Part shown: piece after piece, positions 1 through 52,546 of the stretch
How the letters are laid out: the number at the start of each line of letters is the position of its first letter
How positions within the stretch are numbered: the stretch's first letter is position 1
From: an uncultured bacterium
GTDB lineage: Bacteria; Bacillota_I; Bacilli_A; RFN20; CAG-826
DNA: 52,546 nt
Reading direction: 5' to 3'
Assembly: GCA_949293255.1 (NCBI GenBank)
Contig: CASFCL010000007.1
Span: 1-52,546, forward strand
The notes under the pieces: model-generated
The model's database searches: none
What the model was told of the DNA's origin: nothing
Seen by the model: the letters and a program-made list of their open reading frames with translations, nothing else
Made by a program: the position numbers and the translations under genes

Positions 1-204
1 TTTTTGGTCTATGTGATTGATCTAATAAAGATTCATCCGTTCCATCATATCTACCTAACCGTCGGTAAAGTGAACTTCTTTTGACATGATAGAAAGATAA
101 AATCTTTCTTATAGGCCATTTTGAAATAACTCTTCTTTTGCAGGCCTGTAATCTTGTGTGAAAGTCTATTGGAATATAGTTTCGTCTGGTGTTAAAATAT
201 TCAT
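1..204 (-). pseudogene. transposase N-terminus remnant (helix-turn-helix, IS481/IS3-like), cut by window edge
   Basis: Reading from an ATG at 204 behind an AAGGAG motif gives MNILTPDETIF and then hits TAG. One frame over, a clear transposase N-terminus continues to the window edge: FHTRLQACKRRVISKWPIRK, then a KILSFYHVKRSSLYR stretch and RYDGTDESLLDQSHRP. The SLYRWxxRYDGTxESLxDxSHRP signature belongs to helix-turn-helix DDE transposases. The frame break indicates a decayed copy. At 59-61 a CGG codon occupies the position of the invariant Trp in SLYRW (see findings). The DDE domain would lie outside the window. Confidence 0.6.
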
Positions 205-296
205 GGGCATCTCCTTCCATAAGCTTTCTCAACTTAATTATAGATAAGATGTCCTTTTTAGTATTTAATTTTGTCTCACATCATTTGATATTAAAC

Positions 297-558
297 AAAT
301 GAAACTTTATTTGATACTTTCTTCCCTCATGTAGGTGTTCTTGCTTCTTTTATCTATCTTAGTTTATTACTCTCATCAAGTTTTAATTTAATTATTATAA
401 TTTGTTCATTCTAGTTTTCTTTATTAGTTTATTATGTAATTACTGCTATCATAAATAGAAGCTTTAAAATTAGATCAATAGACTTTCCTATAGGTGGAAT
501 AGTCACCATAATTTATCTTATATTATTAGGTGTATATGTTATTAGAATTTTTGGATAA
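297..558 (+). pseudogene. remnant of a membrane protein C-terminus
   Basis: One plus-strand frame from about 297 to the TAA at 556-558 reads as two or three hydrophobic segments (VGVLASFIYLSLLLSS, LIIIICSF, then FSLLVYYVITAIIN and GGIVTIIYLILLGVYVIRIFG). It is interrupted only by one TAG near 415. There is no start codon or ribosome binding site upstream and the frame is closed before 297. A terminator hairpin follows at 607-638, as expected for a former gene end. No family is recognised. The rest of 205-861 shows nothing but AT-rich sequence and two hairpins. Confidence 0.35.
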
Positions 559-606
559 TTTTTAAAAAATATTAAAGTTTTGCAGCGTTTTCATTATTTT
601 TATTAA

Positions 607-638
607 GAAAAAAGAGTTGAGTAATGACTCTTTTTTTC
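607..638 (+). terminator. intrinsic terminator downstream of the decayed membrane gene
   Basis: The stem AAAGAGT/ACTCTTT with a nine-base loop is followed by a T-rich run. An A-run on the other side would allow weak bidirectional action. Confidence 0.6.
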
Positions 639-769
639 TCTTTTTAAAGCATTAAATTTAACTAGATCTTTTTTTAATATCTTATATACATCTATAATTC
701 AATAATTAATATCTTTGAGTTTCTTTTCACTTTTTACAATAAAACTTTTATTAAAAATATTATGCTTTT

Positions 770-816
770 TTTAAAAGAAAAGAACGGACTTAGGAGGAAG
801 CCTTTTTATCCGTTCT
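770..816 (-). terminator. terminator of the lipoprotein-membrane protein-GH3 operon
   Basis: The inverted repeat AGAACGGA (781-788) / TCCGTTCT (809-816) has a smaller inner AGG/CCT pairing and, on the minus strand, runs into a T-rich tract. It lies 45 bp beyond the GH3 stop codon. Confidence 0.5.
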
Positions 817-861
817 AATCTAGGAGTAGATTATAAATTCAGAAACTAGTAAATATGATTA

Positions 862-3800
862 TTAGAATTCGTCATCGTCACCACCAGCAGCTGTTGTGAC
901 CATTTCTTTTTCTTTAATATTTACTTTTCCTGCTACTACTAATGCAATGTAGACAAGATCAGCAAGTACGACTGCACCAATAACACCCCAAGCGGCATAG
1001 ATAATCATTCTCCATGGAGCTAAGCCATAGATAATTGAATCACCTGGAGCAATTCCAACGACACAGTTTGAATTTGCTTTATTGTAAAGGGTTTGTTTTG
1101 TTGCTTGTTTTAAGTAATATTTTGCAGTATTGGATTCTGTATCATATAAGCCATCACTACCGTTATTAGCAAGAGTTAAGTTTCCACCTCTTCTAAGTAA
1201 GTAGTCAGTTGTCATATATGTATTTGGTTCACCACCAGCATCGGTAATTGTTGAACCAACATAACCACATTCATCCATTAAGATTTCTTTAATTGAGACA
1301 CTTGCACCAGCATATGTTGCACCAATTCTATTGTATGCTGTCATCATACCAGTTGCTGCAGGCATTTCTTTTGTAGCTTGTACATAGTTGCCTTCTGCAT
1401 CTGTATCCCAATATTTAATGTTCATTTTTGCTTCTTTAGAGTAGATTTCCCATGGTTTGACATAGATTTCTCTAAATGCTTGTTCATTACACCATGCACA
1501 GTAACCATTCTTTTGTCTGTTGGTTTCTTGATCGTTAAGGGTGTAGTGTTTCATGAAGGTAATTAAACCTTTTTCACTTGCAGCACTTGATTCAGCAGCT
1601 GCGAATTTACCAGCAAGTAATGGATCTTCTGAATAATATTCATAGTTTCTTCCGCCAAATGCAGATCTATGAGTATTTGCACCATAACCGTAAAGACCAG
1701 TAATTAATGAACCGTCAGCTAATTGGTTAGCATGTGCTTCTTCAGCAAAGGCATCACCAACTTTTCTTGCAAGATCAGTATTGAATGAAGCTGCGAGCAT
1801 TGGAGCACCACAATACCATTTATTGACATTTTTAATTTGTAATGCGTGAGCATAGTAACCATATGGAGAGTCTGCATCGTATGAAAGTGGGACACCGTTT
1901 CTATTTGATTGACCAGTTTCTGGATTAATTTCGGTATCAGCACATTCTTGCCATCCGCCATTTGAGAACATATTAACCATTGATTCAAGTGTGAATTGAT
2001 TAATATAGTCATCCCATTTTGGATCATCGAAGTCAACACCTCTCATATCGATTAAACCATATGATGTTTTATCGACATTGATTTCAACATCTTCAGTAAT
2101 GAATTGATTTTCTTCTGCCCAGACGTCATAGATTTCGACTTCTTTAATTGCTCTTTCATCTGAAAGGACCCAGTCTTGACCTGTTGGAGCAGTTGGGAAT
2201 GATGCTTCAAAGTCTTCTCTTGAGAAGTCATGGACAAATCCATCACCAGTTGAGCCTTCATCCCAATCTTTAAATTTATAGTTAAGTTCATCATCTTCAA
2301 CGTTGACAGCTTCGACTAAGTCAGTCTTTCTCTTTCCGTCTTCACTATCTTTAAAGACAATCTTACTATCGATTGTATGTTGCCATAAATGAGTAGCTTT
2401 TGTTGTAGCATCTTCTTGATCAATTGTTGCCCATGAATGTGCATTTTCTGATAAGTAGAAGTTATATGTTCCTGCATCTAAGATATAACATTTTTCATCT
2501 TCATAATCATAGGATGTGAAGTAATCTTCATGAATATCGATACCGACAACTTCAGATTCTCCGCCAGCTAATGCTTTTGAAGTTTTTGAAAATCCACCAA
2601 GAACAACGTGAGCTTTTTCAACTCCTCCAGTTACATATGGTGCGTTAACATAAATTTGAGCAACACCTTTACCTGCAATTGTTCCGGTATTTGTAATTTT
2701 TACATCAAAGTGATAAACACCAGTTTCTTCATTATATGTTGGAGTTCCTTCATATGCTAATGAGAAATCAGTATATGATAAGCCATAACCGAATGGGAAT
2801 ACGACTTCTTCTTCATAATCGAATGTATCGTAATTTCCTTTATCTGCTTCATAAGCAGCTGTTTCATAATATCTATAACCAATGTAGATACCTTCTTCAT
2901 ATTCAACGAAGAATGTTTCACCTTGATATGTATTTAATTGTGATGAATTTGTATATTTATATGATCCAAAGTTTTGATATGTTGGGTCTTTTGTTAAATC
3001 TCTAACATATGTATCAACTAAGTGACCTGATGGGTTAACTGTACCATTTAAGATTCTTGCAAGAGCGGTACCACCTTGGCTACCACAGCATCCTGCCCAT
3101 AAAGCTGCTTCGACTTTTGAGAAGTCATATTCTTTATTGCTATATGGATCAGTATACATTCCAGTTTGAGCATTGTAATTTGGATCATTTTCATCTAAGA
3201 AACCAAGTTCCATAGCATTTGCTGCGTTGATAACAAGGATAACTTTATCAAAATGTTTACTTGCATAATCAATTAATTCATATTCTGCATTATTAACTGA
3301 TAAACCAGTTCTATTAAATTCTGCAGCACCTTGGTTCATTGATTGGTCATTACCTTCACCAGAATTTCTCTTAATAGTAACAACTGCAGTGTTATATTCA
3401 GAGAATGTACTTGAAACACCATCTAATGCACTTGTGTCAATTTCTCCTTTAGCTGCATCATATAAATCATTGACCCTTTCATTTGTATCAAATGCATTTT
3501 CAAGACCAGTTCCTAATGAGATTGCTCCATTAGTTGTAGCTGGATCTTCACCACCTGACATATTGTTGTGCCATGAATAGTAACCTAAAATTGTAATTTT
3601 TTGAGTTGAAGCAAGAGGAAGAGCATTATTTTTGTTTTTAAGTAATGTAATACCTTCTTCTGCTGTTTCTTGAGTTACTGCTTGAGCATTTTTAAGAGCA
3701 TCTTCTTGATTATCATATTTGTAATCAATGTAGTTTGTATCAAGATTTTCACCAGTACCAACAACTGTTGCTTCACCTGGCATAATAAGGTCTAAGTTAC

Positions 3801-3900
3801 CGGATTGAGATTCAGCAACACCAGTAACAACACCCATAACGATGAGTAATATTGCGCCTACACTTGAGCAAAGTGCAATTCTTTTTGTTTTTGCTTTCAT
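862..3900 (-). CDS. membrane-anchored glycoside hydrolase family 3 enzyme with permuted domain order
   Basis: A 1012-residue GH3 enzyme, beta-glucosidase-like, predicted to act outside the cell on glycans. The domain order is swapped relative to classical GH3. Residues about 65-390 form the alpha/beta sandwich usually found at the C-terminus, containing IKRNSGEGND with E182 as candidate acid/base. A fibronectin-III-like domain follows (FPFGYGLSYTDF to about 500). The TIM barrel comes last (about 630-930), with ANTHRSAFGGRNYEYYSEDP, KHYTLNDQETNR and the nucleophile region TITDAGG (D887). The same permutation is known in some Ruminococcus GH3 beta-glucosidases. A membrane segment lies at each end (about 8-28 and 961-991), so the catalytic part would be tethered at both termini. 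The start has an AAGGAGA site inside the previous gene's stop region, 1 bp away. Substrate cannot be inferred. Confidence 0.85.
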   Translation of the reverse strand: MKAKTKRIALCSSVGAILLIVMGVVTGVAESQSGNLDLIMPGEATVVGTGENLDTNYIDYKYDNQEDALKNAQAVTQETAEEGITLLKNKNNALPLASTQKITILGYYSWHNNMSGGEDPATTNGAISLGTGLENAFDTNERVNDLYDAAKGEIDTSALDGVSSTFSEYNTAVVTIKRNSGEGNDQSMNQGAAEFNRTGLSVNNAEYELIDYASKHFDKVILVINAANAMELGFLDENDPNYNAQTGMYTDPYSNKEYDFSKVEAALWAGCCGSQGGTALARILNGTVNPSGHLVDTYVRDLTKDPTYQNFGSYKYTNSSQLNTYQGETFFVEYEEGIYIGYRYYETAAYEADKGNYDTFDYEEEVVFPFGYGLSYTDFSLAYEGTPTYNEETGVYHFDVKITNTGTIAGKGVAQIYVNAPYVTGGVEKAHVVLGGFSKTSKALAGGESEVVGIDIHEDYFTSYDYEDEKCYILDAGTYNFYLSENAHSWATIDQEDATTKATHLWQHTIDSKIVFKDSEDGKRKTDLVEAVNVEDDELNYKFKDWDEGSTGDGFVHDFSREDFEASFPTAPTGQDWVLSDERAIKEVEIYDVWAEENQFITEDVEINVDKTSYGLIDMRGVDFDDPKWDDYINQFTLESMVNMFSNGGWQECADTEINPETGQSNRNGVPLSYDADSPYGYYAHALQIKNVNKWYCGAPMLAASFNTDLARKVGDAFAEEAHANQLADGSLITGLYGYGANTHRSAFGGRNYEYYSEDPLLAGKFAAAESSAASEKGLITFMKHYTLNDQETNRQKNGYCAWCNEQAFREIYVKPWEIYSKEAKMNIKYWDTDAEGNYVQATKEMPAATGMMTAYNRIGATYAGASVSIKEILMDECGYVGSTITDAGGEPNTYMTTDYLLRRGGNLTLANNGSDGLYDTESNTAKYYLKQATKQTLYNKANSNCVVGIAPGDSIIYGLAPWRMIIYAAWGVIGAVVLADLVYIALVVAGKVNIKEKEMVTTAAGGDDDEF

Positions 3901-3901
3901 A

Positions 3902-4558
3902 TTAGTTTGTCTCCTTTGAAGTTTGTTGTTTATGTTTTTTGGCTAAATTCTTTTGATAAATGAGAACTCCACCATTTCCTAATTTGACAAGTCCAGCAAT
4001 TAATCCAACAACTAAGATTAAGTAAGGATAGAATTCTTTTGTGAATGATAATTCTCCGTTAATAGCTGGTTGTAAGTATTCAAGATAATAATTTGCATAT
4101 GAATCTGTGACAGTTTGAGCATTTGCAATTGCTAAATTATCAACATTGAAGAGCATAATTGCTCCAAATATGATTGTTACACCCATGATAATTTCAAGGA
4201 TTGCTTTTTTCATATTTGTACCTTTTCTATTTAAATTATTGAAGTAGATTATTGAACAAGCAATAATTGCAAGAAGAGGGATAAATAATCCTAAACATGT
4301 CCAGATATTGAATGTAAATTCAGTATATCCTTGAATAATTTGAATACCGACACCCCAATAGATGGCTTGCCAACCTGGATAGGTAAATGGATCTTGATAT
4401 TTTGTTCCTGGGAGAGTTTGAATTGTGAAGACTCCCATGAAATTGAATAATACAAGCAATACAGCCATCACAAGTCCTAAAATCAATGAAACAATTCCAA
4501 CGATTTTAACGACTTTTTTTAGAGTAGCCATCGTACTTTGATACTTCTCTAATTCCAT
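3902..4558 (-). CDS. small multi-pass membrane protein of unknown function
   Basis: A 218-residue protein with four predicted membrane segments (about 18-45, 85-107, 121-141, 173-195). A predicted extracytoplasmic loop after the first contains QDPFTYPGWQAIYWGVG, and the C-terminus is basic and presumably cytoplasmic (KKHKQQTSKETN). I do not recognise the family. It sits between a lipoprotein gene (3 bp upstream) and the GH3 gene (1 bp downstream), so the three are almost certainly co-transcribed and probably form one surface assembly. A role as membrane partner of the lipoprotein or hydrolase is inference. Confidence 0.75.
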   Translation of the reverse strand: MELEKYQSTMATLKKVVKIVGIVSLILGLVMAVLLVLFNFMGVFTIQTLPGTKYQDPFTYPGWQAIYWGVGIQIIQGYTEFTFNIWTCLGLFIPLLAIIACSIIYFNNLNRKGTNMKKAILEIIMGVTIIFGAIMLFNVDNLAIANAQTVTDSYANYYLEYLQPAINGELSFTKEFYPYLILVVGLIAGLVKLGNGGVLIYQKNLAKKHKQQTSKETN

Positions 4559-4561
4559 ATA

Positions 4562-5821
4562 TTATGCCTCTGGAGTATAAGTTAATGTGACATCAATAGT
4601 TGAAGTTCCAAAGAAGCTTTGAATAACAATTTGGAAGCTATAAACATATGAATTGCCATCTTTTGTAGATGTTGCTGGATCTTCACCTTCGAAGTTGAAT
4701 GTAAATTGATCAGCAACTTCATCAAATGTATATGTTCCTTTCTTCATTAAGGAATTTGAACTATAAATAAAGACTGTATCATTAACTGTACAATTCATTT
4801 CAACGTTCTTTGTTCCGCCATCTGGACCAGAAGTTGTATAACTACCAACAAATTGATATTTTGTTGCTCCATCAAAGTCACCATGTGTCATTTCTTCCCA
4901 AGTAACACTTGATGATGTTGAACAGAAGAATGCAATACTTGAATAATTAAGTCTATATCCTGGATGAGCTGTGTTAATTGAATTATCTGCTGTATAAGTT
5001 GTATCTCCATCAACGATTGATAAAACAATATTTGATAATGACCATGTTAAACCTAATGTGATTTTTCTATCAGCACCACTTGCTGTATTGAATACTACGC
5101 TACCATCGCTATGGCAGTATAAGTAAGCAAATGCAATTGAGCCGTTATTACCAGTTGTGGTACCTGTGAAGATATATGTACTATCTCTTTCATCCCAAAC
5201 TTTATAGTCTGAAGCAAGCTTTGATCTGTATTCAGAATCTCTTGCTTGGAACCAAACGGTTGCATTTCCTTCATCGGTAGATACGATATCATAGAATTGA
5301 TGTCTACCTTGATTTTTAATGTAGTCGACATGAATAGTCTTATTATTATAGTTAATTATGTATCCATATCCGGTTTCTTCTGACCAAGTTCCAGTGTAAG
5401 AGAAATCAAATTCTGAATAATCAACTGGTGTTTCTTCTTCAGCTTCTCCTTCGCCTTCGCCTTCTCCATCAACTGGAGCTTCTGCGTTGGCATTTACTGA
5501 TCCCTTATAAGCACCAAAGCCCGGGAATCCACCACCACCAGGACCACCCGGAAATCCACCTTGGCCACCTTGTTGAGCTTCGCCAGTACAAACTGCTTTA
5601 AATTCTAAAGTTTGATCTTGTTTAAGATTTAAAGCAAATTTGTAGGTATGAGTACCAACAGTTGTGTCAACGTCCCAACCTGAAGTTGAAACTGCAACGA
5701 AATTTAATACGTCTGTAGATTCACTTGGTTCTTCTTCTCCACCGCCACATGCAACTAATAAACCTGCACTAGCAAAAAGAGTTAATGAAGCAAGTAAAGT
5801 CTTTTTAACAAATGACTTCAT
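4562..5821 (-). CDS. secreted lipoprotein with Gly-rich and Gly-Glu segments
   Basis: A 419-residue lipoprotein and first gene of the surface operon. The signal peptide ends in the lipobox LLVAC (lipidated Cys25), followed by GGGEEEPSES. After a beta-rich segment (40-80) comes a low-complexity stretch rich in Gly, Phe and Pro (85-103) and a Gly/Glu run (119-130), resembling flexible linkers. The remainder (140-419) is Thr/Ser/Tyr-rich and looks beta-stranded, possibly two related beta-sandwich units. No catalytic motif is seen; carbohydrate or surface binding is plausible from its GH3 partner but unproven. A strong AGGAGGAAATT ribosome binding site precedes the ATG. The LytTR-type repeat and promoter at 5889-5960 lie directly upstream. 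Confidence 0.75.
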   Translation of the reverse strand: MKSFVKKTLLASLTLFASAGLLVACGGGEEEPSESTDVLNFVAVSTSGWDVDTTVGTHTYKFALNLKQDQTLEFKAVCTGEAQQGGQGGFPGGPGGGGFPGFGAYKGSVNANAEAPVDGEGEGEGEAEEETPVDYSEFDFSYTGTWSEETGYGYIINYNNKTIHVDYIKNQGRHQFYDIVSTDEGNATVWFQARDSEYRSKLASDYKVWDERDSTYIFTGTTTGNNGSIAFAYLYCHSDGSVVFNTASGADRKITLGLTWSLSNIVLSIVDGDTTYTADNSINTAHPGYRLNYSSIAFFCSTSSSVTWEEMTHGDFDGATKYQFVGSYTTSGPDGGTKNVEMNCTVNDTVFIYSSNSLMKKGTYTFDEVADQFTFNFEGEDPATSTKDGNSYVYSFQIVIQSFFGTSTIDVTLTYTPEA

Positions 5822-5868
5822 ATAATTTCCTCCTAAATCATTTTTGTAAGGAAATTGTATGAAAAATT

Positions 5869-5890
5869 AAAATGTAAGGGGTTACATTTT
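5869..5890. promoter_or_regulatory. palindrome in the lipoprotein operon leader
   Basis: A perfect inverted repeat AAAATGTAA-GGGG-TTACATTTT lies just downstream of the predicted -10 box, around the expected transcription start. It could be a repressor operator or a 5' mRNA hairpin. Confidence 0.45.
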
Positions 5891-5916
5891 CATAAAATGC
5901 ATATTTTTTAAGACAA
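5889..5916 (-). promoter_or_regulatory. predicted promoter of the lipoprotein-GH3 operon
   Basis: On the minus strand a -35-like TTGTCT (5916-5911) is followed after 16 nt by TATGAA (5894-5889). The LytTR-type direct repeats start 14 bp upstream of the -35, the usual place for activation by AgrA/ComE-like proteins. Confidence 0.5.
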
Positions 5917-5929
5917 GAATTATTTTATG

Positions 5930-5960
5930 TGGGACGAAAGTTTATTTTTTTGGGACAAAA
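5930..5960 (-). promoter_or_regulatory. LytTR-type direct repeat, probable response-regulator binding site
   Basis: Two copies of TTTTGTCCCA/TTTCGTCCCA (minus strand) occupy 5960-5951 and 5939-5930, offset by exactly 21 bp (two helical turns). Tandem 9-10 bp repeats at about 21 bp are characteristic of LytTR regulators such as AgrA and ComE. They lie between the LytTR gene's stop and the operon promoter. Confidence 0.6.
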
Positions 5961-5961
5961 A

Positions 5962-6702
5962 TTAATTGCCTAAAAAGACATTTCCTTGGTTTCTGGTGAA
6001 CTTAATATATTCTTTTAAAATCTCATCTTTTCTTTTTGATGAAATTGGAAGTTCGACATTATTTGTAAGTAAAACCATGTGTTGATCTATTCTTCTGATG
6101 TATAAAGCATTAACTAAAAATCCTTTTTGGATTCTAATAAATCCTTTCGAGACTAGTTTATCTTCTAAGTCTTTCATTGAAACTCGAATTTGGAGTACTT
6201 CTTTACTTTTAAAATTAACATTTTGATAATTTTTATTACCTTCAATATACATAATATCGTTTATTCTTAGAGTATTAACATTAGTTGCATTTTTAACAAT
6301 TAAAGAGTTTTTATCATCTTCTTTAGATTTATACATATTTATGAACGAATCCATAACCGAGAAGAAGTCTTCATATAACTTATTTTTTCTGATAAAAGCA
6401 AATGGATGAACTGTAAAACAATCAAAAACCATATTTTCCATTTGAGAAAGGAAAATAATATTTAAATCAAAGTCTATTTCTTTAAGTTTTTTAGCACATT
6501 CAATACCATTCATCTCGGGCATATCGATATCTAAAATAACAAGATCATATTTTGTTTCTTTTACTGTAGCAATTAAGTTCAAAGGATTAGAAAAAGCATC
6601 GATTGAATGGGGAAAATTGTCCTTTTCAAAGTAGGAAGTTGTAATACTTTTATTTAAGTTTAAAGAGTTTATTTCATCATCCAAAAGAGCAATTTTTAAC
6701 AT
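5962..6702 (-). CDS. LytTR-family response regulator (AgrA-like)
   Basis: A 246-residue two-component regulator. The receiver domain (about 1-120) has the acidic LLDDE patch (D8, D9), the phospho-acceptor D58 in LVILDIDMPEMNG and the conserved K near 105 in FIRKNKL. The C-terminal LytTR DNA-binding domain (about 132-235) contains the typical DIMYIEGNKNYQNV, the conserved region FIRIQKGFLVNALYIRRID, and LPISSKRKDEI. It is translated from an AAAGGAG site that overlaps the end of the kinase gene 6 bp upstream. Its probable target is the repeat at 5930-5960. The ligand sensed by the pair is unknown, and no agrB or agrD-like gene is visible nearby. Confidence 0.9.
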   Translation of the reverse strand: MLKIALLDDEINSLNLNKSITTSYFEKDNFPHSIDAFSNPLNLIATVKETKYDLVILDIDMPEMNGIECAKKLKEIDFDLNIIFLSQMENMVFDCFTVHPFAFIRKNKLYEDFFSVMDSFINMYKSKEDDKNSLIVKNATNVNTLRINDIMYIEGNKNYQNVNFKSKEVLQIRVSMKDLEDKLVSKGFIRIQKGFLVNALYIRRIDQHMVLLTNNVELPISSKRKDEILKEYIKFTRNQGNVFLGN

Positions 6703-6708
6703 AAATCA

Positions 6709-8058
6709 CTACTCCTTTTCAATGTTTGTTGAAATTAAACAATCTGCGACAAATGTATTATTATTTTCGATGCTGAAAGTTGTATATCCACTATATTTTC
6801 TTGAAATATGTTTAATAATTTTTGTTCCATATCCATGTAATCTAGATTTTGAAGTTTTTAATACTCTAGCTTTTTGTACATCATCATCTTTTACTTTGTT
6901 AGCAACTAAAATTCTTAAATAATCTTGATACATTGAAATATGAACTTTGATAGGTAATTTATTAGAATTATCATGATTTTCGATTGCATTATCGATTAAA
7001 TTTGTAAGTAACGAAACTAAATCACTATCTTTAAATGGTAAAGTAATTGGAACAATTGCTTTTACATCCATTTTGATTTTCATTAATTGTGCCTTTGAAA
7101 GTTCAAGATTAATAATTGAATTTATAAGTTCATTAGCACATGAAAAAGATTCTAAAATATCTTTATTTTCTTCATTTAACTCTTTTAAATAATTTTTAGC
7201 ATCATCTACTTTCCCTTCTTCTAATAAGGTAGATATATAACCAAAATGATTTTTAAGATCGTGTCTAACTTTATGTAATTCTTCTAAATTATATGAACTA
7301 ATTTTAATAGCATCTAATTTAGCTTCAGCTAAAGTAATATTAATTTCTGATTCAATTAAATTATTTTGTGTTTTGACAAGATAATATGAAGAAAAATACA
7401 AAACAACTAAGACAAAAAGTGAAATTACATAAATGAAAGTGAATAAATAATAAACTCCAATCTCAAATTCATGTGAACGAATAACAATTGTTTCAACCAA
7501 ACTCGTGATAACTAATAAATACGCAATACAAATAAAAGATATAAGTAAAGGCAAAGAAACTGATTTATATTTAGAAATATCGAATCTATGCATAATGTAA
7601 GCAATTGGAATACATAGTAGAGAAGGCAAACTTCTAGCACAAACCACACTTATAAAATCATCACCACTTAATTTTCCAGCAACAATACCTAAATCTCTAC
7701 AAATTAAACTTGAAACAAGAACACTTGCTAAAACTAAAGAGAATTTAATAAATTTATAAAGCCAATTATCTTTAACAAAAAGGATTATATATAAACCGAT
7801 AGTAACGGCAGGAATTATTGTCATCATAATTCCGTGAGTTCTGGTTAAAGATTCAAGAGCAAAAGCAAAACTTGAAAAGAAAACAAAGCTAGCATAACAG
7901 CCAATAAATTTTAAGATAGTTTTTAAAATATTTTTGACGCTTAATTCTTTCTTAAAATCTATAATGACTAAAATTGCCGCATAAATAAAAGTTTGAATAA
8001 TGCCTGTTGCATCAAAAATATTAGTAAAATAAAATCCCCAAGATTCAAAGAAATTCAT
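6709..8058 (-). CDS. AgrC-like sensor histidine kinase (GHKL type)
   Basis: A 449-residue membrane kinase. Residues about 15-228 hold six or seven membrane segments and make the sensor. A short coiled coil (232-258) leads to the dimerisation helix with the phospho-acceptor H266 in VRHDLKNHFGY, characteristic of AgrC/ComD-type kinases. The N box is SLLTNLIDNAIEN (about 343-356) and the G box is HGYGTKIIKHISRKYSG near 422. It precedes its LytTR partner by 6 bp. There is no Shine-Dalgarno motif before the ATG; a TATAAC hexamer ends 10 nt upstream, so translation may start almost at the transcript's 5' end. Confidence 0.9.
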   Translation of the reverse strand: MNFFESWGFYFTNIFDATGIIQTFIYAAILVIIDFKKELSVKNILKTILKFIGCYASFVFFSSFAFALESLTRTHGIMMTIIPAVTIGLYIILFVKDNWLYKFIKFSLVLASVLVSSLICRDLGIVAGKLSGDDFISVVCARSLPSLLCIPIAYIMHRFDISKYKSVSLPLLISFICIAYLLVITSLVETIVIRSHEFEIGVYYLFTFIYVISLFVLVVLYFSSYYLVKTQNNLIESEINITLAEAKLDAIKISSYNLEELHKVRHDLKNHFGYISTLLEEGKVDDAKNYLKELNEENKDILESFSCANELINSIINLELSKAQLMKIKMDVKAIVPITLPFKDSDLVSLLTNLIDNAIENHDNSNKLPIKVHISMYQDYLRILVANKVKDDDVQKARVLKTSKSRLHGYGTKIIKHISRKYSGYTTFSIENNNTFVADCLISTNIEKE

Positions 8059-8123
8059 AATAATATTTGTTATATTAACTATGTTTTTAAAAATAAAGAT
8101 ATTAAAAGAATTTTTAAAAAACT

Positions 8124-8159
8124 AATAAAAAATGCGTGGATTTTCCTTAAATCCACGCA
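8124..8159 (-). terminator. terminator of the hydrogenase operon
   Basis: The stem TGCGTGGATTT/AAATCCACGCA is an 11-bp perfect stem with a 5-nt loop, followed on the minus strand by TTTTTTATT. It lies 54 bp after the hydA stop. Confidence 0.85.
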
Positions 8160-8212
8160 CCATTTTCTTTGGAAAAAGTTTATATTTTTTTAGAAATCCT
8201 CGCAAAACTTAT

Positions 8213-9994
8213 TTATTTTTCTGATAAATCAGGATATCTTTCTCTATGAGCATTATATTTAGTATGAAGTAATTTATGAGCTTTTTCACTTCCATATTCA
8301 ACTAAATAATCTTTATATAAAGTGATGATATCAGGATTTAAATGAGATCTACGGATCTTTCTACCTCTATCTTCTTCATATAAAACATTAGCTCTTTTTT
8401 GGATGTAGGTATCTTGAATATTATCATCTTCATTTGGTAAGAAGAGTGGGAAAACATATGGTTGTCCACCACCATTGATACATCCACCAGGACATCCCAT
8501 GACTTCAACAAAATCATATTTACAAGTGCCAGCTTTAATTTGCTCTAAGATGACTTTAGCATTTTTCATACCGCTGCACATTGCAAAATTATATGTTTGT
8601 CCACTAATTTTTAAACTTGCTTCTTTAATTCCTTCAAGTCCTCTACATGGAGTAAATTCAATTGGTTCAAGTTCTTGGTTAGTTAAAATATGATAAGCAG
8701 TTCTAATTGCTGCTTCCATAACTCCACCAGTGACACCAAAGATAACACCAGCACCACTATAATCACCAATTAAATCATTATCGAATTCTTCATCTGGTAA
8801 TTTCTTCCACATGATACCACTTCTTTTAATGATTTGAGCAAGTTCACGTGTGGTTAAAACTACATCGACATCTTGAATTCCGTCGACACTATTTTCTTTT
8901 CTATCTTTTTCATATTTTTTAGCAGTACATGGCATAACTGATACGACGCAAATTTGTGATCTATCAATTCCATGTTTTTCTGCATAGTATGATTTTATGA
9001 TAGCACCAACCATTTCATGTGGTGATTTACAACTTGAAAGATGAGGTAATAATTCAGGATAGTAATATTCAATATAGTTGATCCATCCTGGTGAGCAAGA
9101 TGTAATCATTGGACCTGGTCTATGAGAGATAATTCTTTGTACAAATTCGTTTGCTTCTTCAGTAATTGTTAAATCTGCACCAAAGTTTGTATCAAAAACT
9201 CTATAAAAGCCTAATCTATGCAAAGCAGCGACCATTTTTCTGGTAACTGCAGTACCAATTTTTTCACCAAATTCTTCTCCAAGAGCTGCTCTTACAGCTG
9301 GAGCAGTTTGAACGATAACATATTTTCCTTCTTGGAAAGCTTTATCAAGTTTATCAATTTCGCTATGTTCCATTAATGCACCAGTTGGGCAAACAAGTGT
9401 ACATTGACCACATTGAATACATGGAACATTTGCAAAACTTCTATTTTCAGATGGTCCAACAAAGGTGTTGAAACCTCTCTTTTCAAATCCTAAAATGCCA
9501 ATTCCTTGGGCATTTTTACATGCTTCAATACATCTTCCGCATAAAATACATTTTGATGTATCTCTTACAATTGATGGAGCAACTTCATCATAAGTTGTTT
9601 TAGTTTTTTCTCCAACATATTGTTCTGGTCTAGCACCAACTCTTTTAGCAACTTCTAAAAGTTCGCATTGACCATTTTTTCTACAAGCTTGACAGTTATA
9701 GTAATGATTAGAAAGAAGAAGCTCCACTGATGTTCTTCTAGCAACTACTGCTTTTGGATCAGAAATTGAGATTCTAATTCCTTCTCTGATTGGATAAGCA
9801 CAGCTAGGAACAAGTCTTCTTTCACCTTCAACTTTAACTAAACAGACTCTACAACTTGCAACGCTACATTCGCCTTTTTTCCAAGTACATAAATTTGGAA
9901 TGTTATATCCACAAATTTTTGCAGCTTCTAATATTGTTAAGCCTTCTTCAACAACATAAGCTTTATTATCAATAAATATTTGTATTTTAGCCAT
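8213..9994 (-). CDS. hydA: [FeFe] hydrogenase catalytic subunit, NAD-linked bifurcating type
   Basis: A 593-residue group A hydrogenase that reduces protons to H2 (or the reverse). It begins with a plant-type [2Fe-2S] domain (C36, C43/C48/C51, C65), the His-Cys cluster region (H97 to C110, CQACRKNGQC), and two [4Fe-4S] clusters (CILCGRC from C149 and CIQCGQC from C192). The H-cluster domain shows all three signatures: TSCSPGW (C300), MPCTAKKYE (C356) and EVMGCPGGCINGGG near 495-505. A C-terminal small-subunit domain follows. It is the last gene of hydC-hydB-hydA, 5 bp after hydB. With those partners it should couple NADH and reduced ferredoxin oxidation to H2 release during fermentation. Maturases HydEFG are not in the window. 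Confidence 0.95.
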   Translation of the reverse strand: MAKIQIFIDNKAYVVEEGLTILEAAKICGYNIPNLCTWKKGECSVASCRVCLVKVEGERRLVPSCAYPIREGIRISISDPKAVVARRTSVELLLSNHYYNCQACRKNGQCELLEVAKRVGARPEQYVGEKTKTTYDEVAPSIVRDTSKCILCGRCIEACKNAQGIGILGFEKRGFNTFVGPSENRSFANVPCIQCGQCTLVCPTGALMEHSEIDKLDKAFQEGKYVIVQTAPAVRAALGEEFGEKIGTAVTRKMVAALHRLGFYRVFDTNFGADLTITEEANEFVQRIISHRPGPMITSCSPGWINYIEYYYPELLPHLSSCKSPHEMVGAIIKSYYAEKHGIDRSQICVVSVMPCTAKKYEKDRKENSVDGIQDVDVVLTTRELAQIIKRSGIMWKKLPDEEFDNDLIGDYSGAGVIFGVTGGVMEAAIRTAYHILTNQELEPIEFTPCRGLEGIKEASLKISGQTYNFAMCSGMKNAKVILEQIKAGTCKYDFVEVMGCPGGCINGGGQPYVFPLFLPNEDDNIQDTYIQKRANVLYEEDRGRKIRRSHLNPDIITLYKDYLVEYGSEKAHKLLHTKYNAHRERYPDLSEK

Positions 9995-9999
9995 AATAA

Positions 10000-11886
10000 T
10001 TACCTCTTAGATATTGCTCCAAATTTACATGCTGAAATACATGTTCCACATTTGATACATTTTGAGTTATCAATAACGTATGGTTCTTTACCAACAACGC
10101 CAGTAATTGCATTAACTGGACAATTTCTTGCACATAAACTACATTTTTTACATTTATTTGGATCGATAACAAATGAAATTAAGTTCTTACAGACACCGGC
10201 ATCACATTTTTTATCTTCGACGTGTCTAAGATAGACATCTTTAAATTTAGTTAATGTAGATAAAACTGGGTTTGGAGCAGTTTGACCTAATCCACAAAGC
10301 GAACCAACACTAATTGATTCAGATAATGTTTTAAGTTTCTCTAAATCTTCTAAAGTTGCTTTTCCATCAGTTACTTTGGTTAAAATTTCAAGTAAACGTT
10401 TGGTTCCAATTCTACATTGTGAACATTTACCACAACTTTCATCACAAATAAATTCAAGATAGAACTTAGCAACGTCAACCATACAGTTATCTTCATCCAT
10501 AACGATGGCACCGCCACTTCCCATCATTGAACCTCTTTCAATTAAGTTATCAAAATCGATAGGAGTATCAAGTTCATTAAGAGTTAAACAACCTCCACTT
10601 GGACCACCGGTTTGAATAGCTTGGAATCTCTTATCGTTAGGAATTCCTCCACCGATATCAAAGACTAATTCTCTTAAAGTTGTACCCATTGGAACTTCGA
10701 CAAGTCCAACGTTTTTAACTTTACCTCCAAGAGCAAAAACCTTAGTTCCTTTACTCTTTTCAGTACCAATTTTTGCAAACTCTTTTGCTCCAATTCTAAT
10801 AATATATGGGACATTAGCAAGGGTTTCGACGTTATTTATGATAGTTGGCTTACCCCATAAACCTTTGACAGCCGGAAAAGGTGGACGAGGTCTTGGCATA
10901 CCTCTTTTACCTTCAATTGAGTTAAGTAAAGCAGTTTCTTCACCACAAACAAATGCACCAGCACCAAGTCTAACATGAACTTTAAATGAGAAGCCACTTC
11001 CTAAAATATTGTCACCAAGTAATCCAATTTCTTCTAATTCTTTAATAGCAATTTGAAGTCTTCTAACAGCAACTGGATATTCAGCTCTAACATAGAAATA
11101 ACCATCTTTTGCTCCAATTGCATATCCAGCAATCATCATACCTTCGATAACGCTAACTGGATTACCTTCTAAAATTGAACGGTCCATGAAAGCACCTGGA
11201 TCGCCTTCATCACCATTACATACAACATATTTTGTATCATTTACTTGATCGTGAGCGAATTGCCATTTTCTTCCAGTTGGGAAGCCTCCGCCTCCTCTTC
11301 CTCTAAGACCACTATCTAAAATTTCTTTGATAACTTCTTGAGGGTCCATTGTGAAAACTTTAATTAAGGCTTTAAATGCATCATAACCTAAAGCTTCATC
11401 TAAAACTTCTGGGTTGATTGTTCCACAACCATGAAGAGCAATTCTTAATTGCTTTTTATAGAAATTAATATCATCTTGTCTAACAACTTTTTTATGTGTA
11501 TTTGGATCTTCATAAAGTAATTCTTCAATGATTTTTCCATTTAAAATATCTTCTTCAATGATTCTTTCACAATCACTTGGTTTAACTGCGTGATATAAAG
11601 TATCTTCTGGGAAGATTTTGACAAATGGACCTTGTGAACAAAATCCAAAACATCCAACGACATTACAAGTAACTTTGTCTTCAAGATGTCTTTCTTTAAT
11701 AATCTTATTAAAATTATCAATAATTTGTTGAGAATCACTACTTAAACAGCCAGTTCCACCGCAAACAACGATGTGTCTTTTGCCATCTTTTCCATCAAAC
11801 TTAGCCTTTAAGCAATCTTCACAATGGCTAATTTTTTTCTTAGCTTCTTCAACAGTTTTAATCTTTTTTACTACTTCTTTAGCCAT
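10000..11886 (-). CDS. hydB: NAD-reducing hydrogenase flavoprotein subunit (NuoF-like)
   Basis: A 628-residue flavoprotein subunit of the bifurcating hydrogenase. A thioredoxin-like [2Fe-2S] domain at the N-terminus (CGGTGC near 42-47, NVVGCFGFC near 76-84) is followed by the NuoF core, with the FMN/NADH-binding glycine-rich loop GLRGRGGGGFPTGRKW near 194-209 and the [4Fe-4S] ligands ESCGKCSQCRIG. A two-cluster ferredoxin domain closes the protein (CKKCSLCARNCP and CIKCGTCISACKFGA). It accepts electrons from NADH and is the likely site of flavin-based bifurcation. The spacing is 3 bp from hydC and 5 bp to hydA. Confidence 0.95.
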   Translation of the reverse strand: MAKEVVKKIKTVEEAKKKISHCEDCLKAKFDGKDGKRHIVVCGGTGCLSSDSQQIIDNFNKIIKERHLEDKVTCNVVGCFGFCSQGPFVKIFPEDTLYHAVKPSDCERIIEEDILNGKIIEELLYEDPNTHKKVVRQDDINFYKKQLRIALHGCGTINPEVLDEALGYDAFKALIKVFTMDPQEVIKEILDSGLRGRGGGGFPTGRKWQFAHDQVNDTKYVVCNGDEGDPGAFMDRSILEGNPVSVIEGMMIAGYAIGAKDGYFYVRAEYPVAVRRLQIAIKELEEIGLLGDNILGSGFSFKVHVRLGAGAFVCGEETALLNSIEGKRGMPRPRPPFPAVKGLWGKPTIINNVETLANVPYIIRIGAKEFAKIGTEKSKGTKVFALGGKVKNVGLVEVPMGTTLRELVFDIGGGIPNDKRFQAIQTGGPSGGCLTLNELDTPIDFDNLIERGSMMGSGGAIVMDEDNCMVDVAKFYLEFICDESCGKCSQCRIGTKRLLEILTKVTDGKATLEDLEKLKTLSESISVGSLCGLGQTAPNPVLSTLTKFKDVYLRHVEDKKCDAGVCKNLISFVIDPNKCKKCSLCARNCPVNAITGVVGKEPYVIDNSKCIKCGTCISACKFGAISKR

Positions 11887-11889
11887 AAA

Positions 11890-12372
11890 TTACTCCATTT
11901 CTTTATTTCTATATTCATTAATGATGCCTGCAACATCAGCAAGTTTAACTTTTGGATAAACTTTACCATTAATTGTAATAGCAGGAGCAATACCACAAGC
12001 TCCAATACAACGTAAACCATCTAAAGTAAATAAGCCATCTTCAGTAGTTTGACCTTGTTTAATTTTTAAAAGTTCGCCAAATTTATCTAAAACATTTTGG
12101 CCACCTTTAACATAACAAGCTGTTCCAATACAAACTCCGATAACATATCTTCCTTTTGGAGTTAAAGAGAAAAATGAATAGAACGTGACAACTCCGTAGA
12201 TATCACTTACAGGTATATTAAGTTGATCACTAATTATTTCTTGAACTTCTAATGGAATATACCCATATTCTTTTTGTACATCACTTAAAACAAGCATTAA
12301 TGGACTTGGTTCATCCTTATACCTGTTACAAATAGACTTAATCATGTCTACTGCTTCTTTTCTTAATCGCAT
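11890..12372 (-). CDS. hydC: hydrogenase small [2Fe-2S] subunit (NuoE-like)
   Basis: A 160-residue NuoE/24-kDa type thioredoxin-fold subunit and first gene of the hydrogenase operon. The four cluster ligands appear as CIGTACYVKGG and CIGACGIAP, the C-x4-C...C-x3-C pattern. The upstream helical part contains PLMLVLSDVQKEYGYIP and a VVTFYSFF stretch typical of the family. A GAGGT site precedes the ATG by about 7 nt. It passes electrons between the HydB flavin and the iron-sulphur network. Confidence 0.93.
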   Translation of the reverse strand: MRLRKEAVDMIKSICNRYKDEPSPLMLVLSDVQKEYGYIPLEVQEIISDQLNIPVSDIYGVVTFYSFFSLTPKGRYVIGVCIGTACYVKGGQNVLDKFGELLKIKQGQTTEDGLFTLDGLRCIGACGIAPAITINGKVYPKVKLADVAGIINEYRNKEME

Positions 12373-12402
12373 AAAAAATACCTCAAAAACATTAAGTAAT
12401 TT

Positions 12403-12439
12403 ATTTTAACACAAAAAATAATCGTTAGTTATAACTAAC
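12403..12439 (-). promoter_or_regulatory. hydrogenase operon promoter with 16-bp palindromic operator candidate
   Basis: A TAAAAT -10 candidate (12408-12403) lies about 30 bp before hydC. A perfect palindrome GTTAGTTATAACTAAC (12424-12439) covers the position where the -35 should be. Such an overlap is typical of repressor operators. No -35 consensus is evident, which would fit dependence on an activator. The regulator is not identified; the site does not match the Rex consensus. Confidence 0.45.
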
Positions 12440-12465
12440 TTTTCGTGTTTTAAATTTAAAAATAT

Positions 12466-12516
12466 TCGATTTTATCGATATTTTTTTATTTTCAATTTTT
12501 TCGATGTTATCGATCA
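12466..12516. repeat. two copies of a TCGATNTTATCGAT motif upstream of the hydrogenase operon
   Basis: TCGATTTTATCGATAT (12466-12481) and TCGATGTTATCGATCA (12501-12516) are spaced 35 bp apart. The first is identical over 16 bp to 22347-22362 upstream of typA. Both have near-dyad TCGAT/ATCGA arms, suggesting a protein-binding site. Confidence 0.4.
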
Positions 12517-12548
12517 AATTTCATATTTTTCTAAAAGATAAAATCGAA

Positions 12549-12575
12549 ATAAAAAGTACCGCTATTTGCGGTACT
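12549..12575 (-). terminator. terminator of tRNA-Leu
   Basis: The stem AGTACCGC/GCGGTACT with a short loop is followed on the minus strand by a T-run, directly downstream of the tRNA 3' end. Confidence 0.85.
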
Positions 12576-12588
12576 AAAATTTTTATCT

Positions 12589-12672
12589 TGGTGCAGGAGA
12601 AGGGGCTCGAACCCTCACGCCAGAAGCACAAGATTCTAAGTCTTGCGTGTATACCAATTTCACCACTCCTGC
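12589..12672 (-). tRNA. tRNA-Leu (anticodon TAG)
   Basis: A class II tRNA with acceptor GCAGGAG/CTCCTGC, anticodon loop CTTAGAA, a long variable arm, T-loop TTCGAGC and encoded CCA. Its promoter is TTTAAA (12710-12705), a 17-nt spacer and TATAAT (12687-12682), 9 nt upstream. Confidence 0.95.
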
Positions 12673-12784
12673 GTGCTAAATATTATATCTATTTTTTAGT
12701 TTTCTTTAAAGATTTTTCATCTTAATAGAAACTTAATAAAATAAACAAATAGGGTATCAATTGTAAGATATTGAACAAATGGGG

Positions 12785-12819
12785 TTTACTTGTTGATTGT
12801 TAAAGTATATACTTTAACA
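12785..12819 (+). promoter_or_regulatory. promoter with 22-bp palindrome before the large secreted protein
   Basis: TTTACT (12785-12790), a 17-nt spacer and TATACT (12808-12813) form a good promoter. A perfect palindrome spans 12798-12819 (arms TGTTAAAGTAT/ATACTTTAACA) and covers the -10, a classic repressor-operator arrangement. Confidence 0.55.
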
Positions 12820-12843
12820 CGGTAATACAAGGAGAAAGGAACT

Positions 12844-15800
12844 ATGAAACTTAAAAGAACACAGCTTGCTTCTGCTTTAGTTGGTTTATTTACAGTTTTT
12901 TCATTTGCAATTACTGTTCCTTTTATGTTAGGAAATGCTCCTGTTGATGATGACATTCTAACTCCTGGATTAGATGAAGAGGAAAATAAGTTAACTCCTG
13001 AACAACAAAAAGTTCAAGATATTAAAGATAACTTATTTGCTAACCTTTCAAAATCTAATTTAGCACTTAAAAACATGGTTTTAGATGTCAATCATTTAGG
13101 AAATGAAAATAGTGAGCTTCTTTTAACATTTAATGGTGCTTTAGATTATTTAGCATTCATGGATTCTTATCAAACAAACACTGTCGAAGATGATATGCCT
13201 GCTAAATTTGATGGTAATGTAAATGTAAGATTTTTAGACAACTCAGTAGATGCAAAGTATCCTGTAAAACTTAATGAATCGTTAGATATTTATTCAAGAG
13301 GTACAGGAAAACTCTACATTACCTGGAACAACACAAACTATTCTGTCTCAGGTAAAGTAATTAATGACGTTTTTGAATTTTTACCCGTAGTTTACGCGGA
13401 TTTTGATCAAATTGAAGAGATTTTAAATGAGGTTAAAAACATCGATATCATCACAATGTTACCAATGATCATCAATGTTTTAGGTAGTTTTTCACCAGAA
13501 TCTGATTTAAATCAAACACCTGTAAATGGACTTTATTCATTTACTTTAACTGTTCCAAATTCACTTTTAGAATCAGTTGGAGCAAGTCTTGGTCAAGATA
13601 TTGTTGTCACACTTAAATGTGATGAAAACGGGTTATTAAAATATATTGGATTAAATACCATCAATATTTCAGGTGTTGAAATTAGCTTAACTTCTGATTG
13701 CGATATGTCTTTAGAAGAAGGCTTCACCAGCGAAATTGATGAAACTATTTATAATAATGATTTAGATTGTACAACCAACATGTTAACTACAATCGGATCA
13801 TTAATTGACGAACAAAAATTTGCTACAAACTTCTCATTATCTTTAAGTGAATATAAAGGTGATGTTTTAAGTGCAAATCATGAATTCGCTGGTTCAATGA
13901 AAGGTGATATTTCAAGTGAATCTTCATTTACAAAAGGTGCAATTTATGATGTAGCAATCACTCCATCTGAATCTTTATCAAGCTCAGTCCATCTTCAATA
14001 TAAAGATGAAGTTACATATATTAACTTCAATGATGATATAAAGGGTAAAATTGAAAACACCACTTTCACTGATATTTTTGCGCTTTTAGCAAGTGAAACT
14101 GATAATTCGGATTTAGAAAGTTCAACTTCAGGAGTAAATGAAGTTTTATCACAAGCTCCACTTTATGAAATCATCGATGGAAATTGGGGATTATATAAAG
14201 AATATATAAAATCATTAACAATTGAAGACGAAGTTATGAATTTAACAGTTGATGCTTCATTATTTACTCTTCCAAAATACGATTTCAATATCTTTATTGA
14301 TTTAAGTAATGGAAAACTTAATGGTTTAGAAATTGCTAATCTTCCATTTTTAGAAACAACTAAAACTGATGGATATACTTATGTCGATAAAGTTTCACTT
14401 AAATTAGATTTATGTGATTATACTCCTACCACAATTGAAACAAGTGAATATGCCACAATGAAAATGGCTACTCCATTATTTAAAACAATTGCTGATGTAA
14501 TTAAGAATAAACAAATTGCTCTTGATTACGATATTCAATTAAATAATGTCGGAGCAACTTCATATGGATTCACAGGTTCAATTTATGCAGATTTTGCTAA
14601 TGTAATGAACCTTACAAGTGCTGATTTCAATGATCCAGCTTTAATGTTAAAGGAAAAAGATTTAGGAGATTACTCCTTATCAATGAATACTACAATTAAT
14701 AGTATCACTCATAACATCAAAGCCAACTTCCAAGATAATGGATTATACTTAGACTATTATGGATTGACTGAAAATCATGCTAGAACAAGATTCTATATGA
14801 CCAATCAATCACTTGGAAATATCTTTGATTTTGCAACTGGTTTAATCGATAGCAATACTTCTACTACTAGAGAAAGTAGTGACCCATACGAAGAAACTAA
14901 CGATTTATTAACTTCATTACTCGATTTTACAAACGGTGATATTTGGAACATATTAAAAGCAGATACAATTCCAAATATTACACAATATATTGACGTTTCT
15001 AATTCAGGTAATAATGACGCACTTGTTGTTAACGTAGATTCTAAAGCCTTCGATCAAGACTTTGGTGTCATCACCTTAATACTTGGTAAGAATTCTCAAG
15101 AACTCTCCAATATTACCGCTAGCGTTACAACAGATAATCAAGTTTACACAATAAATCTTAACTTTAAAGCTTATGATAATTCCTTCTTATTTGCTCAAGA
15201 AGATATCGATAACTACTTTAAAAATATGGATGGAACTGTTGATTCAATCGTTAATTTAATTAATGGAATGAATCAAGGAATCGCCATTCAAGGTGCTTCA
15301 TATAATGCTAACTCTCAAGAGTCCAAAGGGACTCTTGAGGGTCTTTTAAACTTATCACTTAATGGATTTGATTCAGCAACTGATGGAGTAATCACTTCTA
15401 CTACAACTTCAACAAATGAAACTAGAAAATACGAATTTCAAATTGATGATACTGGTGCTTTAAATATTGAATATAACGATTTAATTAGAGCTCAATCAAC
15501 AATGACTTCAATCGAAGAATCTTTAAAAGAGGTATCAAATATAACAGAAGATAATCTTTTATATATTTATATTGAAAAAATATTACCTGTTTTAAACATT
15601 CTTACAGGATCAACTTCTTCATCTAATTCAATTAGCGTTAATATGAATAATATTTTTAATGCTTTATACGATTTAGATAGTTCAATTTATTTTGAAGTAG
15701 TTAATCCTTTTGAAATTATGATTAATTTAGATATAAATAAAGTTTTAAGTGCTTTGATGGGTTCAACTTACACTTCTAGCAACTTCATGACTTTAAAATT

Positions 15801-16896
15801 AAATTTTGATTCTTCAAAAACAATTAATAATTTAACTCCTTATTTAGAAGTTACTATTGAAGATTTAGTAATGTCAGGAACAAGATATGATTTTAATGTT
15901 TGCTTAGTTGATTTAACAAATGAAGCAAATTTCTCTACTGGCGTTTCTTTTGCTAGCGATGTTGGAATTATTGATTTAGTTGATTTACCAATTTTAGTAA
16001 AAATGGGTATCCAAACAACTAAAAGAGATGCCTATCATATTAGTGGTACATTAAACATGGAAACAACCGGAATTGTTTCTTGGTTTATAAGTGCAAATTG
16101 CTCTGCAACAGTTAATGTTTACATCGCTTTAGAAGATTCAGTTAATGATTCAGGACTTTTTGATGTCAAATGCTACATTAATTTAGATGCTTACTCAAAT
16201 GACAGCACAAATTTTTGGTCTACTCAAAATACCAGAGACCATATTATTACTGAATTTTATGTTTATAAAATGGATGCTTATATTAAAAGAACTTATGACC
16301 CTCAAATTAGAAAAAGATCCACTGCTTTCCATAGTTGGGGTAGTTGGTCAACAAATGGAAGTATCACTTATGAATACCATAAAGCAGATGCTGCTTCAAT
16401 GGGATCAAATGTAATGTTTTATATCTTCGAATATGCTTTAATGCAAAGTGATGTTTATGAACAAATTAGCAGCTTAATAAGTTCGGATTCTTCTAATTCA
16501 TCATCTTCAATTGATACAGTTTTAGATATGATTGACCATTTTGGTCATAACACATCAGATCAAAATAATCCGTATTGGTATTTACAACTTGATGTATATG
16601 GAATTATGTATGTTTATTGTGATATTTACTATAACGCTTCTACCTACGATCTTCATAGAGTTCATGTTTACACAGATTTTGATATTGTAATTGCTAGTGT
16701 CTCTCTTGATTTAGATGCTTATAATAATTACATTTCTGGTTCTTCGGATATTCAACCTCAAATCGATCAATATGATACATTTATTTCTAACTTCTTATCT
16801 CATGAAGCTACCTCAAATTTAGGTTGGACAACAGACCCTGCAAATCAAAGATCTGATAGTTCATATTTCTACTCTTCTACATCATCAATTTTCTAA
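12844..16896 (+). CDS. very large secreted repeat protein, unknown function
   Basis: A 1350-residue protein with an N-terminal signal or anchor segment (residues 9-30, ALVGLFTVFSFAITVPFMLG). There is no LPXTG, no lipobox Cys and no C-terminal membrane segment. The body is Asn/Ser/Asp/Thr-rich and beta-strand-like. It appears to contain four diverged units of about 230-250 residues, starting near 65, 313, 547 and 799. Each opens with an amphipathic helix followed by strands with a shared FxGxxxxxF-type pattern (for example YGFTGSIYADF). The last part (about 1010-1350) is Trp/Tyr/His-rich and different. LolA/LppX-like beta folds are a guess. A strong AAGGAGAAAGGA site precedes the ATG. It is monocistronic, with a terminator at 16942. 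I cannot assign a function. Confidence 0.7.
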   Translation: MKLKRTQLASALVGLFTVFSFAITVPFMLGNAPVDDDILTPGLDEEENKLTPEQQKVQDIKDNLFANLSKSNLALKNMVLDVNHLGNENSELLLTFNGALDYLAFMDSYQTNTVEDDMPAKFDGNVNVRFLDNSVDAKYPVKLNESLDIYSRGTGKLYITWNNTNYSVSGKVINDVFEFLPVVYADFDQIEEILNEVKNIDIITMLPMIINVLGSFSPESDLNQTPVNGLYSFTLTVPNSLLESVGASLGQDIVVTLKCDENGLLKYIGLNTINISGVEISLTSDCDMSLEEGFTSEIDETIYNNDLDCTTNMLTTIGSLIDEQKFATNFSLSLSEYKGDVLSANHEFAGSMKGDISSESSFTKGAIYDVAITPSESLSSSVHLQYKDEVTYINFNDDIKGKIENTTFTDIFALLASETDNSDLESSTSGVNEVLSQAPLYEIIDGNWGLYKEYIKSLTIEDEVMNLTVDASLFTLPKYDFNIFIDLSNGKLNGLEIANLPFLETTKTDGYTYVDKVSLKLDLCDYTPTTIETSEYATMKMATPLFKTIADVIKNKQIALDYDIQLNNVGATSYGFTGSIYADFANVMNLTSADFNDPALMLKEKDLGDYSLSMNTTINSITHNIKANFQDNGLYLDYYGLTENHARTRFYMTNQSLGNIFDFATGLIDSNTSTTRESSDPYEETNDLLTSLLDFTNGDIWNILKADTIPNITQYIDVSNSGNNDALVVNVDSKAFDQDFGVITLILGKNSQELSNITASVTTDNQVYTINLNFKAYDNSFLFAQEDIDNYFKNMDGTVDSIVNLINGMNQGIAIQGASYNANSQESKGTLEGLLNLSLNGFDSATDGVITSTTTSTNETRKYEFQIDDTGALNIEYNDLIRAQSTMTSIEESLKEVSNITEDNLLYIYIEKILPVLNILTGSTSSSNSISVNMNNIFNALYDLDSSIYFEVVNPFEIMINLDINKVLSALMGSTYTSSNFMTLKLNFDSSKTINNLTPYLEVTIEDLVMSGTRYDFNVCLVDLTNEANFSTGVSFASDVGIIDLVDLPILVKMGIQTTKRDAYHISGTLNMETTGIVSWFISANCSATVNVYIALEDSVNDSGLFDVKCYINLDAYSNDSTNFWSTQNTRDHIITEFYVYKMDAYIKRTYDPQIRKRSTAFHSWGSWSTNGSITYEYHKADAASMGSNVMFYIFEYALMQSDVYEQISSLISSDSSNSSSSIDTVLDMIDHFGHNTSDQNNPYWYLQLDVYGIMYVYCDIYYNASTYDLHRVHVYTDFDIVIASVSLDLDAYNNYISGSSDIQPQIDQYDTFISNFLSHEATSNLGWTTDPANQRSDSSYFYSSTSSIF
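15314..15339 (+). repeat. perfect 11-bp hairpin inside the large secreted protein gene
   Basis: CTCAAGAGTCC-AAAG-GGACTCTTGAG lies in frame at codons about 824-832 (NSQESKGTLEG). It is much more stable than anything around it and is not followed by a strong T-run. Confidence 0.5.
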
Positions 16897-16941
16897 TTTT
16901 TAAACTAAAATCGCTGCAAATCTCAAATATTTTTAAAATTT

Positions 16942-16980
16942 AACGGGAAAATGAACATATAAAAGTTTTCCTGTTTTTTT
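16942..16980 (+). terminator. terminator of the large secreted protein gene
   Basis: AACGGGAAAA pairs with TTTTCCTGTT (one G-T wobble) around a 14-nt loop and is followed by seven T residues. Confidence 0.7.
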
Positions 16981-17028
16981 ATTAGATTTAAATAAACTTT
17001 GGTTCAAACGCTTACTCTAATTTTAACA

Positions 17029-17058
17029 TAAAAAAACCGATATCTTTAACGATATCGG
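17029..17058 (-). terminator. terminator of the tRNA-Ile-Val-Thr cluster
   Basis: The stem CCGATATC/GATATCGG with a 6-nt loop runs into TTTTTTT on the minus strand, downstream of tRNA-Thr. Confidence 0.85.
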
Positions 17059-17073
17059 CAATAGTTTTTTAGT

Positions 17074-17149
17074 TGGTGCCTTCTGTCGGAGTCGAACCAA
17101 CGACCTACTGATTACAAATCAGTTGCTCTACCAATTGAGCTAAGAAGGC
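17074..17149 (-). tRNA. tRNA-Thr (anticodon TGT)
   Basis: The cloverleaf has acceptor GCCTTCT/AGAAGGC, anticodon arm ACTGATTTGTAATCAGT, T-loop TTCGACT and encoded CCA. It is the third gene of a three-tRNA transcript. Confidence 0.95.
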
Positions 17150-17154
17150 ACTGT

Positions 17155-17229
17155 TGGTGGGCGCTATAAGGATCGGACTTATGACCTCTTCTGTGTGAAA
17201 GAAGCGCTCTCCCACTGAGCTAAGCACCC
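17155..17229 (-). tRNA. tRNA-Val (anticodon CAC), unusual T-loop
   Basis: The acceptor GGGTGCT/AGCGCCC, a 5-bp anticodon stem CTTCT/AGAAG with loop TTCACAC, T-stem ATAAG/CTTAT and encoded CCA all fold normally. The T-loop reads TCCGATC instead of TTCGATC, so position 55, normally pseudouridine, is C. A CAC anticodon reading only GTG is unexpected in so AT-rich a genome. It may be a diverged or decaying copy. Confidence 0.8.
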
Positions 17230-17293
17230 GTATCTAATAAGTTTTAGATTAAGGTATTTAGCAGATATATGTTAAACATCTATTGATTGAATT

Positions 17294-17370
<77 letters not shown>

Positions 17371-17400
17371 ATAGTCTTTCAACAGACGCCTAAATAATCT

Positions 17401-17429
17401 ACTATAAAACTTATATAAAATCAAGTAAA
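17401..17429 (-). promoter_or_regulatory. promoter of the tRNA-Ile-Val-Thr cluster
   Basis: On the minus strand, TTTACT (17429-17424), 17 nt and TATAGT (17406-17401) end 30 bp before tRNA-Ile. Confidence 0.65.
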
Positions 17430-17447
17430 AGTTTAATAAAATTTAAA

Positions 17448-18137
17448 TTATTTTACTGATTGCATACGATATCCTACACCGATGTCAGTACGAATGATTC
17501 TTGAGGAGCGATCGTCTTTAGAAATCTTCTTTCTAATACCCGCCATGAAGACTCTTAAACCGTTTTGATCTTGTCCATTTGGACCCCAAACATGAGAGAT
17601 AATATAGTCGTGAGTTAATGTTTTTTCTAAATTTTGAGCTAATAAACAAATAATTTTATATTCAAAGTTTGTAAATCTAACTTCAATACCGTTAACGAAG
17701 ATTGTTTTAGCATCAAAATCGATTGTAAGGTTACCGTTTTTGAATAAGTTTCTTTCTTCTTTAGCTAGATATCTAAATTGATTTTTAATTCTAACTAAAA
17801 GTTCATACATATTAATAGGTTTAACCATATAATCGTTAGCACCTGTTTCAAAAGCCATAACTTTGTTCTCAATGTTGCTTCTTGAAGAACAAACAATGAT
17901 AGGAATATCATCATTAAAGCTTCTAACTTGTTCAATAACTACCATTCCATTTTTATCAGGTAAACCTAAATCTAAGATAATTAAATCTACTACTGACTTG
18001 ATACAAAAATCGATTGCATCTTGAGCATAGCCCACACAAAAAACTTTGAAACCTTGCTCTTTTAAGACAGTTTTCATTTGATTTTGAAGACTCTTATCGT
18101 CTTCTACAATTAAAATATTCTTTTTCGATAAATCCAT
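17448..18137 (-). CDS. OmpR/KdpE-type response regulator without adjacent kinase
   Basis: A 229-residue regulator. The receiver domain has acidic EDD (12-14), phospho-acceptor D56 in LIILDLGLPDKNG and K107 in YMVKPIN. The C-terminal winged helix (about 133-227) has the HVWGPNGQDQNGLRVFMAGIRKKI stretch and ends IGVGYRM, most like KdpE, which controls K+ uptake in other bacteria. No kdpD or kdpABC is nearby, so the potassium link is only by similarity. The promoter TTGAAA-16 nt-TAAAAT ends 8 nt before the ATG with no ribosome binding site, so the mRNA is probably leaderless. Confidence 0.88.
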   Translation of the reverse strand: MDLSKKNILIVEDDKSLQNQMKTVLKEQGFKVFCVGYAQDAIDFCIKSVVDLIILDLGLPDKNGMVVIEQVRSFNDDIPIIVCSSRSNIENKVMAFETGANDYMVKPINMYELLVRIKNQFRYLAKEERNLFKNGNLTIDFDAKTIFVNGIEVRFTNFEYKIICLLAQNLEKTLTHDYIISHVWGPNGQDQNGLRVFMAGIRKKISKDDRSSRIIRTDIGVGYRMQSVK

Positions 18138-18300
18138 ACGCTAATATTTTACTCAATATTCTTAACTTTTCAACAAATTCTTAATGTTAATTTAATGCTG
18201 ATAAACTTTTAAAACCTTATTTTCATAAAAATTTTCATTCGTTTTCATATTTCACAAATTTGAGATAATTTTTTTGACTAATATTCCCTCCACGTTTTAT

Positions 18301-18333
18301 AAAAATAAAACGCAAGTGAATGCACTTGCGTTT
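18301..18333 (-). terminator. terminator of the ABC exporter operon
   Basis: AAACGCAAGTG-AATG-CACTTGCGTTT is a perfect 11-bp stem followed on the minus strand by TTTTATTTTT. It lies 5 bp after the stop codon of the second exporter gene. Confidence 0.9.
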
Positions 18334-18337
18334 AATC

Positions 18338-20290
18338 TTATTCTAATTCAAAAGCTCCGGTATAAAGTTGATAGTAAACTCCTTTTTGAGCAATTAATTC
18401 GTCGTGGCTTCCTCTTTCGATAATGTTACCATGATCTAAAACCATGATTACATCGGAGTTTTGAATGGTAGAAAGTCTATGAGCAATTACAAATACTGTT
18501 CTACCTTTCATTAAGTTATCCATACCTTCTGTAACGATTTTTTCAGTTCTTGTATCAATTGATGAAGTAGCTTCATCTAAAATCATAACAGGTGCATTAT
18601 GTACTGCTGCTCTAGCAATTGAAAGAAGTTGTCTTTGGCCTTGAGAGAGGTTAGAACCATCGTTTCTTAAAACTGTGTTATAACCTTCTGGAAGTCTTGT
18701 AATGAAACTATCAGCATTTGCAAGTTTAGCAGCTGCAATACATTCTTCATCAGTAGCATCTAATTTACCATAACGGATATTATCCATAATAGTTCCACTA
18801 AAAAGGTTTGTATCTTGAAGAACCATACCTAATGATTCTCTTAAATCTTTTTTAGAGATTTTATTAATATTAATTCCATCATATCTAATTTTTCCATCAG
18901 CGATATCATAGAATCTATTTAATAAATTTGTAATAGTTGTTTTACCTGCACCAGTTGCGCCAACGAAGGCGACTTTTTGACCTGGTTTAGCATATAAAGT
19001 GATGTTATGAAGAACAATTTTTTCTGGAACATATCCAAAATCGACATCATACATTCTTATATCACCTTCTAAAAGTGTATAAGTAACTGTACCATCTGCT
19101 TGATGAGGATGTTTCCAAGCCCAAATTGTAGCTTCTTTTTTATTACTTACTTCAACGATATTTCCGTTTTCATCATATTTAGCACGACAAAGTTTAACAT
19201 ATCCATCATCAACTTCTTGAGGTTCATCTAAAATTTCATAAATTCTTTCACTACCACCAATTGATAAAGCAATTGTATTGATTTGGTTGGACATTTGAGC
19301 AACTGAGTTTGTAAATTGTCTAACCATTGGTAAGAATGAGATGATGATTCCTATCCAAGTAGGAACTGATAAAGTTGTAAGTAAACTACCATCTGTTCCA
19401 GGAATAAATGATAAATTTGGAACTTGATAAATACATAAAAGGGTACCAACTAATGCAACAATAATATATAAAAGGTTTCCAATATTTCCCATAATTGGCA
19501 TCAAAATGTTGGCATAAATGTTGGCTTTAGTTGAAACTTCATTAAATTCTTGGTTAATTTTATCGAATTTAGCTTTGCTTTCTTCTTCATGATTAAATGA
19601 TTTAATAACTTTTAAACCATTCATCATTTCTTCAACTAAGCCTTCTTCTTGACCGATAATTTTTTGTTGAGCGATGAAATTTTTAGAAGATTTTCCACCA
19701 ACATGTTTAGCAGAAAACATCATAATTACTGCACCAATTACAACAATAAATAAAAGCCAAATTGAAGAAATTGACATGATAATTAAAACAGCAACAAATG
19801 TACATGAACACATTAAAACTTCAGGAATTGAGTTAATGACAAGTTGTCTAATTGTGTCAACGTCATTTGTATAAACTGACATGATATCTCCCTTATCATG
19901 AGTGTCAAAGAATTTAACAGGAAGATCTTCCATGTGTTTAAAGATTTCTTGACGGAGTTCATCCATGTATTTTTGACCAACTACTGCGTTAATTTGAGAG
20001 AATGTAAATGCTGCAATAATTGAGATAATGTAACAACAAATTAATATTGATCCAAGAATTAAAACTTGTCCCCAGCTGGCTTCAAAAGTAAATTGAGCTG
20101 GATTTTCTAAGGTTTCAGTTAATAATCTTGTAACGTTTTGTAAAATTAATGGAGCTGCAAATGAAGATACAGCAACAAGTAAAACACATAAAACTGATAA
20201 GGCTGTAGCAAGTTTATGATTAAAGAAATAACCTTTTAAAATTCTAAAGAAAGCAGATGGTTTTTTCTTGGTTTTTTGAATATTTTCCAT
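18338..20290 (-). CDS. ABC exporter half-transporter, catalytically complete subunit
   Basis: A 650-residue type IV ABC exporter (membrane domain about 25-345, ATPase about 400-648) of the multidrug/lipid heterodimer class. Walker A is GATGAGKTT, the signature is LSQGQRQ, Walker B is VMILDEATSSID with the catalytic Glu, and the H-loop is AHRLST. A segment of about 45 residues before the ATPase (KLCRAKYDENGNIVEV, then WAWKHPHQADG) is an insertion also seen in some Firmicutes exporters. It follows the other half-transporter by 1 bp and should pair with it. Substrate is unknown; the leader arrangement upstream hints at drug or translation-stress induction. Confidence 0.9.
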   Translation of the reverse strand: MENIQKTKKKPSAFFRILKGYFFNHKLATALSVLCVLLVAVSSFAAPLILQNVTRLLTETLENPAQFTFEASWGQVLILGSILICCYIISIIAAFTFSQINAVVGQKYMDELRQEIFKHMEDLPVKFFDTHDKGDIMSVYTNDVDTIRQLVINSIPEVLMCSCTFVAVLIIMSISSIWLLFIVVIGAVIMMFSAKHVGGKSSKNFIAQQKIIGQEEGLVEEMMNGLKVIKSFNHEEESKAKFDKINQEFNEVSTKANIYANILMPIMGNIGNLLYIIVALVGTLLCIYQVPNLSFIPGTDGSLLTTLSVPTWIGIIISFLPMVRQFTNSVAQMSNQINTIALSIGGSERIYEILDEPQEVDDGYVKLCRAKYDENGNIVEVSNKKEATIWAWKHPHQADGTVTYTLLEGDIRMYDVDFGYVPEKIVLHNITLYAKPGQKVAFVGATGAGKTTITNLLNRFYDIADGKIRYDGININKISKKDLRESLGMVLQDTNLFSGTIMDNIRYGKLDATDEECIAAAKLANADSFITRLPEGYNTVLRNDGSNLSQGQRQLLSIARAAVHNAPVMILDEATSSIDTRTEKIVTEGMDNLMKGRTVFVIAHRLSTIQNSDVIMVLDHGNIIERGSHDELIAQKGVYYQLYTGAFELE

Positions 20291-20291
20291 A

Positions 20292-22148
20292 TTATTTCAT
20301 ACCTCCTACTTGATTTTGAATTTCATAAATTTCTTTGTAAATAGCATTGTTTTTCAGTAATTCATCATGGGTTCCGATACCATTAATAGTTCCATTATCC
20401 ATAACGATAATAAAGTCAGCATCCGTGACTGAGCTAACTCTTTGAGCGATGATAATTTTAGTTGTGTTAGGTAAAGTTTCTCTTAAACCTCTTCTAATTA
20501 AAGCATCAGTTTTTGTATCAACTGCACTTGTTGAATCATCTAAAATTAAGATTTTTGGATTTTTGATGATTGCTCTAGCAATACATAATCTTTGTTTTTG
20601 TCCTCCACTAACGTTAGTTCCTCCTTGAAGGATTTGACTTTCATATTTATCTGGGAAAGACTGAACAAAACTATCGGCTTGAGCAATTTTACAAGCGTTA
20701 ATAATTTCTTCTTGAGTAGCTTCTTTATTACCCCATCTAAGATTTTCGTTGATGGTTCCTGAGAATAAAACATTCTTTTGAAGAACCATACCAACATTAT
20801 CTCTTAAAGCTTTAACATCATAATCTTTAACATTTACGCCACCAACTAAAACCTCTCCAGTTGTTGTATCGTAAAATCTAGAAATTAAATTGACTAAAGT
20901 TGATTTAGAAGAACCGGTTCCTCCAATAATTCCAACCATTTGTCCGCTTTTGATTTTGACATTAATATCGCTTAAAGCATACTTTTTAGCAGTTTCTTTA
21001 TATTTAAAGTTAACATCTTTAAATTCAATATCACCAGTTGCAACTTCTTTACAAAGATTTGGGTTATCTTGATTTTTACCAATTGTTGGTTCTTCGATTA
21101 AAACTTCATAAATTCTTTTCATTGATGCAATTGACATTGAGATCATAAAGAAAATCATTGAAAGCATCATTAAAGAAGATAAAATTTGAGCACCATAAGT
21201 AATTAAACTAGACATTTGTCCAATAGATAATGGTGAATTTTCTGATCCTCTATTAATTAAAATTACATAAGAACCAATGAAAATAATTAAAGCCATTGAT
21301 AAATACATTGCAACATACATGACTGGATTAGTTAAAGCGATAAGTCTTTCAGCTTTAGTAAACCCAACTCTAACTTCATCACTTGCTTTACCAAATTTTT
21401 CTTTTTCGTATTCTTCTCTAACATAAGTTTTAACAACTCTAATTCCACGAACGTTTTCATTTATTGATTCATTTAAACGATCGTATTTTTTAAAGACTTT
21501 TAAGAATAAAGGTGTGACTTTTATTAAAATTGTAATTAAAGCAGCTGCCAAAACAGGAACAGTAATTGCATAAATCCAAGACATATCTGGAGCCATAATT
21601 ACTGCCATAACAATTGAGAAAACAAGCATTAATGGAGCTCTTAAAGCAACTCTAATTAACATCATAAAGGCCATTTGAACATACCAAATATCCATTGTTT
21701 GTCTGGTAACTAAGCTTGAAGTTGAAAATTTATCAATATTATTAAAGGAAAAAGTAGTAATTTTATAGAATAAATCTTTTCTTAAATTCTTAGCATAACC
21801 ACTACTTGCGATTGCTGAAAATCTTCCAGCTAAAACTCCACAAGTAAAGCTAACTAAGGCTAAACCTAGTAAAATTCCACTAAAAATTAAAACACTATTT
21901 AAGATAACGCTATTAGAAACAACTACTCCTTCTTCTGCGTTAAGTCTAACAACTTCTTCAAGTTGATCAATAAGCATTGACATAACAAAAGGAATTGCAC
22001 ATTCCATCAATGTCTCAAGAGCAATAAAAATAACAGATAAAATCGATGCTTTTTTATACTCTCTAACGCAGGATAGAAGTCTTTTTACTATGTCTTTATA
22101 CTTAAAATTAGCTGTTTCATATGATTCTAATTTTTCTTGTTTTTGCAT
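20292..22148 (-). CDS. ABC exporter half-transporter, degenerate-site subunit
   Basis: A 618-residue half-transporter with the start taken at the ATG at 22148, which has a perfect GAAGGAGG site; an upstream TTG extension would cross the leader terminator. Six membrane helices (about 35-320) are followed by the ATPase, with Walker A GGTGSSKST, signature VSGGQKQR, Walker B ILILDDSTSAVD and Q-type H-loop AQRVSS. The catalytic Glu after Walker B is Asp and the switch His is Gln. This subunit therefore carries the degenerate site expected of heterodimeric exporters such as TM287/288 and BmrCD. Expression probably depends on the leader at 22170-22285. Confidence 0.9.
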   Translation of the reverse strand: MQKQEKLESYETANFKYKDIVKRLLSCVREYKKASILSVIFIALETLMECAIPFVMSMLIDQLEEVVRLNAEEGVVVSNSVILNSVLIFSGILLGLALVSFTCGVLAGRFSAIASSGYAKNLRKDLFYKITTFSFNNIDKFSTSSLVTRQTMDIWYVQMAFMMLIRVALRAPLMLVFSIVMAVIMAPDMSWIYAITVPVLAAALITILIKVTPLFLKVFKKYDRLNESINENVRGIRVVKTYVREEYEKEKFGKASDEVRVGFTKAERLIALTNPVMYVAMYLSMALIIFIGSYVILINRGSENSPLSIGQMSSLITYGAQILSSLMMLSMIFFMISMSIASMKRIYEVLIEEPTIGKNQDNPNLCKEVATGDIEFKDVNFKYKETAKKYALSDINVKIKSGQMVGIIGGTGSSKSTLVNLISRFYDTTTGEVLVGGVNVKDYDVKALRDNVGMVLQKNVLFSGTINENLRWGNKEATQEEIINACKIAQADSFVQSFPDKYESQILQGGTNVSGGQKQRLCIARAIIKNPKILILDDSTSAVDTKTDALIRRGLRETLPNTTKIIIAQRVSSVTDADFIIVMDNGTINGIGTHDELLKNNAIYKEIYEIQNQVGGMK

Positions 22149-22169
22149 ATTAAACCTCCTTCTATACTT

Positions 22170-22211
22170 AAAAAAATGCGATGTTAATAGCAAAAATTGC
22201 TACTAAATCGC
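22170..22211 (-). terminator. intrinsic terminator in the 5' leader of the ABC exporter operon (attenuator)
   Basis: GCGAT-TTAG-TAGCAA pairs with TTGCTA-TTAA-(C)-ATCGC: about 15 bp with a single bulged C and a UUU loop, followed by A and seven T residues. It ends 21 bp before the exporter start codon and therefore would abort transcription before the operon unless prevented. Its 5' arm overlaps the last codons of the leader ORF. Confidence 0.75.
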
Positions 22212-22249
22212 CTCCACCACCGATGTATAAATATAAAATATTTATACAT
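22184..22249 (-). CDS. putative 21-residue leader peptide of the ABC exporter operon
   Basis: The ORF reads MYKYFIFIH, then CGG TGG TGG AGG CGA, then FSSNFCY and TAA. It has no ribosome binding site, but a promoter TTGATT-17 nt-TACAAT places the transcription start at or next to its ATG. The codons CGG-TGG-TGG-AGG-CGA are rare or Trp/Arg-rich; if CGG means Trp here, they encode WWWRR. They sit immediately before the 5' arm of the terminator at 22170-22211. A ribosome held there would cover part of that arm and allow read-through into the exporter genes, as in drug-inducible leaders upstream of ABC and Erm genes. Translation has not been shown; this is a structural inference. Confidence 0.5.
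   Translation of the reverse strand: MYKYFIFIHRWWRRFSSNFCY
22223..22249. promoter_or_regulatory. 27-bp perfect palindrome starting at the leader ATG
   Basis: The arms ATGTATAAATAT and ATATTTATACAT flank TTT on the minus strand. It begins exactly at the predicted transcription start/leader ATG. It may be a DNA operator at +1, or an RNA hairpin at the extreme 5' end that sequesters the leaderless start codon. Confidence 0.6.
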
Positions 22250-22256
22250 TGTTATT

Positions 22257-22285
22257 ATTGTAAAAAAAGTCGATTTTAAAATCAA
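22257..22285 (-). promoter_or_regulatory. promoter of the ABC exporter operon
   Basis: The minus-strand TTGATT (22285-22280), 17-nt spacer and TACAAT (22262-22257) place +1 at about 22250-22249. Confidence 0.6.
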
Positions 22286-22308
22286 TACAGTATTTTTCAA
22301 AGTTTTTG

Positions 22309-22322
22309 TGAAAACGCTTTCT
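22309..22322. promoter_or_regulatory. catabolite-responsive element (cre) candidate
   Basis: TGAAAACGCTTTCT matches the CcpA cre consensus, including the central CG. It is about 60-70 bp upstream of the ABC operon start and about 125 bp upstream of the typA start, so either could be the target. Confidence 0.5.
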
Positions 22323-22410
22323 TGAAATTTTCATAAATGAAAAATCTCGATTTTATCGATATAATTTGATTTTTTAAAGAATAGCATTTTCATAAAATTA
22401 ATTGATATTA

Positions 22411-22439
22411 TTAACTTTTAAAATTGTTTGTGATATATT
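22411..22439 (+). promoter_or_regulatory. promoter of typA
   Basis: TTAACT (22411-22416), 17 nt and TATATT (22434-22439) lie 28 bp upstream of the ATG, with AAAGGAAAA as ribosome binding site. A TCGATTTTATCGATAT site shared with the hydrogenase operon lies at 22347-22362. Confidence 0.5.
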
Positions 22440-22466
22440 TTTAACGTTTTAAAAGGAAAAGCATCT

Positions 22467-24290
22467 ATGAAGATTAAAAACATTGCAATTATCGCTCACG
22501 TTGACCATGGTAAAACTACCCTCGTCAATCAATTGCTAAAATATTCAGGTACATTTAGAGAAAATGAAAAAATTGATAGTTTATCAATGGATTCAAACCC
22601 TCTTGAAAAAGAAAGAGGTATCACAATTTTAGCTAAGCCTACTTCTATTAGATATAAGGATTATAAAATCAATATTTTAGATACTCCTGGGCATGCTGAT
22701 TTTGGCGGTGAAGTTGAAAGAATCATGCACATGGTTGATGGATGTCTTCTTTTAGTTGATGCTTTTGAAGGTACAATGCCTCAAACTAGATTCGTTTTAA
22801 AGAAAGCAATCGAAGCTGGAATTAAACCAATCGTAGTTATTAATAAAATTGATCGTCCAAATGCTAATCCAAGTAGAGCTGTTGATGAAGTTTTAAATTT
22901 ATTTATGGAACTTGGTGCTAGCGATGATTTATTAGACTTTAAAGTTGCTTACACTTCTGCTTTAAATGGAACTTCTTCATTAGATCCTTCTCCAAGTTCT
23001 CAAGAACTCGGTATGAATCCAATTTATGAATTAATCGTAAACGAAATTCCAGACCCACAAGTTCAAGAAGAAGGACCTTTTCAATTCCAAGATGCACTTT
23101 TAGATTATAGTGATTATGTTGGAAGAATGGGTATTGGTAGAATCCAAAGAGGGACAGTCCATGTTAATGATATGGTAAGCTGTGCCAGACTTGATGGAAC
23201 CATAAAGCAATTCAAAGTTTTAAAATTATACGGTTTTTACGGCTTAAAACGTGTTGAAATTGAAGAATGTAGTGCTGGAGATATTTGCGCAATCGCAGGT
23301 TTACCTGATTTAAACGTTGGTGAAACCATTTGTGATAAAAATAATGTCGAAGCACTTCCATCACTTCACATTGATGAACCAACTCTTCAAATGACTTTTG
23401 GTGTTAACACTTCTCCTTTTGCAGGAATTGATGGTAAATTTTTAACTGCTAGACAAATCGATGATAGATTATATAAAGAATCTCAAAGAGATGTTTCTTT
23501 AAAAGTTAGTAGAATTACAAATACTGAAAGTTGGATAGTTTCAGGAAGAGGCGAACTTCATTTAGGTATTTTAATTGAAAATATGAGAAGAGAAGGCTTC
23601 GAATTAGAAGTTTCTCGTCCAAAAGTTATTATTAAAGAAATTGATGGCGTTAAATGTGAACCATATGAAGATTTATTAATTGAAATTCCAAATGATTTTG
23701 TTGGTGATGTTATGACATCTTTAGGTTCAAGAGATGCTGAATTAATTAATATGGATAGTAATGATACTACTACTAAAATTAATTACATGATTCCTTCAAG
23801 AGGTTTAATTGGATTTGTCTCTAATTTCTTAACTTTAACAAAAGGTTATGGAATTATCGCTCATACCTTTAAAGAATATAGAAAAGTTAATGAAGGAAAA
23901 ATTGGTGAAAGATCAATTGGTGTTTTAGTTGCTACAGAAGGTGGTCAATCAACTCCTTATGCTCTTAAACACGTAGAAGAAAGAGGTGTCATGTTTATTG
24001 GACCATCAGTTCAAGTTTATGAAGGAATGATAGTTGGAGAAAATAAATATGATAGTGATTTAGCTGTTAATGTTTGTCAAACCAAAAATTTAACCAACCA
24101 AAGATCAGCTACCAAAGATCAAACAGTCGTCTTAAAAGTTCCTAGAAAAATGACTTTAGAAGCTTGTTTAGATTATATTAATTCCGATGAACTTGTCGAA
24201 ATTACTCCTACTTCATTTAGAATGAGAAAGAAGATTTTATCTTTATCAGAAAGAAAGAAATGGGAAGCAAGAAACAAGGTTTCTGAATAG
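22467..24290 (+). CDS. typA: ribosome-associated translational GTPase TypA/BipA
   Basis: A 607-residue translation-factor GTPase related to EF-G that binds the ribosome and assists 50S assembly and stress growth. The G motifs are [10 protein letters not shown] (10-19), [15 protein letters not shown] and NKIDRP. Domain II, two EF-G-like alpha/beta domains and the TypA-specific C-terminal domain (ending in [16 protein letters not shown]) are all present, and the length is typical. It is followed not by its own terminator but by a decayed IS3-type element; a plus-strand terminator survives beyond that element at 25741. Confidence 0.96.
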
Positions 24291-24313
24291 ATTTTTCTAA
24301 AAAAATAATTAGG

Positions 24314-25736
24314 ATCCCCATGAACCCCAAAATTTATACCTAAAATGGAGGGTTTATGAAACTTAATTGAGAAACGAAAAGACACATTATCCATCAGCAT
24401 GTTAACGACAAGCTGCCACTATGTGTTTTGGCTCGAAAATATAATGTTTCTAGATACAATTTAGATTATCTTTATAACTTTTATCTTAAGTGGGGGTGAG
24501 GAAACATTTCAAAAAAGATATACAGAATATTCCACTGAAGAAAAAATTGAAGCAATACAAAGATTGCTAGATGGCGAAAGTCCAAGAGTTTTAGCAATTG
24601 AACTTAAATTAAGTGGCGTTGGTGTTCTTAAAAAATGGAAGTCGAATTATTTAGAAAATTCCAATAAAATAGTTACTATGAAAAAAATTCGGCTTCAGAC
24701 AGTCCTATTTTAAGTGATAGTGAACAAACCACAATAGACCAACTTAAAATGGAAAATTTAAAGCTGAGAGCTGAGATTGATTATTTAAAAAATTGAATGC
24801 TTTAAGAGATGAGGAGAGCCAAAGACAAGACAAAAAGTAGCTGTTGTCTACTCTCTTATAGCAGATTATCCTTTGGCTCTTTTGCTTGAAATTAGTGGCA
24901 TTTCAAAAGCGCTTTATTACTATCATTTGAAACAATCTCCGTATCTTGATAAGAACACTTCTATTGTACAAGAAATTGAAAATTGCTTTAAAAATTCAAA
25001 AAAACATATGGTTATCGTAGAATAACGGCTATTTTAAAGAAAAAAGATATTGTCGTAAACCATAAAAAGGTTTTGAAAATTATGAACCTTTTAAATCTAC
25101 ATCCTATACGAAAAAAGAGGAAAAAATACTCCTCTTATCAAGGAGATGTAGGGAAAAAATTGACAATTTATTGAAGCGTAATTTTAAAGCTTCTAGTCCA
25201 AACGAAAAATGGATGACTGATGTTACGGAGTTCAAAACAGAAGAAGGAAAGCTCTACTTCTCGCCATTTATTGATGGATTTAATCAGGAAATTGTAGGCT
25301 TCTCTATTTCGAAAGCCCCTTCAATGGATTTGATTATGGAATCTTTAAAAAATGCTCTAGAAAATCAGCAATTAAGTAATGCTGATAAACTTATAATTCA
25401 TTCGGATCAAGGGTGGCAGTATCAAAATCATAAATCATATCTTTAATGATGAAGATGATAAAATTGGGGCGACTCAAAGCATTTTAAGAAAAGGAAATTG
25501 AAATTCTAATGATTTAATTGAAGGTTTTTTTGGTTTAATGAAAAACGAAATTTTTTGTGTTAAAGATTACCAATGCAAAACATACGACGAACTCAAACAA
25601 GAAATAGAAAAGTATATAACTTTTTACAATAACGAAAGAATAAAACTTGCATTAAAGGCAAGTGCTCCTATACAAGATAAAAAAACAAATGATACAAATA
25701 AATTTATAAGGAAAAATTTTGGGGTTTACAGGGGAT
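24314..25736 (+). mobile_element. decayed IS3-family (IS150-like) insertion sequence
   Basis: The terminal inverted repeats are ATCCCCATGAACCCCAAAAT (from 24314) and, on the opposite strand from 25736, ATCCCCTGTAAACCCCAAAA. Between them lie orfA and orfB remnants with several disruptions. The copy sits between typA and its probable terminator. Confidence 0.8.
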
Positions 25737-25756
25737 TTGCAAGGTTTTTTCTTTAA
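24356..25756 (+). pseudogene. broken IS3-family transposase (orfA and orfB)
   Basis: OrfA reads MKLN-TGA-ETKRHIIHQHVNDK and so on through a frame break near 24497, QKRYTEYSTEEKIEAIQRLL, a second break near 24690 and a third near 24796 (LKK/LNALRDEE). OrfB contains YGYRRITAILKKKDIVVNHKKV, WMTDVTEF (first catalytic Asp; frame 25171-25446) and HSDQGWQYQN (second Asp). It then breaks and resumes as GN-TGA-NSNDLIEGFFGLMKNE (catalytic Glu). At least four frameshifts and two in-frame TGA codons make it non-functional. The TGA codons stand where Trp or Cys could fit. Confidence 0.85.
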
Positions 25757-25779
25757 ATTACTGCAAAAAACCTTTTTTT
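25741..25779 (+). terminator. terminator, probably the original typA terminator
   Basis: AAGGTTTTTT pairs with AAAAAACCTT and is followed by a T-run. It is now separated from the typA stop by 1.45 kb of insertion sequence. Confidence 0.6.
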
Positions 25780-25792
25780 ATAATCAATTAAA

Positions 25793-28612
25793 TTATTCAA
25801 CAGATTTTAAGCTCTCTGCCATCTTAACTTTGTTAATTCTACTTGATATTAAAACATTAACAATGATACCAACAATAGCTGAAATTACTAAAGCAATTAC
25901 ATAAGTATCCCGATAAATTGCATAGGTCCAAGCGACAAGTTTTGTCTCGTTTGCACCTAGTACCATATACTCTAAAGGTAGACCTATAAACATTCCAAAT
26001 ATAGATCCAATAACAGTTAAAATAGATGATTCATAAACTAAGGATGAAGCAATTTCTCTTCTAGAAAATCCTAAAACTTTTAAGGTAGCGATTTCTCTTA
26101 ATCTTTCTTGATAATTTAAGATAGCTAAATTAATTAAAACTACTACTGCTAAAGCAATTGCAAATGCTTTTACGGTTGTTGTCATATATCGAATGCTAGA
26201 CATATATGAATTAACTCTATTAATGTTATCTTGTTGAGAGACAACACTAGCTACACCATTTATTTTTCTAATTTCATCTTTTAAATCTTTTTCACTTCTA
26301 GCCCAACTTCCATCCTCATTTTTAATAACATTAATCCAAGTTGAGTTACTATAATTAACTAAATCAATTGTTTCTCGATAAACATAAACTGCTCTCGCTG
26401 CAAAGGTGAAGAAAACTTCAGAAACGTGGAATTCATAATTATTATTATTGAAAATAACTGTGATTGTATCGCCTTTTTTAGCATCAATATCATCAGCAAT
26501 TGATTGAGAAAGTCCACAGTTATAAACAATATTTCCTTCATTATCTAATTCTGTTGGTTCCCAAGAAGCATATCTAAAATTAATTGTATCTTGATCAAAA
26601 TAATATAACATTTCGCTTGAATTATTATCTTCATGACCAGCAGTAACTTGTAAAGCTGCAAATTCGTAAACGCTATCAATACCTTCTACTGCTTCGATTT
26701 CACCTCGAATGGTATCTTTTAATACATTTCCGCTATAATTTGTAGATAAATCAGCACCTAAAATGTTAACAATATCGATATTAATGCCTTCGTCAAGAGT
26801 ATCTTCAATACCAAATCCACATATTAATAAACCAGTACAGCCCATAACGCCAATGACAACCATTAATGATTTAGCAAAATGGACTCTAATATTTCTAAAA
26901 GCCATCATTAAAGATGTATTTTTAATAATTTTATTTTCTTTTTTCTTTTCATAATTAATTTTAGGAGCTTTAGGTCTCATTGAGCTAGCTGGCGTGCTTC
27001 TTAATTCACTATAAATAAGTAAAATTGTCAAAGCAGATATCAAAACTAGCACTACTAACAATATAATTATTGCTGAAATATATGGGAAAACATATGAAAA
27101 ATCAGGAATTGAATACAATAATTGATATTTAATATTCATAACTAAAGGAATTAAAATCGGACCAATAATTAAACCTAAAGCAACCCCAATAAATGCTACA
27201 AAATTAAATAAAGATAGATAATAAAGTAAAATTTTCACTTTTGCTAACCCTAAAGCTTTTAAAGTTCCAATTTGAGTTCTTTCTTTCAAAATCATTTGAG
27301 TAATTGTTGTTAAAACAACAAGTAAAGAAACTACAAGGAAAATAATTGGGAAGGTGAGTGTCATTTGACGAGATTGAGCAATATCGTTTGTCAAAACTGA
27401 ACAAGATGGATAACTGTCTCTATCTAAAATTGCTATAAGTGTTGAATTTGCTAACTCATCGTCCTCGGTTTTAGAGTTAAAATATTCAGTTATTGCCTCT
27501 TGCACTTCTTTTACATCATAGTTTTCATCAACTTTTATAATATATTGATTATAAACTCGATTTAACAAGGTTGAGACATTGTCATCTTCGATTTCTCTTA
27601 TTGAATATTCCATATAATTTGAAATTATTGGAACCATTTCGTTTATATCGTCTTCATATTGTTTTAAATATTCATCTAAAAGTAATCTTGTTGCTTCATT
27701 TTCAACGTTTTCTAAAATAATTTCACTTAAAGTGTTGTAATTTATGTTATTTAAAATTGTTTTACTTAATGAAATTAATAATGTTTTATATCCCATTAAA
27801 AAGTTTGTTGTATTAAACTCTCCTGATTGAGCGTTTTCAGGATGATCCATAAGTCCTGTAATTTTTGCTTTTAAATCAATTGAAGTATTTTCATCAAAAT
27901 AATCAGAAATATGTGCTGAAATTGAATCAGTTATATCATCTCTATAGGTTTCTAAATATTGAGTTAATCTATCTTTTATATCATCTTCAAGTTCGGTTGT
28001 TGAAGAAACAAAATCTAAAGCAAAATCATAAATTGGATCAACATAAGATAAAATTGTATCTTCAAACCCGCTTAAATAAGAACTATCTAAACTAACAGTT
28101 GCTTCTTCGCCAATAAAGCTTGTTATATGTAATTCCTTGCTTGCTTTTCTTGCGGTTTCCTTATCGATATAGAAAAATTCTTGAATAGAATCAGTAGCTA
28201 ATGATGTATTAATATGAAGATTATAAGCTTTATTAATAGTTGGTTTTTCATAAGAAATTAATCCGTTTACAGAATTTCCATAAACAGCTGAAGGAAGTAA
28301 AAGTCTTGTTTCTACTTCTGAATTTGGACCTGAAAGTTCTTTAATTTTTTCTTTTTCCACATCCATTTTATCACTATTTAAATCATCCATTTCTGGATTA
28401 ATTGTGACCCAAATGTCTGCTAAATTGCCGTTTTCTTCAGAATAAATTTGATTAACTCTAGATTCTAAACTTTCAGTATTTGCTTCTAAACCAACATAAA
28501 GTGTAGATGAAATTGCGATAATAAAAATAATAGTAATAAATTGTTTTAAATTACTTACGAAATCTCTTAATCCTTTTTTAAATAATACTTTAAAAGTTCT
28601 CATACCTACCAT
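25793..28612 (-). CDS. ABC transporter permease, MacB/FtsX-like, with large extracellular domain
   Basis: A 939-residue permease. One membrane helix near the N-terminus (about 19-42) is followed by a roughly 370-residue external domain. Three or four helices follow (about 425-560, LTFPIIFLVVSLLVVLTTITQ onward), then another helix near 590, a second external domain (620-800) and three C-terminal helices (about 810-925). The FtsX signature GTLKALGLAKVKILLYY and its second copy ATLKVLGFSRREIASSL mark both halves. It overlaps the ATPase gene by 7 bp. Export of lipids, peptides or lipoproteins is typical of the family; the substrate is unknown. Confidence 0.88.
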   Translation of the reverse strand: MVGMRTFKVLFKKGLRDFVSNLKQFITIIFIIAISSTLYVGLEANTESLESRVNQIYSEENGNLADIWVTINPEMDDLNSDKMDVEKEKIKELSGPNSEVETRLLLPSAVYGNSVNGLISYEKPTINKAYNLHINTSLATDSIQEFFYIDKETARKASKELHITSFIGEEATVSLDSSYLSGFEDTILSYVDPIYDFALDFVSSTTELEDDIKDRLTQYLETYRDDITDSISAHISDYFDENTSIDLKAKITGLMDHPENAQSGEFNTTNFLMGYKTLLISLSKTILNNINYNTLSEIILENVENEATRLLLDEYLKQYEDDINEMVPIISNYMEYSIREIEDDNVSTLLNRVYNQYIIKVDENYDVKEVQEAITEYFNSKTEDDELANSTLIAILDRDSYPSCSVLTNDIAQSRQMTLTFPIIFLVVSLLVVLTTITQMILKERTQIGTLKALGLAKVKILLYYLSLFNFVAFIGVALGLIIGPILIPLVMNIKYQLLYSIPDFSYVFPYISAIIILLVVLVLISALTILLIYSELRSTPASSMRPKAPKINYEKKKENKIIKNTSLMMAFRNIRVHFAKSLMVVIGVMGCTGLLICGFGIEDTLDEGINIDIVNILGADLSTNYSGNVLKDTIRGEIEAVEGIDSVYEFAALQVTAGHEDNNSSEMLYYFDQDTINFRYASWEPTELDNEGNIVYNCGLSQSIADDIDAKKGDTITVIFNNNNYEFHVSEVFFTFAARAVYVYRETIDLVNYSNSTWINVIKNEDGSWARSEKDLKDEIRKINGVASVVSQQDNINRVNSYMSSIRYMTTTVKAFAIALAVVVLINLAILNYQERLREIATLKVLGFSRREIASSLVYESSILTVIGSIFGMFIGLPLEYMVLGANETKLVAWTYAIYRDTYVIALVISAIVGIIVNVLISSRINKVKMAESLKSVE

Positions 28613-29370
28613 TCAATTTCTGATGCTTTTTTAGGATTTTCAATTACTTCATTAGATAAAATTGAACCATCTCCAACTCTTATAATTCTATCTGCAATAA
28701 CTGATAAAGCTTTGTTATGCGTGACAATTATGATTGTTTTCTTTTGTTCTTTTGCAACTCGATATAATAAATCCATAATTTGAGAACCAGTTTTACTATC
28801 TAATGCTCCAGTTGGTTCATCGCATAAAATTAAAGTTGGATTTTTGATTAAAGCTCTAGCAATTGCGACTCTTTGTTGTTCACCTCCACTTAATTGAGAA
28901 GGAAAATTATTTTTTCTATCACTTAATCCAACAAGTTTTAAAATTTCATCAACATCAAAATGTTTATCAACTAAAGAAGATGCGATATAGACATTTTCAT
29001 AAGCAGTTAAAGATGGAATTAAATTATAAAATTGAAAGACAAAACCAACATCATTTCTTCTGAATATTGAAAGTTCTTTTTCGTTCATGTTGGTAATATC
29101 TCTTCCATTTAAAATATAGTTACCGCTACTTGCTCGATCCATTCCACCTAAGATATTTAATAAAGTAGATTTACCAGCACCACTTGGTCCTAATATAACT
29201 ACAATTTCACCTTGATTGATTGAAAAAGTTGCATCTTTTAAGGCTGTGATAATTGCTTCATGCTTTTTCTCATCACCATAAAATTTAGAGATGCTTTTAA
29301 TAATAATTTGAGGTTGTTTATTAATTTCAACCTTAGTTTCTTCTTTTTTGATTTCTTGATTATTTTCCAT
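28606..29370 (-). CDS. ABC transporter ATP-binding protein (LolD/MacB type)
   Basis: A 254-residue ATPase partnering the overlapping permease. Walker A is [16 protein letters not shown], the Q-loop is [18 protein letters not shown], the signature is [15 protein letters not shown], Walker B is [12 protein letters not shown] and the H-loop is VTHNKAL. The Lys/Glu-rich N-terminal extension (1-25) is unusual. A GGGAGG site precedes the ATG. It sits 16 bp after the cardiolipin synthase gene, so the three are likely co-transcribed. Confidence 0.93.
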
Positions 29371-29386
29371 AAAAACCTCCCTAAAC

Positions 29387-30982
29387 CTAGATTAATGGTG
29401 AAAGAATTCTTAAAATACACCAATAAATTCTTCTAATTAAAGGCTTATTAATATATTCATTTTCACTTTGCATTTTTGATACATTAAGCATTTCTTCAAA
29501 GTCTTTTTTGATATCTTGAATCATATGACCTCTATAGAAAATTATTCCATTTTCAAAGTGTAAATATAAGCTTCGATAATCAAAATTTACAGTTCCGGTC
29601 ATGGCAATTTCATCATCAACTAAAATCATTTTTGCATGATTAAATCCAGGTGTATATTCATAAATTTTTACACCTTCAGTTAAAAAAGATGAATAGTAAC
29701 TTCTTGAAAGTGAATAAACCATTTTTTTATCAGGAATTCCAGGAGTAATAATTCTTACATCAATTCCCGATTTTGCAGCTGTAATAAGTGCGTTTAATAA
29801 TTCATTATCTGGAGTTAAGTATGGAGTAGATAAATAAATATATTTTTTAGCTCTTGCAATCATTTGTAAGTAAGCAGTTTTTGCACCATCTTCACCATCA
29901 AAAGGTACTTCTCCATACGATTGAATGTAAGAATTAGGCTCTGTTTGAATTTCTTCTGTTAAGCAATCTTTATTATTTTCATAGGAATATTTTTTAATTT
30001 CATCAACATCTTTTATTGGATCTCTACTTATCAAAGACCAATTTGAAACAAATAAATTTGTTAAACCTGTTACTGCTGGACCCTTAATTAAGACGAAATT
30101 ATCTTTCCATATACCAAATCTAAGTTTTTTGTTGATGTATTCATCTGCTAAATTACATCCACCAGTAAATCCTCTAACACCGTCGATTACAATAATTTTT
30201 CGATGATCACGAGAATTTTGTCTAACATCAACAAATGGTCTAATTCTATTAAAGGCAAAACATTTTATTCCATCCGCTCTTGCTCTTTTAAAGAAATGAG
30301 CATCAACTTTTCCTACACTTCCAAAATCATCATAAATAAGTCTAACATCGACACCATCTTTTACTTTGTTTTTTAAAATTGTGTAGATTTTATCGAACAT
30401 AAATCCATCTTCGATAATGAAATATTCGATAAAAATGAATCTTTTTGCTTTTTCTAATTCCTCTAAAATATGAGGGTATCCATATTGTCCTAATTTATAA
30501 TAATGTGCTTCACTATCTTTAAAAACACTAGCTTCACTTTGTTTATATAAATATCTAGCAATTGCCCATGAATCAGCATTAAGTTCACGAATTTCTTTTA
30601 ATACATCTTCTGAATCAACTTTTCCTGCCCATAATTCAAGATTAATTTTATTAAGTCTAAGTTTTTTTTTCTTTTTAGTTGTAATTTTATTTGCATAAAG
30701 AAGATAAATAATTGCTCCAGCATAAGGTAAAAGTACAATAACCGTTATCCAAGAAAGTTTAAAATTAATTTGAACCTTGCTATTGAAAATAAACACCGCT
30801 AAACAAGTGTTTAATAAATAAAGAAAAACAACGAATCCAACTAATACATATAAATTTGTACTAATAAAAAATGGTAAAACAAGTAAAGCAATAATAAAAA
30901 TTGTTCCTAGTAAGAAAACTAATGCTGCTATGAAAAATCTAATTTTGGATGGTTTTCTTTTTTCGCCTTTTTTATCTCGCAT
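29387..30982 (-). CDS. cls: cardiolipin synthase (phospholipase D superfamily)
   Basis: A 531-residue enzyme that joins two phosphatidylglycerols into cardiolipin. Two membrane helices (about 13-37 and 42-98 region) are preceded by a basic tail. Two HKD motifs are intact: SRDHRKIIVIDGVRGFTGG and FNHAKMILVDDEIAMTGTVN. The start is an ATG only 6 nt after a TATAAT box, with no ribosome binding site, suggesting a leaderless transcript. The ABC ATPase follows 16 bp downstream. Confidence 0.92.
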   Translation of the reverse strand: MRDKKGEKRKPSKIRFFIAALVFLLGTIFIIALLVLPFFISTNLYVLVGFVVFLYLLNTCLAVFIFNSKVQINFKLSWITVIVLLPYAGAIIYLLYANKITTKKKKKLRLNKINLELWAGKVDSEDVLKEIRELNADSWAIARYLYKQSEASVFKDSEAHYYKLGQYGYPHILEELEKAKRFIFIEYFIIEDGFMFDKIYTILKNKVKDGVDVRLIYDDFGSVGKVDAHFFKRARADGIKCFAFNRIRPFVDVRQNSRDHRKIIVIDGVRGFTGGCNLADEYINKKLRFGIWKDNFVLIKGPAVTGLTNLFVSNWSLISRDPIKDVDEIKKYSYENNKDCLTEEIQTEPNSYIQSYGEVPFDGEDGAKTAYLQMIARAKKYIYLSTPYLTPDNELLNALITAAKSGIDVRIITPGIPDKKMVYSLSRSYYSSFLTEGVKIYEYTPGFNHAKMILVDDEIAMTGTVNFDYRSLYLHFENGIIFYRGHMIQDIKKDFEEMLNVSKMQSENEYINKPLIRRIYWCILRILSPLI

Positions 30983-30996
30983 GTATTAATTATAAT

Positions 30997-31021
30997 ACAT
31001 TTTTTATTATAAAAAATGTAG
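30997..31021. terminator. AT-rich hairpin between the HAD gene and cls
   Basis: TACATTTTTTA and TAAAAAATGTA flank three bases, a perfect 11-bp dyad just beyond the HAD gene's stop and upstream of the cls -10. It could end the housekeeping operon or act at the cls promoter. Confidence 0.4.
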
Positions 31022-31032
31022 TTAGACTTAAT

Positions 31033-31668
31033 TTACTCTACAATTTTTAGAATTTCGCTTAAATTATCGATTAACGGAACATTATGTTTCATTAAAACTT
31101 TTCTTGAATTATGACCTTTTGTGAATAAAACACAATGTAGACCTAAAGCCATCGCGACTTCATAGTCATGACTTGTATCACCAATCATTATACTTTTTGA
31201 TCTATCAATTTTATTTTCATTTATGAATTCATTACCGTATTCGATTTTACCTACTGCATGTAAGTTATCACTAGCAGCATAACCATCAAAAAACATATGA
31301 ATTCCTAGCTCTTTTAATTGTTCTTCAAGTAATTTTTTCTCTGTTGCCGATAAAATATATAATTTAAAACCTCTTTTTTTGAGTTCTTCTAAAGTATATT
31401 TTACATCAGGGTAAAGCCAAGCTTCGGTTGATTTTCTTTTCATGTATTGATCAAAAAAGAATCCAACTTCTTCGCTATATCTTTCCATTGGAAAGTTAGT
31501 TTTTGCATAATAATCTTTTACTGGAAAACAAAAGTTATCTAAATAAAATTCTTTAGTTACACCTTCAACTCCAAGGCTCTTAAAAAGCTCATCTTCAATA
31601 TTAAAAGATAGATCAACATCATCTAATAAAGTCCCATTAAAATCAAAGAAAATGTTTTTAATTTCCAT
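31033..31668 (-). CDS. HAD-superfamily phosphatase (phosphoglycolate phosphatase-like)
   Basis: A 211-residue hydrolase with the start taken at the ATG at 31668 (GGAAAA upstream); the longer frame begins with TTG. HAD motif I is FFDFNGTLLDD, motif II is LYILSATEK (Ser or Thr region), the conserved Lys is in HAVGKIEYG, and motif IV is IMIGDTSHDYEVAMALG. The cap is alpha-helical (subfamily I). The first Asp is followed by Phe-Asn instead of Leu-Asp, a mild variant. It is last in the yigZ-mrp-pepP-HAD operon. The substrate is unknown. Confidence 0.85.
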   Translation of the reverse strand: MEIKNIFFDFNGTLLDDVDLSFNIEDELFKSLGVEGVTKEFYLDNFCFPVKDYYAKTNFPMERYSEEVGFFFDQYMKRKSTEAWLYPDVKYTLEELKKRGFKLYILSATEKKLLEEQLKELGIHMFFDGYAASDNLHAVGKIEYGNEFINENKIDRSKSIMIGDTSHDYEVAMALGLHCVLFTKGHNSRKVLMKHNVPLIDNLSEILKIVE

Positions 31669-31697
31669 ATTTTTCCAAAAACCCTGCAAAACCCAAA

Positions 31698-32972
31698 TTA
31701 TTTTTCAAAAACTTGATATTGCATTGCTTTTTCAATATCTTCAATTTCTTTTAAAATATTACCACTCAAATTTAAGGCTCCATCTTCAGTAACTAAGATA
31801 TCGTCTTCAATTCTTACACCAATTCCTAATTCTTTAAAATATAAACCTGGTTCATCAGAAATAATATTTCCTGGTTGAAGAGGAAGTGTACGATCACTGC
31901 AATCATGAGTATCTAACCCGATATGATGAGATACGCCATGGAAATAATACTTACTAATATCAGCTTTATCATTTATTAATCCAGCTTTTAAACATTCGTT
32001 TGCTAAATATTCAATAACTTTGTCATTAAGTTCTTTTAAAGTGATTCCAGGTTTAACAGTTTCAATAACCATTTTGTTGCAACCTAAAACAATTCGATAA
32101 ATTTTTGCTTGTAATGGATTAAATCTACCATTTACTGGGTAGGTTCTAGAAATATCAGCACAATATTCATTGTTTTTTGCACCTAAATCAAAAAGCATTA
32201 AATCACCATTATTAATTTTTGCTGTTGGAGTTGGATAATGTAAACAAGTTGCATTTACACCACTTGCAGCAATTGTTGGGAATGATAAATCGGAATAATC
32301 ATAGTCTTGAATTGTATAGAAAAATAAAGAAGACATTTGGTATTCATATAAATCTGGTTTTAAATTTTTCATAATTTGTTTTAAACCAATGTTAGTTTTA
32401 GCAATTGCTTCTTTAAATTCTTCTATTTCTGCTTTTGATTTAACCATTCTTAAAAGCATGATGTTTCTATAAATATTTTTTACATTTAAATATGGATAAT
32501 TTGCTTTTAATCCGCTTGCTACATCTTCAGTATATTTGTCTTCATCGATTTTTTGTTCTTTATCTAAATCTAAATATAAATTTACGATATCGCCATATAA
32601 TTTTTCTTTTCTATTTAAAATTAAATCGAGTCTTGAATCAAAACAATCAAGTGTCAAAACATTATCAATTTTACTAAGCTCAGAAGCTTCATCGATTGTT
32701 AATCTTTTCCCAGTCCACTTTTCTTTTAATTCGTTATATGGTTGAACAAATAAGAATTCTTTATAAAGGTTATCATATTTAACTAAAACATAGATTGATC
32801 CTTCTTGTTTTATATTAGTTAAATAGTAAAAATTTCTATTTGCCATGTATGGATGATTTTCATCTTCACTTCTTTTTTTACCAATACCAGCATATAAGAT
32901 TAAAACGCTATTATCTTCGATTGAATCGAATATTTTCTTTCTTCTTTGTAAAAATTCTTCTGGTCTAATCAT
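31698..32972 (-). CDS. pepP: Xaa-Pro aminopeptidase (M24 family)
   Basis: A 424-residue aminopeptidase P releasing N-terminal residues before proline. The creatinase N-domain (about 1-165) is followed by the pita-bread catalytic domain. Dimetal ligands are visible: LMLFDLGAKNNEYCADISRT (two Asp), HGVSHHIGLDTHD (His), ISDEPGLYF (Glu) and GVRIEDDILV (Glu). It lies 2 bp after mrp, with a GGAAGGT ribosome binding site. Confidence 0.92.
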   Translation of the reverse strand: MIRPEEFLQRRKKIFDSIEDNSVLILYAGIGKKRSEDENHPYMANRNFYYLTNIKQEGSIYVLVKYDNLYKEFLFVQPYNELKEKWTGKRLTIDEASELSKIDNVLTLDCFDSRLDLILNRKEKLYGDIVNLYLDLDKEQKIDEDKYTEDVASGLKANYPYLNVKNIYRNIMLLRMVKSKAEIEEFKEAIAKTNIGLKQIMKNLKPDLYEYQMSSLFFYTIQDYDYSDLSFPTIAASGVNATCLHYPTPTAKINNGDLMLFDLGAKNNEYCADISRTYPVNGRFNPLQAKIYRIVLGCNKMVIETVKPGITLKELNDKVIEYLANECLKAGLINDKADISKYYFHGVSHHIGLDTHDCSDRTLPLQPGNIISDEPGLYFKELGIGVRIEDDILVTEDGALNLSGNILKEIEDIEKAMQYQVFEK

Positions 32973-32974
32973 AC

Positions 32975-33808
32975 TTATTTACCTTCCACTTTATCTAAAA
33001 TCTTATTAAGTATTTCATCAAATTCATCAAAATTAATTGATTCAAATTTTCCACTATCAACTTCAACTGAAGTTCCAGCTTTAAGAGGTAATCTTCCTAA
33101 AATATCAATTCCTTGCTTTTTAGCAAAATCTTCTAATTTAGATTCACCATATAAATAAATTTTTTCATCACAATTTGGACAAGTGACATAAGACATATTT
33201 TCAATCACACCTAAAATTGGAATGTTCATCATTTTTGCCATATTAATTGCTTTTGAAACAATTAAAGAAACAAGATCTTGAGGAGTAGAAATTACAATAA
33301 TTCCATTAAGAGGAATTGATTGAAATGTAGTTAAGTTAATATCGCTTGTTCCTGGAGGCATATCAATTAATAAAAAGTCTAAATCTTCCCATAAAACATC
33401 TTTATAAAATTGAGTTAATAAAGTTGAAGCAAGGCCACCTCTCCAAATAATTGGATCATCTTCATTATTTACTAACATATTTGAAGAAATAATTTTAATT
33501 CCATCATGACTAATTGCTGGATAAATTAAATTAACACCATTTCCATAAGCTGGAGCATGGATGTTAAAAGATTGTGGAATTGATGGACCAGTAATATCAC
33601 CATCTAAAATACCAACATTTTTACCTAATTTATTTAATTTTGTAGCTAAAAGTGAAGTTATAAATGATTTTCCAACGCCACCTTTACCACTAACGATAGC
33701 AATTGTATGTTTAATGCTGCTTTCTTCGTTAAGTTTTGCTTTTTCAATTCTTGAAGAGCATTCTTTTACTCCGCAACTTTCGCAATTATGATTGCAAGAT
33801 TCACTCAT
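32975..33808 (-). CDS. mrp: Mrp/NBP35-type iron-sulphur cluster carrier ATPase
   Basis: A 277-residue P-loop ATPase for Fe-S cluster delivery. The N-terminal Cys motif CNHNCESCGVKEC resembles eukaryotic Nbp35. The deviant Walker A is SGKGGVGKS, followed by GILDGDITGPSIP and LLIDMPPGTSD. The cluster-binding CPNC lies near residue 213. It could serve the Fe-S-rich hydrogenase encoded in this window, though nothing links them directly. The gap to yigZ is 1 bp. Confidence 0.93.
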   Translation of the reverse strand: MSESCNHNCESCGVKECSSRIEKAKLNEESSIKHTIAIVSGKGGVGKSFITSLLATKLNKLGKNVGILDGDITGPSIPQSFNIHAPAYGNGVNLIYPAISHDGIKIISSNMLVNNEDDPIIWRGGLASTLLTQFYKDVLWEDLDFLLIDMPPGTSDINLTTFQSIPLNGIIVISTPQDLVSLIVSKAINMAKMMNIPILGVIENMSYVTCPNCDEKIYLYGESKLEDFAKKQGIDILGRLPLKAGTSVEVDSGKFESINFDEFDEILNKILDKVEGK

Positions 33809-33809
33809 T

Positions 33810-34412
33810 TTAATTTTCCTCCATCAAACGATTAACTTTTTTAAACTCGATACTCTTGATATTTCCATAAAATAAAGAGTTCAGATCCTCTTTATACTCT
33901 AAAGGAGTATAAAACTCGATAATAATTGTATCATTAAATGATGTTGAAAGAGTATCAAATTGCTTTATTTTTAAATAATTTTTAAAAATGCTATATCCTT
34001 CATAATCAATCGATACTTTATATAAAAGCATTTCTTTGATTTCTACCTTTTTTGATTCATCAATCACTCTTTTTGCACTTTCAACATAAGTTCTTAAAAG
34101 TCTTCCACTTCCTAAAAGAGTCCCACCAAAATATCTAACTACAAAAATTGCTACATCAGTAAGATCATTTTGTTCAATTAAATTTAAAATTGGTCTTCCA
34201 GCAGTTCCACTAGGTTCTCCATCATCTGAATATTTTTTCTCATTTTTGAAGAAATATGCATAACAAATATGTCTTGCTTTTTGGTGCTCATTCTTAAGTT
34301 TTTTTAAAAATAAGTTGAATTCTGCAAGGTTTTCGACGTGAATTACATAGGAAATGAATTTCGACTTCATTACTTCAATTTCGGTTTTGTTCTCTTTTAA
34401 AATCGTATACAT
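33810..34412 (-). CDS. yigZ: YigZ/IMPACT family protein (UPF0029)
   Basis: A 200-residue protein with the N-terminal IMPACT domain signature KARHICYAYFF, SDDGEPSGTAGRPIL and VVRYFGGTLLGSGRL, followed by a small ferredoxin-like C-terminal domain. The family is linked to translation control in eukaryotes; its bacterial role is unclear. It is first in the operon. Its -10 (TATAAT, 34444-34439) shares bases with the divergent CPBP gene's -10. Confidence 0.92.
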   Translation of the reverse strand: MYTILKENKTEIEVMKSKFISYVIHVENLAEFNLFLKKLKNEHQKARHICYAYFFKNEKKYSDDGEPSGTAGRPILNLIEQNDLTDVAIFVVRYFGGTLLGSGRLLRTYVESAKRVIDESKKVEIKEMLLYKVSIDYEGYSIFKNYLKIKQFDTLSTSFNDTIIIEFYTPLEYKEDLNSLFYGNIKSIEFKKVNRLMEEN

Positions 34413-34438
34413 TTTATTACCTATAAACGCTTCTTTAT

Positions 34439-34446
34439 ATTATAAT
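34439..34446. promoter_or_regulatory. overlapping divergent -10 boxes for yigZ and the CPBP gene
   Basis: ATTATAAT reads as TATAAT on both strands (plus 34441-34446, minus 34444-34439). The intergenic gap is only 45 bp, so the two promoters cannot be open at the same time. Confidence 0.55.
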
Positions 34447-34457
34447 ATAAATACTTT

Positions 34458-35393
34458 ATGAGTGAAAAAATTAAATGTGAAAAATGTGGTTTGTTTATTG
34501 AAAGAGATATGCCTTATTGTCCATATTGTGGATATGAAAATCATAGTTACTCTGAAACAATAGAAACACCACTTGAAGAAGAAAAAAAAGATTTAGAAGT
34601 TAGTAAAGAAGAACAAGTAGCTGAAGAAAAAGAAGAAAGTTCAGTTAAAAATTTCTTTAACAGTTCATTATTTAAATTTCCTTCTAGAGAACTTAATGTA
34701 AATCAACCTATAAAACTTACACTTTTTTTACTTGGATTTATCGGATTAAACGTAATTGCAACCATATTTACATATATTGCAATAACTAATCCTTATTTTG
34801 CTAGCATTCCAGCCTATAGTGCTGCTGTTAATTTTGCATGTTATCTTGTTCTTTTTGGAATTATGGTGATGATTTTAAACGTCAGCACTATCGACGTCCT
34901 TAAAGATTATAAAAAAATTGATACTTGGGCTCAGGGTTTAAAATATGGATTTATTTTAATTATTGCATCTATATTATTAAATACATTCCTTCAAACAGTT
35001 ACAGGAATATCATCAAGTAACGCAAACGAAAATTCAGTTAATTCAATTGTTACACTTTTCCCAGTTTTATCAGTATTAATTTTTGGAATTGTCGGACCAA
35101 TATGTGAAGAATTCACTTATAGAGTTGGATTTTTCTCATTTATAAGAAAATTTAGCCGAGTTGCTGCTTATGTAATAAGCGCAATTTTCTTTGGTTTAAT
35201 TCATTTTGATTTTACAAGTTTTGGAACTGATGCAATTTACGTTGAATTAATTAATCTTCCTACTTATATTCTTGCTGGTGTAATTTTATGTTATGCATAT
35301 GAAAAAAAAGGATTAGGAGTGTCAATTTTTGCTCATTGCACGAATAATTTAATATCAGTTTTAATAACTATTTGTTTAATAAGAGGAATTTAA
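34458..35393 (+). CDS. CPBP-family intramembrane protease with N-terminal zinc ribbon
   Basis: A 311-residue protein. A zinc ribbon (CEKCGLF and CPYCGY, residues 5-27) is joined by an acidic linker to a membrane domain of about seven helices. CPBP/Abi motifs are present: GPICEEFTYRVGF (EExxxR), FGLIHFDF (His) and HCTNNL. This family includes CAAX-type proteases and bacteriocin-immunity proteins. It is first gene of a three-gene unit with TraX-like and thioredoxin genes. A TATAAT lies 11 nt before the ATG and there is no ribosome binding site, so the leader can be only a few nucleotides. Confidence 0.88.
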   Translation: MSEKIKCEKCGLFIERDMPYCPYCGYENHSYSETIETPLEEEKKDLEVSKEEQVAEEKEESSVKNFFNSSLFKFPSRELNVNQPIKLTLFLLGFIGLNVIATIFTYIAITNPYFASIPAYSAAVNFACYLVLFGIMVMILNVSTIDVLKDYKKIDTWAQGLKYGFILIIASILLNTFLQTVTGISSSNANENSVNSIVTLFPVLSVLIFGIVGPICEEFTYRVGFFSFIRKFSRVAAYVISAIFFGLIHFDFTSFGTDAIYVELINLPTYILAGVILCYAYEKKGLGVSIFAHCTNNLISVLITICLIRGI

Positions 35394-35394
35394 T

Positions 35395-36291
35395 ATGAAT
35401 AAAACATTAATTCTTTCTAATTTCTGGATAAAAGTTTTAGCTTGTTTATTCATGACAATTGATCATATTGGATTATGTATGTCGATTTTTTTAGATAACA
35501 CCCCTACTATTTCTACAATTTCTTATATTTTTAGAATTATTGGTCGACTTGCTTATCCTTTATTTTTCTTTTTAATTATTGAAGGATGTCGCCATACAAA
35601 ATCATTTCCAAAATATTTTCTTCGACTTGGCATATTTGCTTTAATAATTGCAATATCAATTATGGTAATTTATTGGGCAATTCTTCCTAACCCAAATTAT
35701 ATGAGTGGATTATATAATATCTTTATAACTTTACTTTTAGTTTCTTCAAGTTATTTCTTTTTAGTTAAATGTAAAAAATGGTTTAAATTATTGACTTTAA
35801 TTCCTTTAATATATTTATTACTTGCAACACTTATTGAATTTAATGTCTTATATTTTACCGATACAACAAGCAAAGTTCTTTTTTCAAGTATTATGCCTGA
35901 TTATGGAAGTTATACATTATTTGCTCTTGTTTTTTACTATATTATTTACTTTATTAACGAGTTTAGAATTAAAAAACATTATAGTAATAATTTAGAAGAA
36001 ATCGAGATTTATAAAGCTTCTCCATATTATTTAGTTATGTCAAAAGCAACTGTGAGCATATCAATTGTTCTTACAGCATTACTATGTTATCTTTTTACAT
36101 ATATAGAAGGTTTCGGAGCAAATAGTTTGTATATTCTATCTACATATACGATACTATCAGTAGTAATCATACTTCTATATAATGGAAAACTTGGTTTTTC
36201 AAATAAATATATCAAGTATGGATTTTACTTATATTACCCACTCCATCTATTAATTATATTTGGAATATTCAATCTGATTACTATGTTATAA
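35395..36291 (+). CDS. TraX-family membrane protein
   Basis: A 298-residue protein with eight or so membrane helices. The start has the family signature LACLFMTIDHIGLCM, followed by GRLAYPLFFFLIIEGCRHT and a C-terminal YGFYLYYPLHLLIIF with the conserved YPxHL. TraX relatives are acyltransferase-like membrane proteins; F-plasmid TraX acetylates pilin. There is no conjugation gene here, so the substrate is probably a surface component. It lies 1 bp after the CPBP gene with an AGAGGAAT site. Confidence 0.88.
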   Translation: MNKTLILSNFWIKVLACLFMTIDHIGLCMSIFLDNTPTISTISYIFRIIGRLAYPLFFFLIIEGCRHTKSFPKYFLRLGIFALIIAISIMVIYWAILPNPNYMSGLYNIFITLLLVSSSYFFLVKCKKWFKLLTLIPLIYLLLATLIEFNVLYFTDTTSKVLFSSIMPDYGSYTLFALVFYYIIYFINEFRIKKHYSNNLEEIEIYKASPYYLVMSKATVSISIVLTALLCYLFTYIEGFGANSLYILSTYTILSVVIILLYNGKLGFSNKYIKYGFYLYYPLHLLIIFGIFNLITML

Positions 36292-36303
36292 AAGGAGGAA
36301 AAT

Positions 36304-36609
36304 ATGTTATTACATTTAGGAAATGCAGAACAATTTAATGAACTTATCGCAAAAGGAAGAGTATTAGTCGATTTCTTTGCTACTTGGTGTGGACCATGCA
36401 GACAACTTACACCAGAACTTGAAGATTTAGAAAATCTTGATAAAGATTTAACTATAGTTAAAGTTGATGTTGATCAATTTAACTCTTTAGCAGCTCAATT
36501 TAATATTAGAGCAGTCCCAACTCTTCTTTATTTCAATGATGGCAAATTAGTAAATACAGTCTCTGGATTTTTAAACGCCAATTCATTATTTAGATTTGTA
36601 AATCAATAA
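36304..36609 (+). CDS. trxA: thioredoxin
   Basis: A 101-residue thioredoxin with the WCGPC active site (residues 28-32), cis-Pro in VPTLLYF and the usual fold length. It is a cytoplasmic disulphide reductase. A strong AAAGGAGG site lies 12 bp after the TraX-like gene. No thioredoxin reductase is in the window. Confidence 0.95.
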   Translation: MLLHLGNAEQFNELIAKGRVLVDFFATWCGPCRQLTPELEDLENLDKDLTIVKVDVDQFNSLAAQFNIRAVPTLLYFNDGKLVNTVSGFLNANSLFRFVNQ

Positions 36610-36620
36610 TTAAAAAACGC

Positions 36621-36650
36621 TTGATTATTATTCTCTTATGGGGGTATAAT
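36621..36650 (+). promoter_or_regulatory. tRNA-Gly promoter within an inverted repeat
   Basis: TTGATT (36621-36626), an 18-nt spacer and TATAAT (36645-36650) lie 12 bp before tRNA-Gly. GCTTGATTATTAT and ATAATAATCAAGC form a 13-bp inverted repeat, so the trxA 3' end can also fold into a long-looped hairpin. Confidence 0.6.
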
Positions 36651-36662
36651 AATCAAGCACTT

Positions 36663-36736
36663 GCGGACGTAGTTTAATGGTAGAGCCTCAGCCTTCCAAG
36701 CTGATTACGCGGGTTCGATTCCCGTCGTCCGCTCCA
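36663..36736 (+). tRNA. tRNA-Gly (anticodon TCC)
   Basis: The acceptor GCGGACG/CGTCCGC, anticodon loop CTTCCAA, T-loop TTCGATT and encoded CCA are standard. An IS3 element begins 3 bp after the CCA end. Confidence 0.96.
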
Positions 36737-36792
36737 TTTTGAACTATACCCCCTTTACTGGACAAATTTAGTTTAGTGAAAGGGGTTTTTAA

Positions 36793-37317
36793 ATGGCTAA
36801 ATATTCGAAAGATTTTAAACTAAAATGCATTAAAAGTCTTGATGAGTCTCTTCCTCTTCCAAAATATCCTGGAGTTAGTGAAAAGACAATTCTAAGACAT
36901 GCTCAAAATTGGCGCAGGGCTTATAGGATTAAGGGCGAATCGATACTTGAGAATACAATCATATATCGAAATTACACTCTTCGAGACAAAGTTAAAGCTT
37001 GTAAAAGAATTATGAAAGGCGAATCCATGAGAAGTGTCGCCTTAGATTTAGGGATGGAAAATCATGGAACGGTAAGAAGGCGGTTCTTAGATTATACAAA
37101 TAATGGGATTGCTGGGTTACAATATAGTAAAGGAAAAAAACCAATAACAATGGTTCTTGAAAATCAACCCATGAAAAAACAATTAACAAAATCTGAGCGT
37201 GAGGAGCTTCTTGCGTTAAGAAAACGAAACGAAATTTTAGAAGCGGAGAATGACTTCCTAAAAAAATTAGATGCCTTGGTATCGAAGAAAGAGAAAAAAG
37301 GTACCAGGGCGAAGTAG
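36793..37317 (+). CDS. IS3 transposase OrfA (helix-turn-helix)
   Basis: A 174-residue protein with two tandem helix-turn-helix units (about 5-55 and 60-115) and a leucine-zipper-like C-terminus (EREELLALRKRNEILEAEND). Codon 97 (37081-37083) is CGG in HGTVRR-CGG-FLDYTNNGIAGL, exactly where relatives have the Trp of RW(V/F)xxYxxxG. An A AAA AAA heptamer at 37260-37266 allows a -1 shift into orfB, whose frame is open from there, giving the usual OrfAB transposase. Confidence 0.9.
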   Translation: MAKYSKDFKLKCIKSLDESLPLPKYPGVSEKTILRHAQNWRRAYRIKGESILENTIIYRNYTLRDKVKACKRIMKGESMRSVALDLGMENHGTVRRRFLDYTNNGIAGLQYSKGKKPITMVLENQPMKKQLTKSEREELLALRKRNEILEAENDFLKKLDALVSKKEKKGTRAK

Positions 37318-37334
37318 CAAAAGTTATCTCTAAA

Positions 37335-38168
37335 ATGCGACTTGAGAAAAAGTTTAAATTTTCACTTATTTTAAAAGTCGCCGGAATGAGCAGATCAACT
37401 TATTATTTTCTCATATCTAAACCCGATATTGATGCTAAAAATGCCGAAATTATCGAAGAAATTAAATCTTTATTTAGAATACATAAAAGAAATTATGGTG
37501 TAAGAAGGATTACTGCTTGTTTAAAGAAAAAAGGTATTAATGTCAATCATAAAAAGGTACATCGCTTGATGAAAAAGTTTTGTTTATCAGGCAAAAAGCC
37601 AGCTCAAAAATATCATTCTTATCAAGGTACTATAGGTCCAGTTGCACCAAATTTATTATCTCGTGATTTTTCAACAACTAATGTGAATCAAAAATGGACT
37701 ACCGATGTTTCACAATTCAAATTTAAATGGGGAAAGTGTTATTTTAGCCCGATTATCGATATGTGTAATTGCGAAGTTGTTGGCTATGATCTTTCCCTTT
37801 CTCCCAACTTTGAACAAATAGATAGAATGTTTAATTCAATCGATTTTTCCAAACGAGATATAAAAAAATTAGTTATACATTCTGATCAAGGATGGCAATA
37901 TCAAAATCCGAGATTTGTTAAAAAATTAAAAGATTTAGGAATAACTCAATCGATGTCTAGAAAAGGAAATTGCTTTGATAATGCAATCATGGAATCGTTT
38001 TTTGGTATTTTAAAAAATGAAATGTTCTATGGACAAGAACACATTTATAAAAATTTTTCTGAGTTCAAAAAAGCTTTAGATGCTTATATTTATTACTATA
38101 ACAACGAAAGAATAAAAGAAAAAATAGGCTGGTTATCACCTATTGAATATCGACTTTCAATTGGTTAA
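37335..38168 (+). CDS. IS3 transposase OrfB (DDE integrase domain)
   Basis: 277 residues if started at its own ATG, but the same frame is open upstream to about 37267 and is probably reached by -1 frameshifting. The HTH_21 region is YGVRRITACLKKKGINVNHK. The rve catalytic core shows WTTDVSQF (Asp), HSDQGWQYQN (Asp) and SRKGNCFDNAIMESFFGILKNE (Glu). It appears complete and active. Confidence 0.93.
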   Translation: MRLEKKFKFSLILKVAGMSRSTYYFLISKPDIDAKNAEIIEEIKSLFRIHKRNYGVRRITACLKKKGINVNHKKVHRLMKKFCLSGKKPAQKYHSYQGTIGPVAPNLLSRDFSTTNVNQKWTTDVSQFKFKWGKCYFSPIIDMCNCEVVGYDLSLSPNFEQIDRMFNSIDFSKRDIKKLVIHSDQGWQYQNPRFVKKLKDLGITQSMSRKGNCFDNAIMESFFGILKNEMFYGQEHIYKNFSEFKKALDAYIYYYNNERIKEKIGWLSPIEYRLSIG

Positions 38169-38224
38169 AATGAGTCTATAAAAATATATCCAGTAATTTG
38201 GGTACATACCATTTAGAAAATTTG

Positions 38225-38248
38225 AGTCCTTCGTAAAGGACTTTTTTT
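38225..38248 (+). terminator. terminator, probably originally of tRNA-Gly
   Basis: AGTCCTT-CGTA-AAGGACT is followed by seven T residues. It is displaced about 1.5 kb from tRNA-Gly by the IS3 element. Confidence 0.75.
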
Positions 38249-38266
38249 GTACCATTTTTCTAAAAT

Positions 38267-38300
38267 TAAAAGGCTGACCTAAAGGTCATCCTTTTTTTTA
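38267..38300 (-). terminator. bidirectional terminator after the DUF362 gene
   Basis: AAGG-C-TGACCT pairs with AGGTCA-T-CCTT across a 2-nt loop with one internal mismatch. Nine T residues follow on the plus strand and a shorter T-rich tail on the minus strand. Confidence 0.65.
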
Positions 38301-38306
38301 ATTTAA

Positions 38307-39185
38307 TTAGTCAACGTTTACGATTTCGTAATCTTTTGATCCAGCTCCGTCACTTTCAGCAACATCAACGATTAAAGCCCCAATTTTTGATTCAATACGC
38401 TTAATTAATTTTTCTTTGCCTGGATCTTTACTTGCATAGACGATATCTAAACAAGCTTTATCAATAGCAACTGGATCAGTTGAAGCTAAAATTCCAATAT
38501 TTGCCATACATGGAGGTTCAGCATTTCCATCACAGTCACAATCGATAGAAATATTTACCATACAATTTAAGTAAACGATTCCACCTTTGTTATTGAAATA
38601 TTTATGAACGCTACTTGCTGCATCACCCATAGAAGTAACAAATTTTCTTTGATCTGTTAACCACATATCTGCATTTGGATCACCTGCTCCATGGATATAA
38701 GCTTTACCATGTGAAGATGCACATCCGATTGAAAGTTGCTTTAAAGCGCCTCCAAATCCACCCATTGCGTGACCTTTAAAATGGGAAATAACTAACATTG
38801 AATCATAATTTTCAATATGTTTTCCGACATAATTTTTCTTAATTTGTTTTCCTTCAGGAATATCTAAAACTAAATCTTCTCCAGCTCTATCCATGATATC
38901 GACAGTAAAATGTTTACTCCAACCATGTTCAGCCATTAACTTATCATGTTTTTCAGTTGTATCTCTCATGCCTGGGTAGGCTGTATTACATTCAACAACG
39001 GTTGCATTTAATTTATTAACTAATGCTTCAACAAATTCTGGTCTAAGATAATTTTTATTACCATGTTCTCCAGAATGTAATTTGACAGCAACTTTTCCTT
39101 TTAATTCAACGCCTAATACATTAAACATTTTTACTAAGCTTTCACTAGAAACATCGCTAGTAAAATAAACTTTAGATTTTGCCAT
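38307..39185 (-). CDS. DUF362-domain protein
   Basis: A 292-residue single-domain DUF362 protein. Recognisable pieces are VAVKLHSGEHGNKNYLRPEF, ISHFKGHAMGGFGGALKQLS, IGCASSHGKAYIHGAG and the final ASTDPVAIDKACLDIVY. CDCDGNAEPPC may bind a cofactor or metal. Many relatives carry a C-terminal ferredoxin domain, which is absent here. The biochemical role of the family is unknown; anaerobes often have it. The AAAGGAGG site is strong and the gene is monocistronic. Confidence 0.88.
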   Translation of the reverse strand: MAKSKVYFTSDVSSESLVKMFNVLGVELKGKVAVKLHSGEHGNKNYLRPEFVEALVNKLNATVVECNTAYPGMRDTTEKHDKLMAEHGWSKHFTVDIMDRAGEDLVLDIPEGKQIKKNYVGKHIENYDSMLVISHFKGHAMGGFGGALKQLSIGCASSHGKAYIHGAGDPNADMWLTDQRKFVTSMGDAASSVHKYFNNKGGIVYLNCMVNISIDCDCDGNAEPPCMANIGILASTDPVAIDKACLDIVYASKDPGKEKLIKRIESKIGALIVDVAESDGAGSKDYEIVNVD

Positions 39186-39352
39186 AAATAAATCCTCCTT
39201 TTAAATCTTTGATTTAAAACCATAAATATTTTAAAGGCTTTATTTCTTATGAACAACAAAACATTTTATATATAACCATAGGTAATATTTATATAGGTAT
39301 ATAACATTTTTTTATACTTAATTATTCTCTTTAAGAAATCGTTTTCTTAATA

Positions 39353-39358
39353 TATACT
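39353..39358 (+). promoter_or_regulatory. -10 box of rdgB, leaderless arrangement
   Basis: TATACT lies 6 nt before the rdgB ATG, which places +1 at the A of the start codon. There is no ribosome binding site. A weak TTTAAG -35 lies 17 nt upstream. Confidence 0.5.
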
Positions 39359-39364
39359 TTTTCT

Positions 39365-39952
39365 ATGTTTGAAATTTTAGTAGCAACAAATAACGATTAC
39401 AAGCTTGATGAGTATAAAGAATTATTTAAAGGATATGATGTCGCTTTATATTCTTTAAAAGATTTTCATATAGTTGATGATCCTGTAGAAGATGGTAATT
39501 CTTACGAAGAAAACTCTTTAATCAAAGCAAAATCCGTGCAGAACTCCACTGAAATGGTAATTTTAGCTGATGATTCAGGAATTGAAATTGATGCCTTAGG
39601 TGAAAATTTACCAGGTATATTTTCTAAAAGATATGCTGAAAGTCATGGCGGTTCAAAAAAATATAATGAATTTTTATCTAAAAATCACTATGGCTCAGAA
39701 GCTCATTTTACATGTTGTATTGTCTTATTAAATCTTAAAGATGAACCATTATATTTTATCGGAAAATGCTATGGAGAAATTTCTAAAGAAGTTACTGCCA
39801 ATAATGGCTTTGGATATGATCCAATTTTCATTCCAAAAGGATTTAATAAAACTTTTGGTGAATTAACAAAAGATGAGAAAAATAAAATCTCTCATCGTGC
39901 AAACGCTACAAATAAATTAATTGAATATTTAAAAAACGAAAACTTAATTTAA
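39365..39952 (+). CDS. rdgB: non-canonical purine NTP pyrophosphatase RdgB/HAM1
   Basis: A 195-residue house-cleaning enzyme hydrolysing XTP/dITP. The family motifs are ATNNDYKLDEYKELF at the N-terminus, LADDSGIEIDALGENLPGIFSKRYA, GFGYDPIF and the final SHRANATNK. Length is typical. Its stop overlaps the stop of the convergent zinc-ribbon gene within TTAA. Confidence 0.95.
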   Translation: MFEILVATNNDYKLDEYKELFKGYDVALYSLKDFHIVDDPVEDGNSYEENSLIKAKSVQNSTEMVILADDSGIEIDALGENLPGIFSKRYAESHGGSKKYNEFLSKNHYGSEAHFTCCIVLLNLKDEPLYFIGKCYGEISKEVTANNGFGYDPIFIPKGFNKTFGELTKDEKNKISHRANATNKLIEYLKNENLI

Positions 39953-40884
39953 CGAATAAACTTATGATAGCCAAAAGCTATAAGTCCACCAATTGCAAGT
40001 GGAATAAGGAAACAATAAAGTAAGGCATAATTTTGTGTAACGTATCCAACAACTACCATAATAATTGCGACAATAATTAATAAAAATACAATTCCACCAA
40101 CTATATAGGTATTTCTTTTTGCTTTTTCATCAACCAAGATGACTTCTAAAGACATATCAGTAATATCTTTTGTAACTTCCTCATCAAAATTCTTTTCTTC
40201 GATTACATCACCATTAAAGTTAACAATTCCAACTTTATTAACGGAATAATTTTCTTCTTTGAATTTCTTTATTTTCTCAAGATTATCATCAAATTTTCCT
40301 AAAAATAATGTGTTTTCTTGGGTGAATTCTTTAAATTCAGATTCTTCTACTATTTCTAAGGACTCTTTAAAGAAGGTCACAAGCTCTTCGATTTGATTAA
40401 CTCCTTCTTTAAAATAATTAAAGAAAACTAAAGATAAAAATATGCCATTTTCTTTTAATCTTTCATCAACTTGACTATAAAAATAATTAATTTGTCTAAA
40501 CATATCATTAACAAAAGACAAATAAACAAATGTATTTTCAGTATTAAGGACAATATCGTATTTATTAATGATATTTTTTACTTCTGTGAACATCAATTTA
40601 TCAAAAGTCTGACCATATATTCGAGCAAAACACATTCCAGTAATCGAAGTTAAATCATTTTCTTGAAGTTCTAAACAAGCTTCATAAGCTTTATAACCTT
40701 CTTCATATTCACCATTTATATAAACTTTGTTATATGCATTTTTTTGCACTGCTTTATATCTTTTATCGAATAATTCTTTACCTTGATTAGTAAAAAATGT
40801 CATTCCACATTTATTACAAAAAACTTTATCTTTATTAGATATGGTATTAATAACTTTACCACAATTTGGACAAATAACTTTCAT
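39949..40884 (-). CDS. zinc-ribbon membrane protein of unknown function
   Basis: A 311-residue protein when started at the ATG at 40884; the longer frame adds a hydrophobic stretch with no support. A zinc ribbon (CPNCGKVI and CNKCGM, residues 4-27) leads to a helical region with a TPR-like look (about 40-100, YEEGYKAYEACLELQENDLTSI). Two membrane helices close the protein (about 258-300). The family is not recognised. A TATAAT box ends 7 nt before this ATG and no ribosome binding site is present, which both supports the start and suggests a leaderless mRNA. Confidence 0.75.
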   Translation of the reverse strand: MKVICPNCGKVINTISNKDKVFCNKCGMTFFTNQGKELFDKRYKAVQKNAYNKVYINGEYEEGYKAYEACLELQENDLTSITGMCFARIYGQTFDKLMFTEVKNIINKYDIVLNTENTFVYLSFVNDMFRQINYFYSQVDERLKENGIFLSLVFFNYFKEGVNQIEELVTFFKESLEIVEESEFKEFTQENTLFLGKFDDNLEKIKKFKEENYSVNKVGIVNFNGDVIEEKNFDEEVTKDITDMSLEVILVDEKAKRNTYIVGGIVFLLIIVAIIMVVVGYVTQNYALLYCFLIPLAIGGLIAFGYHKFIR

Positions 40885-41004
40885 AGAAAAGATTATACTT
40901 ACTTTTAAAAATATAATAAAGATTTTTTGAAAAATATTACTTAATTGAACTATTTTTTTATTATGAAATCTTTTGATTTTCAATAAAATCCTTGCAAAAC
41001 ACAA

Positions 41005-44000
41005 CTATTTTACAAAATTTTCATAAATCATGTAGGCAAAATCTTTGTCGCTAGCATTAATCAAAGATTTTTTATAATGTTTATATGCAGAGTCGTCATA
41101 AAATTGAATTTGATCAGTAACTTCAAAAATTTCAAAAAGCTTTGTTAAGGTTTCTTTATGAGATGAATCTATAAGTCCAAAATTAGGATTTTCATTAAGT
41201 TTGAAAGCAGTAATTGGATTAGATAAATTACCTATCATAAAATCTACAGCAGATAATTTACTAAAATTAAATGACTTAAATTTAATCTCTTTAGGAACCT
41301 CATTAATTACGTAATTGATGTATTTAAATAAACTAACAATTTTCTTTCCGCATAAAATACATTTATCAAGAGGCAATTTTGTATTTCCTGCATAATAAAT
41401 TCTTTTATTCCTACTTATCAATTCTTGATTATTAAAAATAAAATCTTCTTTCGAGATTGTACAATTGCATCCATTGCCATCCTTTTTATAATTAGTGCAT
41501 CCTAAGAAATAATCATTTCTTTCTTTACTTTTCTTTACAACTAAATATCCAGTTGTACATTTAGGACATTTTGAAATTGATAGTTCTCCACCAGCGATTT
41601 CATTAGTTTCAAATCCACAAATTTCAGGATCGTTTGTACAAACATAAATTTTTTGTTTTTTAGATGGATGCTTTTCAGAATAATTATCTTCAAAGCGAGA
41701 GGATTTAATTTGAAGTGGGTATCCACAATAAGGACATGTTAATCGTTGTGACACTCTTTCTTTACTAAGTTCTGGACCAATAATAGGAATCGATTTATAG
41801 TGTTCTTTTAATTCGAGAATAAATCTTGATGGGTTGTCATTTTGTACAAGAATATAAACTCTATTTTTTGTTCTAGTAATTGCAACATAAAATAATCGCC
41901 TTTCTTCTGCATACTCAATCTCTTTAGAGTCCTTGAGGACAAATTTCATGACAGGATCATCTTCTATTTTAGAAGGGAAACCTAAAATTCCACCATTTCC
42001 ATTAATGAGAACAACTTCATCATAAGTAAGTCCTTTTGAACTATGAGCAGTCAAAAACGAAATGCTAATCGACTTATTTTTAGACCAATAAATTTTCTCG
42101 TTTTCTTCATAAAATGAATTTGTTCTTTTTAAGAATTGACTTCTATCAAAATTATATCTTCCTATAAGTAATACCTTAGATTTTTTATTTCTTCTTGAGA
42201 TGTAGTTAAATATTATATCTAGTTGTTTCTCAAATTGACTAACTTGATCATTTTCCGTGTTTGTCCTCGAAGTTTTATTTTTATAAGAACAAATAATTAT
42301 AGGGTGTTTAATCTTTTTATCTGATTTTAGACTTTTTTTGTATTGCTTATCATTTGCCATGACAAAGCTTCCAGCAATATCAATTAATTCTTGTGAATTT
42401 CTATATGTTTTAGTTAAGTAAAGAACTTCACTATGTTTCCTATATTCCTGAAATTCCATAAATAAGCCGATATCGGAACCACTAAAATGGTATATAGATT
42501 GCCAATCATCACCAACAGCCAAGATTTTTGCATCGCTACATTTTGATAATCTTTCAACCAAGTTAAATCTTTGTTTTGAGATATCTTGATATTCATCAAT
42601 AATAATATATTTATAGGGTAACTTTTTATTTTGCTTAATTAATTCATCAATTGATAAAGAAGCATTATTGATCATATCTTGAAAATCAATTCTCTTATCT
42701 TTTTTTAGACAATTTTCATAATATAAGTAAGCACGTCTAGCAATTTCTAAGAATAATTTGCTTCTTTCATCTTTGTTAAAAATAGCTGTTGTAACAAACT
42801 CTTCAAATTTGCTTGGAGTGAAACAATTAACTTTAAAATTATGAATAAAATTAGTTATTAAAGCAATTAAACGATAGAAATATTTTTCTTTTGCTTGTAA
42901 AAGAATTGCTTTATAAATTTCATCTTGAGAGATTTCATTTAAGAAGAATCCGTTCTTTGATAATTCTTCTCTTAAATGCTCGATTGTAGTTCTCCCATCT
43001 TTATATCGTGAAAAAGTTTTTATTAAAGTTGTCCCATGTTCTTTATGAAGCAATTCTTTATCATGAATATTTTTTATATATTTTTTCAGTTCAATTTCAC
43101 TATAACGATTAGATTTATAATTATCCGAGACCCCAAAATGTTCGATATAGGCTGTTTTGCCATCTTGAATTATAGTGAAATCAGGATGATAAAAAGATGT
43201 TGAGTTATCAAAATTATAAGGATAAATATCTTCATATTTATACTTAATTCCATTAATAAATAAAAAGTTTGCTATCGCACATTCTTCATTAGATTTAACC
43301 ACTTCATTGTTAAAAGTTCTTTTTTGCTTAGTTAATCTATTTTTAAAATTTTCAATTTCACTTTTTAATGTCTCAAATTCGTTTCTTGAAAGATGCTCTT
43401 TAAACATTAATTCATTTTTTGAAAACTCGTCAGTTTGAATCAAATACGATGCAAAAAACAAATTAATTTTACTAATAAATTCAGAATCAGTAGCTTGTTC
43501 TTCGAAAAATTCTTTTAATCTATTGTAAGTATAACCTCCATCTGCAATTTGATGAGGACCAAAATTGTTATAAATTAATGCATTGCCTAAAGAATGGAAT
43601 GTTGTTATTTCACAAGCGATTCCTAATTTTTTAAATCTATGTTTTAATTCATTTGTCGCTTTATTAGTAAAAGAGATTATTAAAATTTTTGAAGGGTCAA
43701 CACCCATCTTCTCAACCAAGTATTTTGCTTTTGCTTCGATAGTTGTTGTTTTACCTGCACCAGCTCCTGCAATAACAAGAATATTATTTTCATCACAAAG
43801 AACAACTTTTCTTTGTTCTTCATCTAAAAGAATATTTGGGTCATCATCTTTTAAAATATTATCGAAGTAATCTTTATGTTCAACTAGTTTTCTATTAATA
43901 AAATCGTCATTATGCTTTTTAATTTTTCCTTCGTATGCTTTGATTTCGCTTTTTATAAATTCGATATCTTTAGTCTTTACTCCGTTTTCTTTGCACCAAC

Positions 44001-44187
44001 TTTTGAGAATATTTTCATTTTCATATCTTTCAAGTTCAGAAATAAACTTAACAACACTTTCATAAGATTTTTCGTATTCACTAAAAGAGATATATTTATC
44101 TTTTTCGTATAAATTTACGAGCAACTTTAAAGAGTTGGTAGCTTCTAAATATTTTTTACTGACCTTTTTTTGAAAAAATATGCCCAT
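41005..44187 (-). CDS. UvrD/Rep-like superfamily 1 helicase with nuclease-like insertion and zinc ribbons
   Basis: About 1060 residues from the ATG at 44187; the ATG at 44196 lies inside the -10 box. Motif I is VIAGAGAGKTTTIEAKAKYL, then IISFTNKATNELKHR and TTFHSLG. An insertion (about 300-410) contains HPDFTIIQDGKTAYIEHFG, resembling the D...ExK-type core of PD-(D/E)XK nucleases. Motif II is YIIIDEYQDIS, followed by VGDDWQSIYHFSGSD (III), TYRNSQEL (IV), TAHSSKGLTYDEVVLING (V) and ERRLFYVAITRTK (VI). The C-terminus carries topoisomerase-type C4 zinc fingers (CPYCGYPL, CPKC, CILCGKK). It is likely a DNA repair or recombination, possibly defence, helicase. TATAAT 7 nt before the ATG suggests a leaderless mRNA. 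Confidence 0.85.
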   Translation of the reverse strand: MGIFFQKKVSKKYLEATNSLKLLVNLYEKDKYISFSEYEKSYESVVKFISELERYENENILKSWCKENGVKTKDIEFIKSEIKAYEGKIKKHNDDFINRKLVEHKDYFDNILKDDDPNILLDEEQRKVVLCDENNILVIAGAGAGKTTTIEAKAKYLVEKMGVDPSKILIISFTNKATNELKHRFKKLGIACEITTFHSLGNALIYNNFGPHQIADGGYTYNRLKEFFEEQATDSEFISKINLFFASYLIQTDEFSKNELMFKEHLSRNEFETLKSEIENFKNRLTKQKRTFNNEVVKSNEECAIANFLFINGIKYKYEDIYPYNFDNSTSFYHPDFTIIQDGKTAYIEHFGVSDNYKSNRYSEIELKKYIKNIHDKELLHKEHGTTLIKTFSRYKDGRTTIEHLREELSKNGFFLNEISQDEIYKAILLQAKEKYFYRLIALITNFIHNFKVNCFTPSKFEEFVTTAIFNKDERSKLFLEIARRAYLYYENCLKKDKRIDFQDMINNASLSIDELIKQNKKLPYKYIIIDEYQDISKQRFNLVERLSKCSDAKILAVGDDWQSIYHFSGSDIGLFMEFQEYRKHSEVLYLTKTYRNSQELIDIAGSFVMANDKQYKKSLKSDKKIKHPIIICSYKNKTSRTNTENDQVSQFEKQLDIIFNYISRRNKKSKVLLIGRYNFDRSQFLKRTNSFYEENEKIYWSKNKSISISFLTAHSSKGLTYDEVVLINGNGGILGFPSKIEDDPVMKFVLKDSKEIEYAEERRLFYVAITRTKNRVYILVQNDNPSRFILELKEHYKSIPIIGPELSKERVSQRLTCPYCGYPLQIKSSRFEDNYSEKHPSKKQKIYVCTNDPEICGFETNEIAGGELSISKCPKCTTGYLVVKKSKERNDYFLGCTNYKKDGNGCNCTISKEDFIFNNQELISRNKRIYYAGNTKLPLDKCILCGKKIVSLFKYINYVINEVPKEIKFKSFNFSKLSAVDFMIGNLSNPITAFKLNENPNFGLIDSSHKETLTKLFEIFEVTDQIQFYDDSAYKHYKKSLINASDKDFAYMIYENFVK

Positions 44188-44323
44188 ATAGCGCATTATA
44201 TCACAAAACTAAGAACTTTTATATTAATAGTAGATAGTTATTCTTATTGCATAAAAGAAAAAATAAAAAGTAAAATCTAAAAATTAATTTTCTTATTTTT
44301 TTTAAATTTACGCATGAAAATTA

Positions 44324-44352
44324 TTGAGATTAATTCAATTCTTTGATATAGT
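44324..44352 (+). promoter_or_regulatory. promoter of tRNA-Ser(GCT)
   Basis: TTGAGA (44324-44329), 17 nt and TATAGT (44347-44352) lie 17 bp before the tRNA. Confidence 0.65.
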
Positions 44353-44369
44353 TTACTAGCACGGTAAAT

Positions 44370-44460
44370 GGAGTAATACCCAAGTGGCCGAAGGGGCCTC
44401 CCTGCTAAGGAGGTAGGACGGGCAACTGTCGCGAGGGTTCAAATCCCTCTTACTCCGCCA
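44370..44460 (+). tRNA. tRNA-Ser (anticodon GCT)
   Basis: A class II tRNA with acceptor GGAGTAA, anticodon loop CTGCTAA between CCTCC and GGAGG, a long variable arm, T-loop TTCAAAT and encoded CCA. Confidence 0.95.
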
Positions 44461-44471
44461 TGTTAAAAATT

Positions 44472-44504
44472 GAACGCTGTTAAGAAGATTTCAGCGTTTT
44501 TATT
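44472..44504 (+). terminator. terminator of tRNA-Ser(GCT)
   Basis: The stem AACGCTG/CAGCGTT with a 12-nt loop is followed by a T-rich tail, 12 bp after the tRNA. Confidence 0.75.
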
Positions 44505-44527
44505 TTAAAAATTAGAAGCAAAGCATT

Positions 44528-45239
44528 ATGTTAAAAGCAGTATTCTTTGATTTAGATGGTACTCTTCTACCTTTAAATGAAGAACAATTCGTTAAAGTAT
44601 ATTTTGGATCTTTATATCTCAAAGTTAAAGATTTAGGATACGATTAAGATTTATTAATAAATACCATCTGGAAAGGCACTGAATTGATATATAAAAATGA
44701 TGGCCAAAAAACTAACGAAGAAGTTTTCTGGGATTATTTTGAATCAGTTTATGGTAAAAAAAGATTAAAAGATAAAGCTTACTTTGATGATTTCTATACC
44801 CATGAATTTAATAACGTTAAACAAGTTACTTCTCCTAATCCACTAGCAAAGCCAATTGTAGATTATGTAAATTCAAAAAAACATAATGGCGGTTTTATCT
44901 ACTAATCCAATATTCCCAAAAGATGGAGCAGCAACAAGAATGGGTTTTGTTGGTTTAAAAGAAGATGATTTTAAATTTATCACTGCTTATGAAAATTCTC
45001 ATTATTTAAAACCAAAATCAAAATACCTTATTGAAATTATGAATAAATTAAATCTTAAACCCGAAGAAGTAATTTTATTTGGTAATAATGACTATGAAGA
45101 CTACTATTGTGCTCTTCAATGTGGAATTAAATGCTTTTTAGTTGGTGATTACTTAATCTTACATGAAGATAAAATCATAGATTGTCCAAAAATAAAAATG
45201 GAAGATGTAATTCCTACAATTGAATCATTCTTAAAATAA
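44528..45239 (+). pseudogene. broken HAD-family hydrolase
   Basis: The frame starts MLKAVFFDLDGTLLPLNEEQF (HAD motif I). It meets TAA at codon 40 (44645-44647), continues in the same frame as DLLINTIWKGTELIYKNDG, and shifts frame near 44895-44905. It then ends normally with LILFGNNDYEDYYCALQCGIKCFLVGD, the motif IV region, and a proper TAA. One nonsense change and one frameshift in otherwise conserved sequence point to recent inactivation. No clear ribosome binding site precedes it. Confidence 0.85.
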
Positions 45240-45253
45240 AATTTATAAATTAA

Positions 45254-45285
45254 AAGGTGAACCTTAACGGGTTCACCTTATTTTT
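45254..45285. terminator. bidirectional terminator between the HAD pseudogene and proS
   Basis: AAGGTGAACC pairs with GGTTCACCTT across a 6-nt loop, with T-rich sequence on the plus side and TTTTAATTTA on the minus side. Confidence 0.85.
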
Positions 45286-46719
45286 TTAATATGCTTTAGC
45301 AAATAAGATTAAATATTTTGCTTTTTTACCACAGATTGCACATTTATCATCAATTGGGATTTGCTCAAATGGCATACATCTTGAAGTTGCTTGATAAAGT
45401 TCTTTTACTTTATTTTCACATTCTTCATCTCCACACCACATAACTTTTGCATAGCCACCTTTATTTACGATAGCTTCAATTTCTTCAAGAGAATGTGCTT
45501 CTTTAGTATTTTCAATTAAATTATCGAGAGCTTTTTGATACATCTCTTTATGAATTTTTTCTAATAATCCAACGACTGTATTTTCAATTCCATCGATACT
45601 ATATGTTTCTTTTTTACCATCATTTCTTTTTGAAATTGTAACGACGTTATTTGCTAAATCTCTTGGTCCAACTTCGATTCTAATTGGTACTCCTTTAACT
45701 TCGTATTCTGAGAATTTCCAGCCTGGAGTTTTATCAGATAAGTCGACTTTTACACGGATATTTTTATTTTCAAGGAGTTTTTTGATTTCTAAAGCTTTAC
45801 CAGCAACGCCTTCTTTTTGCATTTGAATTGGAACAATTACAACTTGAATTGGGGCAACATATGGAGGTAAAACAAGTCCATTATCATCACCATGAACCAT
45901 GATAATTCCACCAATTAATCTAGTTGAAACACCCCATGAAGTTTGATGTGGATTTTTTAATTTTCCATCTTTATCTATATATTGAACTCCGAATGCTTTT
46001 GAGAATTCATTTCCAAAATAATGTGAAGTTCCACATTGAAGTCCTTTTCCATCATGCATTAAAGCTTCGATTGAATAAGTTTCTAAAGCACCTGCAAATT
46101 TTTCTTTTTCAGTCTTTTTGCCTTTAACAAATGGGATAGCAAGTAAGTCTTTTCCAAGTTGATCATAGATATTAAGCATCTTGATTGTTTCTTCTCTTGC
46201 TTCATCTTCACTAGCATGCATTGTATGACCTTCTTGCCATAAAAATTCAGCACCTCTTAAAAATGGTCTAGTTGTTTTTTCCCATCTAACGACTGAACAC
46301 CATTGGTTGTAAAGCTTTGGAAGATCACGATAAGAATTAATAATATTTTTATAATGATCAGTAAATAAACATTCACTGGTTGGTCTAATAATTAAACGGT
46401 CTTTAATTTCTTCTCCTCCACCAATTGTTGCGATTAAAGTTTCTGGAGCAAAGCCTTCAACATGTGCTTTTTCTTTATCAAATAATGATTCAGGAATAAC
46501 AGAAGGCATATAAACATTTTGATGACCAGTTCTTTTAAATTCTTTATCTAAATAGGATTGAATTTGTTCCCAAATTGCATATCCATATGGACGATAAATG
46601 ATGAATCCTTTAACGTCACTATAATCCATTAATTCAGCTTTTTTACATAAATCTGTATACCATTGGGCAAAATCTTCATCACGAGAAGTAATTGCTTTAT
46701 TTTTAAATTCGTTTGCCAT
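45286..46719 (-). CDS. proS: prolyl-tRNA synthetase (short, archaeal/eukaryotic-like type)
   Basis: A 477-residue class IIa synthetase. Motif 2 is RWEKTTRPFLRGAEFLWQEGHT and motif 3 is the STRLIGGIIMVHGDD region. There is no YbaK-like editing insertion. The C-terminal zinc-type domain has CGDEEC and CAICGKK and ends in Tyr, typical of the archaeal-like ProRS. An AAAGGAG site precedes the ATG, 15 bp after the EAL-like gene. No T-box leader is present. Confidence 0.95.
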   Translation of the reverse strand: MANEFKNKAITSRDEDFAQWYTDLCKKAELMDYSDVKGFIIYRPYGYAIWEQIQSYLDKEFKRTGHQNVYMPSVIPESLFDKEKAHVEGFAPETLIATIGGGEEIKDRLIIRPTSECLFTDHYKNIINSYRDLPKLYNQWCSVVRWEKTTRPFLRGAEFLWQEGHTMHASEDEAREETIKMLNIYDQLGKDLLAIPFVKGKKTEKEKFAGALETYSIEALMHDGKGLQCGTSHYFGNEFSKAFGVQYIDKDGKLKNPHQTSWGVSTRLIGGIIMVHGDDNGLVLPPYVAPIQVVIVPIQMQKEGVAGKALEIKKLLENKNIRVKVDLSDKTPGWKFSEYEVKGVPIRIEVGPRDLANNVVTISKRNDGKKETYSIDGIENTVVGLLEKIHKEMYQKALDNLIENTKEAHSLEEIEAIVNKGGYAKVMWCGDEECENKVKELYQATSRCMPFEQIPIDDKCAICGKKAKYLILFAKAY

Positions 46720-46734
46720 AATAACTACGCTCCT

Positions 46735-48549
46735 TTAATTCTTATATGTATTAGATAATTTTTTAATCATTTTCTTATCAATTGGTAATAACATTGGGCT
46801 CTTTGGAGATATTGCATCCGAAGAGAAATATGTTATACCACTTCTTATTAATAATTCAATAGCCGTCCATGACGGGCAATTGATAACCACAAGAGGTTCA
46901 CGATATTTAACAAATTTTTCTAATAAAGAATGAATCTTTAAGAATTCTCGAGAATTTTGTTTGATATTTTTAACATTATCAATATCAAAGAAGAAGAAAT
47001 CAAACATCGAATAGACACTATCTTTAAGTGTGTAGTCATCGATTCTAACTCTTATTCCAAGTTCATAATCTTTTTCTTTAAAACTTTTAATTTGTCTAAT
47101 TAAATTAATATCATCTTCTATATCGATAAAATCATTATTTTCAAAAGTTAAAATTAAATTTGCATCTTTAACTTTACCAATATGAGATAAAGTTGATGTA
47201 ACATTTTGAACATTTTTCATATCAATAAAATAAACTAATTTTAAATTTGTTGATTCTTTTTGAGAGACGAATGTTGGAATAATTTTTCTAGCTTCCAAAG
47301 AGAAGACATCTTTTGACCTATCAAGTTTTTCAGCAGTTTTAGAAAAATCATCATAAGTTTTAAAATATCCACTCTTATTTAAAGTTAAAAACCCCACAAA
47401 ACCAACGGTCATAACTCTTTTAGTTGTAATATGGACTATCGATCTAAAACTTACTTCAATCAATTTATCTTTTAAGATCTTATCAATTTCATCTCTATAA
47501 GTTGCGGCAAGAGATTGAATTTCTGTGTTTTGTTTACGATAGACAATAACTTTCTTTTCTTGGTCTTCTTCCATAAATCTTTCAAGATTTTTCAAAATTG
47601 TTAGATTTTCTTCAAAATTGTTAGTTAAATCAGTGATTTTTGAGCAAACAATCTTAAAATCATATTCTCTTTCATAAGAATGGATTTCAAAAACTTCTCC
47701 TAATCTATTATAAATAATTGATGAAAATCTTGATAATGAAGAAGCGATTTGAAGTTTCATTTCAAAAATTAAAAATTCACTTGAATTATCTCCACTTAAA
47801 TCAGATCTATAAATAAAACAATTTCCAATCTTAAAAACAGATAAAAGTCTATCTAAAATAATCCAATCAATTAAGGTACGATTAGTTTTTAAAAGTGTAT
47901 TTCTTTCTTTTTCATAAATTTTAATATAGTAAACATTACCTTTTTTAAAATATTCTTGATTGAAATAAAGTCTTAAATCTTCTAAGGATGAGACTAATTC
48001 TTTATGCTTTCTAAGTTTATTTTTTTGATCTTTCTTATTTAAAGCAATTGGAATATTTTTAAGGCAATAAGAATCGATAAATACTAATCTTTTTTCTTTT
48101 ATTACTCTTGTAACGTGGAAGGCAAATCTTACATATTTTGACTTATCTTTTTTAAAACCAACGTCTAAAGTTGTAAGTAAAACAGTAAATTTATCTTCAT
48201 ATTCATAATCTTTTTCAATTAAAGCATCTAACCAATATCTGAAATTCTTTTCTTCAGTTGGTAAAATCTTGCTTAAAAAATCATCCATTGAAACTTCACG
48301 AATTGTGTTTTCTTTATTGACTGTAAAGCATCTAACTTTTCTATTTTTGATATCAAAAACAAAGTTTCTATGAGTTGTAAAAACTAATTTTTCTCTAAGC
48401 TTATGATTTTTCTCTTTAACTCTTTTTTTAGCGATAATGATTGTTATAAAAACAACTCCAAAAAGGGTCACAAATACAAAAATTGTAACAAAGATAATAA
48501 GATTTATATCGGTGCTACTAACTAAATTTCTTAAAAAAGAAGAAAACAT
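46735..48549 (-). CDS. membrane protein with degenerate GGDEF/EAL-like architecture
   Basis: A 604-residue protein. One N-terminal membrane helix (about 14-40) is followed by a PAS-like segment (55-150) and a region with a diverged GGDEF-like layout (190-320). A C-terminal domain (about 350-600) has the strand order of EAL phosphodiesterases: IEVSFRSIVHITTKRVMTVG at the start, RVRIDDY where active enzymes have the DDFG loop, and a WTAIELLIRSGITYFSSDA end. The EAL triad, GGDEF motif and QGY motif are missing, so it is probably not catalytic and may be a sensor or structural derivative. The assignment is fold-level inference. TATAAT ends 8 nt before the ATG with no ribosome binding site. It is co-transcribed with proS. 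Confidence 0.6.
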   Translation of the reverse strand: MFSSFLRNLVSSTDINLIIFVTIFVFVTLFGVVFITIIIAKKRVKEKNHKLREKLVFTTHRNFVFDIKNRKVRCFTVNKENTIREVSMDDFLSKILPTEEKNFRYWLDALIEKDYEYEDKFTVLLTTLDVGFKKDKSKYVRFAFHVTRVIKEKRLVFIDSYCLKNIPIALNKKDQKNKLRKHKELVSSLEDLRLYFNQEYFKKGNVYYIKIYEKERNTLLKTNRTLIDWIILDRLLSVFKIGNCFIYRSDLSGDNSSEFLIFEMKLQIASSLSRFSSIIYNRLGEVFEIHSYEREYDFKIVCSKITDLTNNFEENLTILKNLERFMEEDQEKKVIVYRKQNTEIQSLAATYRDEIDKILKDKLIEVSFRSIVHITTKRVMTVGFVGFLTLNKSGYFKTYDDFSKTAEKLDRSKDVFSLEARKIIPTFVSQKESTNLKLVYFIDMKNVQNVTSTLSHIGKVKDANLILTFENNDFIDIEDDINLIRQIKSFKEKDYELGIRVRIDDYTLKDSVYSMFDFFFFDIDNVKNIKQNSREFLKIHSLLEKFVKYREPLVVINCPSWTAIELLIRSGITYFSSDAISPKSPMLLPIDKKMIKKLSNTYKN

Positions 48550-48630
48550 ACTTTAATATTATATAATTAAAGTATGTAGATTTAAAAGTTATTTTAATTA
48601 AGCAATTTTTCTATTATACTAATTAACATT

Positions 48631-48719
48631 GGAGAAATACCCAAGGGGCTGAAGGGGTCGGTTTCGAAAACCGATAGGAGGTCAAACTCGCGGGGGTTCA
48701 AATCCCCCTTTCTCCGCCA
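48631..48719 (+). tRNA. tRNA-Ser (anticodon CGA)
   Basis: A class II tRNA with acceptor GGAGAAA, anticodon loop TTCGAAA between TCGGT and ACCGA, variable arm, T-loop TTCAAAT and encoded CCA. A TATACT -10 lies about 12 bp upstream. Confidence 0.95.
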
Positions 48720-48759
48720 TAACGAAAAAAATAACAATTTTTATATATCTTTTTAAATA

Positions 48760-49845
48760 TTAATCAATAGGTTGTCTATGGAATTTTCCATAGATTTGTT
48801 CTGTTGCTAAAGCGTTGATGAAACTATTAGGATCAGCTTTTCTACATAAGGCAACAACTTTCTTGGCTTCGTTTTTTCTAACGCTCATATAAATGACAAA
48901 CATCTTGTCTCCAGTGAAGCCTCCTTCACCTTGACAAATGGTACATCCATGAGGAATATTTGACATAATAATTTGAGATAAATTTTCATTTTTAGTGAAG
49001 ATCTGCAAGGAAACTTTCTTATTTTGTGTATCTAATGTATCAACAACAAGGGTTGTAACAATCATATAAAGGAAGGTAAACATAACGATAATTGAAGCTG
49101 TTGAAATTCTGACTGCTTCAAAATCTCCACCGCTTCCAGCTGGTTCAATAATACCTCCAGGAATAACTGATAAAATAGTAAATACAGAAATAACTCCTGC
49201 ATTAATATAGGCAGAAAATTTTCCTACAGGAGAAGATTTTTTCTCTGAAATATAATAAGCGATTACATCGATTCCACCAGCACAACTATTTATAGAATAA
49301 GCAAGTGCACTAGCTAAGCCTGTACAAGTTCCAGCAAATAAAACTCTAGCTACAGGTTGATCAAAAATATCACGAGCAATTTGATTTAAAAAATCATCAG
49401 GGCTACCTGTAGGTAGCAAAATACCAAACAAAGTAACAAAAGCACAATTTAATAAAGTATAAATTGTAAATTTTTTCGAAATTTTAAACCATGAAAAAAC
49501 TGCTAAAGGAATATTGACACCTAAATAAAAAACAAAATTCATTATATATTGATGCTCACCATCTCTAATCCAATCCAATCCACAAAGTTTTAAAATTTCG
49601 ACAAAAATTTGTGAAATTCCACTAGCTCCGGTGGATGCAAGTTGTCTAATTGCTACTTCTCCATCAATACCAAAGTCATAAAAGACATTATAGTTTGGAG
49701 AAATAAAAGTTTTAAAACCGAAAGAAAAAATTATTGCTGATAAAATTGTAATAAATATCATATATGAATGTTCAAGCGATAATTTTAATATCGGATGATC
49801 GTAAAGATAATTTATAGCTTCTTTTTTAACAGTTGAAAATTTCAT
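48760..49845 (-). CDS. YitT-family membrane protein (DUF2179)
   Basis: A 361-residue protein with five or six membrane helices (about 28-50, 105-125, 133-150, 170-195, 215-235, 250-270) and a cytoplasmic C-terminal DUF2179 domain (about 280-350, ending GFTGDKMFVIYMSVRKNEAKK). The family signature GGIDVIAYYISEKKSSPVGKF is present. The function of YitT proteins is not established. A possible weak AAGG lies 12-15 nt before the ATG. Confidence 0.9.
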   Translation of the reverse strand: MKFSTVKKEAINYLYDHPILKLSLEHSYMIFITILSAIIFSFGFKTFISPNYNVFYDFGIDGEVAIRQLASTGASGISQIFVEILKLCGLDWIRDGEHQYIMNFVFYLGVNIPLAVFSWFKISKKFTIYTLLNCAFVTLFGILLPTGSPDDFLNQIARDIFDQPVARVLFAGTCTGLASALAYSINSCAGGIDVIAYYISEKKSSPVGKFSAYINAGVISVFTILSVIPGGIIEPAGSGGDFEAVRISTASIIVMFTFLYMIVTTLVVDTLDTQNKKVSLQIFTKNENLSQIIMSNIPHGCTICQGEGGFTGDKMFVIYMSVRKNEAKKVVALCRKADPNSFINALATEQIYGKFHRQPID

Positions 49846-49919
49846 ACTACAAAAATGCCTTCTTAATTAAAGAATATTGATAATATATTGAAAATTGCCC
49901 TAAAATACAAGAAATATTT

Positions 49920-50000
49920 GCTAACTTTTGATAAAGTCTATATATAAATATATAGAACGCAAACTTTTGACTTGTTTTAAATGTCTATTAATGGTATATT
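49920..50000 (+). promoter_or_regulatory. promoter region with direct repeat before the CxxC membrane protein
   Basis: GCTAACTTTTGA (49920-49931) and GCAAACTTTTGA (49959-49970) are 39 bp apart. Downstream are TTGTTT (49972-49977), 17 nt and TATATT (49995-50000). The repeats would suit an activator or repressor; none is identified. Confidence 0.4.
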
Positions 50001-50035
50001 TTCAGTTGCGTTATTTTATAGAGAGGTATTTTTGA

Positions 50036-50932
50036 ATGAATACATTAAAGAAACTTGCTACACCATTTATCGTTGTTGGTAGATGGATTAAAGAAACTGC
50101 ATGGGTCCAACCATTACTTATTGTTGGTGTTATATTTGCAATTATTTTCTCAATCCCTTCGATTACATCAGGTATTCAAGGATTAATCGATTCTTCATCC
50201 GATGACATTGCATGGTATGAAAATAATCAATTATCACTTGATGGAACTTATGATAAAACCAGTAATGCAAATGATTTCTTCGCAGACTTTGTTCTTGCTC
50301 AACAAGGTAGCAACGAACAAGAAGGATGGTCATCTGAAAGTGAAACCGGTAAAGCTAATGCTAAAGAAATTATGGATAAATATTCTAACAACACCGGAAA
50401 ATTCTTCCTCTTCTTCGTTCAAGACGATTGCTCAGCTTGTAGCGATACCAAAGAAGCAGCTGAAAGATTAGTTGACTACTGGGATGTTTATATCGGTGAT
50501 GAAGTTGATAATGTTCCATTATTCCAATATCAATCAATTATCTGTGATGAAGAAGTTGATGCAGATGAATATGAAGATACTCCAGCATTTGAATACTTAC
50601 TTGGAGATCAAAACTACAACATTTTTGCAGAACAATGTGTTGACGTCGGTCAAGATAACAACTACTACCGTAACGCAACAACTTCTACAAAAAATACTAT
50701 TGAAGATAACTTAGAAAATTTACTTTCTTCAGATTCATCATCTTCAACATTAAGCAGTAACTTCCAAACTCCATTAATCGTTTTAATTGATACAACCGAA
50801 TCAAATACCACAAGAAATATCATTTCAACTCTCTTCTATTCATTAGAAGGTGATGATATTTATGCAAGAACTCAATTCTTAGCAGATTGCTGGTTAGGTC
50901 AAGAAAAATTCTCTGCTGATTATAGAGCATAA
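50036..50932 (+). CDS. membrane-anchored protein with thioredoxin-like CxxC segment
   Basis: A 298-residue protein. A basic start and one membrane helix (about 21-50, WVQPLLIVGVIFAIIFSIPSI) are followed by an acidic outside domain. FFLFFVQDDCSACSDTKEAAERL (about 121-143) has the strand-CxxC-helix pattern of the thioredoxin fold. The later PLIVLIDTTE strand could be the cis-Pro region, but the Pro placement is uncertain. Two further Cys (about 168 and 201) could form another disulphide. The protein may be an extracytoplasmic thiol-disulphide protein; the exact family is not recognised. The GAGAGGT site is 6-7 nt from the ATG. An ISL3 element starts 21 bp after the stop. Confidence 0.7.
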   Translation: MNTLKKLATPFIVVGRWIKETAWVQPLLIVGVIFAIIFSIPSITSGIQGLIDSSSDDIAWYENNQLSLDGTYDKTSNANDFFADFVLAQQGSNEQEGWSSESETGKANAKEIMDKYSNNTGKFFLFFVQDDCSACSDTKEAAERLVDYWDVYIGDEVDNVPLFQYQSIICDEEVDADEYEDTPAFEYLLGDQNYNIFAEQCVDVGQDNNYYRNATTSTKNTIEDNLENLLSSDSSSSTLSSNFQTPLIVLIDTTESNTTRNIISTLFYSLEGDDIYARTQFLADCWLGQEKFSADYRA

Positions 50933-50945
50933 AAAATTAAATTAA

Positions 50946-52253
50946 TTAAATTAGGTTCTTGAAAATCCGAGGGGGATGATTCCCCCCTCTTTTTATTTTA
51001 TATAACAACCTCTTTCTAAATGTTTCAAAATCTGTTATTCCGTTACTAACTATTGTTAGTTTTTCTATTTTTGAGTTTATATTTTCAGCATTTGCATTAG
51101 AAAATCGATATGATTTTTTTGATAGAAAAAAATTTAAGATTTCTTCATAAAAATTAAGTAGAGTATTCCCTATTGTTCTGATATGTGGATTTGTTGAGTT
51201 TAAAGACTTATTTATAATGAAATCCATGTTATCTTTTAGTTCGTCATCAGGCAAACCAATTTTCAAATAATGGCAATAATCTGCATATAAATTGTAAATT
51301 TCTAGAAATTCAGGCTAACTTTTGAGCAGTCTATTTACTTTTTCTTTGAGATCAATAACTTCACCATCTGGCTCTTCGAAAGTAGTTTCAAGCTTTGTAG
51401 AAACGTTATGAGGGTTTATCAAAAATATCTTCCAGTTCCTTTTTAAAAATTTATATTCACTTTTTTGTTCATCAAATTTATATTCTTTCATAACTTGCTT
51501 TCTAATTATTTGCAAAACATTTGTAAAAAGTCTCGAAACATGAAAATGATCAATAATGTGGATTGAATTGGGGACAAAATTATTTTTATTGAACGATAAC
51601 CTTCATACATATCGCTTATAAAAAACGAACAGTCCCTCTTTCAATGTGTCTTTCAGTCTATAAAAATAATCGTTTAAATATGCTGATTTTCTTGATTTTA
51701 CGACATCCAAAATTTCATTTCTATTTGGAACTGTGATTATACAAACATATTTTAAGTCTTCTGTCTTAAACTTTTTTTCATCAATATAAATTGCGGTGGT
51801 TAGGGCTTTTCTCCCTGCGTTGATGTTTTCGTTAAAAATATTTCTTACTGTTGGCTCAGAAATTTTTAACTCTCTTCCTATCAATGAAAAAGAATGAACA
51901 TCTTTTAACATTTCTAAAACTGATATTCGAATATCATTTGAAATAACATGTCCTTTCTTCACTAATTTAAGCGTTTGCGTAGATATTTTTCCGCAATCTT
52001 TACATAAATATTTTCTTTTTGTGACAATTAAATAAACAGGCTTCCCAATGATTCTTACTACTGAATGTTTAATTTTTATTCTCTTAGTTTCTTTAATAAC
52101 GACATTGTGTTCATTACAAAATGGACACGTTCAATCTTCGTCTTTTAAAACGAGATAGATGTAAATTGCATCATTATCTTCGACAATTTCTGGTAAAACA
52201 CTAAATTGGCTAGAAGAAAGTCCTAAAAATGAAAAAATAAAAATAACTTTCAT
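50946..52253 (-). pseudogene. broken ISL3-family transposase
   Basis: From the ATG at 52253 the frame reads MKVIFIFSFLGLSS, reaches TGA in LKDED-TGA-TCPFCNEHNVV, and continues through the zinc-finger CKDCGK, HTH (FSLIGRELKISEPTVRNIF) and the DDE start IYIDEKKF. Frameshifts near 51605-51620 and 51580 separate ISDMYEGYRSI and IHIIDHFHVSRLFTNVLQ, conserved ISL3 pieces. A TAG breaks KS-PEFLEIYNLYADY. The final part SKKSYRFSNANAENINSKIEK retains the YRFSNANAEGxN-like ISL3 signature and runs out through the terminal repeat. Confidence 0.85.
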
Positions 52254-52369
52254 CTTATTTTCTCCTTTTACCCACAGAAAATATTATGAAAGTTTTTCTT
52301 TTTTTGAAAATATAGGGGGGATACATTTTTTCATGAAATCAAATCATCCCCCTCAAATTTTCAAGAGCC
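50954..52369 (-). mobile_element. decayed ISL3-family insertion sequence (1416 bp)
   Basis: The terminal repeats are GGTTCTTGAAAATCCGAGGG (from 50954) and GGCTCTTGAAAATTTGAGGG (minus strand from 52369), about 26 of 29 positions identical, of the GGxTCTT type of ISL3. The flanking 8-mers TTAAATTA and TTTGAAGT do not form a clear target duplication. Confidence 0.85.
50969..51000 (+). terminator. terminator formed inside the ISL3 end
   Basis: GAGGGGG and CCCCCTC pair across the IS end and are followed by TTTTTATTTTA. It probably now terminates the CxxC protein gene. Confidence 0.65.
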
Positions 52370-52469
52370 TTTGAAGTGCTATCATAAAAGTAGACACATA
52401 GGGGGTAATTTTAGACACACAAAATCTAAAATTAGTCATACAATAATAATTGAGGAGGTAATTTAAAAA

Positions 52470-52546
52470 ATGAAGTATACAAGCGAACAACGTTTGGCAA
52501 TTGGCAGGGAAATTTATACTAGACAAATAACTTTAAATGCTGCAGC
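52470..52546 (+). CDS. start of another transposase OrfA (partial, window edge)
   Basis: The frame opens MKYTSEQRLAIGREIYTRQI and continues LNAA to the window end, matching IS3-type OrfA starts (MKYTxEQRLxIGxxIY). A GAGGAGG site precedes the ATG. Upstream 52395-52430 holds GTAGACACATAGGGGGTAAT and TTTAGACAC repeats, likely part of the terminal repeat. Confidence 0.65.
   Translation, partial: MKYTSEQRLAIGREIYTRQITLNAA

Follow-up and report, generated by a model that had tools for sequence, protein, structure and literature searches.

A CGG codon at an invariant tryptophan site of an IS3-family insertion sequence located behind a tRNA gene in a bacterium of the Candidatus Onthovivens genus

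The window analyzed here, a stretch of 52,546 nucleotides from an uncultured bacterium of the order RFN20, contains an IS3-type insertion sequence in which a CGG codon appears where tryptophan would be expected. This raises the question of whether CGG is read as arginine or as tryptophan in this organism, and of what either reading would mean for the mobile element. The preliminary description had placed the codon at 37081-37083 (+) as in-frame codon 97 of OrfA (36793-37317, +) and had claimed tryptophan at this residue in IS3 relatives; position and frame proved right, and so did the claim about the relatives. When the codon was masked and homologs were aligned from 245 genomes of the order, all 27 distinct alignable sequences had TGG at this site, with one gap, and the same was true of 12 out of 12 additional homologs at the class level, giving TGG in 39 of 39 alignable homologs overall.

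It had also been stated that CGG was essentially vacated and absent from the 32 other intact genes of the window. The latter part was not correct: an FtsX-type permease gene (25793-28612, -) contains one CGG, its codon 901 (25910-25912, -), which aligns with TGG in G058, another genome of the same genus. A third CGG of the window is codon 43 of a broken IS3 remnant (24564-24713); the surrounding region, 24519-25645, represents a second IS3-type copy that is interrupted by in-frame stops. The near absence of the codon was confirmed on a genome-wide scale, since only 63 of the 309,375 codons in called genes (2.0 per 10,000) were CGG, as against approximately 30 per 10,000 calculated from base composition (29% GC). 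Rarity alone is weak evidence, because other GC-rich codons are likewise scarce in a genome of this composition (CTG, CCC and CCG at 3.4, 3.1 and 5.0 per 10,000, respectively). It is the alignments, not rarity, that decide the meaning of CGG.

To examine that meaning, gene calling covered 1.04 Mb of the genome to which the window belongs (G000; 1.25 Mb in all) and 1.12 Mb of G058, and orthologs were aligned codon by codon with CGG masked and without any selection of sites. Among 25 alignable CGG codons of G000, 19 were opposite TGG and two opposite CGG, the remaining partners being codons for Asn (two), Arg (one) and Phe (one). The preliminary description had named CGG at conserved arginine positions as an observation that would speak against a tryptophan reading; an Arg partner was thus found at 1 of the 25 sites, a codon AGA in G058 that faces codon 204 of an acyltransferase gene (L021:12477-13271, -). 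In the reverse direction, 16 of the 24 alignable CGG codons of G058 were opposite TGG, two opposite CGG and none opposite Arg. The other arginine codons, CGA, CGT, CGC, AGA and AGG, were mostly opposite Arg or Lys in the same comparison; for CGA, 157 of 261 partners were Arg and 50 were Lys, and Trp was outside the eight most common partners. Conserved Trp sites of core genes, including those for CysRS, NrdD and a GTPase, also held CGG.

A comparison of Pfam scores under the two readings, for which genes were picked for their conservation, pointed in the same direction. With Trp in place of Arg at CGG, the score rose by 8.4 bits for NrdD, 6.1 bits for CysRS, 9.8 bits for a choline-kinase-like protein (APH/choline kinase), 5.6 and 8.2 bits for sugar epimerase and 4.7 bits for the FtsX domain of the window permease, whereas three families lost 0.6-1.1 bits. 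Helix-turn-helix (HTH) domains gained 4.8 (HTH_3) and 7.2 bits, and those of transposases, OrfA among them, either scored higher or were detected only when CGG was taken as Trp.

The tRNA set was then considered. The genome encodes tRNA-Arg with anticodons ACG, TCT and CCT and one tRNA-Trp(CCA); tRNA(UCG) was absent from this genome, which is 94% complete. The search for a tRNA(CCG) with tryptophan features that had been proposed earlier, and likewise for a tRNA-Arg(CCG) that would argue for the standard meaning, yielded two genes with this anticodon, one on C8 and the other on C31. ARAGORN calls both of them Arg, a name that it derives solely from the anticodon. G73 is present in every tRNA(CCG) gene observed in the genus, and A20, the identity element that marks arginine tRNAs, is missing from all of them. 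The two genes (L014:8155-8228 and L025:382-455, both on the minus strand) are clearly different from each other. The C31 copy is Trp-like: its nearest match is tRNA-Trp, and it has the acceptor pairs A1-U72, G2-C71, G3-C70 and G5-C68. The C8 copy is harder to place, as tRNA-Ala, tRNA-Lys and tRNA-Arg are at least as similar to it over the whole length as tRNA-Trp. It is of the only type present in G058, yet CGG acts as Trp there. Of the 23 genomes sampled from the genus, 19 contained a gene for such a tRNA(CCG), and none was seen in the sister-genus genomes examined, where tRNA-Arg with anticodon TCG or ACG occurs instead. A covariance model built from ten tRNA(CCG) sequences detected tRNA(CCG) in additional genomes of the genus; when seven genomes of other genera were searched, six gave tRNA-Trp(CCA) as its best match and the seventh gave tRNA-Gly. 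In the mechanism that we propose, dedicated tRNA(CCG) genes, one or two in number, would decode CGG, the single TrpRS (one trpS gene was present) would presumably charge these tRNAs with tryptophan, and tryptophan would thereby be incorporated at CGG, which would serve as a rare second tryptophan codon.

Several other explanations should be weighed against this reading. Under the standard code, CGG would be a rare Arg codon, and codon 97 of OrfA would mark an element in decay, damaged by a W97R substitution. The scarcity that CGG shares with other GC-rich codons, the name given by ARAGORN and the one CGG opposite AGA would all fit such a view. However, CGG was observed at conserved Trp sites of core genes in both directions of comparison, the tRNA(CCG) genes lack A20, and OrfA and OrfB are both open; we regard this explanation as extremely improbable, and as a general reading of the genome the standard code was refuted by the codon comparison between G000 and G058. 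A related idea is that the element arrived recently from a standard-code host and that codon 97 is a functional Arg. Mobile elements do move, and the codon use of OrfA was too atypical for the gene caller, but Trp was present in all homologs including the two closest ones, the closest relative found was from the same genus, and a search of approximately 600 genomes of the class for a near-identical copy with Arg in a standard-code host found none. A recent arrival of this kind is therefore very unlikely, if slightly less so than a decaying element under the standard code.

The alternative that deserves somewhat more attention, while still being unlikely, is that CGG is ambiguous, with the two tRNA(CCG) types charged differently so that the codon is translated mainly as Trp, with Arg or other residues on occasion. 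The presence of two unlike tRNA(CCG) genes in G000, the uncertain affinity of the C8 type and the few sites opposite Arg, Asn or Phe are in its favor. On the other side, G058 has the C8 type only and nevertheless shows Trp at 16 of 24 alignable CGG sites with none opposite Arg, and both types have G73 and no A20. On the basis of the codon comparison between two genomes, the Pfam scores, the tRNA set and the taxonomy, we conclude that this genome almost certainly reads CGG as Trp, and that it does so by the published code of the Candidatus Onthovivens genus.

That code, which we take to be NCBI table 36, is not new in itself. As to taxonomy, the tRNA places and scores of the genome behind a record of Candidatus Onthovivens merdipullorum (L164) equal those of G201, a genome of the same genus as ours; therefore, the genus of the window holds Onthovivens. 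The preliminary description had regarded the class of reassignment as known, and this agrees with the literature: a CGG=Trp code was published in 2021 for an uncultivated Bacilli clade, GTDB order RFN20 (PMC8629427), and was named for Onthovivens in 2026 (PMC13092985). Our genome shares with the Onthovivens code the genus, the low GC content (29%), a CGG frequency below 6 per 10,000 (here 2.0), a tRNA(CCG) with Trp features, the lack of tRNA(UCG) and the retention of CGA as Arg. No difference in the code could be observed; what is described here in addition is the pair of unlike tRNA(CCG) genes and the usage of CGG within insertion sequences, the latter being a new instance of a known code. 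Anaerococcus also has a CGG=Trp code (PMC8629427), which shares the codon, the new meaning and the kind of tRNA with that of Onthovivens, but which belongs to an unrelated lineage and represents an independent change. Codon exchange between two genomes and the genus-wide occurrence of tRNA(CCG) genes thus provide independent support for a sense-codon change in bacteria. In practice, annotation of these genomes with table 11 mistranslates approximately 3% of tryptophans as arginine.

With CGG read as Trp, the change from TGG to CGG at the invariant OrfA tryptophan of this resident IS3/IS150-like element would have been silent. Other mobile genes use CGG as well. An IS3-like transposase on C12, 91% identical to one in G058, and a fragment of an IS3 OrfB on C22 each have CGG opposite TGG, and in a resolvase gene the codon is CGG at one and the same site in G000 and G058. 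Thus, resident mobile elements follow the codon change of their host. It had been suggested that such use would limit the spread of the element to hosts with the same code, which our results do not support. Only one of the six Trp codons of the element is CGG and the other five are TGG (OrfB has four TGG and no CGG), and the IS clade occurs in neighboring genera in which no tRNA(CCG) of this kind was found. In a standard-code host, Arg at the invariant OrfA Trp would probably be harmful; a single transition restores TGG at this codon. The closest OrfA relatives, one from the same genus (64% identity; the nearest relative found) and one from another genus (57%), both carry TGG. It appears that the code confines the element at most weakly, and over longer times the IS clade spans both sides of the code boundary. 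The matching of codes between a host and its mobile DNA has been considered for phages of TGA-recoding bacteria, in which a differing code proved to be no strict barrier (PMC10746230).

The element itself (36740-38210, +; 1471 bp, with ends inferred from the target duplication) has the organization of the IS150 group of the IS3 family, that is, an HTH protein OrfA (174 aa), a transposase OrfB (277 aa; 37335-38168, +) whose frame is -1 with respect to that of OrfA, inverted repeats at its ends and a short duplication of the target site. The left inverted repeat, TACCCCCTTTACTGGACAAATTT, is at 36747-36769 (+) and the right one at 38182-38204 (-); A-rich stretches are also present. The 4-bp duplication ATTT occurs at 36736-36739 (+) and 38211-38214 (+). 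Its left copy starts at the last A of the CCA of a tRNA-Gly(TCC) gene (36663-36736, +), behind which the element sits. It is this insertion exactly at a tRNA 3' end that distinguishes the element from the IS150 group, for which, to our knowledge, such a location is not known. A terminator-like hairpin at 38224-38250 (+) is probably the tRNA terminator, which the insertion has moved away from its gene. In G058, a tRNA-Gly gene is followed closely by a terminator and looks like an empty site. Of the promoter matches that precede OrfA, the best is the promoter-like site of the tRNA gene (TTGATT-18-TATAAT, 36621-36650, +; a consensus match only), and expression of the transposase therefore probably comes from read-through of the tRNA gene.

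A scan of the 245 genomes with the left-end motif revealed 17 places, 13 of which followed the CCA of an equally oriented tRNA gene at a distance of 10 nt (11 nt in one case). The tRNAs involved were those for Gly, Glu, Lys, Leu, Ser, Thr and His. For a single random site, the probability of such a position is approximately 4e-5, although some of the insertions may share descent. A second scan, which required CCA, added tRNAs for Pro and Ala as well as places without a tRNA. In the three complete copies, the 4-bp duplications start at the terminal A (A76) of the tRNA (ATTT in the window, AGAT in G106 and ATGA in G161), and hairpins followed by T runs are found behind the right ends. At the sequence level, these positions demonstrate the precision of insertion behind CCA. 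Among more distant OrfA relatives, tRNA adjacency of this kind was not found. We consider it probable that a clade of IS3/IS150-like elements targets tRNA genes at the terminal A of CCA with a 4-bp duplication, leaving the tRNA intact and separating it from its terminator, and that the tRNA promoter may drive the transposase.

Site-specific members of the IS3 family are exemplified by IS1397-like elements, which reportedly target REP sequences. The role of REP sequences as targets of insertion sequences has been documented (PMC1525189). The target here is different, namely the 3' end of a tRNA gene. A search of one open-access library found no tRNA-targeting IS3 elements, a negative result that is weak evidence given how few subscription journals such a library covers. 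If true, a tRNA end would offer the element a target that is safe, strongly transcribed and can be used again. Eukaryotes have tRNA-seeking retrotransposons, and an insertion sequence that seeks tRNA ends would be their bacterial parallel.

Copies at tRNA ends were recorded at window positions 36736-38214 and at L304-L309, L312-L318, L330 and L331. Several IS copies lie at contig ends, among them copies in G090 and G096, which suggests that near-identical copies are present in multiple numbers. A solitary left end of this IS on C10 (L016:12097-12145, -; 90% over 50 bases) is preceded by CACCA, and no recognizable tRNA gene was found beside it. In a restriction-modification-like cluster on C10, one gene had no plasmid or Pfam match and the methylase site was variable. 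A DNA cytosine methylase gene and the two genes that follow it (L016:14455-17002) contain four CGG codons in approximately 2.5 kb, a density much higher than that of the genome as a whole; a standard-code donor is a possible source of these genes, in which case CGG may be misread there.
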